Shown here: positions 1 to 49,635 of the stretch, in pieces
Numbering within the stretch: the stretch's first letter is position 1
Layout: each line of letters starts with the position of its first letter
DNA from: an uncultured Eubacterium sp.
Lineage (GTDB): Bacteria > Bacillota > Clostridia > Lachnospirales > Lachnospiraceae
Length of the DNA: 49,635 bases
Assembly (NCBI GenBank): GCA_947384955.1
Contig: CANDJC010000020.1
Location: 1 to 49,635 of the forward strand
Reading direction: 5' to 3'
Program-made: the position numbers and the translations under genes
The notes under the pieces: model-generated
The model's database searches: none
The model's input: the letters and a program-made list of their open reading frames with translations, nothing else
Told to the model about the DNA's origin: nothing

Positions 1-966
1 CTGATAATCATTCACATCCAGAAACAGACAATCCCCGTCTTCGGTCACTCCCACAATCAATGAACTGGCAGCCATCAGGTCCGCCACATCGGGCCATCTG
101 TCAAGGGTGTCCTGAATTGCAGCCGCAGATTGTCCGCCATTGTCTGCGTAGCATATCCTTCCGTCTGCCTTTAACCCTGCAGCAAAATTAAACCCATGGC
201 GCACTGCCGTCAGATTGTTCCACTCCGACACGTCGGGCGCTTCGATATCCCTCCACCACAGCACCGCTTCGCCGTTTTCTTTCAGCCCTGCACACCGTGC
301 CGCGTTTTCGGATGCGCTGATAGCAGCAATATCGCCGCCGTCATACACGTTTTCCATCCCGTCATACATTTGTTCATGCATGCAGTAAACGTTCCCGTCC
401 TCCGTCAGCACGTAACTGCCCGACAGCGCTGCCGGTGTTTCCCCGGGCAGGGAAACACGCTTGAAATCATCCTCTTCTTCACAAAACAGTTCACCGGACT
501 GGAGCAGTGCCATAAAATCCAGATACTCCAGGCTCCCGTTAACGCCAAGAAACGGCTCCGTTTTGTTATATTCCAGCGCTTTTCCAGCCATAGATCTGCC
601 ATAGCCAGCCGTGAGCGGAAGACTGTCTTCATTCGGTGGAAGATTCTGCCCGTCATAAAAAAGGCTTCCGTCCTCCATCAGCACACAAAGATGTTCACCG
701 GAAAATACCTGCGCGGCCATCCCGTCCAGTTCCATGTCCGACCATGCATGGGTGTCCGTATGATATTCATAGAGAACGCCGTTATCGATTCTCAACGGTA
801 TCACACTGGTGCTGTCTGTCTTTTCTGAATAGCGGAACAGAAGCGCAGACTGATTAGGCCTTGCGGGCTGGTTTTTGTTCTGCCGGAAACCACCGTACAG
901 CAGGGCAATAAACAATGCTGCCACACATGCTGTACGGATTACTTTATTTTGGAAATGTCTGTTCAT
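1..966 (-). CDS. RCC1-like repeat protein, membrane-anchored or secreted (3' end outside window)
   Basis: An open frame of 322 codons begins with ATG at 966 and runs off the left edge without a stop. The start is chosen because AGGAG lies 8 bases upstream of it. Residues about 10-26 form a hydrophobic N-terminal segment (signal peptide or membrane anchor), so the rest is probably outside the membrane. The body has repeated units with the pattern 'L.EDG.LFYDG', 'VLTEDGNVYCM', 'GLKENGEAVLWW', 'GLKADGRICYADN' and 'GVTEDGDCLFLD'. This is the usual look of bacterial RCC1/BNR-type beta-propeller blades. Such proteins often act in surface display or binding, but no substrate can be inferred. It is divergent from the GH43 gene to its right. 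Confidence is good that it is a real gene and moderate for the repeat assignment. Confidence 0.75.
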   Translation of the reverse strand, partial: MNRHFQNKVIRTACVAALFIALLYGGFRQNKNQPARPNQSALLFRYSEKTDSTSVIPLRIDNGVLYEYHTDTHAWSDMELDGMAAQVFSGEHLCVLMEDGSLFYDGQNLPPNEDSLPLTAGYGRSMAGKALEYNKTEPFLGVNGSLEYLDFMALLQSGELFCEEEDDFKRVSLPGETPAALSGSYVLTEDGNVYCMHEQMYDGMENVYDGGDIAAISASENAARCAGLKENGEAVLWWRDIEAPDVSEWNNLTAVRHGFNFAAGLKADGRICYADNGGQSAAAIQDTLDRWPDVADLMAASSLIVGVTEDGDCLFLDVNDYQ

Positions 967-1375
967 ATGATGTACTCCTGCTTATATATTGAAATAAATG
1001 TTTCGTGTTGAAATAAATGTTTCGTGAAGTCAATATTTTTCATAGAATCAATGGCTGTATTCAGCATACCACATTCATTCTATTTTTCAACCCCTTATCA
1101 ATGAAAATAACATAGTAATGCATGAAGGGTGTCTTATTGGAATATCCGGCTGCATCTGCCGCCTTAAGAATACCGGCTTCAAACGCAGGAACGCCGCAGG
1201 GAAGAAGGAACTGGATGCATATGGAATACTGCACAAAAACTGTTCCTTAAAATTATATATAGTGTACAAACTGTAAAATCACTATTGCATTCTAACCAAA
1301 TAAATTGTACACTTTAATAGAAGCTAAAATAATTTACGAAAATGTAAATAAAAAGCGAAGGGAGAACAGGTAAAT
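967..1375. other. Intergenic region between divergent genes
   Basis: This AT-rich stretch of 409 bases separates the RCC1-like gene from the GH43 gene and must contain both promoters. It holds a tandem 19-bp duplication next to the left gene. A short open plus-strand stretch from ATG 1121 (about 45 codons) has no clear ribosome binding site or recognisable product; it may be a decayed remnant. The GH43 ribosome binding site (AAGGGAG) lies just upstream of 1376. Confidence 0.5.
989..1026. repeat. Tandem duplication of a 19-bp unit
   Basis: Two exact, directly adjacent copies of TTGAAATAAATGTTTCGTG lie at 989-1007 and 1008-1026. They sit in the leader or promoter region of the minus-strand RCC1-like gene. 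They could be a duplicated regulator site or a slippage product. Confidence 0.85.
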
Positions 1376-3958
1376 ATGAGAAAAGCGACATTTTCCCGCC
1401 TGGCAGCGGGAGCGATGGCTGTGATGCTGACAGCGGGGGCAGTATGCATGCCACAGACCGTACGTGCAGAAAAAACAGCTGCCACGGAAACGAAATATGC
1501 GGATATTTCAAGGGTTACGGTACACGACCCGTCGATTGTAAAGGACCGGGATTCGGATACCTATTATGTATTTGGTTCGCATATGGCCACTGCAAAATCA
1601 CAGGATCTGGTGAACTGGACACAGATTTCCAAAGATTATGAAAACCGGGAAAATGATCCGGTGTATGGAAATGTCATTGAGAATTTTGCAGAGTCATTCC
1701 GATGGGCCGGCTATGACGACGGCGACTGTGCAGACGGGGGCCTGGCAGTCTGGGCACCGGATGTATTCTGGGATGATGAATACGAATGGGAAGACGGCAC
1801 GAAGGGTGCGTACCTGATGTATTATACGGCTTCCTCTACCTGGAGGCGTTCCTGCATCGGCGTGGCTGTATCGAAGACAATTGAGGGGCCTTACAAACAT
1901 CTCGACACGCTTGTTTATTCCGGCATGACTTCTGTAGCGGCAACAGACGGAAACAGCAAAAGGGATACGAAGTGGGACAACGATTATCTGAATTTTAACG
2001 AGCTGATTGCAAAAGGAGCATCCGGCGGCGGTATCGATGCGGTAAGCCAGAGCTGGTTTAAAGAGGACGACAGCTATAATACAGCGGTGGCTCCGAACTG
2101 TATTGACCCTGCGATTGTCAAAGCAGCTGACGGTAAAATTTATATGTCTTACGGTTCCTGGTCCGGCGGGCTGTTTATGCTGGAAATTGACCCGAAGACA
2201 GGGCTTGTGAAATATCCGGGCAAAGACGGCACAGACGAAGTCTCCGGTAACCGGGTGGACCGCTATTACGGCATCCATATCGCAGGGGGCAATCCGACCG
2301 GCAATAATGTAGCATCCGGCGAGGCTCCTTATATTACTTATGACGAAGCTGCAGGCTATTATTATCTGTATGAAACATACGGCGGACTGACAAGGACGGG
2401 TGGCTATAACATGCGTCTGTTCCGTTCTAAGAATGTAACCGGCCCATATGTGGACGCAGCGGGAAATGAGGCGCAGAACAGCTCAGAAGATACTTACAAA
2501 TACGGTGTAAAATTAATCGGCAATTATGCATTTAACGGCCAGCGCGGTTACTGTGCGGCAGGACATAATTCGGCTTTAATCGATACAGACGGTGCGCATT
2601 ATCTTGTATCTCACCAGCGTTTTAACGAAGGCACAGAATATCATGAAGTAAGAGTGCGTCAGCAGTTTATGAATGAAGACGGATGGCCGGTGACTGCGGT
2701 TTATGAAAACCGGAACGAGGCAGCTGCCAGCTATGCAGATGATAAGGTAACTGGTACATATGAATTTATCAATCATGGAGACGGCGAAAAAGACGGAACG
2801 ATGATTGAAAATGAAATCGTAATTTTAAATGCTGACGGCACGGTGTCCGGCGATGAAAAAGGGACATGGTCAAAGGCAGATTCCAAAAAAGGATATGACT
2901 ATGTGACCATTACACTTGGCAAAGATATTTATAAAGGCGTATTTTTCGAACAGACATCGGACCTGAATGAAAAGGTTATGACATTTACAGCCATTGGAAA
3001 CAATAACAAATCTGTCTGGGGCAGCATGTTAGAAGCTTCCGATGAAAAAGTCGCAGAAGTGATTGCAGCAAGGATAGCGCTTCCGGATTCTGCAAGAGAA
3101 GACATTGCGCTTCCGTCAGAATTAAGCGGCGCGCAGATAACCTGGACTTCAAGTGATGAAGCTGTGATTTCTGCAAAAGGGGAAGTGAAATCTCAGGGTA
3201 AAACAAAGGAGATTACGCTGACAGCGGCAGTATCTTACGGCAAAGCTGTGAAAACAAAAGCATTTAAAGTGACCGTGTATGCGAAGCCATTAATGATATA
3301 TGGATATAATTTTAATAAAACTTCCGGGACAAGCGTGAAAGGCTACAGCAAAACCGGGGAAGGCAAAGATGCTGTATTAGAAGGCAGTGCAAAGGTGGTC
3401 AGTGATTCGGTAAGAGGAAATGTGCTGCAGATTGAAAATGAAGCAGGGGCAAAGGGAGTGAATTATCTAAGGCTTCCTGAGGATACTTTTAAAAACGTAA
3501 CACAGGCCGGATTTACCGTAAGCATGTGGGTGAATTTATCAGAAGATACATTTGAGCACAGCGCCCTGTTTGAAGCAGATGCCAAAGCGGCTTACCCGAT
3601 GACAAGAATCGGAGCAAATCTCATTGGCCGCATTAATGCGACAGAGTTTTCCGATGCAAACGGTAATCAGAAGGTTCCGGCGGATGAATGGCATATGGTA
3701 ATGTATTCTGTCGGTACAAAAGGCATCAAAGTATATCTGGACGGGGAGCTGGTTGTGGAAGACGCAAAAAATCTCAGCGCATGCTTTGATAAAACAAACG
3801 CTGCCTGCATACAGAATGCAGCTGATGTCATGGCAGGAGCCGGATTTATCTGGGGCGACGAAGACGTGCGGGGTGCGAAATTTGACCTTGTAAAAGTATA
3901 TGACGGGGTATTTACCGAGGATGAAGTCCGTTCTGCATACAAAAAATCTGTAAAATAA
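1376..3958 (+). CDS. Secreted GH43 endo-1,5-alpha-L-arabinanase-like enzyme with lipocalin-like, Ig-like and LamG-like domains
   Basis: This 860-residue protein probably hydrolyses arabinan or arabinose-containing polysaccharide outside the cell. Residues 1-31 are a signal peptide ending near 'TVRAEK'. The GH43 five-bladed propeller spans about 44-420. The expected acidic triad is visible: Asp51 (HDPSIV), Asp244 (CIDPAIV) and Glu316 (SGEAPYI). The opening 'HDPSIVKDRDSDTYYVFGSH' resembles the B. subtilis Abn2 type. About 420-550 is a beta-rich lipocalin-like module often found behind such GH43 domains. About 565-635 is an atrophied bacterial Ig-like domain, and 637-860 is a concanavalin/LamG-like domain, perhaps carbohydrate binding. 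No LPXTG anchor is seen, so it is likely released or held by its accessory domains. It is monocistronic and followed by a terminator. Substrate is inferred from family only. Confidence 0.88.
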   Translation: MRKATFSRLAAGAMAVMLTAGAVCMPQTVRAEKTAATETKYADISRVTVHDPSIVKDRDSDTYYVFGSHMATAKSQDLVNWTQISKDYENRENDPVYGNVIENFAESFRWAGYDDGDCADGGLAVWAPDVFWDDEYEWEDGTKGAYLMYYTASSTWRRSCIGVAVSKTIEGPYKHLDTLVYSGMTSVAATDGNSKRDTKWDNDYLNFNELIAKGASGGGIDAVSQSWFKEDDSYNTAVAPNCIDPAIVKAADGKIYMSYGSWSGGLFMLEIDPKTGLVKYPGKDGTDEVSGNRVDRYYGIHIAGGNPTGNNVASGEAPYITYDEAAGYYYLYETYGGLTRTGGYNMRLFRSKNVTGPYVDAAGNEAQNSSEDTYKYGVKLIGNYAFNGQRGYCAAGHNSALIDTDGAHYLVSHQRFNEGTEYHEVRVRQQFMNEDGWPVTAVYENRNEAAASYADDKVTGTYEFINHGDGEKDGTMIENEIVILNADGTVSGDEKGTWSKADSKKGYDYVTITLGKDIYKGVFFEQTSDLNEKVMTFTAIGNNNKSVWGSMLEASDEKVAEVIAARIALPDSAREDIALPSELSGAQITWTSSDEAVISAKGEVKSQGKTKEITLTAAVSYGKAVKTKAFKVTVYAKPLMIYGYNFNKTSGTSVKGYSKTGEGKDAVLEGSAKVVSDSVRGNVLQIENEAGAKGVNYLRLPEDTFKNVTQAGFTVSMWVNLSEDTFEHSALFEADAKAAYPMTRIGANLIGRINATEFSDANGNQKVPADEWHMVMYSVGTKGIKVYLDGELVVEDAKNLSACFDKTNAACIQNAADVMAGAGFIWGDEDVRGAKFDLVKVYDGVFTEDEVRSAYKKSVK

Positions 3959-3972
3959 AATCTGAATATTAT

Positions 3973-4012
3973 AAAACCGCATGATTTGGGAAAACGCCGG
4001 TCATGCGGTTTT
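3973..4012. terminator. Intrinsic terminator downstream of the GH43 gene
   Basis: A perfect 12-bp stem (AAAACCGCATGA / TCATGCGGTTTT) with a 16-base loop lies 14 bases after the GH43 stop. It is flanked by A and T runs on both sides, so it could also end transcripts arriving from the minus-strand SecB-like operon. Confidence 0.85.
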
Positions 4013-4071
4013 ATCTGTGTATTTAAGGTACAGACAGACCGTGCAAATGTGATTCAGATATTTCAGGTCTT

Positions 4072-4470
4072 TTAATTTTTATTTTTTTGATTATTTATCA
4101 TTGCAATAATATTCATGGCGGGCAGTACAATAGGTGCCATTCCGGGCTGAGTTGTAATTATGGATATGTAGCTTCTGATATAAGGAAACATGATTGCAAT
4201 GGTATTTTTTTCAAGTATATCCATATTTTTTTGCTGTGTGTGAAATACAGCTTTACCTTTTACATATACATAAATATTTTCATCTTCATCTGAAACAATT
4301 GTTATTAATATTATTTCGTATACATCTTTACAGATATTTTTAACATTATAATCTGCCTGAACGTGCAGCTCTAATCCTTCCAGCGGAACATCTTTTTTTC
4401 TGAATGTACTTTCTGTAATTTCAATTTTTTCCATAACAAGAGGGCTTTCATAATCAGATTTGATTTTCAT
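4072..4470 (-). CDS. SecB-like chaperone (putative chaperone of a toxin-antitoxin-chaperone module)
   Basis: The protein is 132 residues if started at ATG 4470, which follows AGGAGAG by 3 bases. An upstream in-frame ATG at 4485 lies inside the preceding gene and has no such site. The sequence shows the SecB pattern: repeated beta-strand segments ('LELHVQADYNVK', 'VYEIILITIVSDEDENIYVYVKGKAVF'), then a helix beginning 'NTIAIMFPYIRSYISIITTQPGMAPIVLPAMNI', close to the SecB motif with '..PP..LPP.NF' near the C-terminus. General-secretion SecB is typical of proteobacteria. A solitary SecB-like gene in a Gram-positive-type genome, as the last gene of an operon with an ADP-ribosyltransferase-like protein, is typical of TAC modules in which the chaperone stabilises the antitoxin. 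The function is inferred. Confidence 0.78.
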   Translation of the reverse strand: MKIKSDYESPLVMEKIEITESTFRKKDVPLEGLELHVQADYNVKNICKDVYEIILITIVSDEDENIYVYVKGKAVFHTQQKNMDILEKNTIAIMFPYIRSYISIITTQPGMAPIVLPAMNIIAMINNQKNKN

Positions 4471-4478
4471 AATCTCTC

Positions 4479-4715
4479 CTAACATGCGACAGCAAAATCT
4501 TCTTGCAAATCATATGAATTTAATATAATGTCTGGATTTGTTTTTGTGTCAGAATATTCAAAAAAAGTCTGTGACGGAGCAAAAATCTGCCGGATAACTT
4601 TTTGCGTTATTTCATGAATGCCGTCTTTATCTTTTATCATAGGTTTGTCCGCGCTGTCGCTTAATTCCACATGATACTTCCTGCATAAATCATAAAATAA
4701 ATTTTTATCAAACAT
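4479..4715 (-). CDS. Small protein, candidate antitoxin of the TAC module
   Basis: A 78-residue protein lies between the toxin-like and SecB-like genes. Its ATG overlaps the upstream stop by one base (TAATG), which suggests translational coupling; AAGAAGAGGTGAT supplies the ribosome binding site. I do not recognise the family. The N-terminal half is charged ('FYDLCRKYHVELSDSADKPMIKDKDG'). The C-terminal tail is hydrophobic with scattered acids ('DIILNSYDLQEDFAVAC'), the kind of exposed segment that acts as a chaperone-addiction region in known TAC antitoxins. Position and size support the antitoxin role; sequence alone does not prove it. Confidence 0.6.
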   Translation of the reverse strand: MFDKNLFYDLCRKYHVELSDSADKPMIKDKDGIHEITQKVIRQIFAPSQTFFEYSDTKTNPDIILNSYDLQEDFAVAC

Positions 4716-5302
4716 TATATCACCTCTTCTTCTTCATTGTATACTATTTTTGATGATTTAATACATTCTTTTTTCGAAACACAGATTTGTCTTTCATGAA
4801 ATCTGATTTTAATGAGATTCATTATCTGTGTCTGTTTTTTCAGTTCTTCCGAATTTCTTCTGGCTGTATAACCTGCGGCATTTTTTTGAAAGGTTGCCGT
4901 TATCACAGATATTCCTTTTTTCGCTTTATAATAATCGAAAAAAAGAGCACGAAAACAGTCTTTTTCAAATACAGGCATTTTTCCTGAACATTCTTTCTGT
5001 ATATCTTCCAGTATGCTGATAGTTTCTGTCAAAAAACAATCAAGCTGATGATAGTCATCCAGATTGAGAACTTCTTCATCACGAGCTTCAATTGCTGATT
5101 GAAAAACGACACCGCCACAATTGTTATTCTGTGATGAGATGGATGAGGTCCACCATCTGGCTTTTTCATAATCATCGAAAAAATATACGCCCTGACCCAG
5201 CCAGTGGTCACTCCGATACTTGCATTTAGCAGGATCAAGTCCATGATTCTCTATACTATATCGGTGTTTTGTGCAAGTTCCATGATATACGGATTCTTTC
5301 AT
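4715..5302 (-). CDS. ADP-ribosyltransferase-fold protein, candidate toxin (CmdT-like) of a TAC module
   Basis: This 195-residue protein opens with 'YHGTCTKHRYSIENHGL' and continues 'WLGQGVYFFDDYEKARWW'. These are the first two signatures of the H-Y-x class of ADP-ribosyltransferase folds (His7 in YHGT for NAD binding; Tyr40 in GVYFF). The third catalytic position is not obvious. The C-terminal 40 residues are basic and then very acidic (EEEEVI). It is the first gene of a tightly overlapping operon with a 78-residue protein and a SecB-like chaperone. This order is the one reported for CmdTAC, an E. coli phage-defence module whose CmdT ADP-ribosylates mRNA. Whether this protein modifies RNA, DNA or protein cannot be seen. 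The AT-rich composition of 4072-5302 relative to its neighbours fits horizontal transfer. Confidence 0.68.
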   Translation of the reverse strand: MKESVYHGTCTKHRYSIENHGLDPAKCKYRSDHWLGQGVYFFDDYEKARWWTSSISSQNNNCGGVVFQSAIEARDEEVLNLDDYHQLDCFLTETISILEDIQKECSGKMPVFEKDCFRALFFDYYKAKKGISVITATFQKNAAGYTARRNSEELKKQTQIMNLIKIRFHERQICVSKKECIKSSKIVYNEEEEVI

Positions 5303-5361
5303 TATTCACTCTTCTCCAGCAGGCTGACAGTTAACAGTATTTATAAATTTTGAACGCATTC

Positions 5362-5389
5362 AGTATATCACATTTAAGTAAAAAAGCAA
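5362..5389 (-). promoter_or_regulatory. Predicted promoter of the TAC-like operon
   Basis: On the minus strand TTGCTT (5389-5384) and TATACT (5367-5362) are separated by 16 bases. The -10 hexamer lies 60 bases upstream of the toxin-like gene start. This is a good sigma-A-type match, read by eye. Confidence 0.6.
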
Positions 5390-5398
5390 GTCTTCCCG

Positions 5399-6436
5399 TT
5401 AATACAGCACCGAATCCCGGTAAATAATTTCCGGGTGAATATAGGTCACCTCATAAGGCGCATCCGCATGCTCCATCCGATAGACCGCCTGCATGGACAG
5501 CCGTTTGCCAAGCAGCCCGGTTTTTACATCTGCCGTCGTAATCATCCCGTCCACATTCGAATATTCACGGCTTCCGTCATATCCGGTGACAAGGATGCCC
5601 TCAGCCTGATGACATCCGCCGTGCTCCGTAAAGTACCGCTGCAGAAAATGGGCGATGTAATCGCTTGCACAGATAAATCCCTGCGGCATGGCGTGCAGGG
5701 AATTTAAGGAATCCAGAAAATCGCACAGCATCTGGTAATAGGAAAAAATACCGATACTCTGTGTAAAGCAGACTTTCTGGTCAATTTCCAGGTGATGTGC
5801 TTCCATGCACTGGCAAAAGCCTTTGTAACGGTCTAAATTTGTGCGGGCATAATGGATGTCGCCGATAAAGCCTAAGTGTGTCAGCCCGCGTGCGAGGACG
5901 GATTCGGTAATCTGGTAAATAGAATGACGTCCTTCCAGCAAAAGCAAATCGCCGTGAAGCATGCGTGCATCCAGTCCCGGCACGGTATCCAGAAATACTT
6001 TCGGCAGACTGAGTTCACTGACCATGCGGATAAGCTTTTCGTCATAGACATTCAGAATCACAGCGCCCTGGATACTTCCGCTGCTTAGTATGGACGGCAT
6101 CGTGAAGTCCTCCGTGTAAGCGGACGGCATATATGTGTACATCATGTTCATATTGTGGCAGGAAAATTCCTGTGCCATGGAATGGATGATGTTTGTCCAA
6201 AAAGTAGAGGAATCCGGCCGGGAGATAATCAGGGAAACCGTTTTTTCGGACTCTTCTGCGGCAGGCGCCAGCGAATCCGGAAGGCTGATTTTTGAATATC
6301 CCAGCTCCTTTGCTTTCTGTAAGACGCTTTCCCTGAGGGAAGCAGATACGCCGCTTTGGTTTTTAAATACTTTCCAGACTGTGACCCGCGAGATTCCGAG
6401 GGCATCCGCAATGTCCTGCATTGTTATTTTATTCAT
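5399..6436 (-). CDS. LacI-family transcriptional regulator of the mannoside locus
   Basis: This 345-residue repressor-type protein most likely starts at ATG 6436, behind AGGGAG. The open frame extends to 6499, but the upstream residues are not LacI-like. Residues 3-25 ('ITMQDIADALGISRVTVWKVFKN') are the LacI/GalR helix-turn-helix. From about residue 70 the protein continues as a periplasmic-binding-protein-like sugar sensor ('VSLIISRPDSSTFWTNIIHSM', later 'GFICASDYIAHFLQRY', 'ILVTGYDGSREYS'). It is divergent from GH130, GH38 and the kinase-isomerase fusion, so the likely ligand is a mannoside or mannose derivative and the likely operators are in 6437-6804. The ligand is inferred from context only. 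Confidence 0.88.
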   Translation of the reverse strand: MNKITMQDIADALGISRVTVWKVFKNQSGVSASLRESVLQKAKELGYSKISLPDSLAPAAEESEKTVSLIISRPDSSTFWTNIIHSMAQEFSCHNMNMMYTYMPSAYTEDFTMPSILSSGSIQGAVILNVYDEKLIRMVSELSLPKVFLDTVPGLDARMLHGDLLLLEGRHSIYQITESVLARGLTHLGFIGDIHYARTNLDRYKGFCQCMEAHHLEIDQKVCFTQSIGIFSYYQMLCDFLDSLNSLHAMPQGFICASDYIAHFLQRYFTEHGGCHQAEGILVTGYDGSREYSNVDGMITTADVKTGLLGKRLSMQAVYRMEHADAPYEVTYIHPEIIYRDSVLY

Positions 6437-6804
6437 TGGAGCACTCCCTTTTCGGATGAATTCTGTTATGAGTATAACATGTTCGTTTCGGAAAATCAAA
6501 GCAATATTTCTTAATAAAAATTAACATTTTGTAAACAATAAAAGGCTGTGAATATTATCTGTGCAGCGTAAATTTTCCTATTTAAAAATACATGTCCGTT
6601 GTTGAAACAAGACGGGCTGAACAGATGTTAACGGATACAATCAAATAATAATAAAAAATGATAAAATAATGTTAAAACAGTGTTGACAAAATACAGGAAA
6701 AATGTTAATGTCTACTTACAAAAAACGTTAACACAGATGTTTCGATTCCCTATGGATTTATGTCTTGCAGGGCATAACAGATTGAAAAACAGGAAGGAAA
6801 GATT
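6437..6804. other. Regulatory intergenic region of the mannoside locus
   Basis: This AT-rich region of 368 bases separates the LacI-type regulator from GH130. It has no open frame of note. It carries a strong plus-strand promoter (6683-6711) and several copies of a GTTAAC-centred motif: CCGTTAACAT on the minus strand near 6624-6633 and ACGTTAACAC near 6725-6734, with related ATTAACATTTTG near 6520. These are plausible LacI-family operators. Confidence 0.55.
6683..6711 (+). promoter_or_regulatory. Predicted promoter of the GH130-GH38 operon, with downstream operator-like site
   Basis: TTGACA (6683-6688), 17 bases, then TAATGT (6706-6711). The motif ACGTTAACAC begins about 14 bases downstream of the -10, a position where a bound LacI-type repressor would block transcription. 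A second copy of the CGTTAACA core lies about 60 bases upstream of the -35 on the other strand. Confidence 0.7.
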
Positions 6805-7794
6805 ATGAGCAGAATCATAGGAAAGGGGCTGCCTGGCATCCCCTGGGAAGATAAACCGGAAGGCTGTCACAGTCCGTTATGGCGTTACAGCAAAAACCCG
6901 ATTATCGGCCGGGACGGAAACAAAATATCAAACAGTGTATTCAACAGTGCGGTTGTGCCGTTTGAAGACGGGTATGCCGGGATGTTCCGCTGTGACAGCA
7001 AATCAATCAGCATGGATATCTTTGTGGGAAGAAGCCGGGACGGCTATCACTGGGAGATTGAAGATGAGCCGGTTAAAATGGAAGGGGCAGACGGTGAGGT
7101 CTTAAATGTAGAATACCGCTATGATCCAAGGGTATGCTATATAGAGGACAGGTATTATATTACCTGGTGCAACGGCTATCACGGGCCTACAATTGGCGTC
7201 GCTTATACATATGATTTTAAGAAATTTGTGCAGCTGGAAAATGCATTCCTGCCATGCAACAGAAACGGTGTGCTGTTTCCGCGCAGGATTAACGGCATGT
7301 ATACGATGTTAAGCAGGCCGAGCGACAACGGGCATACACCGTTTGGCGATATTTACATCAGCCAGAGCCCGGATTTGGAATTCTGGGGACGCCACCGCCA
7401 TGTCATGAGTCCGGTTCCGGGCAATCTAAGCGCATGGCAGATTACCAAAATCGGACCCGGGCCTGTGCCGGTTGAAACGGATGAAGGGTGGCTTTTGATT
7501 TATCACGGTGTCATTACGACATGCAACGGATTTGTGTACCGCATGGGCGCGGCGCTGTTAGATTTGGAGCAGCCGTGGAAAGTGCTTTACCGGACGAAGG
7601 ATTATATTCTGGCTCCGCAGGAGCTTTATGAATGTGTCGGGGATGTGCCGAATGTTGTCTTCCCGTGCGCAGCGCTGGCGGATGCAGATACCGGGCGGAT
7701 TGCGATTTATTACGGGTGTGCGGATACCGTTACAGGGCTTGTATTTACGACTATAGATGATATAATAGCTTATCTGAAAGAACATCATATTTAA
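6805..7794 (+). CDS. GH130 mannoside phosphorylase
   Basis: The protein has 329 residues, the normal length for GH130, and starts behind GGAAGGAAAG. GH130 enzymes cleave beta-mannosides by phosphorolysis (for example Man-beta-1,4-GlcNAc or beta-1,4-mannooligosaccharides), releasing mannose-1-phosphate. Visible marks are the '[12 protein letters not shown]' and '[13 protein letters not shown]' blade motifs. Asp107 lies in 'EYRYDPRV', the conserved proton-donor position of the family. '[22 protein letters not shown]' is the phosphate and substrate region. No signal peptide is present, so it acts in the cytoplasm. It is the first gene of an operon with GH38 (19 bases between them) and a kinase-isomerase fusion. 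The alpha-mannosidase neighbour suggests N-glycan-type or mannan-derived oligosaccharides. The exact substrate is not determined. Confidence 0.88.
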
Positions 7795-7813
7795 AGACAA
7801 CAGGAGGGCTCGT

Positions 7814-10800
7814 ATGGACTTTTTGGATAAGAGAGTCATGGTAATCTGCCAGGAACTGGAAAAGCTTAAGGTAAAGCAGCGGTTTCCGATTCGGGAATGG
7901 CAGTACAAAGAAGGATTTTTTCTGACGCCGGAGGAAGCGGCCGCAGATGCCGGGGAATGGAGCGTATTTGACAGCGGCTCTATGCACTGGTACGGGCCGG
8001 ACCGCCACTGCTGGTTCCAGGTAACGTATACGGTGCCGAAGGAGCTGGACGGGAAACGCATGTGGCTGCATGCAGGCACGCAGATTGACGAAGCGGACTT
8101 TGGCAGGAACCCGCAGTTTCTGCTGTTTGTAAACGGGGAGCCGGTTCAGGGCATGGATATAAACCATATGGACGTGCTGCTGCGCGAAAAGGCAGACGCC
8201 GGGGAAACACTGGATATCCAGCTGCAGGCATATACCGGAACGCTGCACAGCGAGTTTGCGCTCAGGGCCGAAATGCAGGAAATCGATGCGGATATCGAAA
8301 AGCTGTATTATGATTTGTGGGTGCCGCTTGCTGCATTTCCGCGCATGGAGCCGGAAAGCCAGGACAGGCTGGCGCTGACGCATGCTTTGAATGAAACGGT
8401 GAATCTGCTGGATTTGCGGACACCGTATTCGCAGGAATTTTATCAGTCTGTTTATGCGGCGCTTGACTATATCCGTGAAAATCTGTATGCAGCGCTTGGC
8501 GGATGGGAGGAAATCACTGCTTCGTGCATCGGGCATACGCATATTGATGTGGCATGGTGGTGGACGGTTGCGCAGACAAAGGAAAAGACAGCCAGAAGCT
8601 TTTCCACGGTTTTAAAGCTGATGGAGGAATACCCGGATTATCATTTTATGTCCAGCCAGCCGCAGCTTTACTGGTTTTTAAAGGAGCGCTATCCAAAGCA
8701 GTTTGAAAAAATCAAAGAGCGCGTAAAGGAAGGACGCTGGGAGGCGGAAGGCGGCATGTGGGTAGAGGCCGACTGCAACCTGACAAGCGGGGAATCGCTG
8801 GTGCGCCAGTTTCTGCACGGAAAACGCTTTTTCAAAGAAGAATTCGGCGTGGATAACCGGATTTTGTGGCTGCCGGATGTGTTTGGATACAGCGGCGCGC
8901 TGCCGCAGATTATGAAAAAGTGCGGGATTGACTATTTTATGACGACAAAGCTGGCATGGAACCAGTTCAATAAAGTGCCATATGACACGATGCGCTGGAG
9001 AGGCATCGACGGTTCGGAAGTGCTTACGTATCTGGTTACGACGCTCGATGTCGGACAGCCGGTGGAAAACTTCTTTACCACATACAACGGAGTTCTGCAT
9101 CCGGATTCAATTATGGGCGGCTGGAAACGGTATCAGAATAAAGATATCAATGACGATATTTTAATCTGCTATGGATACGGCGACGGAGGCGGAGGCCCGG
9201 ACCGCAGAATGCTTGAAACTTCCAAAAGAATGCAGAAAGGCATCCGGGGAATTCCGAAGGTGCGCCAGGTATTTGCAAGGCAGTTTTTTGACGAATTAAA
9301 CGAACGGGTCAGAGACGACAGAAGGCTTCCGGTCTGGGAAGGGGAGCTGTATTTTGAATACCACAGGGGCACCTATACTTCGATGGCGCGCAATAAGCGT
9401 TCCAACCGCAAAGCAGAATTTGCGCTGATGGATTTGGAGCTCTTAGCGGTGCTGGCCTGCGGTCTGATTCCGCAGGCGCTGCATGGAAATCCGCTGCCTT
9501 ATCCGTCAAAAGAGCTGGATGCGGTCTGGAAAACGGTGCTGTTAAACCAGTTCCATGATATTCTGCCAGGCTCGAGCATTCATGAGGTATATGAAGTTAC
9601 CAGACAGGAATATGCGCAGACGGATGCGCAGATAAAAGCGCTGACAAAAGAACGCATGCAGGCGGTGGCCGGAGAAGGCGAAGGCGTGACGGTATTCAAT
9701 ACGGCCGGAAGCGTCCGCAGCGATATTGTGATGCTCGGCGCGGCAGGCGAAGGCGTACAGGCGTTATCAGACGGTGAAGGAAATCTGTATCCGGTGCAGC
9801 AGACCGGGGACGGCGCCGCAGTGTATATTAAAAACCTGCCTGCAAAGGGCTGCCGTACGTTTGCGAAAGTAAAAGAAACCATACAGGCGGACACACCGTT
9901 TGTACTGACCGGGGACAGAATGCTGGACACGCCGTTTTACCGGATTAAACTGGATGAAAACGGACTGTTTATAAGCATTTATGATAAAGAAAACGACAGG
10001 GAAGTATTACAGCAGGGCAGGCGGGCAAATCTGATACGCATGTATGAGGATAAGCCGATTTATTATGACAACTGGGATATTGATATTTACTATACGGAAA
10101 AATTCTGGGATGCAGACAGGCTGGAATCGATGGAATGGAGCCAGGCCGGACCGGTGCGCATAACACTGATGCAGACAAGAAACATCAGCCGCTCGTTCAT
10201 CCGCCAGAAGATTCATTTCTATGCGGACAGCAGGAGAATTGATTTTGAAACATATGCGGACTGGAAAGAGCACCAGCATCTTTTAAAAGTTCATTTTCCG
10301 GTGGATATCCATACAGACGAGGCGTCGTTTGACATTCAGTTCGGCAGTCTGACGCGCAAGACGCACAGCAACACGAGCTGGGATAAGGCGCGTTTCGAAA
10401 GCTGCGGACAGAAATGGATGGATGTATCCGAAGGGCATTACGGAGTCAGCCTGTTAAACGACTGCAAGTACGGACATTCCGTAAAGGACGCAGATATCGC
10501 TCTGACACTGATTAAATCCGGCATCGAGCCGAATCCGGCGGCGGATCAGGAAGAGCATTATTTTACGTACGCCCTTTATCCGCATGCCGGGGGCTGGCGG
10601 GAAGCAGGGACGGTACGGGAAGCATACCAGCTCAACCAGCCGGCGCTTGTAACAGACGGCGGACAGCCGGGCAGCTGCTATTCCCTCGCTGCTGTGGATA
10701 AGGAAAATATTGTGCTGGAAACAGTCAAGGCTGCGGAAGACGGCACGGGTACGGTATACCGCATGTATGAATCGGAAAATGCAAAAACAAAGGCGCATCT

Positions 10801-10936
10801 GACCGTGAACCAGCCGTTTACAAAGGCTTATATCTGCAATCTGCTCGAAGAGGTGCAGGAGGAAGCGCAGACAGACGGAAACCGGATTGCGTTTTCATGC
10901 AGAGCTTATGAAATTGTGACAATTAAGACGGTGTAA
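7814..10936 (+). CDS. GH38 alpha-mannosidase
   Basis: A 1040-residue cytoplasmic alpha-mannosidase, starting behind AGGAGGG. The order is that of bacterial GH38: an N-terminal beta domain (about 1-220), the catalytic domain, then the C-terminal beta-sandwich domains (about 620-1040). The zinc motif His243-x-Asp245 lies in 'HTHIDVAWWWT'. The nucleophile Asp355 lies in 'LPDVFGYSGALPQI', and the family motif 'NQFHDILPGSSIHEVYE' is present. It would release alpha-linked mannose from oligosaccharides entering the cell. Together with GH130 (beta-mannose) and the ROK/isomerase fusion it forms a complete mannoside-to-fructose-6-phosphate route. No transporter is present in the operon. Confidence 0.93.
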   Translation: MDFLDKRVMVICQELEKLKVKQRFPIREWQYKEGFFLTPEEAAADAGEWSVFDSGSMHWYGPDRHCWFQVTYTVPKELDGKRMWLHAGTQIDEADFGRNPQFLLFVNGEPVQGMDINHMDVLLREKADAGETLDIQLQAYTGTLHSEFALRAEMQEIDADIEKLYYDLWVPLAAFPRMEPESQDRLALTHALNETVNLLDLRTPYSQEFYQSVYAALDYIRENLYAALGGWEEITASCIGHTHIDVAWWWTVAQTKEKTARSFSTVLKLMEEYPDYHFMSSQPQLYWFLKERYPKQFEKIKERVKEGRWEAEGGMWVEADCNLTSGESLVRQFLHGKRFFKEEFGVDNRILWLPDVFGYSGALPQIMKKCGIDYFMTTKLAWNQFNKVPYDTMRWRGIDGSEVLTYLVTTLDVGQPVENFFTTYNGVLHPDSIMGGWKRYQNKDINDDILICYGYGDGGGGPDRRMLETSKRMQKGIRGIPKVRQVFARQFFDELNERVRDDRRLPVWEGELYFEYHRGTYTSMARNKRSNRKAEFALMDLELLAVLACGLIPQALHGNPLPYPSKELDAVWKTVLLNQFHDILPGSSIHEVYEVTRQEYAQTDAQIKALTKERMQAVAGEGEGVTVFNTAGSVRSDIVMLGAAGEGVQALSDGEGNLYPVQQTGDGAAVYIKNLPAKGCRTFAKVKETIQADTPFVLTGDRMLDTPFYRIKLDENGLFISIYDKENDREVLQQGRRANLIRMYEDKPIYYDNWDIDIYYTEKFWDADRLESMEWSQAGPVRITLMQTRNISRSFIRQKIHFYADSRRIDFETYADWKEHQHLLKVHFPVDIHTDEASFDIQFGSLTRKTHSNTSWDKARFESCGQKWMDVSEGHYGVSLLNDCKYGHSVKDADIALTLIKSGIEPNPAADQEEHYFTYALYPHAGGWREAGTVREAYQLNQPALVTDGGQPGSCYSLAAVDKENIVLETVKAAEDGTGTVYRMYESENAKTKAHLTVNQPFTKAYICNLLEEVQEEAQTDGNRIAFSCRAYEIVTIKTV

Positions 10937-11115
10937 GGAAATATCAGATTTCATGCAGCCGGCACTGTCAGGAGCGCTGTCTAAAGCTGCAGCGGAGCAT
11001 TCGGTGCATGGAAAGAAAAAGCTGAAATCCGGGAACAGATGTCTGCGGACAGCGGCAGGATTTGGCGGAATGGGACGCTGGAAGTCTGAAGAGCCAGAGA
11101 AAGGAAGAATTCGTG

Positions 11116-13110
11116 ATGGAACATAAAAATAAGGTGATTATCGGCATTGACCTTGGAGGAACCGGGATTAAAATCGGAATTGTGGATCAGGAGTACGAGA
11201 TACTGGCGCAGACATCCATACCGACAAACGCAGAAAGACCATGGCAGCAGATTATCGCAGACATGGGAAATACAGCGGCAAAGCTGTTAAAAGACAGCGG
11301 GTATGAATTTTCAGACTGTCTCGGTGCAGGCGCAGGGTGCCCGGGGACCATTGACAGTGCAGACGGTACAGTGCTGTATTCCAATAATATCCGCTGGGAC
11401 CATGTGCCGTTTGCGGCAGAATTAAAAAAATACCTTCCGCTTCCGGTTTATATCAATAACGATGCAAACTGCGCCGCGCTCGGCGAAGTGGCAAAAGGAG
11501 CCGCAAAGGGCTTGAAAAACGCAGTCTTTTTAACACTGGGAACAGGCGTCGGCGGCGGAATTGTCATAGACGGCAGAATCTTTGAAGGCGGTCATCCGGG
11601 CGGAGCGGAGCTGGGCCATATCAAAGCCGCGGATGAGGGCAGGCTTTGCACCTGTGGCAGGACAGACTGCCTGGAGGCGTATGCATCGGCAACAGCTTTA
11701 ATCAAAGATGCAAAAGAAATGGCGCGCAAAAATCCCGATTCCATGCTCTGGCAGCTGTGCGGACACGACCTTTGCAATATGAATGCAAAAATCCCGTTTG
11801 ACGCGGCACAGGCAGGAGATGCCTGCGGCAAAAAGCTGACAGAAAATTACATCCGGTATCTGGCTGACGGGATTACAGACCTTGCCAATATTTTCCGGCC
11901 GGATATCATTGTGCTCGGAGGCGGAGTATGTGCGCAGGGCGAAAATCTGACAGGGCCGCTGAATGCTTATCTGAAAGCGAACTGCTTCGGGACAGACTCT
12001 GCATATATCCCGAAAGCCGTAACGGCTCAAAACGGAAATGCTGCCGGCATTATCGGAGCAGCAAGCCTGGTGGGAATGCAGAATGTTCAAAATGCAGCAG
12101 AGTCAGGGTCTGGTATACAGAATGCGGATAGCGGAGCTGCGCAGAAGGAAATTTTGTTTCTGGAGCCGGTCTGTACACAGAATATCTGGGGAGGCAGCCG
12201 TCTGAAGGATGAATTTCACTATCTGGGAGCAGGAGAGCATACCGGGGAATGCTGGGGGATTTCCGCGCATCCGAACGGCGACGGAGCCATTAAAAACGGA
12301 AGGTTTGCCGGATGCAGGCTTTCTGTGGTATGGGAGAAGCACCCGGAGTATTTCGGAAATTATGCCAGCGACCGTCTGCCTTTGATGGTGAAAATTATTG
12401 ATGCAAAAGAAGATTTAAGCATTCAGGTACATCCGGATGACGCTTATGCGAAGGTTCATGAAAACGGTTCTTTCGGAAAGACCGAGTGCTGGTATGTGCT
12501 TGACTGCAAAAAAGATGCTTCCCTGGTCATCGGACATCATGCAAAGACGAAGGAAGAACTGGTTTCCATGATTGAAACAGGCGCATGGAAAGAATTCATC
12601 CGAGAGGTTCCGATTAAAAAAGACGATTTCATTCAGATAGACCCTGGCACGGTGCATGCGATTAAAGGCGGGAGCCTGATTTTGGAAACGCAGCAAAACA
12701 GCGACGTCACCTACCGTCTTTATGATTATGACCGGCTCTCGAACGGAAAGCCGAGAGAGCTGCATCTGCAAAAAAGCATCGATGTGATAAATGTTCCTGC
12801 TAAAGATGCGGCGCAGAGCGTCGTTTCAGCGAAAGGGCTTGCAAAGAATCAGCTGAATGAGCTTTACCGCTGTGCTTATTACAGAATCTTTAAGCTGGAT
12901 GTGGACGGAGAAATGCAGCTGCACGAAATGGAACAGGAAAAAGGATGGCCGTTTCTTTTGATGTCTGTACTGGAAGGAAGCGGGTGGATAGACAGCTATC
13001 CGTTAACAAAAGGCAGCCATCTGATTGTGCCTTATGGATACGGAAGCCTGTGCCTGAAAGGGAAAATGAGCCTGATGGCATCTGTGCCGGGAGATGCCGG
13101 GCAGTTTTAA
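11116..13110 (+). CDS. Fusion of a ROK-family sugar kinase and a type I mannose-6-phosphate isomerase
   Basis: One uninterrupted 664-residue frame; ATG 11116 is preferred because AAGGAAG precedes it and the kinase fold begins at once (a longer open frame starts at 11062). Residues 1-315 are a ROK kinase: ATP motif DLGGTG at 12-17, 'NNDANCAALGE', 'LTLGTGVGGGIV', and the zinc motif Cys178-x-Cys180...Cys185 ('CTCGRTDCLE'). After a linker of about 25 residues, 340-660 is a class I phosphomannose isomerase. Its metal ligands are Gln437 and His439 (QVHPDD), Glu457 (KTECWY) and His514 (GTVHAI). The natural reading is that the kinase makes mannose-6-phosphate and the isomerase converts it to fructose-6-phosphate. 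A glucokinase or fructokinase specificity cannot be excluded. The 179-base gap after GH38 shows no clear promoter. Confidence 0.88.
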   Translation: MEHKNKVIIGIDLGGTGIKIGIVDQEYEILAQTSIPTNAERPWQQIIADMGNTAAKLLKDSGYEFSDCLGAGAGCPGTIDSADGTVLYSNNIRWDHVPFAAELKKYLPLPVYINNDANCAALGEVAKGAAKGLKNAVFLTLGTGVGGGIVIDGRIFEGGHPGGAELGHIKAADEGRLCTCGRTDCLEAYASATALIKDAKEMARKNPDSMLWQLCGHDLCNMNAKIPFDAAQAGDACGKKLTENYIRYLADGITDLANIFRPDIIVLGGGVCAQGENLTGPLNAYLKANCFGTDSAYIPKAVTAQNGNAAGIIGAASLVGMQNVQNAAESGSGIQNADSGAAQKEILFLEPVCTQNIWGGSRLKDEFHYLGAGEHTGECWGISAHPNGDGAIKNGRFAGCRLSVVWEKHPEYFGNYASDRLPLMVKIIDAKEDLSIQVHPDDAYAKVHENGSFGKTECWYVLDCKKDASLVIGHHAKTKEELVSMIETGAWKEFIREVPIKKDDFIQIDPGTVHAIKGGSLILETQQNSDVTYRLYDYDRLSNGKPRELHLQKSIDVINVPAKDAAQSVVSAKGLAKNQLNELYRCAYYRIFKLDVDGEMQLHEMEQEKGWPFLLMSVLEGSGWIDSYPLTKGSHLIVPYGYGSLCLKGKMSLMASVPGDAGQF

Positions 13111-13148
13111 ATTGGAGGCAGCCGGGGAAACAGAGCCGGTATGCAGGG

Positions 13149-13176
13149 ATTAGAGATTAGAGATTAGAGATAGAGA
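13149..13176. repeat. Short tandem repeat (7-bp unit)
   Basis: Three direct copies of ATTAGAG (13149-13169) are followed by a partial ATAGAGA. They lie between the stop of the kinase-isomerase gene and the terminator hairpin. This is probably a slippage-prone spacer. Confidence 0.7.
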
Positions 13177-13217
13177 ACACCGCCCTTTGTACTTTTAGCA
13201 AGTGCCGGGACGGTGTT
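13176..13217. terminator. Terminator between convergent genes
   Basis: Stem AACACCG / CGGTGTT with a 28-base interior, followed by TTTATC on the plus strand. It sits between the end of the plus-strand mannoside operon and the end of the minus-strand racemase gene and could serve both. Confidence 0.6.
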
Positions 13218-13231
13218 TTATCATTGCCATA

Positions 13232-13927
13232 TTATTCTTCAAACATATAAGCAAGAATCCCCTGAATATGGTATTTTACCGTGTCAAATACCGGAACAGG
13301 GAGTTTTTCATTCGCATACAGCAAAGGCAGTTCCGTACATCCTAATATAACACCCTCAATGTGCTCTTCGGTAATCATGCGCCCAATAATTTGATTTATC
13401 TGCGCTCTCGAGCTGTCATTTACAATTCCAAATTCCAGTTCCTGTGCAATAATCCTATCGATAAGAATGCGTTCCTCTTCTTTCGGAATGACGGTCTGTA
13501 TGCCGTGTTCTGCAAATAAAACCGAAAACCGTTCCTGTTCCATTGTCATCCGGATGCCAAGCCAGGCAGCCTTTTGAATACCGGCGGCATTTAGTGCGTT
13601 ACAGACAGGTTCTGTAATGCTGAGCAGCGGAATGTGTGCCTTTTGTCTGAGTATGTCGAAAACAGCATGGGGCGTATTCGCAGCAAGAACAGCAAAATCA
13701 GCTCCGGCCCTTTCCAGGTTAAAAATGCCTGCAAGCAGGTAATCTGCCAGGGCGTCATACTGTTTTGTGCTGCAGTAGTGCAGCATTTCATAGATGTTGA
13801 CGGTTTCTATTGTAAGGGCCGGGAAATAGCCGTTTTTATCTTTTTTCTGGTATGCGGATGCAATTTCTTTATAATAAAGCAGTGTAGATTCCGGGCCCAT
13901 TCCGCCGAGAATTCCTAATTTTTTCAT
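13232..13927 (-). CDS. Aspartate/glutamate racemase-family protein lacking the first catalytic cysteine
   Basis: A 231-residue protein; ATG 13927 is chosen because GGAAAGGAAG precedes it. It has the family opening 'KKLGILGGMGPESTLLYY' and the second half-site 'GVILGCTELPLL' (Cys197). The first half-site, normally with Cys before 'NT', reads 'AANTPHAVF', so Ala83 occupies the cysteine position. Family members use two opposed cysteines to racemise amino acids. Loss of one suggests a one-base mechanism, another substrate or a lyase/isomerase role. The gene is followed upstream by an M20 peptidase on the same strand (57-base gap), so amino-acid or peptide metabolism is likely. Confidence 0.85.
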   Translation of the reverse strand: MKKLGILGGMGPESTLLYYKEIASAYQKKDKNGYFPALTIETVNIYEMLHYCSTKQYDALADYLLAGIFNLERAGADFAVLAANTPHAVFDILRQKAHIPLLSITEPVCNALNAAGIQKAAWLGIRMTMEQERFSVLFAEHGIQTVIPKEEERILIDRIIAQELEFGIVNDSSRAQINQIIGRMITEEHIEGVILGCTELPLLYANEKLPVPVFDTVKYHIQGILAYMFEE

Positions 13928-13984
13928 AGACTGACTTCCTTTCCTATGTATCTGACTCACTGTGCTGTTCTTAGCAGATGCTGG

Positions 13985-15427
13985 TTAACAGTTTTCCATC
14001 AGGCGTACATAAAACTCTGCTGTTTTTACAAGGGTTTTTACCGGGACCCGTTCGTTATTGCCGTGAATCATGGCCCGTTCTTCTTTGGAGAGCTTCATGG
14101 CAGAAAATTTATATACCCGGTCCGTAATCCTGCAGTAATGCCAGGAATCACTGCAGGCCATCATCAGATAAGGCGCCACCAGGGAATCTTTCCACGTATC
14201 TGCAACAGCCTGGCACAGACGCTTCCATTCTTTGCAGGAGGTGTCCGACTCCTTCGATGGATTTCTTCCTTCAAAAACCGTCACTTTGATATTCGGATTA
14301 TGGATAACCTGTTCCAGATAAGCGCGGGCAGATTCAACGGTATCGGTTCCAATCAGGCGCAGATTCATTCCGACAGAGGCTTTCGGGGGTATGACATTAA
14401 AGGCTTTGCTGCCCTGCATTTTTGTCATGGCACAGGTCGTCCGCAGCATGGCGTTCAGCTCGCCGCCGGATTTGCGGCATACTCTGTCAAACAGTCCCTC
14501 AAAACACCAGAGGTTTGCAAACAAAAGCTTATACGCAAAAGAAGAATGGCGCCCGAGCACATCGAGCATTTCTTTTACAGGCTTTGTGAACTGCCTTTTA
14601 AAAGGATGATTTTCCACATCGGTGACAGCCTGTGCGAGCTCGCCTACAATCGTATGCACCGGAGGCATGGAAGCGTGGCCGCCGCTGCTTTTGGCATGAA
14701 ATTCAATGTTCGTCAGGCCTTTTTCTGCAATTCCAATCAGGGCGCATTCCTTTGTGACGCCGGGGAATACATTTTCTACCACAGCGCCGCCCTCATCGAG
14801 AACCATTGCCGGATGAATATCCTGATTCTCAAACCAGTCCACAATTGCGGGACAGGAAGGGCCGTTGATTTCTTCCTGGCCGGAAAAAGCAAAATACAAA
14901 TCATGCTGCGGCGTAAATCCTTCGGAAATCAGTTTTTCAGCTGCTTCCAGAATGCCGCACAGCGTTCCTTTCGTATCCAGTGTCCCGCGTCCCCACAGCA
15001 CGCCGTCTTCTAAAATTCCTTCAAACGCCGGTTTTTCCCACTGGGATTCCTCCGCCGGAACGACATCATAATGTGACATCAGCACAACGGGACTGCCCGC
15101 TTTCTGTCCTTTCCAGTGATACAGAATGCCGTTTACACCCAGAAACTGACGTTCACATTTTTTATGAATCTCAGGATACAGCTTCACAAGCAGATTTCGG
15201 AATTTTTCAAATTCCTCCTCGCAGATGAGCGATGCATCCTGATAGGAAACCGTTTTGCAGCGGAGCATTTCCTGCATGTCGGAGATAATTTTTTGTTCAT
15301 TTAAGGGAATTTCTTTTTCGGATGGCACGGGCTGCGGTTTTGGGGTAAAGCGTACTGCGCGGATGATGATGACTGCGAGAAATATTAAAATTGCTGCAGC
15401 GATGATGGATAATGTGTAGCATAGCAT
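13985..15427 (-). CDS. M20-family metallopeptidase with N-terminal membrane anchor
   Basis: A 480-residue protein starting behind AAGGA. Residues 5-25 form one membrane helix, followed by a Pro-rich linker; the catalytic part then resembles the PM20D1/carboxypeptidase group of M20. Metal and catalytic positions are visible: His119 and Asp121 (SHYDVVP), Asp151 (GRGTLDTKG), Glu185-Glu186 (SGQEEINGP), Asp211 (VLDEGG) and a C-terminal His in 'MIHGNNERV'. A dimerisation domain lies between ('GHASMPPVHT'). It would hydrolyse peptides or N-acyl amino acids at the membrane. The racemase homologue follows downstream. The two small membrane proteins further upstream may be its transporter but are separated by a repeat block. 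Confidence 0.9.
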   Translation of the reverse strand: MLCYTLSIIAAAILIFLAVIIIRAVRFTPKPQPVPSEKEIPLNEQKIISDMQEMLRCKTVSYQDASLICEEEFEKFRNLLVKLYPEIHKKCERQFLGVNGILYHWKGQKAGSPVVLMSHYDVVPAEESQWEKPAFEGILEDGVLWGRGTLDTKGTLCGILEAAEKLISEGFTPQHDLYFAFSGQEEINGPSCPAIVDWFENQDIHPAMVLDEGGAVVENVFPGVTKECALIGIAEKGLTNIEFHAKSSGGHASMPPVHTIVGELAQAVTDVENHPFKRQFTKPVKEMLDVLGRHSSFAYKLLFANLWCFEGLFDRVCRKSGGELNAMLRTTCAMTKMQGSKAFNVIPPKASVGMNLRLIGTDTVESARAYLEQVIHNPNIKVTVFEGRNPSKESDTSCKEWKRLCQAVADTWKDSLVAPYLMMACSDSWHYCRITDRVYKFSAMKLSKEERAMIHGNNERVPVKTLVKTAEFYVRLMENC

Positions 15428-15490
15428 AATTTTTCCTTCTTTCTACTTTATTAATTTTCTTTTTTGGGGGGGGGCATTTTTGTGGCTGTG

Positions 15491-15742
15491 CGGACGCCGG
15501 GCGGCGGAGAGAGGTCCTGGCTTCCTGTTACGGCTCCAGAATGTTAAGAATCCCTAAGCATTCTGCGCTTACGTTTTGGCCCCGGACGGTCGCGGCACCT
15601 AGTTCGCCCTGGCCTGCAGCCAGCAGCTAAAGGTGCCGCTTCGGCTTCGCCGCCTGGTTATCTGGCAGAATGCTAAGGGATTCTAAACATTCTTCCAATG
15701 TAACAGGAAGCCAGGACCTCTCCCCGCCGCCCGGCTGGTTTT
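15491..15742 (+). repeat. Palindromic element copy A (long hairpin with conserved core)
   Basis: Outer arms 15496-15530 and 15701-15735 are complementary at 34 of 35 positions (one A-C mismatch). Inside them a second imperfect stem pairs 15535-15565 with 15664-15695, broken by A-A mismatches (AGAATGTTAAGAATCCCT against AGGGATTCTAAACATTCT). The head contains stem GCGGCACCT / AGGTGCCGC (15592-15600 / 15631-15639), with CTGGC...GCCAG inside and the GGC-TTC-GCC hairpin after it. Copies B, C and D share the core. Confidence 0.92.
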
Positions 15743-15776
15743 CATAAAGTTTTACTTGAAAAACTGTTCGTATATC

Positions 15777-16037
15777 TTATATCAGCATAATTGCAGTATA
15801 TCGTTGCTGGAAATATATATTAATTAAGATATCTTATATCAGCATACTAACAATATGCAGCCATCGAAAAGTCTGTCTGAAAGGCATCCTGTACCAGACA
15901 TGTTATATCATCATGCTGACAATATACAGCCATCGAAAAGTCTGTCTGTTGGCATCCTGTACCAGACATGTTATATCATCATACTGACAATATACAGCCA
16001 TTAAAAAGTCTGCCTGTAAAGCATCCTGCATCAGAAA
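15777..16037. repeat. Tandem 68-69-bp repeats between the two palindromic elements
   Basis: Three near-identical units begin with TTATATCA at 15834, 15903 and 15971, each continuing with '..AATATACAGCCAT' and 'AAAAGTCTG.CTG', then 'GCATCCTG.A.CAGA'. A degenerate partial unit begins at 15777. The periods are 69 and 68 bp. No coding frame or spacer diversity of a CRISPR type is present. Confidence 0.85.
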
Positions 16038-16076
16038 TATTCAGCCCAGCCGGAACAATATTCACGTAACACTTCT

Positions 16077-16328
16077 CGAAAACCAGCCGGGAGAGGGGAT
16101 TTGCCAGGGATTTCGGCGGCATTGGAAGAATGTTTAGAATCCCTTAGCATTCTGCCAGATAACCAGGCGGCGAAGCCGAAGCGGCACCTTTAGCTGCTGG
16201 CAGAAGGCCAGGGCGAACTAGGTGCCGCGACCGTCCGGGGCCAAAACGTAAATGCAGAATGCTTAGGGATTCTTAACATTCTGGAACAGCCGCCGAAATC
16301 CCTGGCAAATCCCCTCTCCCGGCGTCCG
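16077..16328 (-). repeat. Palindromic element copy B (inverted relative to A)
   Basis: Outer arms 16086-16120 and 16289-16323 are perfectly complementary over 35 bp. Their sequence differs from the arms of copy A over most of its length beyond the shared GCCGGG end. The core (16121-16288) is nearly identical to the reverse complement of copy A's core, including the AGAATGTTAAGAATCCCT / AGGGATTCTAAACATTCT stem and the GCGGCACCT / AGGTGCCGC head. Confidence 0.93.
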
Positions 16329-16357
16329 GTTAGCCAAGCATCCCCCCTCTGAGTATT

Positions 16358-17017
16358 CTACAGCATCCCCTTCTTATACAGTATTCTCGCAGACCCTATT
16401 GCAATCAGTGCCCCCACAGGCACGAGCACGCCAACAGAGCCGGATAAGGATGGCACCAGCAGAAACAGTACAATCATAAATACAAGCGGCGCAATCGAAA
16501 TCTTCCAGTTTTTACTCACATAAACAACAGCCAGCCCTCCGAATAAAGAAGGCAGAATATTATCAAACGCAGGCTTTACGGCAGGATTATCCAGTATCGG
16601 GGTCAGCGGTACAAGCATAGCTACGCCGAGGGCAATAATGACAACCGTCACGATAGATGACGCAGCGACCGCAATTGTAGAAATGACCTCGCCCTCATCG
16701 CTTCCCGGTCTGACATCGGCGTTTTCCATTGCAGTCAGCGCTGCCGGGACTTTTAAATTGGTCAGGTTTCCGGTTACAAAGGCCAGGTACGAGCCGGCGG
16801 AGCCAAGCATGGGAATGAAGGTAATCACCTCAATAATTCCGACAGTCCAGAAAATCGGAGCCACGCCCAAAAGTCCCTGAAGCACAGGTTTAAATCCGGG
16901 CCAGGCATCATAATAAATGCAGGTAATCACCGGATAGGCAAAAATCATGGCAAGGGCGCTTAAAATCCAGATGCGTCCGTAAATATGTGTCATTTCATCA
17001 AAACTTTTCTTTTTCAT
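16358..17017 (-). CDS. Small multi-pass membrane protein, partner of the DUF5058 protein
   Basis: A 219-residue protein; ATG 17017 is chosen because AGGAGG precedes it, although the open frame extends to 17119 inside the upstream gene. It has about six hydrophobic segments, for example 'IWILSALAMIFAYPVITCIYY', 'FWTVGIIEVITFIPMLGSAGSYLAF' and 'LVFMIVLFLLVPSLSG'. It begins 5 bases after the stop of the DUF5058 gene, so the two are translated together. I do not recognise a named function. Paired small membrane proteins of this kind may form a two-component carrier, which the nearby peptidase and racemase homologue would suit. That is inference. Confidence 0.72.
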   Translation of the reverse strand: MKKKSFDEMTHIYGRIWILSALAMIFAYPVITCIYYDAWPGFKPVLQGLLGVAPIFWTVGIIEVITFIPMLGSAGSYLAFVTGNLTNLKVPAALTAMENADVRPGSDEGEVISTIAVAASSIVTVVIIALGVAMLVPLTPILDNPAVKPAFDNILPSLFGGLAVVYVSKNWKISIAPLVFMIVLFLLVPSLSGSVGVLVPVGALIAIGSARILYKKGML

Positions 17018-17022
17018 GCGGC

Positions 17023-17748
17023 CTAACCTCCTATGACTGGCGTAATTACTGCTGCAAAAATCATAGCCCCGAGCATGCTGACGGGCAGGGCATAGTTTTC
17101 GAGCCATTTCATATTGCATTTTTTAATCAGAAACCCGCAGATACCCATAATAAGCGCGGAGCATAACAGCACAAAAATGGGAATCCAGCCTTTGAGGCCT
17201 GAGCGGATATCTGCAAATACCATGCCGAGAAATGCGGATATCATGCCTAAAAACATGGCGGTCATTAAAATATCGCCCCATTTGCTGTCTTTATTTTTTA
17301 TTTTCATCAGACCGCCCTGAATTTTTTTGATAAACAGCGGCACCCAGATAAGGCCGGGAAAGATGCCGAGCGTCATGACCCAGGCAATGGCGGTATACAC
17401 GGAAGGGTCCGTGACTGTTTCGGAAAGGGAGATTCCAATAGCATTTGCGGTAGAAGTCGCTGCCGGCAGCTCGTAAGTAATGGCGCCGATAATGCTTAAG
17501 CGCAGCCATGGCAGCGGAAGTCCTAAAAATTTTGATAAGGTGATAACGCCAAGCAGAATGGAAACGGCCGGGGCAATGGTAAACAGGGCAGTGGAGAGCA
17601 CGGTCCTGTATAACTGCTTTTTGTCAATGCCAAGCTCGTTCCCTCTGCGGAAGGCGCGAATCAGGAAAAACAGGGACTGCGCAATGACAAATACAATCAC
17701 AGCTCCTGCGAGAACAAACAAAATGGTGCTGTTTGGATGAAAATTCAT
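17023..17748 (-). CDS. DUF5058-like membrane protein
   Basis: A 241-residue protein with about seven hydrophobic segments ('ILFVLAGAVIVFVIAQSLFFLI', 'LFTIAPAVSILLGVITL', 'YTAIAWVMTLGIFPGLIWVPLF', 'LPVSMLGAMIFAAVITPV'). The sequence 'RLSIIGAITYELPAATSTANAIG' lies in a short loop and is probably the functional core. It resembles proteins annotated DUF5058 in Firmicutes, which have no settled function. It is the first gene of the minus-strand cluster that continues with a second membrane protein, the repeat block, an M20 peptidase and a racemase homologue. Confidence 0.68.
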   Translation of the reverse strand: MNFHPNSTILFVLAGAVIVFVIAQSLFFLIRAFRRGNELGIDKKQLYRTVLSTALFTIAPAVSILLGVITLSKFLGLPLPWLRLSIIGAITYELPAATSTANAIGISLSETVTDPSVYTAIAWVMTLGIFPGLIWVPLFIKKIQGGLMKIKNKDSKWGDILMTAMFLGMISAFLGMVFADIRSGLKGWIPIFVLLCSALIMGICGFLIKKCNMKWLENYALPVSMLGAMIFAAVITPVIGG

Positions 17749-17802
17749 ATGGTTCCTCGCTTTCTTCTGAAATTCAGAATGGTTTCTTGTTTTTAGCTTT
17801 TA

Positions 17803-17823
17803 TCCTGTATTCATCATACAGGA
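17803..17823. repeat. Short inverted repeat upstream of the DUF5058 gene
   Basis: TCCTGTA and TACAGGA are separated by 7 bases, 55 bases upstream of the minus-strand start at 17748. The layout suits an operator for a dimeric regulator; there is no T-tract to suggest a terminator. Confidence 0.45.
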
Positions 17824-17975
17824 AATGGGGGAAAGTAGCAAGCAGGAAAACCAGACGGCTTTTGTGGAATGGTAGTTTGGAAAGTATGTTTTATTGGGAG
17901 ATAAATGATAAATTTATAGAAAAATCAGTATTATGATTCCTATAAAATTATATCTTTAATGTAATCATAATTTTG

Positions 17976-18004
17976 TTGACAAAAGAAGTTTTATGTAGTA
18001 AAAT
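17976..18004 (+). promoter_or_regulatory. Strong predicted promoter of the integrase-like/RhuM operon
   Basis: TTGACA (17976-17981), 17 bases, TAAAAT (17999-18004), followed by a ribosome binding site GGAAGGA and ATG 18033. The leader is only about 20 bases. Confidence 0.8.
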
Positions 18005-18032
18005 AGAATAAATTATCGGAAGGATAAATACT

Positions 18033-19013
18033 ATGGATTATCAAAAAATATTGGATGATTTTATCACAGAGTACCCGGATTATAAGAGTGATGCAGATAA
18101 TTTTACAGAATACCTGGAGACATACTGGAAAAATTCCTTATCAGGTGAGCAGCTTCGCATTTTACTCAGAGGTATAGATGTAGAGTTTATATTACAAAGT
18201 CTGATTTATAATGTGGAGGAGATTAAAAGATATAAAAGCAAAACAAAAGCGAAGCGTTATGCCACAGTAGTCGGGCTGTTTTTTAACTATATTCGGAAAA
18301 ACACGGATATTGCAAATCATGAATTATATGATGCGATTTCATTTAACCGCCTTCGGGAGAATTCATATATGAAACGAATGATGTCTTATATTGAAAAATG
18401 TGATTTGCTGGCAGGAATTGCAGAACAGGAGCCTCTGACATCCATACAGGCCGAAAAACTTTTGATATGGGCAAATGAGCAGCTTGAGAATCAGGAATGG
18501 GGAGATGCCACAGACTTTAGAAAAGCCATGGCTTCTATTGGAATAAAGATGATGATGCTTTATGGAATCACGTATCGTGAACTGAGAAAAATTAAATGGA
18601 AGCAGTATGATGAATATTATGGTTTTATCACGGTAAATAATTTTTCGCTTCGTCTGCCGCCTAAATTATCAAGACAATTACAAAAAATGAAACAATTTAT
18701 ATCGCGCAATGAGGAAAAAAATAAAGAGGAGCTGCTTTTTACGGATATAAATGGAGAACCATGGGGAGATGTGACCTCTTCTTCTGGTATACCCGATTAT
18801 CTTGGAACACTAATAGAAATTACAAGTGTAACCAGCGTTGTTAAGTATGGAATTGCACAGCTTTTAAAATCCGGGTTAAGCGATTCTGTTATTAAAAAGA
18901 TAACAGGTGCGAGTGATAAGCTGATTCAGGGATGCGTATTACATGAAGAGGATGAACTTATAAAAATTATTAACAATAAAATTGTTATGGCCGAACTGTA
19001 TTATGATTTTTAA
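18033..19013 (+). CDS. Tyrosine-recombinase-like protein without recognisable catalytic residues
   Basis: A 326-residue protein in an AT-rich segment. It has the layout of a phage-type integrase: a helical N-terminal SAM-like part (about 1-130), then 'IGIKMMMLYGITYRELRKIKWKQYD'. This aligns by eye with the 'TGLRISELLxLKWxDI' box of tyrosine recombinases, but the catalytic Arg position is Thr. The C-terminal box normally reading HxLRH and ending in a Tyr nucleophile appears as 'SVVKYGIAQLLKSGLSDSVIKKITGAS', with no HxxR. It is therefore probably a DNA-binding protein of this fold rather than an active recombinase. It shares a promoter with the RhuM gene 32 bases downstream. Family placement is a judgement from pattern and needs a profile search. 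Confidence 0.55.
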   Translation: MDYQKILDDFITEYPDYKSDADNFTEYLETYWKNSLSGEQLRILLRGIDVEFILQSLIYNVEEIKRYKSKTKAKRYATVVGLFFNYIRKNTDIANHELYDAISFNRLRENSYMKRMMSYIEKCDLLAGIAEQEPLTSIQAEKLLIWANEQLENQEWGDATDFRKAMASIGIKMMMLYGITYRELRKIKWKQYDEYYGFITVNNFSLRLPPKLSRQLQKMKQFISRNEEKNKEELLFTDINGEPWGDVTSSSGIPDYLGTLIEITSVTSVVKYGIAQLLKSGLSDSVIKKITGASDKLIQGCVLHEEDELIKIINNKIVMAELYYDF

Positions 19014-19045
19014 AGGATGTAAAAGTAAAACAGGAGAAACAAGCT

Positions 19046-20056
19046 ATGGAAGAAAAAAAGGGGGAAATCTTAATCTATCAGTCTGAGGATGGACTCACCA
19101 ATGTTGAAGTGACTGTGCAAGACGAAACGGTCTGGCTGTCTCAGCAGCAAATGGCTGAATTGTTTCAGACTTCTCGCACAAACGTTGTAGAGCATATAAA
19201 GCATATATTTGAGGAGGGAGAATTGGACGAACCTTCAACCTGTCGGAATTTCCGACAGGTTCGGCAGGAAGGAGCAAGGAAAGTTACTAGAGAAATTACT
19301 TATTATAATTTGGATATGATTATATCTCTTGGATACAGGGTAAAATCTCTGACTGCTACAAAATTTAGAAAATGGGCGACAGAACGATTAAAAGAATATA
19401 TGATTAAAGGCTTTACCATGGATGACGAACGTCTGAAAGGCAATGGCGGTGGAAATTACTGGAAAGAGCTTTTAGAGCGCATCCGTGATATCCGCTCTTC
19501 GGAAAAAGTGCTTTATCGTCAGGTTTTGGATTTATATGCTACGAGCGCAGACTATGATCCTCAAAGTGAGGAATCTATCCGGTTTTTTCAAATTGTACAA
19601 AATAAGCTTCATTTTGCGGCACATGGACATACGGCGGCTGAAATTGTTTTTGAACGGGCTGATGCTCAAAAGCCGTTTATGGGACTGACATCTTTTTCAG
19701 GAGAATTGCCAGCCTTGAAGGATATTGGAATTGCAAAGAATTATCTAAAAGAAGATGAGCTTAAAATATTAAATAATCTTGTATCTGGTTATTTTGATTT
19801 GGCAGAAATTAATGCTATCGAACATCGTCCCATGTATATGAACGATTATGTAAAACAGCTTGATGCTGTATTATCATCAGGTAATAGAAAATTGTTACAT
19901 AATTCTGGCAAAATAAGTCATTCACAAGCAATGAAAAAGGCAAAGAAAGAATATCAAAAATATCAGGAAGCCACGATTTCTCCGGTGGAAGATGCTTACT
20001 TAAAAACTATAAAAACAGCTTCCAAAGCTGCAAAACAGGCTTGCAGGATGAAATGA
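19046..20056 (+). CDS. RhuM-family protein (virulence RhuM / Bro-N-like N-terminus)
   Basis: A 336-residue protein with the typical RhuM layout: 'VTVQDETVWLSQQQMAELF' and 'RTNVVEHIKHIFEEGEL', then 'ITYYNLDMIISLGYRVKS' and 'ATKFRKWATERLKEYMIKGF' in the first 130 residues, followed by a helical domain with 'KLHFAAHGHTAAEIVFERAD'. The family was named in Salmonella SPI-3 and is common on mobile islands; its biochemical role is not established, though the N-terminal half resembles DNA-binding Bro/KilA-N antirepressors. It is co-transcribed with the integrase-like protein and followed by a terminator. The AT-rich composition of 18033-20056 fits transfer. Confidence 0.88.
   Translation: MEEKKGEILIYQSEDGLTNVEVTVQDETVWLSQQQMAELFQTSRTNVVEHIKHIFEEGELDEPSTCRNFRQVRQEGARKVTREITYYNLDMIISLGYRVKSLTATKFRKWATERLKEYMIKGFTMDDERLKGNGGGNYWKELLERIRDIRSSEKVLYRQVLDLYATSADYDPQSEESIRFFQIVQNKLHFAAHGHTAAEIVFERADAQKPFMGLTSFSGELPALKDIGIAKNYLKEDELKILNNLVSGYFDLAEINAIEHRPMYMNDYVKQLDAVLSSGNRKLLHNSGKISHSQAMKKAKKEYQKYQEATISPVEDAYLKTIKTASKAAKQACRMK
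19237..19261. repeat. Perfect 12-bp inverted repeat inside the RhuM gene
   Basis: Arms AACCTGTCGGAA and TTCCGACAGGTT flank a single central T. The palindrome encodes part of 'STCRNFRQVRQ' just after the first domain. It may be only a codon coincidence in a conserved motif, or a binding site within the gene. Confidence 0.8.
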
Positions 20057-20070
20057 CAGGAGAAAGATAC

Positions 20071-20094
20071 AACCACCCTTTGGAAGGGTGGTTT
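20071..20094 (+). terminator. Intrinsic terminator after the RhuM gene
   Basis: Ten-base stem AACCACCCTT / AAGGGTGGTT with loop TGG, followed by TTGATTTT. It begins 15 bases after the stop. Confidence 0.9.
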
Positions 20095-20122
20095 TGATTT
20101 TAATGACGGGAATCATTGCTGA

Positions 20123-20683
20123 TTAGCGGAAATTCAGCATATCGGAAATTTCAGAAAAGCTGATAAGCAAATCGTCATAGATACCAGCCTTTACAGAATC
20201 GCGAAAGGTATAGTCACCTGTATCTTCTGATTCAAAATTGTAAACAAGAATACGGTTTTTCTCAGGGTCAGCAATCCAGTATTCCCTGACCCCGGCGGTC
20301 CGGTATTTGAAGAGCTTTGTGTAATAGTCCATTCGTCTGCTTCCAGGGGAAACAATTTCTATAATCCAGTCGGGTGCGCCCAAACAGCCTTTGTCATTTA
20401 ATTTATCGGGGGAGCAGATAACGCTGATGTCCGGTTCTACATAGCTGCTGTCATTTTCATTTAAGAATACGGCAAACGGTGCAGTATAGACTCTGCAGGA
20501 GCCATTCTGTTTTCTGATATATTCACGGATGATTCCGAAAAGTTCACCTGTAATTTCCTGATGCCTGCGGCTGGGCGGTGCCATATAATAAATCTGCCCG
20601 TCAATCAGCTCTGCATGTACGCCATCTGGCAGGGCATAAATATCATCAATGGTATAATACGGTTTTTGTGCGAATGCCGGCAT
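20123..20683 (-). CDS. Uma2-family (DUF820) PD-(D/E)XK endonuclease-fold protein
   Basis: A 186-residue protein starting behind AGGAAAGGAAAT. It has the Uma2 signature: 'YYTIDDIYALPDGVHAELIDGQIYYMAPPS..HQ', 'YVEPDISVIC', 'GAPDWIIEIVSPGSRRMDYYTKLFKY' and 'REYWIADPEKNRILVY'. Asp in EPDIS and the Glu of IIEIVSP correspond to the PD-(D/E)XK metal ligands. Family members are predicted nucleases without a proven biological role, often multi-copy in cyanobacteria and sporadic elsewhere. It is monocistronic. Confidence 0.9.
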   Translation of the reverse strand: MPAFAQKPYYTIDDIYALPDGVHAELIDGQIYYMAPPSRRHQEITGELFGIIREYIRKQNGSCRVYTAPFAVFLNENDSSYVEPDISVICSPDKLNDKGCLGAPDWIIEIVSPGSRRMDYYTKLFKYRTAGVREYWIADPEKNRILVYNFESEDTGDYTFRDSVKAGIYDDLLISFSEISDMLNFR

Positions 20684-20909
20684 GATAACATTTCCTTTCC
20701 TGATTTTGTGATAATATAAATATTATTTTCATGTGCATTTTATGAAAAAGTATAACATGATGCCAGAGCAATGTACAATAGGAAACTGGCAGTTTTTGTT
20801 TTAGGCGTGATAATGTTTCGCAAGGACGCAGCATCCAGATTCTCATTTTTTTATTTTTATCTGTAACAAACTGCACAGGAAAGGAACTAACAATATATGA
20901 GGTGGTGAT

Positions 20910-20954
20910 ATGGATAAAGAAAAAATGAGTAAAGAAAAAATGAACAAAGAAAAA
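20910..20954 (+). repeat. Three 15-bp in-frame repeats at the start of the sigma factor gene
   Basis: ATGnnnAAAGAAAAA occurs three times in a row (20910, 20925, 20940), encoding MDKEK-MSKEK-MNKEK. Each unit carries an ATG, so contraction or expansion would alter the spacing from the ribosome binding site to the downstream start codons without breaking the frame. Confidence 0.9.
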
Positions 20955-21437
20955 ATGGATGAAATTTATCGTGAAAATGCCGCTATCGTTTATAAATATC
21001 TGTGCGGTTTGACGATGGACAAAGAACTCGCCGAGGAACTGACGCAGGAAACCTTTTTTCAGGCAGTCAGAGGAATTGAAGGATTCAGAGGAGACAGCAA
21101 AATCTCCGTCTGGCTGTGCGGGGTTGCAAAGAAGCTGTGGTATAAGGAGCTGCAGAAGCGAAGCCGTCACAAAACTGATGCATTAGATGACACAATACCT
21201 TCCGGTGAAAATATTGAAAAGAAAAGTCTGGATCATCTGGAAAAAATAGAAATTTTCCGTCTGATGCACAATCTGGACAGTGTCACAAGAGAAGTGATGT
21301 ATTTACGGCTGGCTGGAGAATTACAGTTTTCTGAAATTGCTAAGATTCTGGGGAAAACGGAAAACTGGGCGAGAGTAACGTATTACCGGGGAAAACAAAA
21401 CATATTGAAAGGAATGAAAGAATGGAAAGTAAATTAG
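20910..21437 (+). CDS. ECF-type RNA polymerase sigma factor
   Basis: A 175-residue protein starting behind AGGTGGTGAT. Region 2 is seen at 'AAIVYKYLCGLTMDKELAEELTQETFFQAVRGIEGFRGDSKISVWLCGVAKKLWYKEL' (about 24-85). Region 4 is at 'LDSVTREVMYLRLAGELQFSEIAKILGKTENWARVTYYRGKQNIL' (about 118-165), with its helix-turn-helix. The N-terminus carries three five-residue repeats. It overlaps the anti-sigma gene by 16 bases, the usual coupled arrangement, so its activity is probably held by that membrane protein and released by an envelope signal. Confidence 0.92.
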   Translation: MDKEKMSKEKMNKEKMDEIYRENAAIVYKYLCGLTMDKELAEELTQETFFQAVRGIEGFRGDSKISVWLCGVAKKLWYKELQKRSRHKTDALDDTIPSGENIEKKSLDHLEKIEIFRLMHNLDSVTREVMYLRLAGELQFSEIAKILGKTENWARVTYYRGKQNILKGMKEWKVN

Positions 21438-22180
21438 CCTGTGAGATTGTAAAAGACCTGCTCCCTCTTTATGTGGACGGAATCGTAAGCGACGTTTCGA
21501 AAACGAGTATCGAAAGCCATTTAGAGCACTGCAGAGACTGTAATGAAATATACCGCGATATGGCTTTTCATCTGGAAGAGGAAGCGCCGCCGGCAGAGGT
21601 TTCAGATGTAAAAAGATTTTTGAGAAAAACGAAGAAGATGTATCTGTTATATGGTTTCGGCGCGCTCAGCTTTCTTGCGATATTTGTCTGCTTGATTGTG
21701 GATTTGGCGGTAAATAAAAAAATAACATGGTCACTGATAGCAGGAAGCTCCTGTCTGTTTGCGGATGCTTTTTTATATGTTCTTTGTTACGGCAAAAAGA
21801 AGAAAGGCTGCGCTGCCATGTCAGTGATAAGCATTGGGACGTTTGTTCTGCTCTGGGTAATACAGATGAGCAGATATTATCTTATGGAAGCAGGGACGGT
21901 CTGGATATTCCGCTATGGGCTGCCGATTCTGCTGCTATGGCTTTTGATACTCTGGATTCCGGTGCTTGGGAGAACATTTCTGAAATGGAATATCTGGGAC
22001 TGCGCCGCACTGCTTATGCTGCTGTCGATAGCAGGAAGTTATGTTACAAAAGTCATTACGGGAGACTATATATGGGGCGATGCAGTTCCTATGCGGGAAT
22101 TTATCAGTAACGGATTAGGGGAAGCGGCTGCTGCTGTTATCTTTGCAGCGATTGGGAGGTTTAGAAAACGGAGAAAGTAA
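21422..22180 (+). CDS. Anti-sigma factor with zinc-finger (zf-HC2) N-terminus and membrane helices
   Basis: A 252-residue protein. Residues 5-45 contain the ZAS motif His33-x3-Cys37-x2-Cys40 ('ESHLEHCRDCNEIYRDM') preceded by Cys7 and 'DLLPLYVDG', which binds sigma factors. About six hydrophobic segments follow from residue 75 ('LLYGFGALSFLAIFVCLIVDL' to 'EAAAAVIFAAIGRF'). It starts within the sigma gene (16-base overlap) behind AAAGGAATGAAAGA. It probably sequesters the ECF sigma factor at the membrane. The sensed signal is unknown. Confidence 0.88.
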   Translation: MESKLACEIVKDLLPLYVDGIVSDVSKTSIESHLEHCRDCNEIYRDMAFHLEEEAPPAEVSDVKRFLRKTKKMYLLYGFGALSFLAIFVCLIVDLAVNKKITWSLIAGSSCLFADAFLYVLCYGKKKKGCAAMSVISIGTFVLLWVIQMSRYYLMEAGTVWIFRYGLPILLLWLLILWIPVLGRTFLKWNIWDCAALLMLLSIAGSYVTKVITGDYIWGDAVPMREFISNGLGEAAAAVIFAAIGRFRKRRK

Positions 22181-22185
22181 TTTTC

Positions 22186-22214
22186 TTGACAATTCTCCTG
22201 TTTTATACTACTCT
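22186..22214 (+). promoter_or_regulatory. Predicted promoter of the NCS1 permease gene
   Basis: TTGACA (22186-22191), 17 bases, TACTCT (22209-22214), about 55 bases before the permease start. The -10 is weak, so this is tentative; it would allow expression apart from the sigma/anti-sigma pair. Confidence 0.45.
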
Positions 22215-22269
22215 TTATATATTGTTAAAATCATTCCAAATCAAAAAGATATCCCAAAGGAGGAAAAAT

Positions 22270-23556
22270 ATGGCTGAGGCAAAGAAGAGTCATATCGAAA
22301 CAATCACGCTGGAACAGGTTCCGGACAGTGAGAAGAAGAGCTGGCCTTCGATAGCCTTTATCTGGGCGGGAAATGTAATTTGTGTACCCGCACTGATGGT
22401 AGGTTCTATGGTATCGGCCGGACTGGATTTTAAAAATTCCATTCTGGCTATGTTTATCGGCTACGGTATCGTGGTCGCTCTGATGATGCTGATTGCGGCG
22501 CAGTCTGCGCAGACAGGCAGGCCGACAACCGTTGCGGTATCCCGGGCGCTGGGAGATCAGGGTTCACAGTATACGCTTTCTTTAATTGTTGCAGTTTCTA
22601 TGATTGGCTGGTATGCTTACCAGACCATTGTTTGTGCGTCATCTTTCTGCATGCTGATGCAGTCTGGCTTTGGCATTAATTTTCCTGAATGGATAGCATG
22701 TATTATATGGGGAGCGCTGATGCTGATTACCGCGTTTTACGGCATCGGGCTGACGAATGTGTTAAATGTAATCAGTGTGCCGCTTTTGTTTGTTTTTCTG
22801 GTGTACGGTGTTTCGATTGTGCTCGGAGACGGCGGCGCGGCAGTATTGTCCGCTTATCAGCCGTCCGGCGCAGGAGGCATGATGACTGGCATTACGATTT
22901 CGGTCGGAGGTTTTATTTCCGGTGCGGCTACCTGCGGCGATTATAACCGTTACAGCAGGGATGGAAAAAGCGCTGCGCTTTCGTGTCTGTTTGGCGTGAT
23001 TCCGGCAGGCGTAGGCGCGCTGGCATGCGGTGCGGTTTTATCTATCTGCTCCGGGGATTCGGATATTACCGTTATGTTTGCCAATATCGGGCTGCCTGTA
23101 GCAGGCATGCTGGTGCTGATTCTGGCGACCTGGACAACCAATGTGGGAAATGCTTATTCTGCGGGGATTGCGGTTGTCAATATATTTAAGCTGAAGGATG
23201 ATAAAAGAGCGATTGTGACTGCAGCCTGCGGGATTATTGGCATTCTGCTTTCTCTGGGCGGTATTGTTTACTATTTTGTGGATTTTCTGTCTATGCTCAG
23301 CTATCTGATTACGCCGATATGCGCGGTGCTGATTGCAGATTACTGGGTCATCGGGCGCGGGAAAAGCGAAGGCTGGGAACCGTTTCCCGGTGTGAACTGG
23401 CTTGGGATTACGGCATGGATATGCGGTGCGCTGGTTACATATTTTGATAAATTCTTTGTGCCGGAGCTTGTCGGGATTGCGGTAACGATTGTTGTATACT
23501 GGATTTTGTGTACAGCAGTAAAAAATCCTAAGTACAATCCGTTTGCAGAGGCCTGA
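22270..23556 (+). CDS. NCS1-family permease (cytosine/purine/hydantoin type, CodB-like)
   Basis: A 428-residue protein; ATG 22270 is chosen because AAAGGAGG precedes it and the upstream extension to 22186 crosses the predicted promoter. It has about twelve hydrophobic segments. NCS1-like features are 'SWPSIAFIWAGNVICVPALMVGSM' in helix 1, 'VSMIGWYAYQTIVCASSF', 'ISGAATCGDYNRYSRDGKSA' and 'TNVGNAYSAGIAVVNIF'. These match the cytosine permease group, which imports nucleobases or hydantoins with a cation. It is followed by a DUF917 protein after 217 bases, a common pairing that suggests uptake and catabolism of a heterocyclic ring compound. Confidence 0.85.
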   Translation: MAEAKKSHIETITLEQVPDSEKKSWPSIAFIWAGNVICVPALMVGSMVSAGLDFKNSILAMFIGYGIVVALMMLIAAQSAQTGRPTTVAVSRALGDQGSQYTLSLIVAVSMIGWYAYQTIVCASSFCMLMQSGFGINFPEWIACIIWGALMLITAFYGIGLTNVLNVISVPLLFVFLVYGVSIVLGDGGAAVLSAYQPSGAGGMMTGITISVGGFISGAATCGDYNRYSRDGKSAALSCLFGVIPAGVGALACGAVLSICSGDSDITVMFANIGLPVAGMLVLILATWTTNVGNAYSAGIAVVNIFKLKDDKRAIVTAACGIIGILLSLGGIVYYFVDFLSMLSYLITPICAVLIADYWVIGRGKSEGWEPFPGVNWLGITAWICGALVTYFDKFFVPELVGIAVTIVVYWILCTAVKNPKYNPFAEA

Positions 23557-23588
23557 CTTTTTGTTTTAGTTTTATCATACAGAGTCTC

Positions 23589-23642
23589 TGCATGGTACAG
23601 AGCTTTTGCATGGTACAGAGCTTCTGCATGATACAGGATGAA
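23589..23642. repeat. Three tandem 18-bp repeats between permease and DUF917 genes
   Basis: The unit TGCATGGTACAGAGCTTY recurs at 23589, 23607 and 23625 (third copy diverged). About 70 bases further on, AATAGAAACT-like units occur three times (23707-23745). Both look like slippage products in a non-coding spacer. Confidence 0.75.
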
Positions 23643-23773
23643 ACATTGGATGTTAAGTCCGCATTTAAAATAAGTTTTAGCTGTATAACTGTAAGCTGTA
23701 AGATTAAAATAGAAACTAAATAATAGAAACTAATAATAGAAACATTGTTTCATGAAATTCAGAGGAGGTAAAA

Positions 23774-24898
23774 ATGGCAAGAGAGTTAAGGCGAAAAGAG
23801 TTAACAGAAATCGTGTATGGTTCCAGTTTTTTTGGCGGCGGTGGCGGCGGAGCCAGTGAGGAAGGCTTAGCGCTGATTGAAGCGATGTATAAAGAAGATG
23901 CGGATGCATCGATTCAGATGATTGACGTTATGGAGATGGAAGAAGACCCGAACGTTGTCTCCACTATGGCTGCGGCGCTTGGTTCTCCAGTGGCGACAAA
24001 GGGAAAAACATTTCAGAAAGAGTCTGTGAATGCGGTAAAAGGCATGGGAGAAGAAGCCAGGTTTCAGGGAAAAGAGCTGAAATATGTGTATTCCGGGGAA
24101 ATGGGCGGCGGCAATACGATGCTCCCGCTGTATGCTGCATACAAATGCGGACTGCCGGTTCTTGATACAGACGGCAACGGGCGGGCTGTGCCGGAGCTGA
24201 ATACAGGCCTGCTGCCGATTCACGGTATTCCGACAAGCCCTGTCATCCTGGCAAGCGAAGCAGGAGACAGGATAGCAGCGCGGACAGAAGACCCGATGGA
24301 CTGCAGCGGATGTGAAAAGATTGCCAGATATATGTGCCAGGCATTTGACCAGGGCATCGGCATTGCGGTCTGGATGATGAACCGGAAACAGCACCTGAAA
24401 GCCTCGGCAATCGGGCAGATGACGCTGGCCATAGAAACCGGGGATATTCTGATGAATACGCCGCCTGCAGATGCTGTGAAAAAGCTGCAGGAATATTTTG
24501 ACGCAAAAGAAATTCCGTTTGCACCGATTGCAGCATCAGGGACCATTACGGATATTCAGATTACATCGCAGGGCGGATTTGATACGGGCGTAACAACTGT
24601 AAAAGCGGATGACGGCGGTATTTATAAGGTGATATTCCAGAATGAAAACCTTTACGTGCAGTCGGAAGGAAAGACCATTGTGACGGTTCCGGCCATTATT
24701 TCGATGCTCGATTTAGGCAGTGAAAAGATGGCAGTTCCGATATCGAACAGCGAGACTTTTGTGGGACAGAAAGTGGCACTGACACAGACCAAAGCGAATG
24801 AGCGCTGGTATGACCTGCCGCAGGGGTATGGGTGCTGGGATGAGGTGCTTATCAGCGCCGGCTACAGGGATGTGAAGCCGGAAGTGAGGTTCTGGTAA
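23774..24898 (+). CDS. DUF917-family protein (S-methyl thiohydantoin desulfurase / hydantoinase-related)
   Basis: A 374-residue cytoplasmic protein starting behind AGAGGAGG. It shows the DUF917 opening 'LTEIVYGSSFFGGGGGGASEEG' with its Gly run, 'GEMGGGNTMLPLYAAYKCGLPVLDTDGNGRAVPELN' and 'AIGQMTLAIETGDILM'. One family member has been assigned as an S-methyl thiohydantoin desulfurase and others accompany hydantoinases. With the NCS1 permease upstream, import and breakdown of a hydantoin- or pyrimidine-like compound is likely. The exact reaction cannot be read from the sequence. Confidence 0.82.
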   Translation: MARELRRKELTEIVYGSSFFGGGGGGASEEGLALIEAMYKEDADASIQMIDVMEMEEDPNVVSTMAAALGSPVATKGKTFQKESVNAVKGMGEEARFQGKELKYVYSGEMGGGNTMLPLYAAYKCGLPVLDTDGNGRAVPELNTGLLPIHGIPTSPVILASEAGDRIAARTEDPMDCSGCEKIARYMCQAFDQGIGIAVWMMNRKQHLKASAIGQMTLAIETGDILMNTPPADAVKKLQEYFDAKEIPFAPIAASGTITDIQITSQGGFDTGVTTVKADDGGIYKVIFQNENLYVQSEGKTIVTVPAIISMLDLGSEKMAVPISNSETFVGQKVALTQTKANERWYDLPQGYGCWDEVLISAGYRDVKPEVRFW

Positions 24899-25200
24899 GA
24901 AGCATTGGCGAAAAGCTAAGTAAAAATGATAAGTAAATATAATAAGTAAATTTTTAGCGGTTCAGACAGGGGCTGGTGCATGACTTTAGAAGCAGCAGTC
25001 TTCGGCCTGAACTTTTTTACTGGCTTTTATGTGTTTAATAACTCCGAATTGTCAGAAAAAGTTCCAAAAGCAGAGTCTGCGGATATCATTATCTGTCACA
25101 CAGTTTGATGAAAACAGCTTAAAATAAAGGCTTAGACAGCTTTTGAAGAATTACTTTCAGGTAACATTCTATAGTAAACTGTTAATATCAGATATTTTAT
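24899..25200. other. Gene-free spacer before the truncated MBOAT gene
   Basis: About 300 AT-rich bases with no open frame of note and no repeat or hairpin that I can support. It replaces the position where the N-terminal half of the MBOAT gene would be expected; no remnant of that half is recognisable. Confidence 0.5.
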
Positions 25201-25911
25201 ATGATTTTTGTACTTTTATCAACGCTGGTTGTAAAGCCTCCTAAAATCGCAATCCTTTTTTCTATATATCCTTCCGTATGTTCCAGGGCGCTGCTCTGGA
25301 TTGGCGGGAAAACGAAAAAGCTGTTTGGAAAAAAATACGGCAGAAAAATTCCGGTATGGTGCGGCTTGCTTCTGACCTGGTTTTTAACCGGGTTCTGGCA
25401 TGGCGGTTCGTGGAATTATATTATAGGTGTCGGTCTGTGGATGTGGTTTGTGATTGTGTTTGGAGATGCGGCGGAGCATCTGAGCGGAAAAATAACAGCG
25501 TTATTCAAAATACGGACAGACTGCTTTAGCTGGAAGCTGTTTCGGCAGGTGCGCACACTGCTGCTGTTTGCATTTGGACTGGGAATGTTTCCGGCTGTCA
25601 GCTTCCGAAGCGGCCTGGAAATTTATCGGGCGGGTTTTTCTGTCTTCAATCCCTGGATTTTTTTCAATGATTCTTTTCCTGGAATGGGGCTTTCGGCTGC
25701 AGACTATGGCATCATCCGCCTGTCCGTATCAGCCATTGCGGCAGCGGGGATTTTAAAAGCGGTTAAAAAAATGCCGGTCAGGGAGTGGATTGCGCAGCAG
25801 AATCTCGTGTTCCGCTGGCTTTTGTGGACGCTGCTGTTTTTAACAGTGCTGATATACGGAAAATACGGGCCGGGATACGATGCGGCAGAATTTATTTACA
25901 GGGGGTTTTAG
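25201..25911 (+). pseudogene. 5'-truncated MBOAT-family O-acyltransferase
   Basis: The open frame of 236 codons matches only the C-terminal half of an MBOAT (DltB/AlgI-type) membrane acyltransferase. The matching part starts at about 25261 ('YPSVCSRALLWIGGKTKKLFGKKYGRKIPVW') and includes the conserved His motif 'LLLTWFLTGFWHGGSWNYII' and the final helices. Full members have about 450-500 residues, so some 240 residues, including the 'WRRWH' region, are missing. The apparent start at 25201 has no good ribosome binding site. The SGNH partner gene begins 2 bases after the stop and is intact, so the pair once formed a cell-surface polymer O-acetylation unit. The break is a deletion or recombination upstream of 25261. 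Confidence 0.8.
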
Positions 25912-25913
25912 GA

Positions 25914-27452
25914 ATGGGACATGTATCTGCAAAAATCCGTGCGGGTTATAAAAAGATGCTGAATTTTGCTGGATTTTTGATACTGCTTGGCTTTGTTTTT
26001 ACCCGTACGACGTATCTGTTTCGCAACTGCGGCATGGACAGGGAGCATGTGCTTGGCATCCGGAATGAAGAAAAATTTGATGTCGTATGTATAGGCGGGA
26101 GCTCGACGTTTGTATACTGGGAGCCGTATTTAGCCTGGAAGGAATATGGAATGACATCCTATAACCTGGCAACGAATTCGGCAAATCCGCCTGTCATAAG
26201 CGGATATACCAAATACCTGCTTCGGATGCAAAAGCCGGAGCTTGTCGTCATCGATGTCCGTTCGTTTACCGGAGGAACCGGAACAATCAGCAGTGATGAA
26301 GGGCCAGTCAGAAAAATGACGGATTCCCTGCCGCTGTCCATTCAGCGGATACAGACTGTGACGGATACTTTAAATTACTACAATGCATCCGGCGGCGGGC
26401 AGTCAGATAATCTGTCGTTTTATTTTGATATTGCAAAATATCACAATGAATACGCGAGGCTTGGCGGCGAAGTGAACTGGAAGTATATGGCCGGTAAATG
26501 TAAAAGCAGATATAAAGGATTTGAATTTATCAGCAATCCCTGCCATGCAGTCATTAAGGAGCCGGAAGATTACAGGACAAAGGAGAGGGCAGAGCTTGAC
26601 CCGGTAAAAGAAAAAAGTCTCAAAGCTCTGCTGGAGGAGCTGAAAAAAAGCCGCGTGAATGCGCTGTTTGCTGCAGGGCCGATTCCGGTTTCAAAAGACA
26701 CACAGATGCAGTATAATACGATAAGCGACATCGCAGCTTCGTATGGCTGTGAATTTCTGAATACGAATGATTATTATGAAGAAATGGGGCTGGATTTTTC
26801 GAAAGACTTTTACAATGCCGGGCATGTAAACGTGTATGGGGCAGAGAAGTATACACGGTTTACAGCAGACTTTATTAAGGAGCATTACCGTATCGCAGAC
26901 CACAGAGGGGATGAAGCGTATGAACAGTGGGATGCAGATTATCTGGAGGCAAAGGAACAGGAGATGGCGGTAAAAGCGCTGATTGACGAGCAGGCGGATG
27001 CGAAGGAAAAAGCGAACAGGGCCGGGAAGAGGCTGAAAACAGTCAAAGAGGATTTTCTGGAATGGTGCGGCATGGCTGCGGATGAAAATTATACGGTGCT
27101 GATTCTTTCAAAAGGGAATAAACCCGCTGCCGGTATGCCTGGCCGTCTGTGGAATATTACTGGCGGCGAGCGGGAGCTGATAAGAGTCTGTACAGGCAGG
27201 CAGGCGGTTTATGAGAGCGATGCTGTGCTGGATGAGGCGTATCATGGCGTATTTGGGTCGGATAATAAGGGGTATGAAATAAACTGCGGCGAAAAAGGAT
27301 GCCTGGCGGTGGATGGCAGGCAGTATGATTTAAAAAAGGATGGTATTTATATTCTTGTGTTTGATAATCATTATAATCAGGTGCTGGATATGGTCAGGGT
27401 TTCTGGGAAAGATAAGCAGGGGTATGTGTGGGAGCATTTCAAGAAGTTCTAA
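25914..27452 (+). CDS. SGNH-hydrolase-like protein (DltD/AlgJ-type partner of MBOAT)
   Basis: A 512-residue protein; ATG 25914 is chosen because GGGGGTTTTAGGA lies just before it, although the frame is open from 25785. Residues 17-37 are a membrane anchor ('FAGFLILLGFVFTRTTYLF'). Block I is 'FDVVCIGGSSTFVYWEP' (GGSS at 61-64, the nucleophile region). 'PELVVIDVRSF' lies in the next block, and His304 in 'YNAGHVNVYGAEKY' is the C-terminal catalytic His region. Such proteins assist MBOAT acyltransferases in O-acylating surface polymers. With the MBOAT partner truncated, this gene may be orphaned or may work with another MBOAT elsewhere. A C-terminal extension of about 150 residues is not recognised. 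Confidence 0.78.
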   Translation: MGHVSAKIRAGYKKMLNFAGFLILLGFVFTRTTYLFRNCGMDREHVLGIRNEEKFDVVCIGGSSTFVYWEPYLAWKEYGMTSYNLATNSANPPVISGYTKYLLRMQKPELVVIDVRSFTGGTGTISSDEGPVRKMTDSLPLSIQRIQTVTDTLNYYNASGGGQSDNLSFYFDIAKYHNEYARLGGEVNWKYMAGKCKSRYKGFEFISNPCHAVIKEPEDYRTKERAELDPVKEKSLKALLEELKKSRVNALFAAGPIPVSKDTQMQYNTISDIAASYGCEFLNTNDYYEEMGLDFSKDFYNAGHVNVYGAEKYTRFTADFIKEHYRIADHRGDEAYEQWDADYLEAKEQEMAVKALIDEQADAKEKANRAGKRLKTVKEDFLEWCGMAADENYTVLILSKGNKPAAGMPGRLWNITGGERELIRVCTGRQAVYESDAVLDEAYHGVFGSDNKGYEINCGEKGCLAVDGRQYDLKKDGIYILVFDNHYNQVLDMVRVSGKDKQGYVWEHFKKF

Positions 27453-27484
27453 GTTTTCTGCTTCAGGGTTTCGGCAGTGAACGG

Positions 27485-27534
27485 ACCGGCGCCTGATACC
27501 CTGGCGAGTCCCCAAATCCTGGATGCCGGTTTTC
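27485..27534 (+). terminator. Weak terminator candidate after the SGNH gene
   Basis: ACCGGC (27485-27490) pairs with GCCGGT (27525-27530), followed by TTTTCC. The loop is long (34 bases), so confidence is low. Confidence 0.35.
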
Positions 27535-27699
27535 CGTCTTTAAAAGTCATTTCCTTTCCGAAACGGGGTGTCTGGTATATTATAATATGCTTTCGATTGT
27601 TCTGCAAGAAAAACCGCTGCATATAGGATATTTTAAAAATGACTGGAAAAATAGAAACAATATGGTGTATAATATATTCTTAAAAAGGAGTATTTCGCC

Positions 27700-28155
27700 A
27701 TGTTATTCATTTTTCTGACTGGAAGCATCTTTATTCTGGAATACTATATCAAAAAATATATGGACCGTACAGGAACGCTGCAGGAACAAAGGCCGCTTTT
27801 CAACGGAAAAATCATACTGAAGAAATATTACAATACAGGTGCAGCCGGAAATTTTCTAAGCAGCCGACCGGAATGGATGAAGCGGATACATGCAGGGATG
27901 CTTGCAGCGGTATCTGTGCTGCTGTGCACTCTGCCAAAGAAGCGGCATGCTTTTGCAAAGACGGGACTTTCCTTTCTGGCAGGCGGTGGTGCGAGCAATC
28001 TGCATGACCGTCTGTCGAAGGGGCATGTGGTAGATTATTTCAGCCTGGGGTTCGGGCCGAAGCGGTTTCGCAGGCTGGTGTTTAATCTGGCGGATTTTTT
28101 TGTATTTGCGGGCATTATATTATGTATGATTCAGATTCTGGCAAAGGAGGACTGA
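27700..28155 (+). CDS. lspA: Signal peptidase II (lipoprotein signal peptidase) homologue
   Basis: A 151-residue membrane protein starting behind AAAGGAG. The family motifs are in order: 'YYNTGAAGNFL' (43-53), 'LAGGGASNLHDRLSKGHVVDYFSL' with Asp112, and 'VFNLADFFVFAGIIL' with Asp132. The two Asp residues form the catalytic dyad that cleaves lipoprotein signal peptides after lipidation. The N-terminal part is shorter and less hydrophobic than in housekeeping LspA, so this may be a paralogue. It is 7 bases upstream of the MATE gene, with which it is probably co-transcribed. Confidence 0.85.
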   Translation: MLFIFLTGSIFILEYYIKKYMDRTGTLQEQRPLFNGKIILKKYYNTGAAGNFLSSRPEWMKRIHAGMLAAVSVLLCTLPKKRHAFAKTGLSFLAGGGASNLHDRLSKGHVVDYFSLGFGPKRFRRLVFNLADFFVFAGIILCMIQILAKED

Positions 28156-28162
28156 CAGCAGA

Positions 28163-29560
28163 ATGATAAAAGCACAGACGATAAAACAGGAAGAAAATCC
28201 GCTGGGCACAAAACCGGTGGGAACGCTGCTGGCAGAGTTTGCAGTTCCAAGCATTATCGCTATGCTGGTCAGCGCGCTGTATAATATTGTAGACCAGTTT
28301 TTTATCGGGCATTATGTCGGGATGCTTGGAAACGCTGCGACGAATGTGGCGTTTCCGCTGACGATGAGCTGTACCGCGATTTCTCTGATGTGCGGGATTG
28401 GCGGGGCTGCGAACTTTAACCTGAATATGGGGCGCGGCAATAAAGAAAAGGCGGCAAAATATGCGGGCAATGCGATTTCAATGTGTTTTGTAATTGGAAT
28501 CCTTCTATGTGTGCTGACGAGGATTTTTCTAAAGCCGATGATGATTACGTTTGGCGCTACAGAACAGACGCTGGATTACTCGCTGATTTATACGGGCATT
28601 ACTTCTTTTGGATTTCCGTTTCTGATATTTACGACTGGCGGCTCGAATCTGGTAAGGGCAGACGGAAGCCCGAGGTTTTCCATGCTGTGTACGCTGACGG
28701 GCGCGATTGTTAATACGGTGCTGGATGCTTTGTTTATGATTGTATTTCATCTGGGCATTCAGGGAGCGGCGATTGCAACGATTACCGGACAGGCAGTTTC
28801 TGCCCTGATGGTGGCATTTTATCTGACGCGTTATAAAACCGTTCATCTTGGAAAGGAGTGCTTCAGGCCGAAAGCGTCTTTTTGGGGAAATATTGCAAAG
28901 CTCGGCATGTCGCCGTGTATTAACCAGCTGGCTATGATGGCGGTGCAGATTGTGCTGAACAACGTGCTGACGTTTTACGGAGCGCAGTCGGCATATGGCG
29001 GCGATATTCCGCTAGCTTGTGCAGGCATTATATCCAAAGTCGGGATGATGTTTTTTTCGATTGTCATCGGGATTTCCCAGGGAATGCAGCCGATTGTCAG
29101 CTTTAATTACGGGGCGCAGCAGTATCCGCGCGTGTTAGAAGCAGTCTGGAAGTCCATTGTCTGCGCTACGGTGATTTCAATCATTGCTTTTTTGTGTTTT
29201 CAGATATTTCCAAGGCAGATTATCGGCGTGTTCGGACAGGAGAGCGAGGAATATTTTCAGTTTGCGGAACGGTATTTCAGGATTTATATGTTTTTCACAT
29301 TTGCAAACCAGTTTCAGCCGATTGTCGCGAATATGTATACGTCCATAGGGAAAGCAGCGGCGGGGGCTATGATGTCGCTGACCAGGCAGATTCTGCTGTT
29401 AATGCCGCTGTTAATGATTCTTCCGCGCTTCTTCGGGCTGGATGGGGCGATGTATGCGGCTCCGGCTGCGGATTTTGTGGCGTTTCTGATTGCGGGAAGC
29501 ATGCTGCTGAAAGAAACGCGCAGGCTGAAGAGGGAGGGGAGCAGCAGTGCAGAATCCTGA
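28163..29560 (+). CDS. MATE-family multidrug/cation exporter
   Basis: A 465-residue protein with the twelve-helix MATE layout. It has 'PVGTLLAEFAVPSIIAMLVSALYNIVDQFFIGHYVG' at the start, 'GIGGAANFNLNMGRGNKEKA' after helix 2, and the second half beginning near 'AKLGMSPCINQLAMMAVQIVLNNVL', with 'GISQGMQPIVSFNYGAQQYPRV'. It would export drugs or metabolites in exchange for sodium or protons. The ribosome binding site GGAGG is 12 bases from the ATG, slightly long. It converges with the HD-domain gene; only 14 bases separate the two stops. Confidence 0.92.
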   Translation: MIKAQTIKQEENPLGTKPVGTLLAEFAVPSIIAMLVSALYNIVDQFFIGHYVGMLGNAATNVAFPLTMSCTAISLMCGIGGAANFNLNMGRGNKEKAAKYAGNAISMCFVIGILLCVLTRIFLKPMMITFGATEQTLDYSLIYTGITSFGFPFLIFTTGGSNLVRADGSPRFSMLCTLTGAIVNTVLDALFMIVFHLGIQGAAIATITGQAVSALMVAFYLTRYKTVHLGKECFRPKASFWGNIAKLGMSPCINQLAMMAVQIVLNNVLTFYGAQSAYGGDIPLACAGIISKVGMMFFSIVIGISQGMQPIVSFNYGAQQYPRVLEAVWKSIVCATVISIIAFLCFQIFPRQIIGVFGQESEEYFQFAERYFRIYMFFTFANQFQPIVANMYTSIGKAAAGAMMSLTRQILLLMPLLMILPRFFGLDGAMYAAPAADFVAFLIAGSMLLKETRRLKREGSSSAES

Positions 29561-29574
29561 CCCGGACGAATTTT

Positions 29575-31236
29575 TTATTTTAAACGGTTAGCAGCTGCCT
29601 GTGTATTTCTCTCTGCTGCTGACCGGATTTGTTCCTGAGCGATTTCGTAGGCAATGTTCAGCAGTTCTTTGATTAATTCTGATATATGTATTTTTTGATT
29701 TAATTCTTTTCTGGTGTAGTAAATATAAAAAAAGTTTTCCCCGGTGCTTTCAGAGGCCTTTAATGTATGAGAGATTGAGCCGAATTCACACGGTACGGCT
29801 ATTTCTGGAAAAACCATGCTTATTTTGGAAAATTCCGGTTTGCCAAAACCGCTGTTAAACTGTTTGGTAGAAATAATCGTAAAATTGAATTCCAGGTTTT
29901 CTCTGTCAGCGAAATGATAAAGAGCTTCCATAATCTGAATCTGACGCTTCCTTTTGCGCAGTGACATTTTCAGCTGCGGTAATGCGTTTGTCTCATATTC
30001 GAGCTCAAGCTGGCGGGCATCCATGCGGCATGCTGCAAGTGCATTCTGGCTGATGGTATTAGAATAACCCAGTCCGTTTAATTCTTTTTTCAAGTCGGCA
30101 AATTCCCGCTCAATGGTTTGTGCAGCCTCTTCATTCCCAGAAAAGATTGCCTGATACTCTGCTTCCGTTTTCCAGATAGGATGCTTCCTGAGACTGCGGT
30201 CAAGATATTCTGCTGCCAGTTCATGACAGGGCAGGTTTTTCATGAAATAGATGATATCGCTGTCGCTGAGCAGACGGATAATGCCGAAAGATTCCGTTTT
30301 AAGTCCGTTATTTGTTAAGCAGTCATATGGAATATATGTTTTTTTCATACATGTTTCGATAATATCGGATAGGATGTTTTGCAAAAGATAGGCTTCGTAC
30401 AGCACTGCCGGATGATTCTGCAGCCATTTGCGTTCAGCGTCTCTGGCATAAACGACATTTTCAATGACACTGACTGCAGTTTTATAATAACAGAGTCTGT
30501 ATTCCGCATTCTGCCTGAAAACATAAATGCTTTCTAACAGTCTGATATAATCAATTCTGATATTTTCAAAACCTGTCATATAAGCATCCCGAATCAGGTA
30601 ATCCAGCTTATCCACATCAATCATGGAAGAATTTAATAATTCAATCAGACAGTTTAACAGCTGTTTTTTATCGGTAAGAGATTCTGTGTACTTGTATCCG
30701 GTAATGCAGCGTGCGAAAAAAGACCAGCGGCTTTTTTCAATGACAGCACCGTATACGTTCAGTCCGACAATGACACTCATCAGTTCATGAGCCGCGGCTT
30801 TATAAGAATTTTTAGATATTTCTATAGGCAGCAGAGCATCATCTGTCAGGCTGATAATTATCTTGTGAAGCGCTTCGTGCTTGGTATTGTCAAAATAGAA
30901 ATCCTCTCCGGTATGAGAAAACGGGGCATGTCCGACATCATGGAGAAGACATGCGATTTCAAAAACCGGAAGATAATCTTTGACAGTGTGAAAGGAAGAG
31001 ATGTGATTCAGGCTGCAGGAATTTTCAAATGCCCGGGCTGCGATTCTGCCTAAATGATATACACCTAAAGAATGTGTGAAGCGGTTGTGGACAGCTGATG
31101 TATACAGAGGAGAATAGCTCGTCTGAATGATGTCGCGCAGCCGCTGGAAATTTGCAGTATCAATGATCTGACTGATAAGCTGGTTATCGATTTCGATATA
31201 TCCGTAAACAGGGTCTTTAAATTTTTTGAAACTCAT
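29575..31236 (-). CDS. HD-domain phosphohydrolase (dNTPase/SAMHD1-like)
   Basis: A 553-residue protein. The N-terminal 250 residues form an HD domain: 'MSFKKFKDPVYGYIEIDNQLISQIIDT.NFQRLRDIIQ', His55 in 'HNRFTHSLGVYHLG', the His99-Asp100 pair in 'CLLHDVGHAPFSHTGEDF', and a later Asp in 'VDKLDYLIRDAYMTG'. This matches the YwfO/SAMHD1-type group, whose members hydrolyse deoxynucleoside triphosphates. The remaining 300 residues are not recognised. The start overlaps the stop of a 122-residue upstream gene by four bases, so the two are translationally coupled. It may serve nucleotide balance or phage defence; nothing in the sequence decides this. Confidence 0.87.
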   Translation of the reverse strand: MSFKKFKDPVYGYIEIDNQLISQIIDTANFQRLRDIIQTSYSPLYTSAVHNRFTHSLGVYHLGRIAARAFENSCSLNHISSFHTVKDYLPVFEIACLLHDVGHAPFSHTGEDFYFDNTKHEALHKIIISLTDDALLPIEISKNSYKAAAHELMSVIVGLNVYGAVIEKSRWSFFARCITGYKYTESLTDKKQLLNCLIELLNSSMIDVDKLDYLIRDAYMTGFENIRIDYIRLLESIYVFRQNAEYRLCYYKTAVSVIENVVYARDAERKWLQNHPAVLYEAYLLQNILSDIIETCMKKTYIPYDCLTNNGLKTESFGIIRLLSDSDIIYFMKNLPCHELAAEYLDRSLRKHPIWKTEAEYQAIFSGNEEAAQTIEREFADLKKELNGLGYSNTISQNALAACRMDARQLELEYETNALPQLKMSLRKRKRQIQIMEALYHFADRENLEFNFTIISTKQFNSGFGKPEFSKISMVFPEIAVPCEFGSISHTLKASESTGENFFYIYYTRKELNQKIHISELIKELLNIAYEIAQEQIRSAAERNTQAAANRLK

Positions 31237-31601
31237 AATACCCCCAGTGCTCTTTTAACTGCCGATGCCTGAAATGCCTTTAATACGGTGTATGACAAAG
31301 AGGTGCAGAAACGTTCCCATAAATCAAGAGGACTTACATGGGCAAGCAGCCGGATTCCTTTGGAACCGTCTTTTTCAAAGGCTTCAAACATATCGGAATA
31401 GTCTTCAATGACTGCTGCCTGGCTTTCACGGGATACTACAAGGACAGCCTTCAATTCACCGCTGCTGTTCAGCTGCTCTATGACTCTGGCACCATAATCA
31501 TCCAGGTCACTGTAAAAAATTTCACGCCGTGAATCCGTTTCTATCAGGTCAATAAATGCATTAGCTACTAAATCTTCAATCTGAATATAAATATTGTGCA
31601 T
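31233..31601 (-). CDS. Small protein of unknown function coupled to the HD-domain hydrolase
   Basis: A 122-residue protein starting near AACGGAGGAAAAT. I do not recognise a family. It is acidic in the first half ('IYIQIEDLVANAFIDLIETDSRREIFYSDLDDYG'), then shows strand-like 'ELKAVLVVSRES' and an alpha-helical C-terminus ('DLWERFCTSLSYTVLKAFQASAVKRAL'). The four-base overlap with the HD gene (ATGA) implies a stoichiometric partner, for example a regulator or sensor subunit. A 262-base spacer with its promoter separates it from gpmI, which is divergent. Confidence 0.7.
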   Translation of the reverse strand: MHNIYIQIEDLVANAFIDLIETDSRREIFYSDLDDYGARVIEQLNSSGELKAVLVVSRESQAAVIEDYSDMFEAFEKDGSKGIRLLAHVSPLDLWERFCTSLSYTVLKAFQASAVKRALGVL

Positions 31602-31783
31602 ATTTTCCTCCGTTAAAATTCGTATTTTTATAATGAAGTGTTTTAACTATTTTATGCAGAATGGTTAAAAAAACTACTGGTATTTAATAAAAATCTGAAT
31701 CAGATATTTAAATTGAAATCATAATAGCACAAAAAGATGTACATGTCCAGATGATTCTTTTGCGTGATTTCTAAAAAATAGAG

Positions 31784-31812
31784 TTGAGAAATCTGTGAAT
31801 TAGTGCTATTTT
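31784..31812 (+). promoter_or_regulatory. Predicted gpmI promoter
   Basis: TTGAGA (31784-31789), 17 bases, TATTTT (31807-31812), about 50 bases upstream of the start. Confidence 0.6.
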
Positions 31813-31863
31813 ATATACAGAAGGATTTCATTTAATTTAATCTAGGGAAGGAAAGTAAAAAAC

Positions 31864-33405
31864 ATGAGCAAAAAACCTACGGTATTAATGATTTTAGACG
31901 GATTCGGCTTAAATGACAAAACAGAAGGCAATGCAGCCGCACAGGCACATACGCCGGTGATTGATAAGCTAAAGGAAGACTATCCGTTTGTAAAAGGCTA
32001 TGCCAGCGGGCTGGCGGTAGGACTGCCGGACGGGCAGATGGGCAATTCGGAAGTAGGACATCTGAATATGGGCGCCGGGCGCATTGTGTATCAGGAGCTT
32101 ACAAGGATTTCAAAAGAAATCGAAGACGGTGTATTCTTTCAGAATGAAGCTCTTTTGGCAGCAGTGGAAAACTGCAGAAAGAACGGCTCAGACCTGCATC
32201 TGTTCGGGCTTGTTTCAGACGGCGGCGTGCACAGCCACAATACCCACATTTACGGGCTGTTAGAGCTTGCAAAAAGGGAAGGGTTACAGAATGTTTATGT
32301 GCACTGCTTTATGGACGGGCGTGATACGGCACCGGAGTCCGGGAAAGGGTTTATTCAGGAATTAGCGGACAAGATGCAGGAAATCGGCGTCGGACAGATT
32401 GCTACGATTAGCGGACGCTATTATGCGATGGACCGCGATAACCGCTGGGACAGGGTAGAAAAGGCATACCTGGCGCTTACAAAAGGCGAAGGCGTGAAAG
32501 CATCTGATCCCGCTGCAGCTATGCAGGCGTCTTATGATGACGGAAAGACGGATGAATTTGTCCTTCCGACTGTCATTGAAAAGGACGGGCAGCCGGCAGC
32601 AGTGGTAAAAGACCATGATTCTGTCATATTCTTTAATTTCCGTCCGGACCGTGCAAGGGAAATGACAAGGGTATTCTGCTGCGATGATTTCAGCGGATTT
32701 GAGCGCGGTGCAAGAAAACAGGTAAAATTCGTCTGCTTTACCGAATATGATGTGACGATTCCGAATAAGGAAATCGCGTTTAAGAAAGTAGAGCTTCAAA
32801 ATACATTTGGCCAGTTCCTGGCTGCAAACGGCATGACGCAGGCAAGGATTGCGGAAACGGAAAAATATGCCCATGTTACCTTTTTCTTTAACGGCGGCGT
32901 AGAGGAGCCGAATAAAGGAGAAGAGAGGATTCTTGTGAAATCTCCGAAGGTGGCTACCTATGACCTGCAGCCGGAAATGAGCGCTCCTGCAGTCTGCGAC
33001 AAGCTCTGCGAAGCAATCCGTTCCCAGAAGTATGACGTAATTATTATTAACTTTGCAAACCCGGATATGGTAGGGCATACGGGTGTCATGGATGCGGCAG
33101 TCAAAGCAGTGGAAGCAGTGGATGCCTGTGTGGGCAGGGCAGTGGAAGCGCTGTTAGAAGTAAACGGGCAGATGTTCCTCTGTGCAGACCACGGCAATGT
33201 AGAACAGCTGATTGATTATGAAACAGGCGTGCCGTTTACTGCGCATACCATCAATCCGGTTCCGTTTATTCTGGTTAATTATGACCCGGCGTATACGTTA
33301 AAAGAAGGCGGGCGCCTGGCAGATATCGTTCCGACCTTAATCGAAATGATGGGCATGGAAAAACCGGCTGAAATGACAGGGGAATCTCTGCTTGTAAAAC
33401 GTTAA
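31864..33405 (+). CDS. gpmI: 2,3-bisphosphoglycerate-independent phosphoglycerate mutase
   Basis: A 513-residue glycolytic enzyme that interconverts 3- and 2-phosphoglycerate, of normal length for the family. 'VLMILDGFGLN' carries the first metal ligand (Asp12). Ser62 in 'GQMGNSEVGHLNMGAGRIVYQ' is the phosphorylated nucleophile. 'VHCFMDGRDTAP', 'IATISGRYYAMDRDNRWDR' and 'FNFRPDRAREM' bind substrate, and 'CADHGNVEQLID' holds the second metal site. It is monocistronic with its own promoter and a clear terminator. Confidence 0.97.
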   Translation: MSKKPTVLMILDGFGLNDKTEGNAAAQAHTPVIDKLKEDYPFVKGYASGLAVGLPDGQMGNSEVGHLNMGAGRIVYQELTRISKEIEDGVFFQNEALLAAVENCRKNGSDLHLFGLVSDGGVHSHNTHIYGLLELAKREGLQNVYVHCFMDGRDTAPESGKGFIQELADKMQEIGVGQIATISGRYYAMDRDNRWDRVEKAYLALTKGEGVKASDPAAAMQASYDDGKTDEFVLPTVIEKDGQPAAVVKDHDSVIFFNFRPDRAREMTRVFCCDDFSGFERGARKQVKFVCFTEYDVTIPNKEIAFKKVELQNTFGQFLAANGMTQARIAETEKYAHVTFFFNGGVEEPNKGEERILVKSPKVATYDLQPEMSAPAVCDKLCEAIRSQKYDVIIINFANPDMVGHTGVMDAAVKAVEAVDACVGRAVEALLEVNGQMFLCADHGNVEQLIDYETGVPFTAHTINPVPFILVNYDPAYTLKEGGRLADIVPTLIEMMGMEKPAEMTGESLLVKR

Positions 33406-33436
33406 TCCATATGGATGAATCATAGATATGTCTGAG

Positions 33437-33485
33437 AAAAAAGCCGGATGGAGAGGTTTCTTCACCCGGCTTTTTGAAAAAACAG
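33437..33485 (+). terminator. Intrinsic terminator of gpmI
   Basis: Stem AAAAAGCCGG (33437-33446 region) with CCGGCTTTTT (33476-33485), and an inner GAAGAAACC-like interaction; the T-run completes it. Confidence 0.85.
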
Positions 33486-33531
33486 GGGTAACAGGCCAGC
33501 TTGTCTGAACTGTTATAACAGGGGAGCTGCG

Positions 33532-35133
33532 ATGGGAAAAATATTTAATGTAAGTGCAGACTGCAAGCAAAATCTGCACTATATGGTGGATATCAGCGAG
33601 CGCCTTCCAAAGATAAAAAAACTGATAGACGCAGGGGAATATTTTTCAATCAGCCGTGCAAGGCAGTACGGCAAGACTACGACTCTGCGGGCATTGAAAA
33701 AATATCTGCAGGAAGAGTATCTGGTAATCAGCCTGGATTTTCAGAAACTGGATGCAGCCAAATTTCAGGACGGAAATATTTTTTCGCTTGCATTTGCTTC
33801 TTATTTTATCCAGGTGATGGAAAGGGAATACAGGTTCAGAGGGTGGGAAAGCAGTGAGGAGCTTGAAGAACTCAGGGAGACTGTAAAAAACAGTCCGAAA
33901 ACGTTTTCCCTGTTTGAGCTGTTTGGGCATCTGAGCCGGATTTGTGAGACGGCACAGCTTCCGGCTGTACTGATGATTGACGAGGCGGACAGTGCGGCGG
34001 ATAATCAGGTGTTTTTGGATTTTCTGTCTCAGCTTCGAAGCTGCTATATAGACAGAGATGAAACGCCGGGATTTCATTCGGTCATTCTTGCGGGGGTTTA
34101 TGATATCAAAAGCCTGAAACTGAAAATACGCTCAGAAACAGACCATCAGACGAACAGTCCGTGGAATATAGCGGCTGATTTTGATATCGATATGAGCCTG
34201 TCAAAACAGGGTATCGAAGGAATGCTGAAAGATTATGAAAAGGATTATCAGACCGGCATGAACAGCCGGGAACTGGCGGTATTTATTTATGATTATACAT
34301 CCGGGTATCCGTATCTTGTATCGAGGATTTGTAAGCTGATAGATGAAAAAATAGCAGGAACTGTGCAGTTTCCGGATAAAAATGCGGCATGGACGAAGGC
34401 GGGATTTTTAGCGGCTCTGCGGCTGCTTTTACAGGAGGAAAATACACTGTTTGAATCTCTTGATAACAAACTGATTGATTTTCCGCAGCTAAAGCAGATG
34501 CTTCAGGAGCTTCTGCTGAACGGCAGGATAATGGAATATGTGCCGGGAGATACGGGCATTCGGATGGCAGTTATGTTTGGATTTGTAATATTGAAAAACG
34601 GGATTGTTTCTGTTTCGAACCGTATTTTTGAAACAAGGCTTTATAATGGATTTCTTGCTGAAAAATCCAGGCAGCTGCATATTTCACAGACTGCACCTGA
34701 AGAGAGGAACCAGTTTTTCGTCAGCGGACAGCTGGATATGGAGCTTGTACTTCAGAAATTTGTCAGCTATTATACAGAACTGTTTGGAGATTATAAGGAA
34801 CATTTTCTGGAAGACAATGGACGGTGCTTATTTCTGCTATATGTAAAGCCGATTATTAATGGAACGGGGAATTATTATATAGAGTCGAAAACAAGGACAA
34901 ACAGGCGTACGGATGTAATTATTGATTTTAATGGTCAGCAAATCATTGTAGAACTAAAAATATGGCATGGGGAAGAGTATCACAGACGGGGCGAGGAGCA
35001 GCTTTCAGGCTATCTGGATGAATATCATTTGAAGCGGGGCTATCTGGTCAGCTTTAATTTTAACAAAAATAAAAAGACGGGCGTCCATAAGATTGTATAT
35101 GGTGATAAGGTACTGATTGAGGCTGTGGTCTGA
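33532..35133 (+). CDS. AAA-type ATPase with C-terminal PD-(D/E)XK nuclease-like domain
   Basis: A 533-residue protein. Walker A is reduced ('SRARQYGKTTTLRAL', GKTTT at 47-51) and Walker B is 'PAVLMIDEADSA'. A winged-helix-like middle follows. The last 90 residues carry 'RTNRRTDVIIDFNGQQIIVELKIWHGEEYHRRGEEQL', matching the D...(E)xK core of PD-(D/E)XK nucleases. Proteins of this layout (AAA-like plus PDDEXK_9-type) are abundant in gut anaerobes, often in many copies, with unknown roles. It is monocistronic between gpmI and a convergent cardiolipin synthase. Confidence 0.83.
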   Translation: MGKIFNVSADCKQNLHYMVDISERLPKIKKLIDAGEYFSISRARQYGKTTTLRALKKYLQEEYLVISLDFQKLDAAKFQDGNIFSLAFASYFIQVMEREYRFRGWESSEELEELRETVKNSPKTFSLFELFGHLSRICETAQLPAVLMIDEADSAADNQVFLDFLSQLRSCYIDRDETPGFHSVILAGVYDIKSLKLKIRSETDHQTNSPWNIAADFDIDMSLSKQGIEGMLKDYEKDYQTGMNSRELAVFIYDYTSGYPYLVSRICKLIDEKIAGTVQFPDKNAAWTKAGFLAALRLLLQEENTLFESLDNKLIDFPQLKQMLQELLLNGRIMEYVPGDTGIRMAVMFGFVILKNGIVSVSNRIFETRLYNGFLAEKSRQLHISQTAPEERNQFFVSGQLDMELVLQKFVSYYTELFGDYKEHFLEDNGRCLFLLYVKPIINGTGNYYIESKTRTNRRTDVIIDFNGQQIIVELKIWHGEEYHRRGEEQLSGYLDEYHLKRGYLVSFNFNKNKKTGVHKIVYGDKVLIEAVV

Positions 35134-35183
35134 TAAATAATGTGATTTGTACACGCAAAAGGCATCCGTAACGAAGATATTTC

Positions 35184-35218
35184 GCTAACGCAGCGTTTCG
35201 GCAGAATGCTGCGTTAGC
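35184..35218. terminator. Hairpin between convergent genes
   Basis: Perfect 11-bp stem GCTAACGCAGC / GCTGCGTTAGC with a 13-base loop, 50 bases after the AAA gene stop and 15 bases beyond the cardiolipin synthase stop. The T-tract is weak. It is probably bidirectional. Confidence 0.65.
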
Positions 35219-35232
35219 TATGCTGCGGACTG

Positions 35233-36810
35233 TTACATCAGCGGTGCAATTGCTTTCATCAGAAGGCCCGTTACTTTTACGGTGAATTTTTCCTTCTGTA
35301 CGGTCTGCTCAGTAACGGCTCTGCATTTTGCAAGTGTATTTTGAAAATCTGCTTCAATCTGCGCGATGCAGTCCGTGCCGTACAGATAGGCAGCACATTC
35401 AAAATGGTGGTACAGGCTGCGGTAATCCAGGTTAATCGTTCCCACAACAGCTTCCGTATCGTCGCTGACAAAGACTTTTGCGTGCACGAACCCGGGCGTA
35501 TATTCATAAATCTTTACCCCGGACTGAAGCAGCGGTGCATAGTGCGTTTTTGCCAGGGCATAAGGCACTGCTTTATCCGGGATTCCCGGCAGGATAAGTA
35601 TCACTTCCACGCCGCGTTCAGCTGCGAACCGGAGAGCTGTTTCCATTTCGCTGTCCAAAATTAAATAGGGCGACATAATATGTACATAGTCAAGCGAGCG
35701 GTTTAAAATGTCCATGTAAACCCGTTCGCCTACCCGGTCATCGTCTAACGGGCAGTCGCCGTAAGGGATGACAAACCCTTTCGCATCCTTTACAGGAAGT
35801 GTCGGATAGGATAGGAAATGCGCATAGTCTGTTTCTTTTTCCGAAATTCCCCACATCTGCAGAAACATCAGCGTGAAGCTCTTTACAGCATCTCCTTTCA
35901 GCATGACTGCGACATCTTTCCAGTGCCCGTATTTCACAGTCTGATTAATATATTCATCTGCCAGGTTGACGCCTCCGTTAAAAGCGGTATGCCCGTCAAT
36001 GACCAGAATTTTCCTGTGGTCCCTGTAGTTATAGTGAGTGGATACAAAAGGCGTTGCTTTTGCAAACACTTTGCACTGAATGCCAAGCGCCTGTAAACGC
36101 TTTGGATAATCATGCGGCAGCAGCGCAAATTCGCAGGTGCCGTCATACATCACGCGCACATCTACGCCCTGGGCGGCTTTCTTTGCCAGAATCTCGAGAA
36201 TCCGTCCCCACATAATTCCCTCGTCTACAATAAAATACTCCATAAAAATAAAGTGTTCCGCCAGCTCAAGCTGTTTCAGCATTTCGTCAAATTTGTCCTC
36301 GCCCATAGGAAAATAGGTTACCTGTGTCTGGTCATAAACCGGATGGCACCCGCTGCGCTGCATATAATGGGCTAAGGATGCGGCGCCTTTATCCTGCTCT
36401 GCAAACCGCTCCATAGTATCTTCAGACTGCGCAATACATTCCTTTGTCTCTGTGATAAGCTCGCTGATGCGGGCTTTGACTGCAATGTGTCCGATATCGC
36501 TTTGTGTATAGATAAGCAAAAGCACGCCGAATACCGGCATCAGCATAATGATAATCAGCCATGTGATTTTTACCGTGGGATTCATCTGGCTGTTTAAAAG
36601 CAGGACTACCATGATAAACCGCAGCACGGCTGCTGCACCTATGGCATGCGGCAGAAAATCGCCAAACCACTGCAGGATGCCAAAAAGAATCAGCACCTGG
36701 GCCAAAAGCATGAGAAGAATCAGTCCGAAGCGGCTGAAGATGGCGTGGATAATGCCTTTCTGCCCTTTTTTTAAGAGACGCAGGCCTTTATTTTTATAAT
36801 CTCTCTGCAT
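35233..36810 (-). CDS. cls: Cardiolipin synthase (phospholipase D family)
   Basis: A 525-residue membrane enzyme; ATG 36810 is chosen because AAAGGAGGAACTAAG precedes it. Two N-terminal membrane helices ('FGLILLMLLAQVLILFGILQWF' and 'WLIIIMLMPVFGVLLLIYTQ') are followed by two HKD motifs: His265-x-Lys267 ('HYNYRDHRKILVIDGHTAFNGG') and His443-x-Lys445 ('FVHAKVFVSDDTEAVVGTINLDYRS'). It condenses two phosphatidylglycerols into cardiolipin. Confidence 0.94.
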   Translation of the reverse strand: MQRDYKNKGLRLLKKGQKGIIHAIFSRFGLILLMLLAQVLILFGILQWFGDFLPHAIGAAAVLRFIMVVLLLNSQMNPTVKITWLIIIMLMPVFGVLLLIYTQSDIGHIAVKARISELITETKECIAQSEDTMERFAEQDKGAASLAHYMQRSGCHPVYDQTQVTYFPMGEDKFDEMLKQLELAEHFIFMEYFIVDEGIMWGRILEILAKKAAQGVDVRVMYDGTCEFALLPHDYPKRLQALGIQCKVFAKATPFVSTHYNYRDHRKILVIDGHTAFNGGVNLADEYINQTVKYGHWKDVAVMLKGDAVKSFTLMFLQMWGISEKETDYAHFLSYPTLPVKDAKGFVIPYGDCPLDDDRVGERVYMDILNRSLDYVHIMSPYLILDSEMETALRFAAERGVEVILILPGIPDKAVPYALAKTHYAPLLQSGVKIYEYTPGFVHAKVFVSDDTEAVVGTINLDYRSLYHHFECAAYLYGTDCIAQIEADFQNTLAKCRAVTEQTVQKEKFTVKVTGLLMKAIAPLM

Positions 36811-36950
36811 CTTAGTTCCTCCTTTGAATTCTTTGAAGAGTATTATAAACCATACTGCTGCTGGATTGTCAAGCATGGATGAAAAATTTAATACCTGCAA
36901 AGTGTGCCGTGAAAGCGGCAGCGGAGGAAGACGCAGCGGCAGGCTCTGCG

Positions 36951-37679
36951 CTAATCGTGTCTTTCTTCAGTGTTATCAAAACATTCACAGAACCTTGCTG
37001 CAAACGACGGCGTTTCTCCGGCTGCAAGCAGATGCGCCACATCTCCAAAGCTGCTCATGCGGAAAGACGCGATGCCTCTGCGGCGTTCTTCGGTAACCAG
37101 TGTCGTAACGGAAGACGGAGCCGCACAGGTTCCGTGCCACAGCACCATTGGCGAGATGCCGAGCAGATGACCAAGCAGCACGCATTCCAGCCCGAAATGA
37201 CAGAAAAAAGCAATGGTGTCCATATTGCTGTGTACGGCACGGTAATAATTTCCTTCGCGTTCATAGCCGTGTTTTGCAAGCAGTTCATCAAACGAGCGGG
37301 TGATGCGGTGATATTCTTTCGATACGCTGCCTTCCTGCAGGACCGGATGCTCAGACCATGCGTCTTTGTCGTAGAATGCCGCGATTTTTGTCCAGTCGCC
37401 GGGCAGCCAGTCCCAGGTAATGGATTTGCCGTCTTTATCAGGCCTGTGAATGAGCGGATTAAATTCCTGCAGCCAGTCACATTCCTGCGCGTGCCGGTTC
37501 ATTTTCTGTAAGGTCAGGCTGGCTGTGTCTTTTGCACGTCCTAACGGGGATACGTAAAAATTTTGAATCTCCATTTTAGAAATCCGTTCAGAGAGCAGCT
37601 GCGCTTCCTTCCAGCCGGTTTCGGTCAGAGAGTCGGCTGCGTAGTCAGGGTCTGCATGTCTTATAATGAAAAGTTTCAT
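36951..37679 (-). CDS. Histidine phosphatase (phosphoglycerate-mutase-like) family protein
   Basis: A 242-residue protein with the catalytic opening 'KLFIIRHADPDYAADSLTETGWKEAQLLSERI' (Arg7-His8), then 'FYVSPLGRAKDTASLTLQ'. The later acid/base region is 'HSNMDTIAFFCHFGLECVLLGHLLGI', and the second catalytic His lies in 'CHFGLE'. The substrate is unknown; members dephosphorylate sugars, nucleotides or proteins. No partner gene is obvious. Confidence 0.88.
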   Translation of the reverse strand: MKLFIIRHADPDYAADSLTETGWKEAQLLSERISKMEIQNFYVSPLGRAKDTASLTLQKMNRHAQECDWLQEFNPLIHRPDKDGKSITWDWLPGDWTKIAAFYDKDAWSEHPVLQEGSVSKEYHRITRSFDELLAKHGYEREGNYYRAVHSNMDTIAFFCHFGLECVLLGHLLGISPMVLWHGTCAAPSSVTTLVTEERRRGIASFRMSSFGDVAHLLAAGETPSFAARFCECFDNTEERHD

Positions 37680-37877
37680 AGTTTCAATCTCCTTGTGTTT
37701 ATGATGTTATCAGCTGATTTTCTTTGGTAAGATAGCACGTTTATGGAAAAAAGTCAATGCCGGTAAAGGAGGATGCAAATCGTTCCGCAATAATTACAAA
37801 GTATTCCCGCCCGGATAAATCAGCCGGATTTTCTGTTAAACTGATGAAAGAATCAGCAGACAGGAGGAGAAAAGACG

Positions 37878-38975
37878 ATGAATTTCTTAGACAGGTTTTG
37901 GGAAACCGTGCATCAGTATCCGGATAAAACGGCGATTACAGATTTAAACGGTACCAGAATCATTACTTACCGGGAACTTTATATGCTGAGCGGCAGAGCG
38001 GCTGCCAAACTGATTCAGACAGGCGGTGCAGCGAAAAAAGCCGTGCTGGTATGTATGAACAGAAGCATAGAATATGTAGCGGCTGAAATCGGAATTATGA
38101 TGGCAGGGGCGGCTTTTGTTCCTTTGCCTTACGAATATCCGAAGGAGCAGATATCAGGCATCAAAAAAGACTGCGGGGCAGCATGCACAATCGACGCTGC
38201 GTGGATGGAAGATATCGGCAGCTTTGACCCGGTGGTAAAAGGGGAAGAAGCGGATACGGAACGGGCATTGATTCTATATGCATCCGGTTCTGACGGACGG
38301 CCAAAGGGAATTGTGCACAGCCACGCCAGCCTTTACAGAGGCGCTATGCGCAGCGTACATGCATTCGGGCTGGGAGAGGAGGAGCGTCTGGCGGCTTCGG
38401 CTCCAATGTCGTCTGCAGTATGTATTTTAGAGTATTTTGCAATTTTATTAAGCGGCGGATGCGTGCATATTCTTACGGAAAAGGCCAGGAAGGATGTACG
38501 TCTTTTGGAAGATTATTATGCGGATAACGGGATTACCTGCGGTTTTATCAGCCCAAAGATGCTGCGCTATTTTAAGAACCGGGATGGAGCGCTGAAAAAG
38601 GTATTTACCGGCGGCGGACGGCTTTCTATGCTGTGCGGCGCCGGGTATGAGCTGTATCATCTGTATGGAACGGGCAAGACGGCATTTCTGATATCTTTTT
38701 ATAAGGTGGAGGCTCCTATGGAAAATACGCCGATTGGAACGCCGGCGGACGGAATAGAGATACTTCTGCTGGATGATGAGGGAAACGAGGTAACAGACGG
38801 CGCGCAGGGGGAAATCTGTGTCAGGGGTATCGTTGGGGAATGTTATCTGAACCTGGAGGAACAGAGTGCGCGGACATTTGTCAGACAGGAGGACGGAAGC
38901 ATTCTGCTGCATACAGGAGATATCGGGCAGAAGCTGCCGGACGGGAATTTTGTCTGTGTGAAAAGAAAGGGCTGA
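37878..38975 (+). pseudogene. 3'-truncated adenylate-forming (AMP-binding) domain
   Basis: A 365-residue frame starting behind AGGAGGA. It matches the large N-terminal part of an adenylation enzyme: 'TYRELYMLSGRAAAKLI', 'VPLPYEYPKEQISGI', core A3 'LILYASGSDGRPKGIVHSH' (about 132-149), 'GFISPKMLRYF', 'PIGTPADGIEILLLDDEGNEV', 'GEICVRG..GECYLN' and the A7-type 'LHTGDIGQKLPDGNF'. It then ends at 'VCVKRKG'. The C-terminal subdomain with the catalytic Lys, which should follow at once, is missing, and the next 200 bases contain no match in any frame. It is therefore probably inactive, a remnant of an acyl-activating or NRPS-type gene. No carrier protein or condensation gene is nearby. Confidence 0.75.
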
Positions 38976-39180
38976 CATTTGGACAGAGGGATGGAAGACT
39001 GACAGGCATACGCACGCTGTTTCTGACTGGACGCCGGACGGGGGATTCTGGCTGCATAAAAAATTCCTCCGCCCGGTATCCGGTTAATCATTAGATAATT
39101 TTTATCAGAATGTATCATCCAGACAGCCGTATCGCATCCGTTAATCGGAATGAATCATCTGGAAATCTGTATCGTATTCA

Positions 39181-39912
39181 TTAATCGTAATCTTTATCCC
39201 AGTCCAGTATCTGTCCGGTTTTTGCATGAATGGTGTACTCATATTCTACACGGCCTTTCACGAGTTCGATTTCATATACAGGAACGCCGTCGTCCGTATC
39301 AGATTCGGCTTTTACAACCACTGCGCCCGGTACTTTCTCCAGAGCAATCTGTTTTGCTTTTTCAATGCCAATATCACTGCTGCTTCCTGAAGCGTTTGAG
39401 GAGGCAGTGTATTTCCATTCGTATTCTGTCAGGGCGCCTGTTCTGGCATGAAATTCCAGCTTGAAGGTTTTGCTGGAATCTGTCATTTTTACTTTGTAAT
39501 AATCGATGCCGTCGTCAAATTTGCGGGCAATGCTTACGATGGTGCCTTTTTTTACCCTGTTTTGCGCCAGGCGTCTGATTTTGCTTTCGCTGAGAACGGC
39601 CTTCTGGCTTTCCGGGTTTACGGATATTTTTTCCCAGCTGTATTCTAATATTCTGGCGTCTTTCGCGCGGTAAGTGATTTCGTATTTCTTATTTCCTTTG
39701 ACCAGCTGTACCTCATATACGAGCGTGCCTTTTTCATAATCCTGGTCTGTTTCGGTAATCGTGGCACCGGGAACTTTTTCCAGTGCTTTTTCTCCTGCCT
39801 GGCGTTCGCTGCTGATGGATGCGGCGCAGGCGCTGTGTGTCCATGCCAGAGTGCCGGCTGCTGCAAAACATGCGGTAAACAGGGCTGCTTTCATAGTTTT
39901 TGTAAGTTTCAT
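39181..39912 (-). CDS. Secreted PepSY-domain protein
   Basis: A 243-residue protein; ATG 39912 is chosen because AAAGGAGG precedes it. Residues 1-31 are a signal peptide ('TMKAALFTACFAAAGTLAWTHSACA'). PepSY repeats are seen near 35-95 ('GEKALEKVPGATITETDQDYEKGTLVYEVQLVKGNKKYEITYRAK'), a looser one in the middle, and one at 175-240 ('AKQIALEKVPGAVVVKAESDTDDGVPVYEIELVKGRVEYEYTIHAKTGQIL'). PepSY domains are thought to inhibit or modulate peptidases at the cell surface. It follows another PepSY gene and a two-component system on the same strand, which may control it. Confidence 0.87.
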   Translation of the reverse strand: MKLTKTMKAALFTACFAAAGTLAWTHSACAASISSERQAGEKALEKVPGATITETDQDYEKGTLVYEVQLVKGNKKYEITYRAKDARILEYSWEKISVNPESQKAVLSESKIRRLAQNRVKKGTIVSIARKFDDGIDYYKVKMTDSSKTFKLEFHARTGALTEYEWKYTASSNASGSSSDIGIEKAKQIALEKVPGAVVVKAESDTDDGVPVYEIELVKGRVEYEYTIHAKTGQILDWDKDYD

Positions 39913-39983
39913 TTTAAATTCCTCCTTTAGAAAATATAGATTCATATTGAAATAAAAAATTGAATTAGCATTAAAATACCGGA

Positions 39984-40988
39984 TTAATCCGCGGGTTCGG
40001 CTTCCCAGCTGCGGATAGCTCCGCTGTAGGCATCGATTTCAAATTCATATTCCATGCCGTTATAAATGATTTTTCCTTCATATTCCATGATGCCGTCGTC
40101 CAAATCCGTTTCAAATTCGAAGATGTCGCTGACCGATGCTCCCGGAACCTGAGCCAGCGCCAGTTCTTTTGCTTTTTCTTCGGAAATCTTTTTTTCTCCG
40201 GTTCTGGAATGAGACGGAGCAGTTTCGGTGTCATAGTCGTATTTTATAATACTTCCGTCAGAGGCATCGATTTCGTAATCATATTCTTTGCTTCCTTTAT
40301 CATAAAATTCGATTTCATATACTGTGCGCCCGTGCTCATAATCCAGCTCACACTTTAGAAAAACGGCATCCCTGCTGGAAACGCCTGCATGTTTGAGTGC
40401 CTTTGCTTTGGCATCTTCCTGCGTAATCACAGCTTCCCCGTTCTTCTGACTGGCTGCTGAATCAGCGGCAGCGCCGTTTTTGCCTGCATTCTGCTGGCTG
40501 GCGGATGTGCCGTTTTTAGCAGAATTCTGCGGGCCGCTGGCGCTGCCGTTATTATCAGTATTCTGCGAATCGTCGGCAGTGCTGTTTTTGTCAGTGTTCT
40601 GTGAATCGCTGGCAGCGCCGTTTTTGCCTGTATTCTGTGAACCGTCGGCAGCGCCGTTATTATCAGTATTCTGCGAATCAGCGGCTGTACTGCCCTGACT
40701 GGTGTCCGGCGTGCTGGAATCGATAATGCTTCCGGTCAGGGCATCAATGTCGTATTTGTAAGTCTGCCCTTCGTTTGTAAAATCTACCTGATAATAATCC
40801 ACACCGCTGCGGCTGGCAAGGTCAGATGCGGTAAATTCCACATCCGCTGCGGACAGGCTGGCATCTTCTAATGCCACGCGTTTTGCTGCGTCTAATCCGA
40901 TAAAATCCATCTGTGCTTTCTGTCCTGCACAGCCGGAAAATAACAGTGCAGTCAGTCCGGCAGCGCATAGAAAATAGTTTGCTTTCAT
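39984..40988 (-). CDS. PepSY-domain lipoprotein with Ser/Asn/Gly repeat linker
   Basis: A 334-residue protein with a lipobox 'LLFSGC' near residues 15-20, so it is lipid-anchored. A PepSY domain (about 30-90) is followed by a low-complexity linker of about six 12-residue units ('ADSQNTDNNGA', 'DGSQNTGKNGA', 'SDSQNTDKNST' and so on). Two further PepSY domains follow ('EDAKAKALKHAGVSSRDAVFLKCELDYEHGRTVYEIEFY'; 'EKAKELALAQVPGASVSDIFEFETDLDDGIMEYEGKIIY'). The linker probably spans the wall. It lies 108 bases behind the histidine kinase gene. Confidence 0.9.
   Translation of the reverse strand: MKANYFLCAAGLTALLFSGCAGQKAQMDFIGLDAAKRVALEDASLSAADVEFTASDLASRSGVDYYQVDFTNEGQTYKYDIDALTGSIIDSSTPDTSQGSTAADSQNTDNNGAADGSQNTGKNGAASDSQNTDKNSTADDSQNTDNNGSASGPQNSAKNGTSASQQNAGKNGAAADSAASQKNGEAVITQEDAKAKALKHAGVSSRDAVFLKCELDYEHGRTVYEIEFYDKGSKEYDYEIDASDGSIIKYDYDTETAPSHSRTGEKKISEEKAKELALAQVPGASVSDIFEFETDLDDGIMEYEGKIIYNGMEYEFEIDAYSGAIRSWEAEPAD
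40470..40695 (-). repeat. In-frame 36-bp tandem repeats encoding the lipoprotein linker
   Basis: Six imperfect units encode 12 residues each around 'SQNTDKNGA'. The unit length is a multiple of three, so copy-number changes would vary linker length without breaking the frame. Confidence 0.8.
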
Positions 40989-41096
40989 GCGTTACTCCTT
41001 TTCTTCATTTTTAATTCTGATTTTATTCTTTGCTTTTGTACTTGAACTGATTCTAAATCAGATTTATGAAATGAGTATGAAATTTCAAAAATTTTT

Positions 41097-42515
41097 TCAT
41101 GCGCTTCCGGCATTCTTTATTTTGGGCAGAAGTTCAGTCTGTCCGGTATCTGGCAGGTGCAGTGTAAAGCAGCTGCCAGCGCCCGGGATGCTTTCTAATG
41201 TCATATATCCTTTATGGATGCGCGCAATCTGTGCCACCATAGACAGCCCGAGACCGGCTCCGTTTTCTCCGCTTCGCGCTGTGTCTGCCTGATAGAACCG
41301 CTGCCAGACTTTATCCTGCTGGTCTGGCGCAATGCCGATGCCGTCGTCTCTTACCTTCAGCAGGATTTCTTTCCCGTTTTGGAGTGTACAAATCCATACA
41401 TGGCCGCCGGGCTTTCCGTATTTCAATGCATTTTCCACGAGATTCTGCAAAAGGCGGGTTAGCAGCGGCGGATTTGCGCATACCGAAATATCCGCAAGCT
41501 CCAGTGTCAGGCGTTCCCGGGGATATGCGGCCTCTTTACAGTGTTCCTGTACCAGTCTGGCCAGATTTACGGGCTCCAGCCTGTTCAGCTCCGTTTCCTG
41601 GTCGAGACGGGTCATGCTTAACAGCTGGGAAATCAGGGCGGACATTTTCACTGCCTGGCGGTAAATCATGGTAATGGTTTCCTGGCGTTCTTCGGGTGTT
41701 TCATCATATTTTAGCGCATATTCACAGGAGCCTTTGATAATCGATACCGGGGTGCGCAGTTCGTGGGAAGCATCTGCGGTAAACTGCTTTTCTGCCTCAA
41801 ACGAACGCTCCAGCCGTTCAAATAACTGGTCAAAGGTTTCAGCCAGCCTTGAAAATTCATCCCGTCCCGGCGGCAGACCGATGCGCCTGGAAAGGCCGCT
41901 TGCTTCATTAATCGCTTTTGCCGTATTTATAATGCTCTCCAGGGGCCCAAACGCCCGTCTGGCAATCCGATAGCTTCCCAGTGCGGCCAGTGCCAGAAAA
42001 AGCGGAAGCACGAGCAGTACGGCAAGCAGCAGATTCTGCGAAAACTGGCGGCTGCGCGGCACCTCCATCAGGCACCGCAGCCAGGCGCCTTCTTCCCAGC
42101 TGTTTAAACAGTACAAATCCAGCACCAGGTATTCGTCTTCGCCAGCGGAGACTGTCCGTGTCAGTCCGTTTTGGAAAGGCTCGCCCACAGGAAAGGATAC
42201 CGGAACCTGGCCTGCAAGCAGAGACTGGCTCTGGCTGTAAACAAGCGTAGATACGCCGTACTGGTAAAACTGAAAGCCGTCGTTTAATTTCAGCCTGCCT
42301 TTTTCAAACGTGATTTGATTTCTGTTATTCTGTACGGTATGTGCAAGCTGGGACATGCATGTCTGAAAAGTGACCCGGCTGCTGATGGACAGTGTAAATC
42401 CAAGCATCAGTACGGCAAGCAGAGACATCAGCAGCGTGAGCCAGACGGTAATTTTGGCCTTGACAGAAATTTTGCTGGAAATTTTGCCGGAATTTTTACT
42501 AAAAACAGTTCTCAT
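41097..42515 (-). CDS. Sensor histidine kinase (HAMP, HisKA, HATPase)
   Basis: A 472-residue kinase; ATG 42515 is chosen because it overlaps the response regulator stop by four bases (ATGA) and is preceded by AGGAAA. TM1 lies near residues 23-45, an extracellular part of about 130 residues follows, then TM2 ('LLLAVLLVLPLFLALAALG'). HAMP is next, then the phosphorylated His251 in 'DASHELRTPVSIIKG', the N box 'LVENALKYG', G1 'DDGIGI' and G2 'GAGLGLSMV'. Together with the OmpR-type regulator it probably controls the two PepSY genes just downstream and responds to envelope or peptide stress. The signal is inferred. Confidence 0.94.
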   Translation of the reverse strand: MRTVFSKNSGKISSKISVKAKITVWLTLLMSLLAVLMLGFTLSISSRVTFQTCMSQLAHTVQNNRNQITFEKGRLKLNDGFQFYQYGVSTLVYSQSQSLLAGQVPVSFPVGEPFQNGLTRTVSAGEDEYLVLDLYCLNSWEEGAWLRCLMEVPRSRQFSQNLLLAVLLVLPLFLALAALGSYRIARRAFGPLESIINTAKAINEASGLSRRIGLPPGRDEFSRLAETFDQLFERLERSFEAEKQFTADASHELRTPVSIIKGSCEYALKYDETPEERQETITMIYRQAVKMSALISQLLSMTRLDQETELNRLEPVNLARLVQEHCKEAAYPRERLTLELADISVCANPPLLTRLLQNLVENALKYGKPGGHVWICTLQNGKEILLKVRDDGIGIAPDQQDKVWQRFYQADTARSGENGAGLGLSMVAQIARIHKGYMTLESIPGAGSCFTLHLPDTGQTELLPKIKNAGSA

Positions 42516-43201
42516 AAGCGGTTTCCTGGTTTTTCTTCTCTGAGCGTCCATCCGGTGCCGCGGATGGTATGCAGCAGCTTTGTTTGGTGTCCGCTGTCAA
42601 TTTTTCTGCGCAGGCGGCTGATATAGACATCTATATTATTTGAATTGCCGGTGTATTCATAATTCCAGATTTGATTTTCCAGCTGTTCCCTGGAAAGGAC
42701 TGCTCCCTGGTTGCGTATCATATATTCGAGTATGCTGTACTCCTTGGGCAGCAGCGGAATATTTACGCCGTTTCTGCTGGCGGTTTTCTGGCGGATATCT
42801 ACGGTGAGGTCTGCGATGGAAAGCTGGTTGCTGCGGCTCCCGGCATGTCTGCGGGTCATGGCGCGGATTCTGGCTAACAGCTCGTCAAAATCAAACGGTT
42901 TTATCAGATAATCGTCCGCGCCGTAATCTAATCCTTTTACCCTGTCCGCGACAGTATCACGCGCAGTCAGCAGCAGTACGGGAACATCCAGCCCCTGTTT
43001 TCGTATTTTCTGCAGCAGGCCGAAACCGTCTAATTCTGGCATCATCACGTCTAACAGAATCGCGTCGTATTCCGCGCCAGGCAGATACGCAAGGGCATCT
43101 TCGCCGTTAAAACAGCCGTCTGCGCTGTATCCTTCTTTTTTCAATGTTTTTAGAATCAGCCGGTTCATGTCCGGCTCGTCTTCGACGACTAAAATACGCA
43201 T
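42512..43201 (-). CDS. OmpR-family response regulator
   Basis: A 229-residue protein: receiver domain with acidic 'VVEDEPDM', phosphoacceptor Asp51 ('ILLDVMMPELDGFG') and Lys in 'YLIKPFDFDELL', then a winged-helix DNA-binding domain ('LLPKEYSILEYMIRNQGAVLSREQLENQIW', 'VDVYISRLRRKI'-type ending, 'IRGTGWTLREE'). It is the first gene of the kinase-PepSY operon. Confidence 0.95.
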   Translation of the reverse strand: MRILVVEDEPDMNRLILKTLKKEGYSADGCFNGEDALAYLPGAEYDAILLDVMMPELDGFGLLQKIRKQGLDVPVLLLTARDTVADRVKGLDYGADDYLIKPFDFDELLARIRAMTRRHAGSRSNQLSIADLTVDIRQKTASRNGVNIPLLPKEYSILEYMIRNQGAVLSREQLENQIWNYEYTGNSNNIDVYISRLRRKIDSGHQTKLLHTIRGTGWTLREEKPGNRL

Positions 43202-43334
43202 GTGAATTACCTTTGCCTTTCTTTATTATATATGTTATTACCGTTAAAATGAAGCTTATGCAAATCCGGATGCTGCTGACTGGATTTTGTTTTCCTGATT
43301 ATAACATAAATCCGGGAGCATGGAAACAGGGCAG

Positions 43335-43396
43335 GTAACTGCTGATTGACATACTTGGTGAATCTGCTAGAATAAATATATGTAAAAAGGATGGAG
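43335..43396. repeat. 62-bp direct repeat, left copy, containing a promoter
   Basis: Identical to 44251-44312 at 61 of 62 positions (G/A difference in CTTGGTG / CTTAGTG). It contains TTGACA (43346-43351), 16 bases, TAGAAT (43368-43373), and ends in AAAAAGGATGGAG, a ribosome binding site. It drives the 77-residue gene. Confidence 0.93.
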
Positions 43397-43404
43397 GGAG
43401 TAAT

Positions 43405-43638
43405 ATGAATGGAGAACTGATATCCTGGGAAGAGATGATACGCCGTTATCCGGACAAACATGTATTTGTTCAAAATTATATAGCTGATGGTCCGAATATC
43501 AGATGCGGAATAGTAGCTGAGGCAGTTAGTTCGGATGAATATGATGCTGCATTAATTCGCTGGTATAAAAGTGGTAAAGATTATATTCATGGATTTACAG
43601 GTGAGTCGTCGAGGATGATTTTACCGCTCTGGAGGTAA
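43405..43638 (+). CDS. Small protein of unknown function, first gene of the direct-repeat cassette
   Basis: A 77-residue protein starting behind GGAGGGAGTAAT. I do not recognise a family. It opens 'ELISWEEMIRRYPDKHVFVQNY', has 'GIVAEAVSSDEYDAALIRWYKSG', and ends 'MILPLWR'. The downstream retropepsin-like gene's ribosome binding site (GGAGG) lies within its last codons and its start follows 5 bases after the stop. The two are thus coupled, like many small two-gene modules. AT-rich composition suggests transfer. Confidence 0.68.
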   Translation: MNGELISWEEMIRRYPDKHVFVQNYIADGPNIRCGIVAEAVSSDEYDAALIRWYKSGKDYIHGFTGESSRMILPLWR

Positions 43639-43643
43639 GAAAA

Positions 43644-44171
43644 GTGGTATTAGATGTGCTGGAGAAACGGGAACTGATTATTTTCAGGGCAAATGAGAAA
43701 GGCTTTAATTGTTTATTAGATACAGGAGCAGCATTTCCAATCTGGTGCAGAAAATTAGGTGTGTTAGAAGCGTATTATCCTGATATAAGAAAGACAGATG
43801 ATGTTTTGCCGCTGTCAGGATTTGGTGGAAAAGGTGAAATTGCGCCTATTGTACGTCTGCCGGTTTTTTGTATCACGAATGGAAGCAGTTCAGTTATATT
43901 TGAAAAATTTCCTATCGCTTTATCAATGAAAGTACGAAGTGATGATTTTGAATGTATACTTCCGGCTTTTATATTTAAAGATGCATGTATTGAGATGTGT
44001 TATAAGGATGGAAAAATTAGAAATCTGCAAATTAACTGTATAGTAAATAGAGCAATAGGCTGTGGGATAGAATACAATATGAAAGAAAATGAATTCACAA
44101 AAGAACGGGAAGTAGAAACTTTCGGTAAATATCATGTAGCGAAAAAAATGCACTGTTTTATACAGGACTGA
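43644..44171 (+). CDS. Retropepsin-like (aspartyl protease fold) protein
   Basis: A 175-residue protein starting at GTG 43644 behind GGAGG. Its core 'NEKGFNCLLDTGAAFPIWC' has the DTGA motif (Asp26-Gly28) of retropepsin-like aspartic proteases preceded by a hydrophobic strand. Later 'LPLSGFGGKGEIAPIVRLPVFCI' fits the flap and following strands, and 'SMKVRSDDFECILPAFIFKD' the second hydrophobic strand region. A single-domain protein like this must dimerise to be active. It is the second gene of the cassette between the 62-bp repeats. The target, possibly the partner protein, is unknown. Confidence 0.65.
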   Translation: MVLDVLEKRELIIFRANEKGFNCLLDTGAAFPIWCRKLGVLEAYYPDIRKTDDVLPLSGFGGKGEIAPIVRLPVFCITNGSSSVIFEKFPIALSMKVRSDDFECILPAFIFKDACIEMCYKDGKIRNLQINCIVNRAIGCGIEYNMKENEFTKEREVETFGKYHVAKKMHCFIQD

Positions 44172-44250
44172 TTTAGGAGGGAAAACAGTGTATCTTCTGC
44201 TATCAGGCATCTGCTGAGCCCAAATATCCGCCTTGCCTGAACTGTTATTT

Positions 44251-44312
44251 GTAACTGCTGATTGACATACTTAGTGAATCTGCTAGAATAAATATATGTA
44301 AAAAGGATGGAG
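44251..44312. repeat. 62-bp direct repeat, right copy, containing a promoter
   Basis: Second copy of the repeat at 43335-43396, with TTGACA (44262-44267), 16 bases and TAGAAT (44284-44289). It drives the interrupted AAA-ATPase gene. The cassette of two small genes lies exactly between the copies. Confidence 0.93.
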
Positions 44313-44365
44313 AGCGGGCCCGGAAAATTCAGTCTGGGAAAATGGCATGGAGGGGAAACCGGGGT

Positions 44366-46078
44366 ATGGCGAGGACAGTAAGCATTGGAAATCAGGACTT
44401 TCAGGCAATCAGAAAAAACGATTATTTTTATATTGACAAAACCCGTTTTATCCGGGAATGGTGGGAAAGCGGAGACAGCGTTACGCTGATTACAAGACCC
44501 AGGCGCTTCGGAAAAACTTTGAATCTGAGCATGCTGGAACAGTTTTTTTCGGTTGATTACAAAGACAGAGGGGAGCTGTTTGAAGGCCTGGACATATGGT
44601 AGGAGGAGAAATACCGTAAAATGCAGGGAATATGGCCGGTGATATCACTCAGCTTTGCGAAAGTAAAAGAGGTTTCCAGCGAAAATGCCAAAAAGAAGAT
44701 ATGCCAGATTCTCACAAACCTGTATAATCAGTATGATTTTTTATTAGACAGCGGTGTGCTGAATGAAAAAGAGAAGGAATACTATGGAAAAGTATCGTCT
44801 GAAATGGAAGACTATATTGCGTCAGATTCCCTGAATGCGCTGTCGAATTTTCTAATGCGGTTTTATGGAAAAAAAGTGATTATCCTTCTGGATGAATACG
44901 ATACGCCCATGCAGGAGGCTTTTGTGGACGGGTACTGGAAAGAAATGACGGCCTTTATCCGAAATCTTTTTAATGCCACATTTAAAACAAATCCTTATCT
45001 GGAGCGGGCTGTTATGACAGGTATTACAAGAGTCAGCAAGGAATCGGTCTTTTCGGATTTGAATAATCTTGAGGCAGTGACAACTACTTCTGACAAATAT
45101 GCGGATTGTTTTGGATTTACGCAGGAAGAGGTGTCCGCAGCGCTTGAGGAACAGGGACTGACAGAGAAAAGGCGTCAGGTGAAAGAATGGTATGACGGAT
45201 TTGTGTTCGGACAGAGGAAGGATATTTATAATCCGTGGTCTATTATCAATTATCTGGATAAAAAAAAGGCAGGAGTGTACTGGGCAAATACCAGTGCAAA
45301 CAGTCTGGTGGAAAAACTGCTCAGAGAGGGAAAACCGAGTGTAAAACAGGCATTTGAAGAACTGCTCAGCGGCGGGGTGCTTTGCGTGGAAATGGACGAG
45401 CAGATTGTGTATGACCAGCTTTTTAAGGTGAAAAATGCCATCTGGAGCCTTCTGCTTGCCTGCGGATATTTGAAAGTGGCAGGCACGGTGTTTGTGGAAA
45501 GCACAGGAAGACTGTATTATCATCTGGCACTGACGAATAAGGAAGTGCGGATTATGTTTGAGAAAATGGCAGGCGACTGGTTTTCCGGGAATGATAATTA
45601 TCATGATTTTATCCGTGCATTACTGACAGATGACCTGAAAGCAATGAATATTTATATGAACAGGGTTACGTCGGAGATGTTCAGTTTCTTTGACGTCGGC
45701 GGGAGTTCGCCGGGAGCGGGAAAAGAACCGGAACGGTTTTACCATGGATTCGTTCTGGGGCTTATGGTGGAATTATCTGACCGGTACCGTATCTCTTCGA
45801 ACCGGGAAAGCGGTTTTGGCAGGTACGATGTGATGATGGAACCAAAAACTGGAGAGGGAGAGACACTGCCGGTGTCTGAGCGGGATGCTGTTATTATCGA
45901 ATTCAAAGTACAGGATACAGATGAAAAGGAACTTGCCGATACAGTAAAAGAGGCCCTTCGCCAGATTGAGGAGAAAAATTATCAGGCAGATTTAACAGCA
46001 AAAGGAATTCCCGAAACAAGGATTCGCAAATACGGGTTTGCTTTCTGCGGGAAAAAGGTGCTGATAGGCAGGGCGTAA
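44366..46078 (+). pseudogene. AAA-ATPase-like/PD-(D/E)XK protein gene interrupted by one in-frame TAG
   Basis: The two open parts (to 44602 and from 44603) are in the same frame and together give a full 570-residue AAA-ATPase-like protein with a C-terminal PDDEXK_9-type domain. The first part has 'QDFQAIRKNDYFYIDKTRFI' and Walker A 'RPRRFGKTLNLSMLEQF' and ends 'LFEGLDIW'. Codon 79 is TAG, followed by EEKYRKMQG and the rest of the protein ('KVIILLDEYDTPMQEAF' as Walker B, 'RAVMTGITRVSKESVFSDLNN', and 'DAVIIEFKVQ' near the C-terminus). A single change (for example GAG to TAG) explains it. Translation could restart at ATG 44621 but would lack the P-loop. It is a pseudogene unless the TAG is read through. 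Confidence 0.83.
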
Positions 46079-46143
46079 GGCGGACCTGGCAAAATCCGCC
46101 TGGTGCCCCTGCTGGAATAGTTTATGCGGCTGCCGGGCTGTTT

Positions 46144-48147
46144 TTAAGACATCCGCCCGCTGTACAGCTGCGCTTTCATAATCAGGTAAGCGGCAGTATA
46201 ATAAAAAAGATAAACAAGCGCCATCACCAGTGCCGTCATTCCTGCGATGGCGTATATTTCGCCTGTCAGCCTTTCAAATCCGCCAAGCCTTGCTGCCTTT
46301 GCGCACAGCAGCGCTGCGGGAATGCTGGTCAGTATTGAAAAGATAAAAGGCACCAGGAAGAAACTGAACGTCTGGCGAAACAGTGTCTGGTTCTGCGCCC
46401 GCTTTTCCAGCCCAATCTGAAATAAAATCCAGTACCGTTTTTTATCCTCGGAAATTCCCGACAAAGTCTTAAGAGCCAGAATGGCCATAGCCATAAACAG
46501 AAAAACCGATGCCGCAAACAGCGTTCCGGTGGTCAGAACTGCCGCTGTGCCGTTTTTCTGCATCCGCCCGTATTCCCGGATGGTGAAATCACATCGTTCG
46601 TAATACCGCTCCGTTTCCGGAGCACCCTCCTTATAAAAAGCTTCCTTATTATGATAGGATAAATCCTTTTTCAGGCTTACAGCGTCATAGGCCTGATTTT
46701 TCAGGGAATAAGCGGTATATTCGGTCTGTATTTCCATTCCGGCCGCTGCCTTATCTGGGATAACGGCGAGAAAATAGACATAATGAAAACGCGGGCAGTC
46801 AGTCTGTGTACCCTGATAGTGAAGGGTGTGCCCGTTTCGGCTTATGACAGCGTCTTCCCAGTGAAACTGTGCTGCCTGCGGGCTGTTTGCAATAATAATA
46901 AATTCATCATTTAATGAAACCGTTTCTTTGCCAAGCGCTGTCATAATGGCATTAAAATCACTTTCGCGGATATAGCTGTCGGTCAGGCCGCCGTAGCCTT
47001 CCCCGGACCATTTCGTAAAAGAATGCAGCTGGCTGCTTTTGGAAGTATAAATCGTAAAAGGCAGCTTTGCACGGACAGGGACATAAGATGAAATAATCTG
47101 TTCCGCTTTCGAAAGGGGAATTCCTTCGCCTGCCTGCGGACCGGATTCCTGGCGGTCACTGCAGTATAAAATATCAAAAGGATAATTCTGATTTAAGGAA
47201 GCATTTTCAACGGTCTTCTGAAAAAAAGAAACCTGAATGCCTATGACCGCGAAAGTCAGCAGCACAGCCAGAAATCCGTTTAAAACCGAATTTTTCTTCA
47301 AAGCGCCGGACAGCTGGCGCAGTACAAACGTATTTGTTCCGCGGCTGCAAAAATGCTTCTGCGCAAGCATCAGATACACAAAGCTTCTCGACAGTCCGAT
47401 GTGAAACAAAACGACGCCGGCGGCAGCGGCGAGCATCAGATGAGTCAGGCTTTCAGAGGATGCCCCGTTTAATACAATGGCTTCGAGTTCCTGATTCAGC
47501 AAAAAGCAGCAGCCTGTGATGAACGAAAGTGCGGCTATCGAGAGGAACAGCCAGAACACGGGATGCCTGACGGGCGTTTCCGGCTGGCTTTTGATGTGCA
47601 GCAGCTCATAAATACCGGCTTTTTTTAAATAGCAGGCAGAAGTTACCGAAGAAAGCAGAAACATTCCGCCGACGAGCACGGCAGTAAACAGCAGTCCCTG
47701 AACCGAATAGGCGCTGAGGGTAAATTCCATTTCCAGGATGTGCATGATAACGGCCATCAGTCCCTGATAGAGAAAGATTCCGAAAAATATGCCGATACCG
47801 AGAGCCAGAATGCAGATAAACATCGTTTCTGCCGTAAACAGAATCAGGATATGTGTCCGGGACATTCCAAGCATCAGGTACATGCCAAACTCCCGCCTGC
47901 GCAGCTTTAGCATAAAAGAAGTGCCGTAACTAAGCACAAAGGCTGCAATCAGGCAGATAAATACAACAGCGCCTGTAAGAGCGGGCTTTAAATCTTCTGC
48001 GGTCTGCAGACATCTTTTCATCTGTTCCCCGAAAATAACATGGCTGACAGCAAACAGCAGGGAGACTGTCAGAGAAACCGTCATAAAATAAATCAGGTAA
48101 CTGCCGGCCTGGCGTTTTACATTTCCTGCAGCAAGCTTAAATAACAT
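46144..48147 (-). CDS. ABC transporter permease, FtsX/BceB-type
   Basis: A 667-residue protein; ATG 48147 lies 7 bases behind AGGAGG (an upstream in-frame GTG at 48156 overlaps that site). About ten membrane helices are arranged as in BceB-type permeases: one at the start ('YLIYFMTVSLTVSLLFAVSHVIF'), then a cluster ('VVFICLIAAFVLSYGTSFML', 'REFGMYLMLGMSRTHILILF'). A large extracellular domain (about 320-530) follows, with a final FtsX-like group ('RYWILFQIGLEKRAQNQTLFRQTFSFFLVPFIF'). It is paired with the ATPase gene, whose end it overlaps by 11 bases. These pairs usually detoxify antimicrobial peptides; no dedicated sensor kinase is adjacent. Confidence 0.88.
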   Translation of the reverse strand: MLFKLAAGNVKRQAGSYLIYFMTVSLTVSLLFAVSHVIFGEQMKRCLQTAEDLKPALTGAVVFICLIAAFVLSYGTSFMLKLRRREFGMYLMLGMSRTHILILFTAETMFICILALGIGIFFGIFLYQGLMAVIMHILEMEFTLSAYSVQGLLFTAVLVGGMFLLSSVTSACYLKKAGIYELLHIKSQPETPVRHPVFWLFLSIAALSFITGCCFLLNQELEAIVLNGASSESLTHLMLAAAAGVVLFHIGLSRSFVYLMLAQKHFCSRGTNTFVLRQLSGALKKNSVLNGFLAVLLTFAVIGIQVSFFQKTVENASLNQNYPFDILYCSDRQESGPQAGEGIPLSKAEQIISSYVPVRAKLPFTIYTSKSSQLHSFTKWSGEGYGGLTDSYIRESDFNAIMTALGKETVSLNDEFIIIANSPQAAQFHWEDAVISRNGHTLHYQGTQTDCPRFHYVYFLAVIPDKAAAGMEIQTEYTAYSLKNQAYDAVSLKKDLSYHNKEAFYKEGAPETERYYERCDFTIREYGRMQKNGTAAVLTTGTLFAASVFLFMAMAILALKTLSGISEDKKRYWILFQIGLEKRAQNQTLFRQTFSFFLVPFIFSILTSIPAALLCAKAARLGGFERLTGEIYAIAGMTALVMALVYLFYYTAAYLIMKAQLYSGRMS

Positions 48148-48892
48148 CGGTTTCACCTCCTAAAGATGCATTAACGGATACAATTTCCCGGTATAATTCT
48201 CTGCGGGTTCTGCTTCCGCGGCAGGTTTCGCTGAAGATTTTCCCGTCTTTTAGAAACAGAATGCGCTCTGCATAAGCCGCCGCTGCCGCATCATGAGTCA
48301 CCATAAGTATGGAAGAATGAAAGGACTGGTTCAGGCTGGCAAACGTTTCCATCAGTGTCCTGGAATTTTTAGAATCCAAAGCCCCTGTCGGTTCATCCGC
48401 CAGAATCAGCGCCGGATTCGTAATCACCGCTCTTGCGCAGGCTGCCCGCTGCTGCCCGCCGGATAATTCATGGGGGAATTTTGAAAGCTGGTCTTCGATG
48501 TGCAGAGCCTTTGCAGTCTGTTCCAGCTTCTTTTTTGTTTCCTTTAGCGGTGTCTTTTTCAGATTCAGCGGGAGAACGATGTTCTCGGCAATCGTTAACG
48601 TATCTAATAGGTTGTATTCCTGGAAAATAAATCCAAGCTCGTCTCTTCGGAAAGCCGCAAGTTCTCTTTCCTTCATCTTAGACAGATGCCTGCCACGGAT
48701 GCAGATATCGCCGGAACTGACGCGGTCAATGGTGGCAATGACATTTAAAAGAGTGCTTTTCCCGGAACCGGACGGACCCATGATAGTGATGAATTCTCCT
48801 TCCTGCACATGAAAAGAAATGCCGCTGAGCGCTTTTGTAACAACTGACGGGCTGCCGTAATATTTTATGACGTCGTTTACCTGTAAAATCAT
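48137..48892 (-). CDS. ABC transporter ATP-binding protein, BceA/LolD-type
   Basis: A 251-residue ATPase with Walker A 'GPSGSGKSTLLNV', Q-loop 'FIFQEYNLLDTLTI', signature 'ELSGGQQRAACARA', Walker B 'LILADEPTGALD' and H-loop 'MVTHDAAAA'. It starts behind GGAGGCAGAAA and its end overlaps the permease start, so the two form one unit. Confidence 0.95.
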   Translation of the reverse strand: MILQVNDVIKYYGSPSVVTKALSGISFHVQEGEFITIMGPSGSGKSTLLNVIATIDRVSSGDICIRGRHLSKMKERELAAFRRDELGFIFQEYNLLDTLTIAENIVLPLNLKKTPLKETKKKLEQTAKALHIEDQLSKFPHELSGGQQRAACARAVITNPALILADEPTGALDSKNSRTLMETFASLNQSFHSSILMVTHDAAAAAYAERILFLKDGKIFSETCRGSRTRRELYREIVSVNASLGGETDVI

Positions 48893-49090
48893 TTTCTGCC
48901 TCCATTTGTTTTGATTTGATGCAGGACAATGCCGGTGCTGATGCTGCTGCCCGGAGAGGGGCGGGCTGCGGGGATTGTCTGTTCTGGATTATCATAGCAT
49001 AGAAAAGGGGGATTTTTCTAACACAGGGGGGATATTTTCTTACATTTTTGTAAGGGATGGATTGGAGAATGCCGGGGGGAGGTGGCTTCG

Positions 49091-49341
49091 CGGACGCCGG
49101 GAGCGGGGATTTGCACGGTCTTCCTGCGGCGGTTCCAGAATGTTAAGAATCCCTAGGCATTCTGCATTTACGCTGTGGCTGCGGACGGTCGCGGCACCTA
49201 GTTCGCCCTGGCTTACAGCCAGCAGCTAAAGGTGCCGCTTCGGCTTCGCCGCCTGGGTTTTGAGCAGAATGCCAAGGGATTCTAAACATTCTTCCAATGC
49301 CGCAGGAAGACCGTGCAAATCCCCGCTCCCGGCTGTTTTTT
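49091..49341 (+). repeat. Palindromic element copy C
   Basis: Outer arms 49096-49130 and 49299-49333 are perfectly complementary over 35 bp. Their sequence differs from both copies A and B, sharing only GCCGGG and short patches. The core closely matches A (AGAATGTTAAGAATCCCT, GCGGCACCT / AGGTGCCGC, CTTCGGCTTCGCCGCC, AGGGATTCTAAACATTCT). The spacer to copy D (49342-49502) contains another imperfect inverted repeat, GCGAGGATGTTTT near 49376 against AAAACATCTCCGC at 49472-49484. Confidence 0.93.
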
Positions 49342-49502
49342 GGAAGGATTTACGTATGTATGAGAAGTTCTGCGGCGAGGATGTTTTTTTGGAAGCCATT
49401 ACATAAAAAATTCTGCGAAATATCTGTTTTCTGGCGGCAGTTTACAGTCTGACTGCCATCGAAGCTTCACCAAAACATCTCCGCTTTTCACGTAAATTCT
49501 AC

Positions 49503-49635
49503 GAAAACCAGCCGGGTGACGGGAAGATGCACCGGCTTCCTGCGACATTGGAGGAATGTTTAGAATCCCTTAGCATTCTGCCCGAAAACCAGGCGGCGAA
49601 GCCGAAGCGGCACCCGTAGCTGCTGGCTGCAGGCC
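49503..49635 (-). repeat. Palindromic element copy D (inverted, cut by the window end)
   Basis: Begins GAAAACCAGCCGGG as copy B does, followed by a fourth arm sequence, then the conserved AGAATGTTTAGAATCCCTT-type stem (given here on the plus strand), the GGCGGCGAAGCCGAAG hairpin and GCGGCACC. The second arm lies outside the window, so its pairing cannot be tested here. Confidence 0.85.

Follow-up and report, generated by a model that had tools for sequence, protein, structure and literature searches.

A genus-specific, MITE-like paired-hairpin element in an uncultured Eubacterium sp. with ties to an Rfam RNA family

The stretch of DNA analysed here (the window) comprises 49,635 nucleotides of contig CANDJC010000020.1 from the genome of an uncultured Eubacterium sp. 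of the Lachnospiraceae (assembly GCA_947384955.1), and carries four copies of a long hairpin, the last of which is cut by the contig end (Table 1). The preliminary description of this DNA had treated the first three, A, B and C, as members of a repeat family of single elements and had assigned the family to the interval 15491..16328. The hairpins are present at these places and the repeat family is genuine; the interval, in contrast, spans two copies, hairpins A and B, which form one convergent unit (composite 1) around a spacer of 334 bp. Within this spacer, three tandem copies of a unit of about 68 bp occupy positions 15814-16017. Both hairpins are predicted to fold into a single rod, at -164.8 kcal/mol for A (z -13.36) and -165.7 kcal/mol for B (z -13.40), and none of 200 shuffled sequences was as stable in either case. 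A motif, TTAC[AG]T[GA], marks the inner junctions: of 95 copies in the window's own genome, 57 have it in their inner flank and none in their outer flank. A scan for promoters and terminators between 15200 and 16600 gave no signal above that of shuffled sequences. Two other kinds of repeat were observed elsewhere in the window, namely two direct repeats of 62 bp (43335-43396 and 44251-44312; 98% identical, 916 bp apart) and a 36-bp tandem repeat with five overlapping members at 40473-40692, on the strand opposite to the open reading frame 39984-40988.

Table 1. Positions of the hairpins and of the sequences that flank and separate them in the window
Feature	Position	Strand	Basis
Composite 1, left outer G-rich end (GGGGGGGGGcatttttgtggctgtg)	15466..15490	+	similar outer flank beside 95 listed copies
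Hairpin A, arm type II	15491..15742	+	sequence reading, repeat listing, fold
Inner junction motif beside hairpin A (ATAAAGTTTTACTTGAAAAA)	15743..15762	+	
Composite 1 spacer, AT-rich	15743..16076	.	
Inner junction motif beside hairpin B	16060..16076	-	
Hairpin B, arm type I	16077..16328	-	sequence reading, repeat listing, fold
Composite 1, right outer G-rich end	16329..16348	-	
Composite 2, left outer G-rich end	49074..49090	+	
Hairpin C, arm type I	49091..49341	+	sequence reading, repeat listing
Composite 2 spacer	49342..49493	.	
Hairpin D, fourth copy, cut by contig end	49494..49635	-	sequence reading, repeat listing

The search of the window's own genome (G000, a draft of 5.06 Mb in 271 contigs) with a 22-nt core pattern, allowing up to three mismatches, gave 225 matches, split almost evenly between the strands (112 and 113), against none for the reversed pattern, so that the hairpins of the window represent more than a chance resemblance. 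Reading of 80 own-genome loci from among the matches listed covered at least 130 matches and at least 95 full copies with flanks. The core, which had been called nearly invariant, is conserved, yet genomic copies differ by 10% on average over the apical 80 nt. By DNA search the element was matched in nine of 13 genomes of the genus, the own genome included, and in none of the other four. The exact core was found in 16 stretches of a genome contig collection, 14 of them from two MAGs named 'uncultured Eubacterium'; the remaining two, from Kapaibacterium and Amorphoplanes, lacked the hairpin, and weak DNA matches in two further genomes (G021, G054) lacked the profile of the element. No match to the element was obtained in the phage, plasmid and viral collections searched, and none of the listed papers on miniature repeats in Lachnospiraceae or on long-hairpin pairs looked similar to it.

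The hairpins, treated as single elements in the preliminary description, turned out to be halves of convergent pairs. At the own-genome loci, 45 of 50 neighbouring pairs were convergent, and their spacers measured 113-2,455 bp. Of the five exceptions, three were in fact one hairpin interrupted by a 153-bp insertion, one spanned the 4.3 kb that separate two units, and one was a true same-strand pair (2.1 kb apart). When only full-length copies of the own genome and its relatives were considered, 58 of 64 neighbours were convergent; four of the six others were in (-,+) order, 1.6-5.8 kb apart. Spacers in relatives were as short as 55-120 bp, and some hairpins that appeared to be single possess a remnant partner. 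A pair usually combines a hairpin of arm type I with a hairpin of arm type II. In 28 pairs of the own genome the mean distance between the arms of partners was 0.419, compared with 0.324 for shuffled partners, and none of 2000 shuffles was as high as the observed value. Mixing of the two types exceeded that of shuffled partners in three of the four genomes tested, the other two being G003 (57 of 2000 shuffles as high) and G009 (72 of 2000); in G005 it did not (955 of 2000).

The units are found between genes, in gaps of all orientations. Open reading frames were called by a simple longest-ORF rule; of 109 nearest outside frames, 48 ended toward the unit (median gap 50.5 bp) and 61 started away from it (median gap 156 bp). 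The direction of neighbouring genes is therefore irrelevant to the placement of the units, which stand near stops and keep some 150 bp away from starts. Tandem arrays of 34-90-bp units derived from hairpin-arm junctions were seen in the spacer of the window (15814-16017) and in those of three other loci (L111, L147, L307), and similar arrays in the outer flanks of L071, L118 and L135, that is, also outside pairs; they look as if replication had slipped beside the hairpins. The 153-bp palindromic insertion is nearly identical in its three own-genome occurrences (L109, L126, L078) and sits at the same core position, at CTAG; it is apparently a second small mobile element with a CTAG/CTGG duplication. 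Small genes, named by eye, were noticed in the spacers of L073, L106, L340, L129 and L074, those of L073 and L106 encoding GNAT-like acetyltransferases and the others including a RelE/ParE-like toxin; they look like passengers.

The claim that the outer arms of each copy pair with one another was borne out by reading of the sequence, with perfect pairing in B and C and one mismatch in A, and it extends to the genome. Across 92 own-genome copies, mispairing affects 50 of the 3,204 aligned positions of the outer arms (19 further columns contain gaps) and 42 copies have perfect outer arms, while the left outer arm differs by 25% on average between copies, compared with 10% for the apical core. 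Many copies with unpaired, randomly diverged arms were looked for in the own genome and were not found. The partner arm of the same copy was the best match, ties allowed, in 52 of the 60 copies tested out of these 92. In relatives, where the arms of 89 copies differ by 40% between copies, 203 of 3,310 columns were mismatched and a further 63 contained gaps. An alignment of 40 copies from nine genomes had 97.5% of its cells paired, against 83.2% after shuffling, and pairing fell to 35-47% when the partner was slid by 1-3 columns; 48 of 67 pairs changed on both sides, and all five measures lay above 500 of 500 shuffles and above every slid version. Two A·A mismatches are retained in the inner stem of the consensus. 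One exception was read in a relative, at L284, where the arms do not match and a type-I outer half is joined to a type-II outer half. Overall, change in one arm of a hairpin seems to be accompanied by change in the other.

The preliminary description had proposed, among other options, an unreported structured RNA. Scanning of the window against Rfam at the gathering threshold gave no match, and neither hairpin A nor B matched the TwoAYGGAY family (RF01731) at E up to 1, nor did A at E up to 5; the full-length but weak match of hairpin A to Bacteria_large_SRP, obtained at permissive thresholds (24.1 bits vs a threshold of 60; E 0.26 and 0.072) was judged a chance match of two rods. Several window-type hairpins of the relative G009, in contrast to those of the window, gave eight RF01731 matches of 39.6-50.5 bits at seven loci, four of which reached the threshold of 43. 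The matched strand is the reverse of the orientation chosen in the preliminary description; for hairpin B, the plus strand is the sense strand with respect to this relationship. One own-genome copy (C13:1157-1321) reached 44.4 bits, again vs 43, and six other loci of the window type gave one match, slightly under the threshold. The idea of an unreported RNA has to be amended, as a distant relative of the module is already in Rfam, although the window copies fall below the family threshold.

Judged by sequence and layout, the hairpin module is a divergent relative of TwoAYGGAY RNA. Both form a long rod with an inner stem (GAATGTTNAGAA...), a conserved CCGTCCGG near the apex and variable, self-pairing outer arms, and both occur as inverted pairs; the window subfamily differs in its apex, which lacks the AYGGAY loops (absent from hairpin B by reading, present in canonical copies of G008), and in scoring mostly below threshold. 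With at most the 105 best candidates scored per genome, RF01731 was found among these candidates in six of the 13 genomes of the genus (at least 40 matches in G009, 20 in G008, 19 in G000, 16 in G006, nine in G001 and seven in G010), of which G001 and G006 had RF01731 matches but none in the DNA search. At the level of the order, where the best seven candidates per genome were scored, at least 34 of 392 genomes had a match, at least 32 of them over the threshold. Among the matches listed, RF01731 neighbours within 3 kb showed (-,+) order in 15 of 17 instances from the genus and in all eight from six genomes of other genera, which is the same arrangement as (+,-) in the orientation of the preliminary description. 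Canonical TwoAYGGAY copies likewise have variable arms that match themselves (own-arm score 0.65 vs 0.23; in 19 of 27 no other arm matched better than the own one), and five canonical pairs of G009 shown with both arms each combine, by reading, two arm types. The canonical pairs examined for target duplications had none. We know of no description of TwoAYGGAY as part of a mobile pair.

These relationships raise the question whether the hairpin functions as a structured RNA, such as a small RNA that binds protein, in which co-variation would reflect compensatory evolution and mobility, if any, would be secondary. In one list of candidate structures TwoAYGGAY is entered with 'y' for RNA and 'n' for cis-regulatory (PMC2864571), and a role as a CsrA-binding sRNA has been proposed for it (PMC4333381). 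Besides the existence of this family, the strong co-variation, the better conservation of the apex than of the arms and the A·A mismatches kept in the inner stem speak for such a function. Restoration of pairing via RNA wobble would lead to an excess of G·U over A·C mismatches and to a dominance of transitions. The one-sided mismatches of the own genome are G·U in 18 and A·C in 20 cases, without an excess of G·U; in relatives G·U prevails with 83 to 46, but 37 of these G·U cells fall in one basal column, and without it (outer-arm rows summed by hand) the numbers are 30 and 47. Among own-genome copies, distinct both-sided changes at up to three columns comprised transversions and transitions in a ratio of 26:23, as compared with 113:86 at unpaired columns, so that transversion-type double changes are as frequent as where nothing pairs. 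Since the units are, moreover, indifferent to gene direction and the AYGGAY loops of the family are missing from hairpin B, we regard a primarily RNA-based function as unlikely.

When DNA synthesis switches template inside a hairpin, both arms can change at once, a known mechanism that has been proposed for RNA genes (PMC8794818). Among own-genome copies that differ at a single pair-column, the change was both-sided in 23 of 28 comparisons, which are not independent as the copies are related, and the distinct both-sided changes at one column comprised 11 transversion and four transition pairs. This suggests that copying of one arm onto the other at the DNA level underlies the co-variation in the own genome. 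In relatives, the closest comparisons, subject to the same dependence, were both-sided in two and one-sided in six cases, followed by 26:32 and 57:54 in the next classes, and their mostly one-sided changes speak against arm copying there. Selection for the folded form may act as well, because the inner stem keeps its two A·A mismatches, which simple copying would erase.

The ends of the units, GTAACAGTTCAGATA.GGTGTTACA, became apparent in relatives. In G007, the pair at locus L211 has GTAACAGTTCAGAT.GGGTGTTAC repeats at its boundaries, together with an 8-bp direct repeat. Searches with the end pattern of L211 gave 180 matches in G010, 12 in G007, 11 in G008, six in G009 and three in the own genome, with no control match anywhere and no match in the other eight of the 13 genomes of the genus; these include G002, G003, G004 and G005, in which hairpins are present. 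Among 397 genomes of the family, three of which belong to this genus, the own genome alone matched, and no other genus did; an autonomous parent element sharing these ends was accordingly not found in this set. In G010, G007, G009 and G008, terminal inverted repeats bound the elements. Sixteen elements of relatives with both ends measured 104-787 bp and contained two, one or no intact hairpin. Their 8-bp flanks were identical at eight positions in three elements, at seven in three, at six in one and at four or fewer in nine. A duplication of at least 7/8 was thus present in six of 16 elements, against one of 240 mispaired combinations, and lacking in the other 10. A further element, L263, reaches 8/8 if four extra bases are assigned, post hoc, to its end, and the element at L284 (320 bp), which consists of the two unlike outer halves mentioned above, has a perfect duplication. 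A palindrome of about 46 bp (GTTACTTTTCAC...GTGAAAAGTAAC) adjoins the unit at L211, and similar ends are present beside canonical TwoAYGGAY pairs of G009.

In the own genome the ends have decayed. A GTTYAGA-like remnant was found in nine of 95 outer flanks (1.63 expected from shuffles) and in none of 95 inner flanks. Such remnants are the only traces of the ends visible there; mobility of the units in the genome of the window is inferred. The M20 peptidase gene at the site of hairpins A and B is absent from all other genomes of the genus. No clean empty site was seen in the orthologous regions compared at three sites; one further orthologous region is without the pair, but its intergenic region has diverged otherwise. 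This last region, together with the absence of the element from four of the 13 genomes by DNA search, the variable spacing and the target duplications in relatives, argues against a host architecture or insulator element like BIMEs that would serve chromosome or transcription control. Although high copy number, intergenic sites and paired inverted layout would suit such an element, we consider this reading improbable.

Of the options listed in the preliminary description, a hairpin-type MITE is the best supported, but not the Y1/RAYT transposase named there as its mover. REPINs are inverted hairpin doublets in extragenic space (PMC3116915), and the present units share this layout of paired palindromic modules. 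They differ from REPINs and BIMEs in measuring about 250 bp per hairpin rather than the length of a short REP, and in possessing terminal repeats with 8-bp duplications. Nor do Y1 counts track the element: G002 has the element and no Y1 match, and G004 has 54 Y1 matches and three element matches. Terminal inverted repeats and target duplications fit a DDE-type transposase better than a Y1 enzyme. A REPIN-like element moved by Y1/RAYT is accordingly very improbable.

An origin from IS66 would account for the GTAA with which the unit ends start, as do IS66 copies in G004 (GTAAACGG), and for the length of the duplication, since 8-bp repeats are described for IS66 members (PMC3281130). Beyond GTAA, however, the ends differ from the IS66 ends of G004 and G010, and no IS66 gene was found inside the units or tracking them. 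The profile PF03050 had no match in G000, G003, G007, G009 and G010, and PF05717, searched in six genomes, had one match each in G007, G008 and G010 only; both results carry little weight, as draft assemblies can lose multicopy insertion sequences. Neither Y1/RAYT nor IS66 parentage is supported, and descent from IS66 appears doubtful. The near-complete genome of the relative G004 is unusually rich in IS66 (91 matches) and in Y1 (54) and has few hairpins (three matches).

No transposase was recognised inside any unit examined, the spacer frames being read by inspection. With terminal inverted repeats, target duplications, intergenic sites, high copy number and the lack of a transposase, the element resembles MITEs, from which it differs by two long hairpin modules with distinct arms and by having no known parent. 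While MITEs measure a few hundred bp and the 16 elements of relatives fall between 104 and 787 bp, own-genome units extend to about 0.6-3 kb. Foldback-type transposons such as Galileo and Tm1 share long, inverted, foldable ends with tandem repeats; they are eukaryotic, and in the present element each end forms a closed hairpin of its own.

Taken together, we consider it likely that a non-autonomous, MITE-like transposon is made up of these hairpins as its inverted halves. Such a unit would consist of a terminal inverted repeat, a type I hairpin, a spacer, an inverted type II hairpin and a second terminal inverted repeat, and a putative transposase acting in trans would place it in intergenic DNA, duplicating 8 bp of the target. 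Later, spacers would enlarge via tandem duplication and nested insertions and occasionally contain a gene. The hairpin module itself would descend from the TwoAYGGAY RNA hairpin or share an ancestor with it. The outer arms of a hairpin would stay complementary while changing, most likely because DNA synthesis copies one of them onto the other, by template switching in a hairpin or cruciform, to which selection for the folded form is perhaps added.

The element provides an architecture, in which two different long hairpins form the inverted halves of a MITE-like unit, and gives a catalogued RNA of unknown function a mobile context. More than 100 natural replicates per genome are available for asking whether co-variation arises from selection on RNA or from template switching of DNA. 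Somewhat against our expectation, yet worth considering, TwoAYGGAY as a whole might be the hairpin module of paired-hairpin transposons widespread in Clostridia, with much of its co-variation, which is usually taken as proof of RNA structure, stemming from arm-to-arm copying at the DNA level. If this were true, an Rfam family would be a mobile DNA element, and co-variation alone could mislead.
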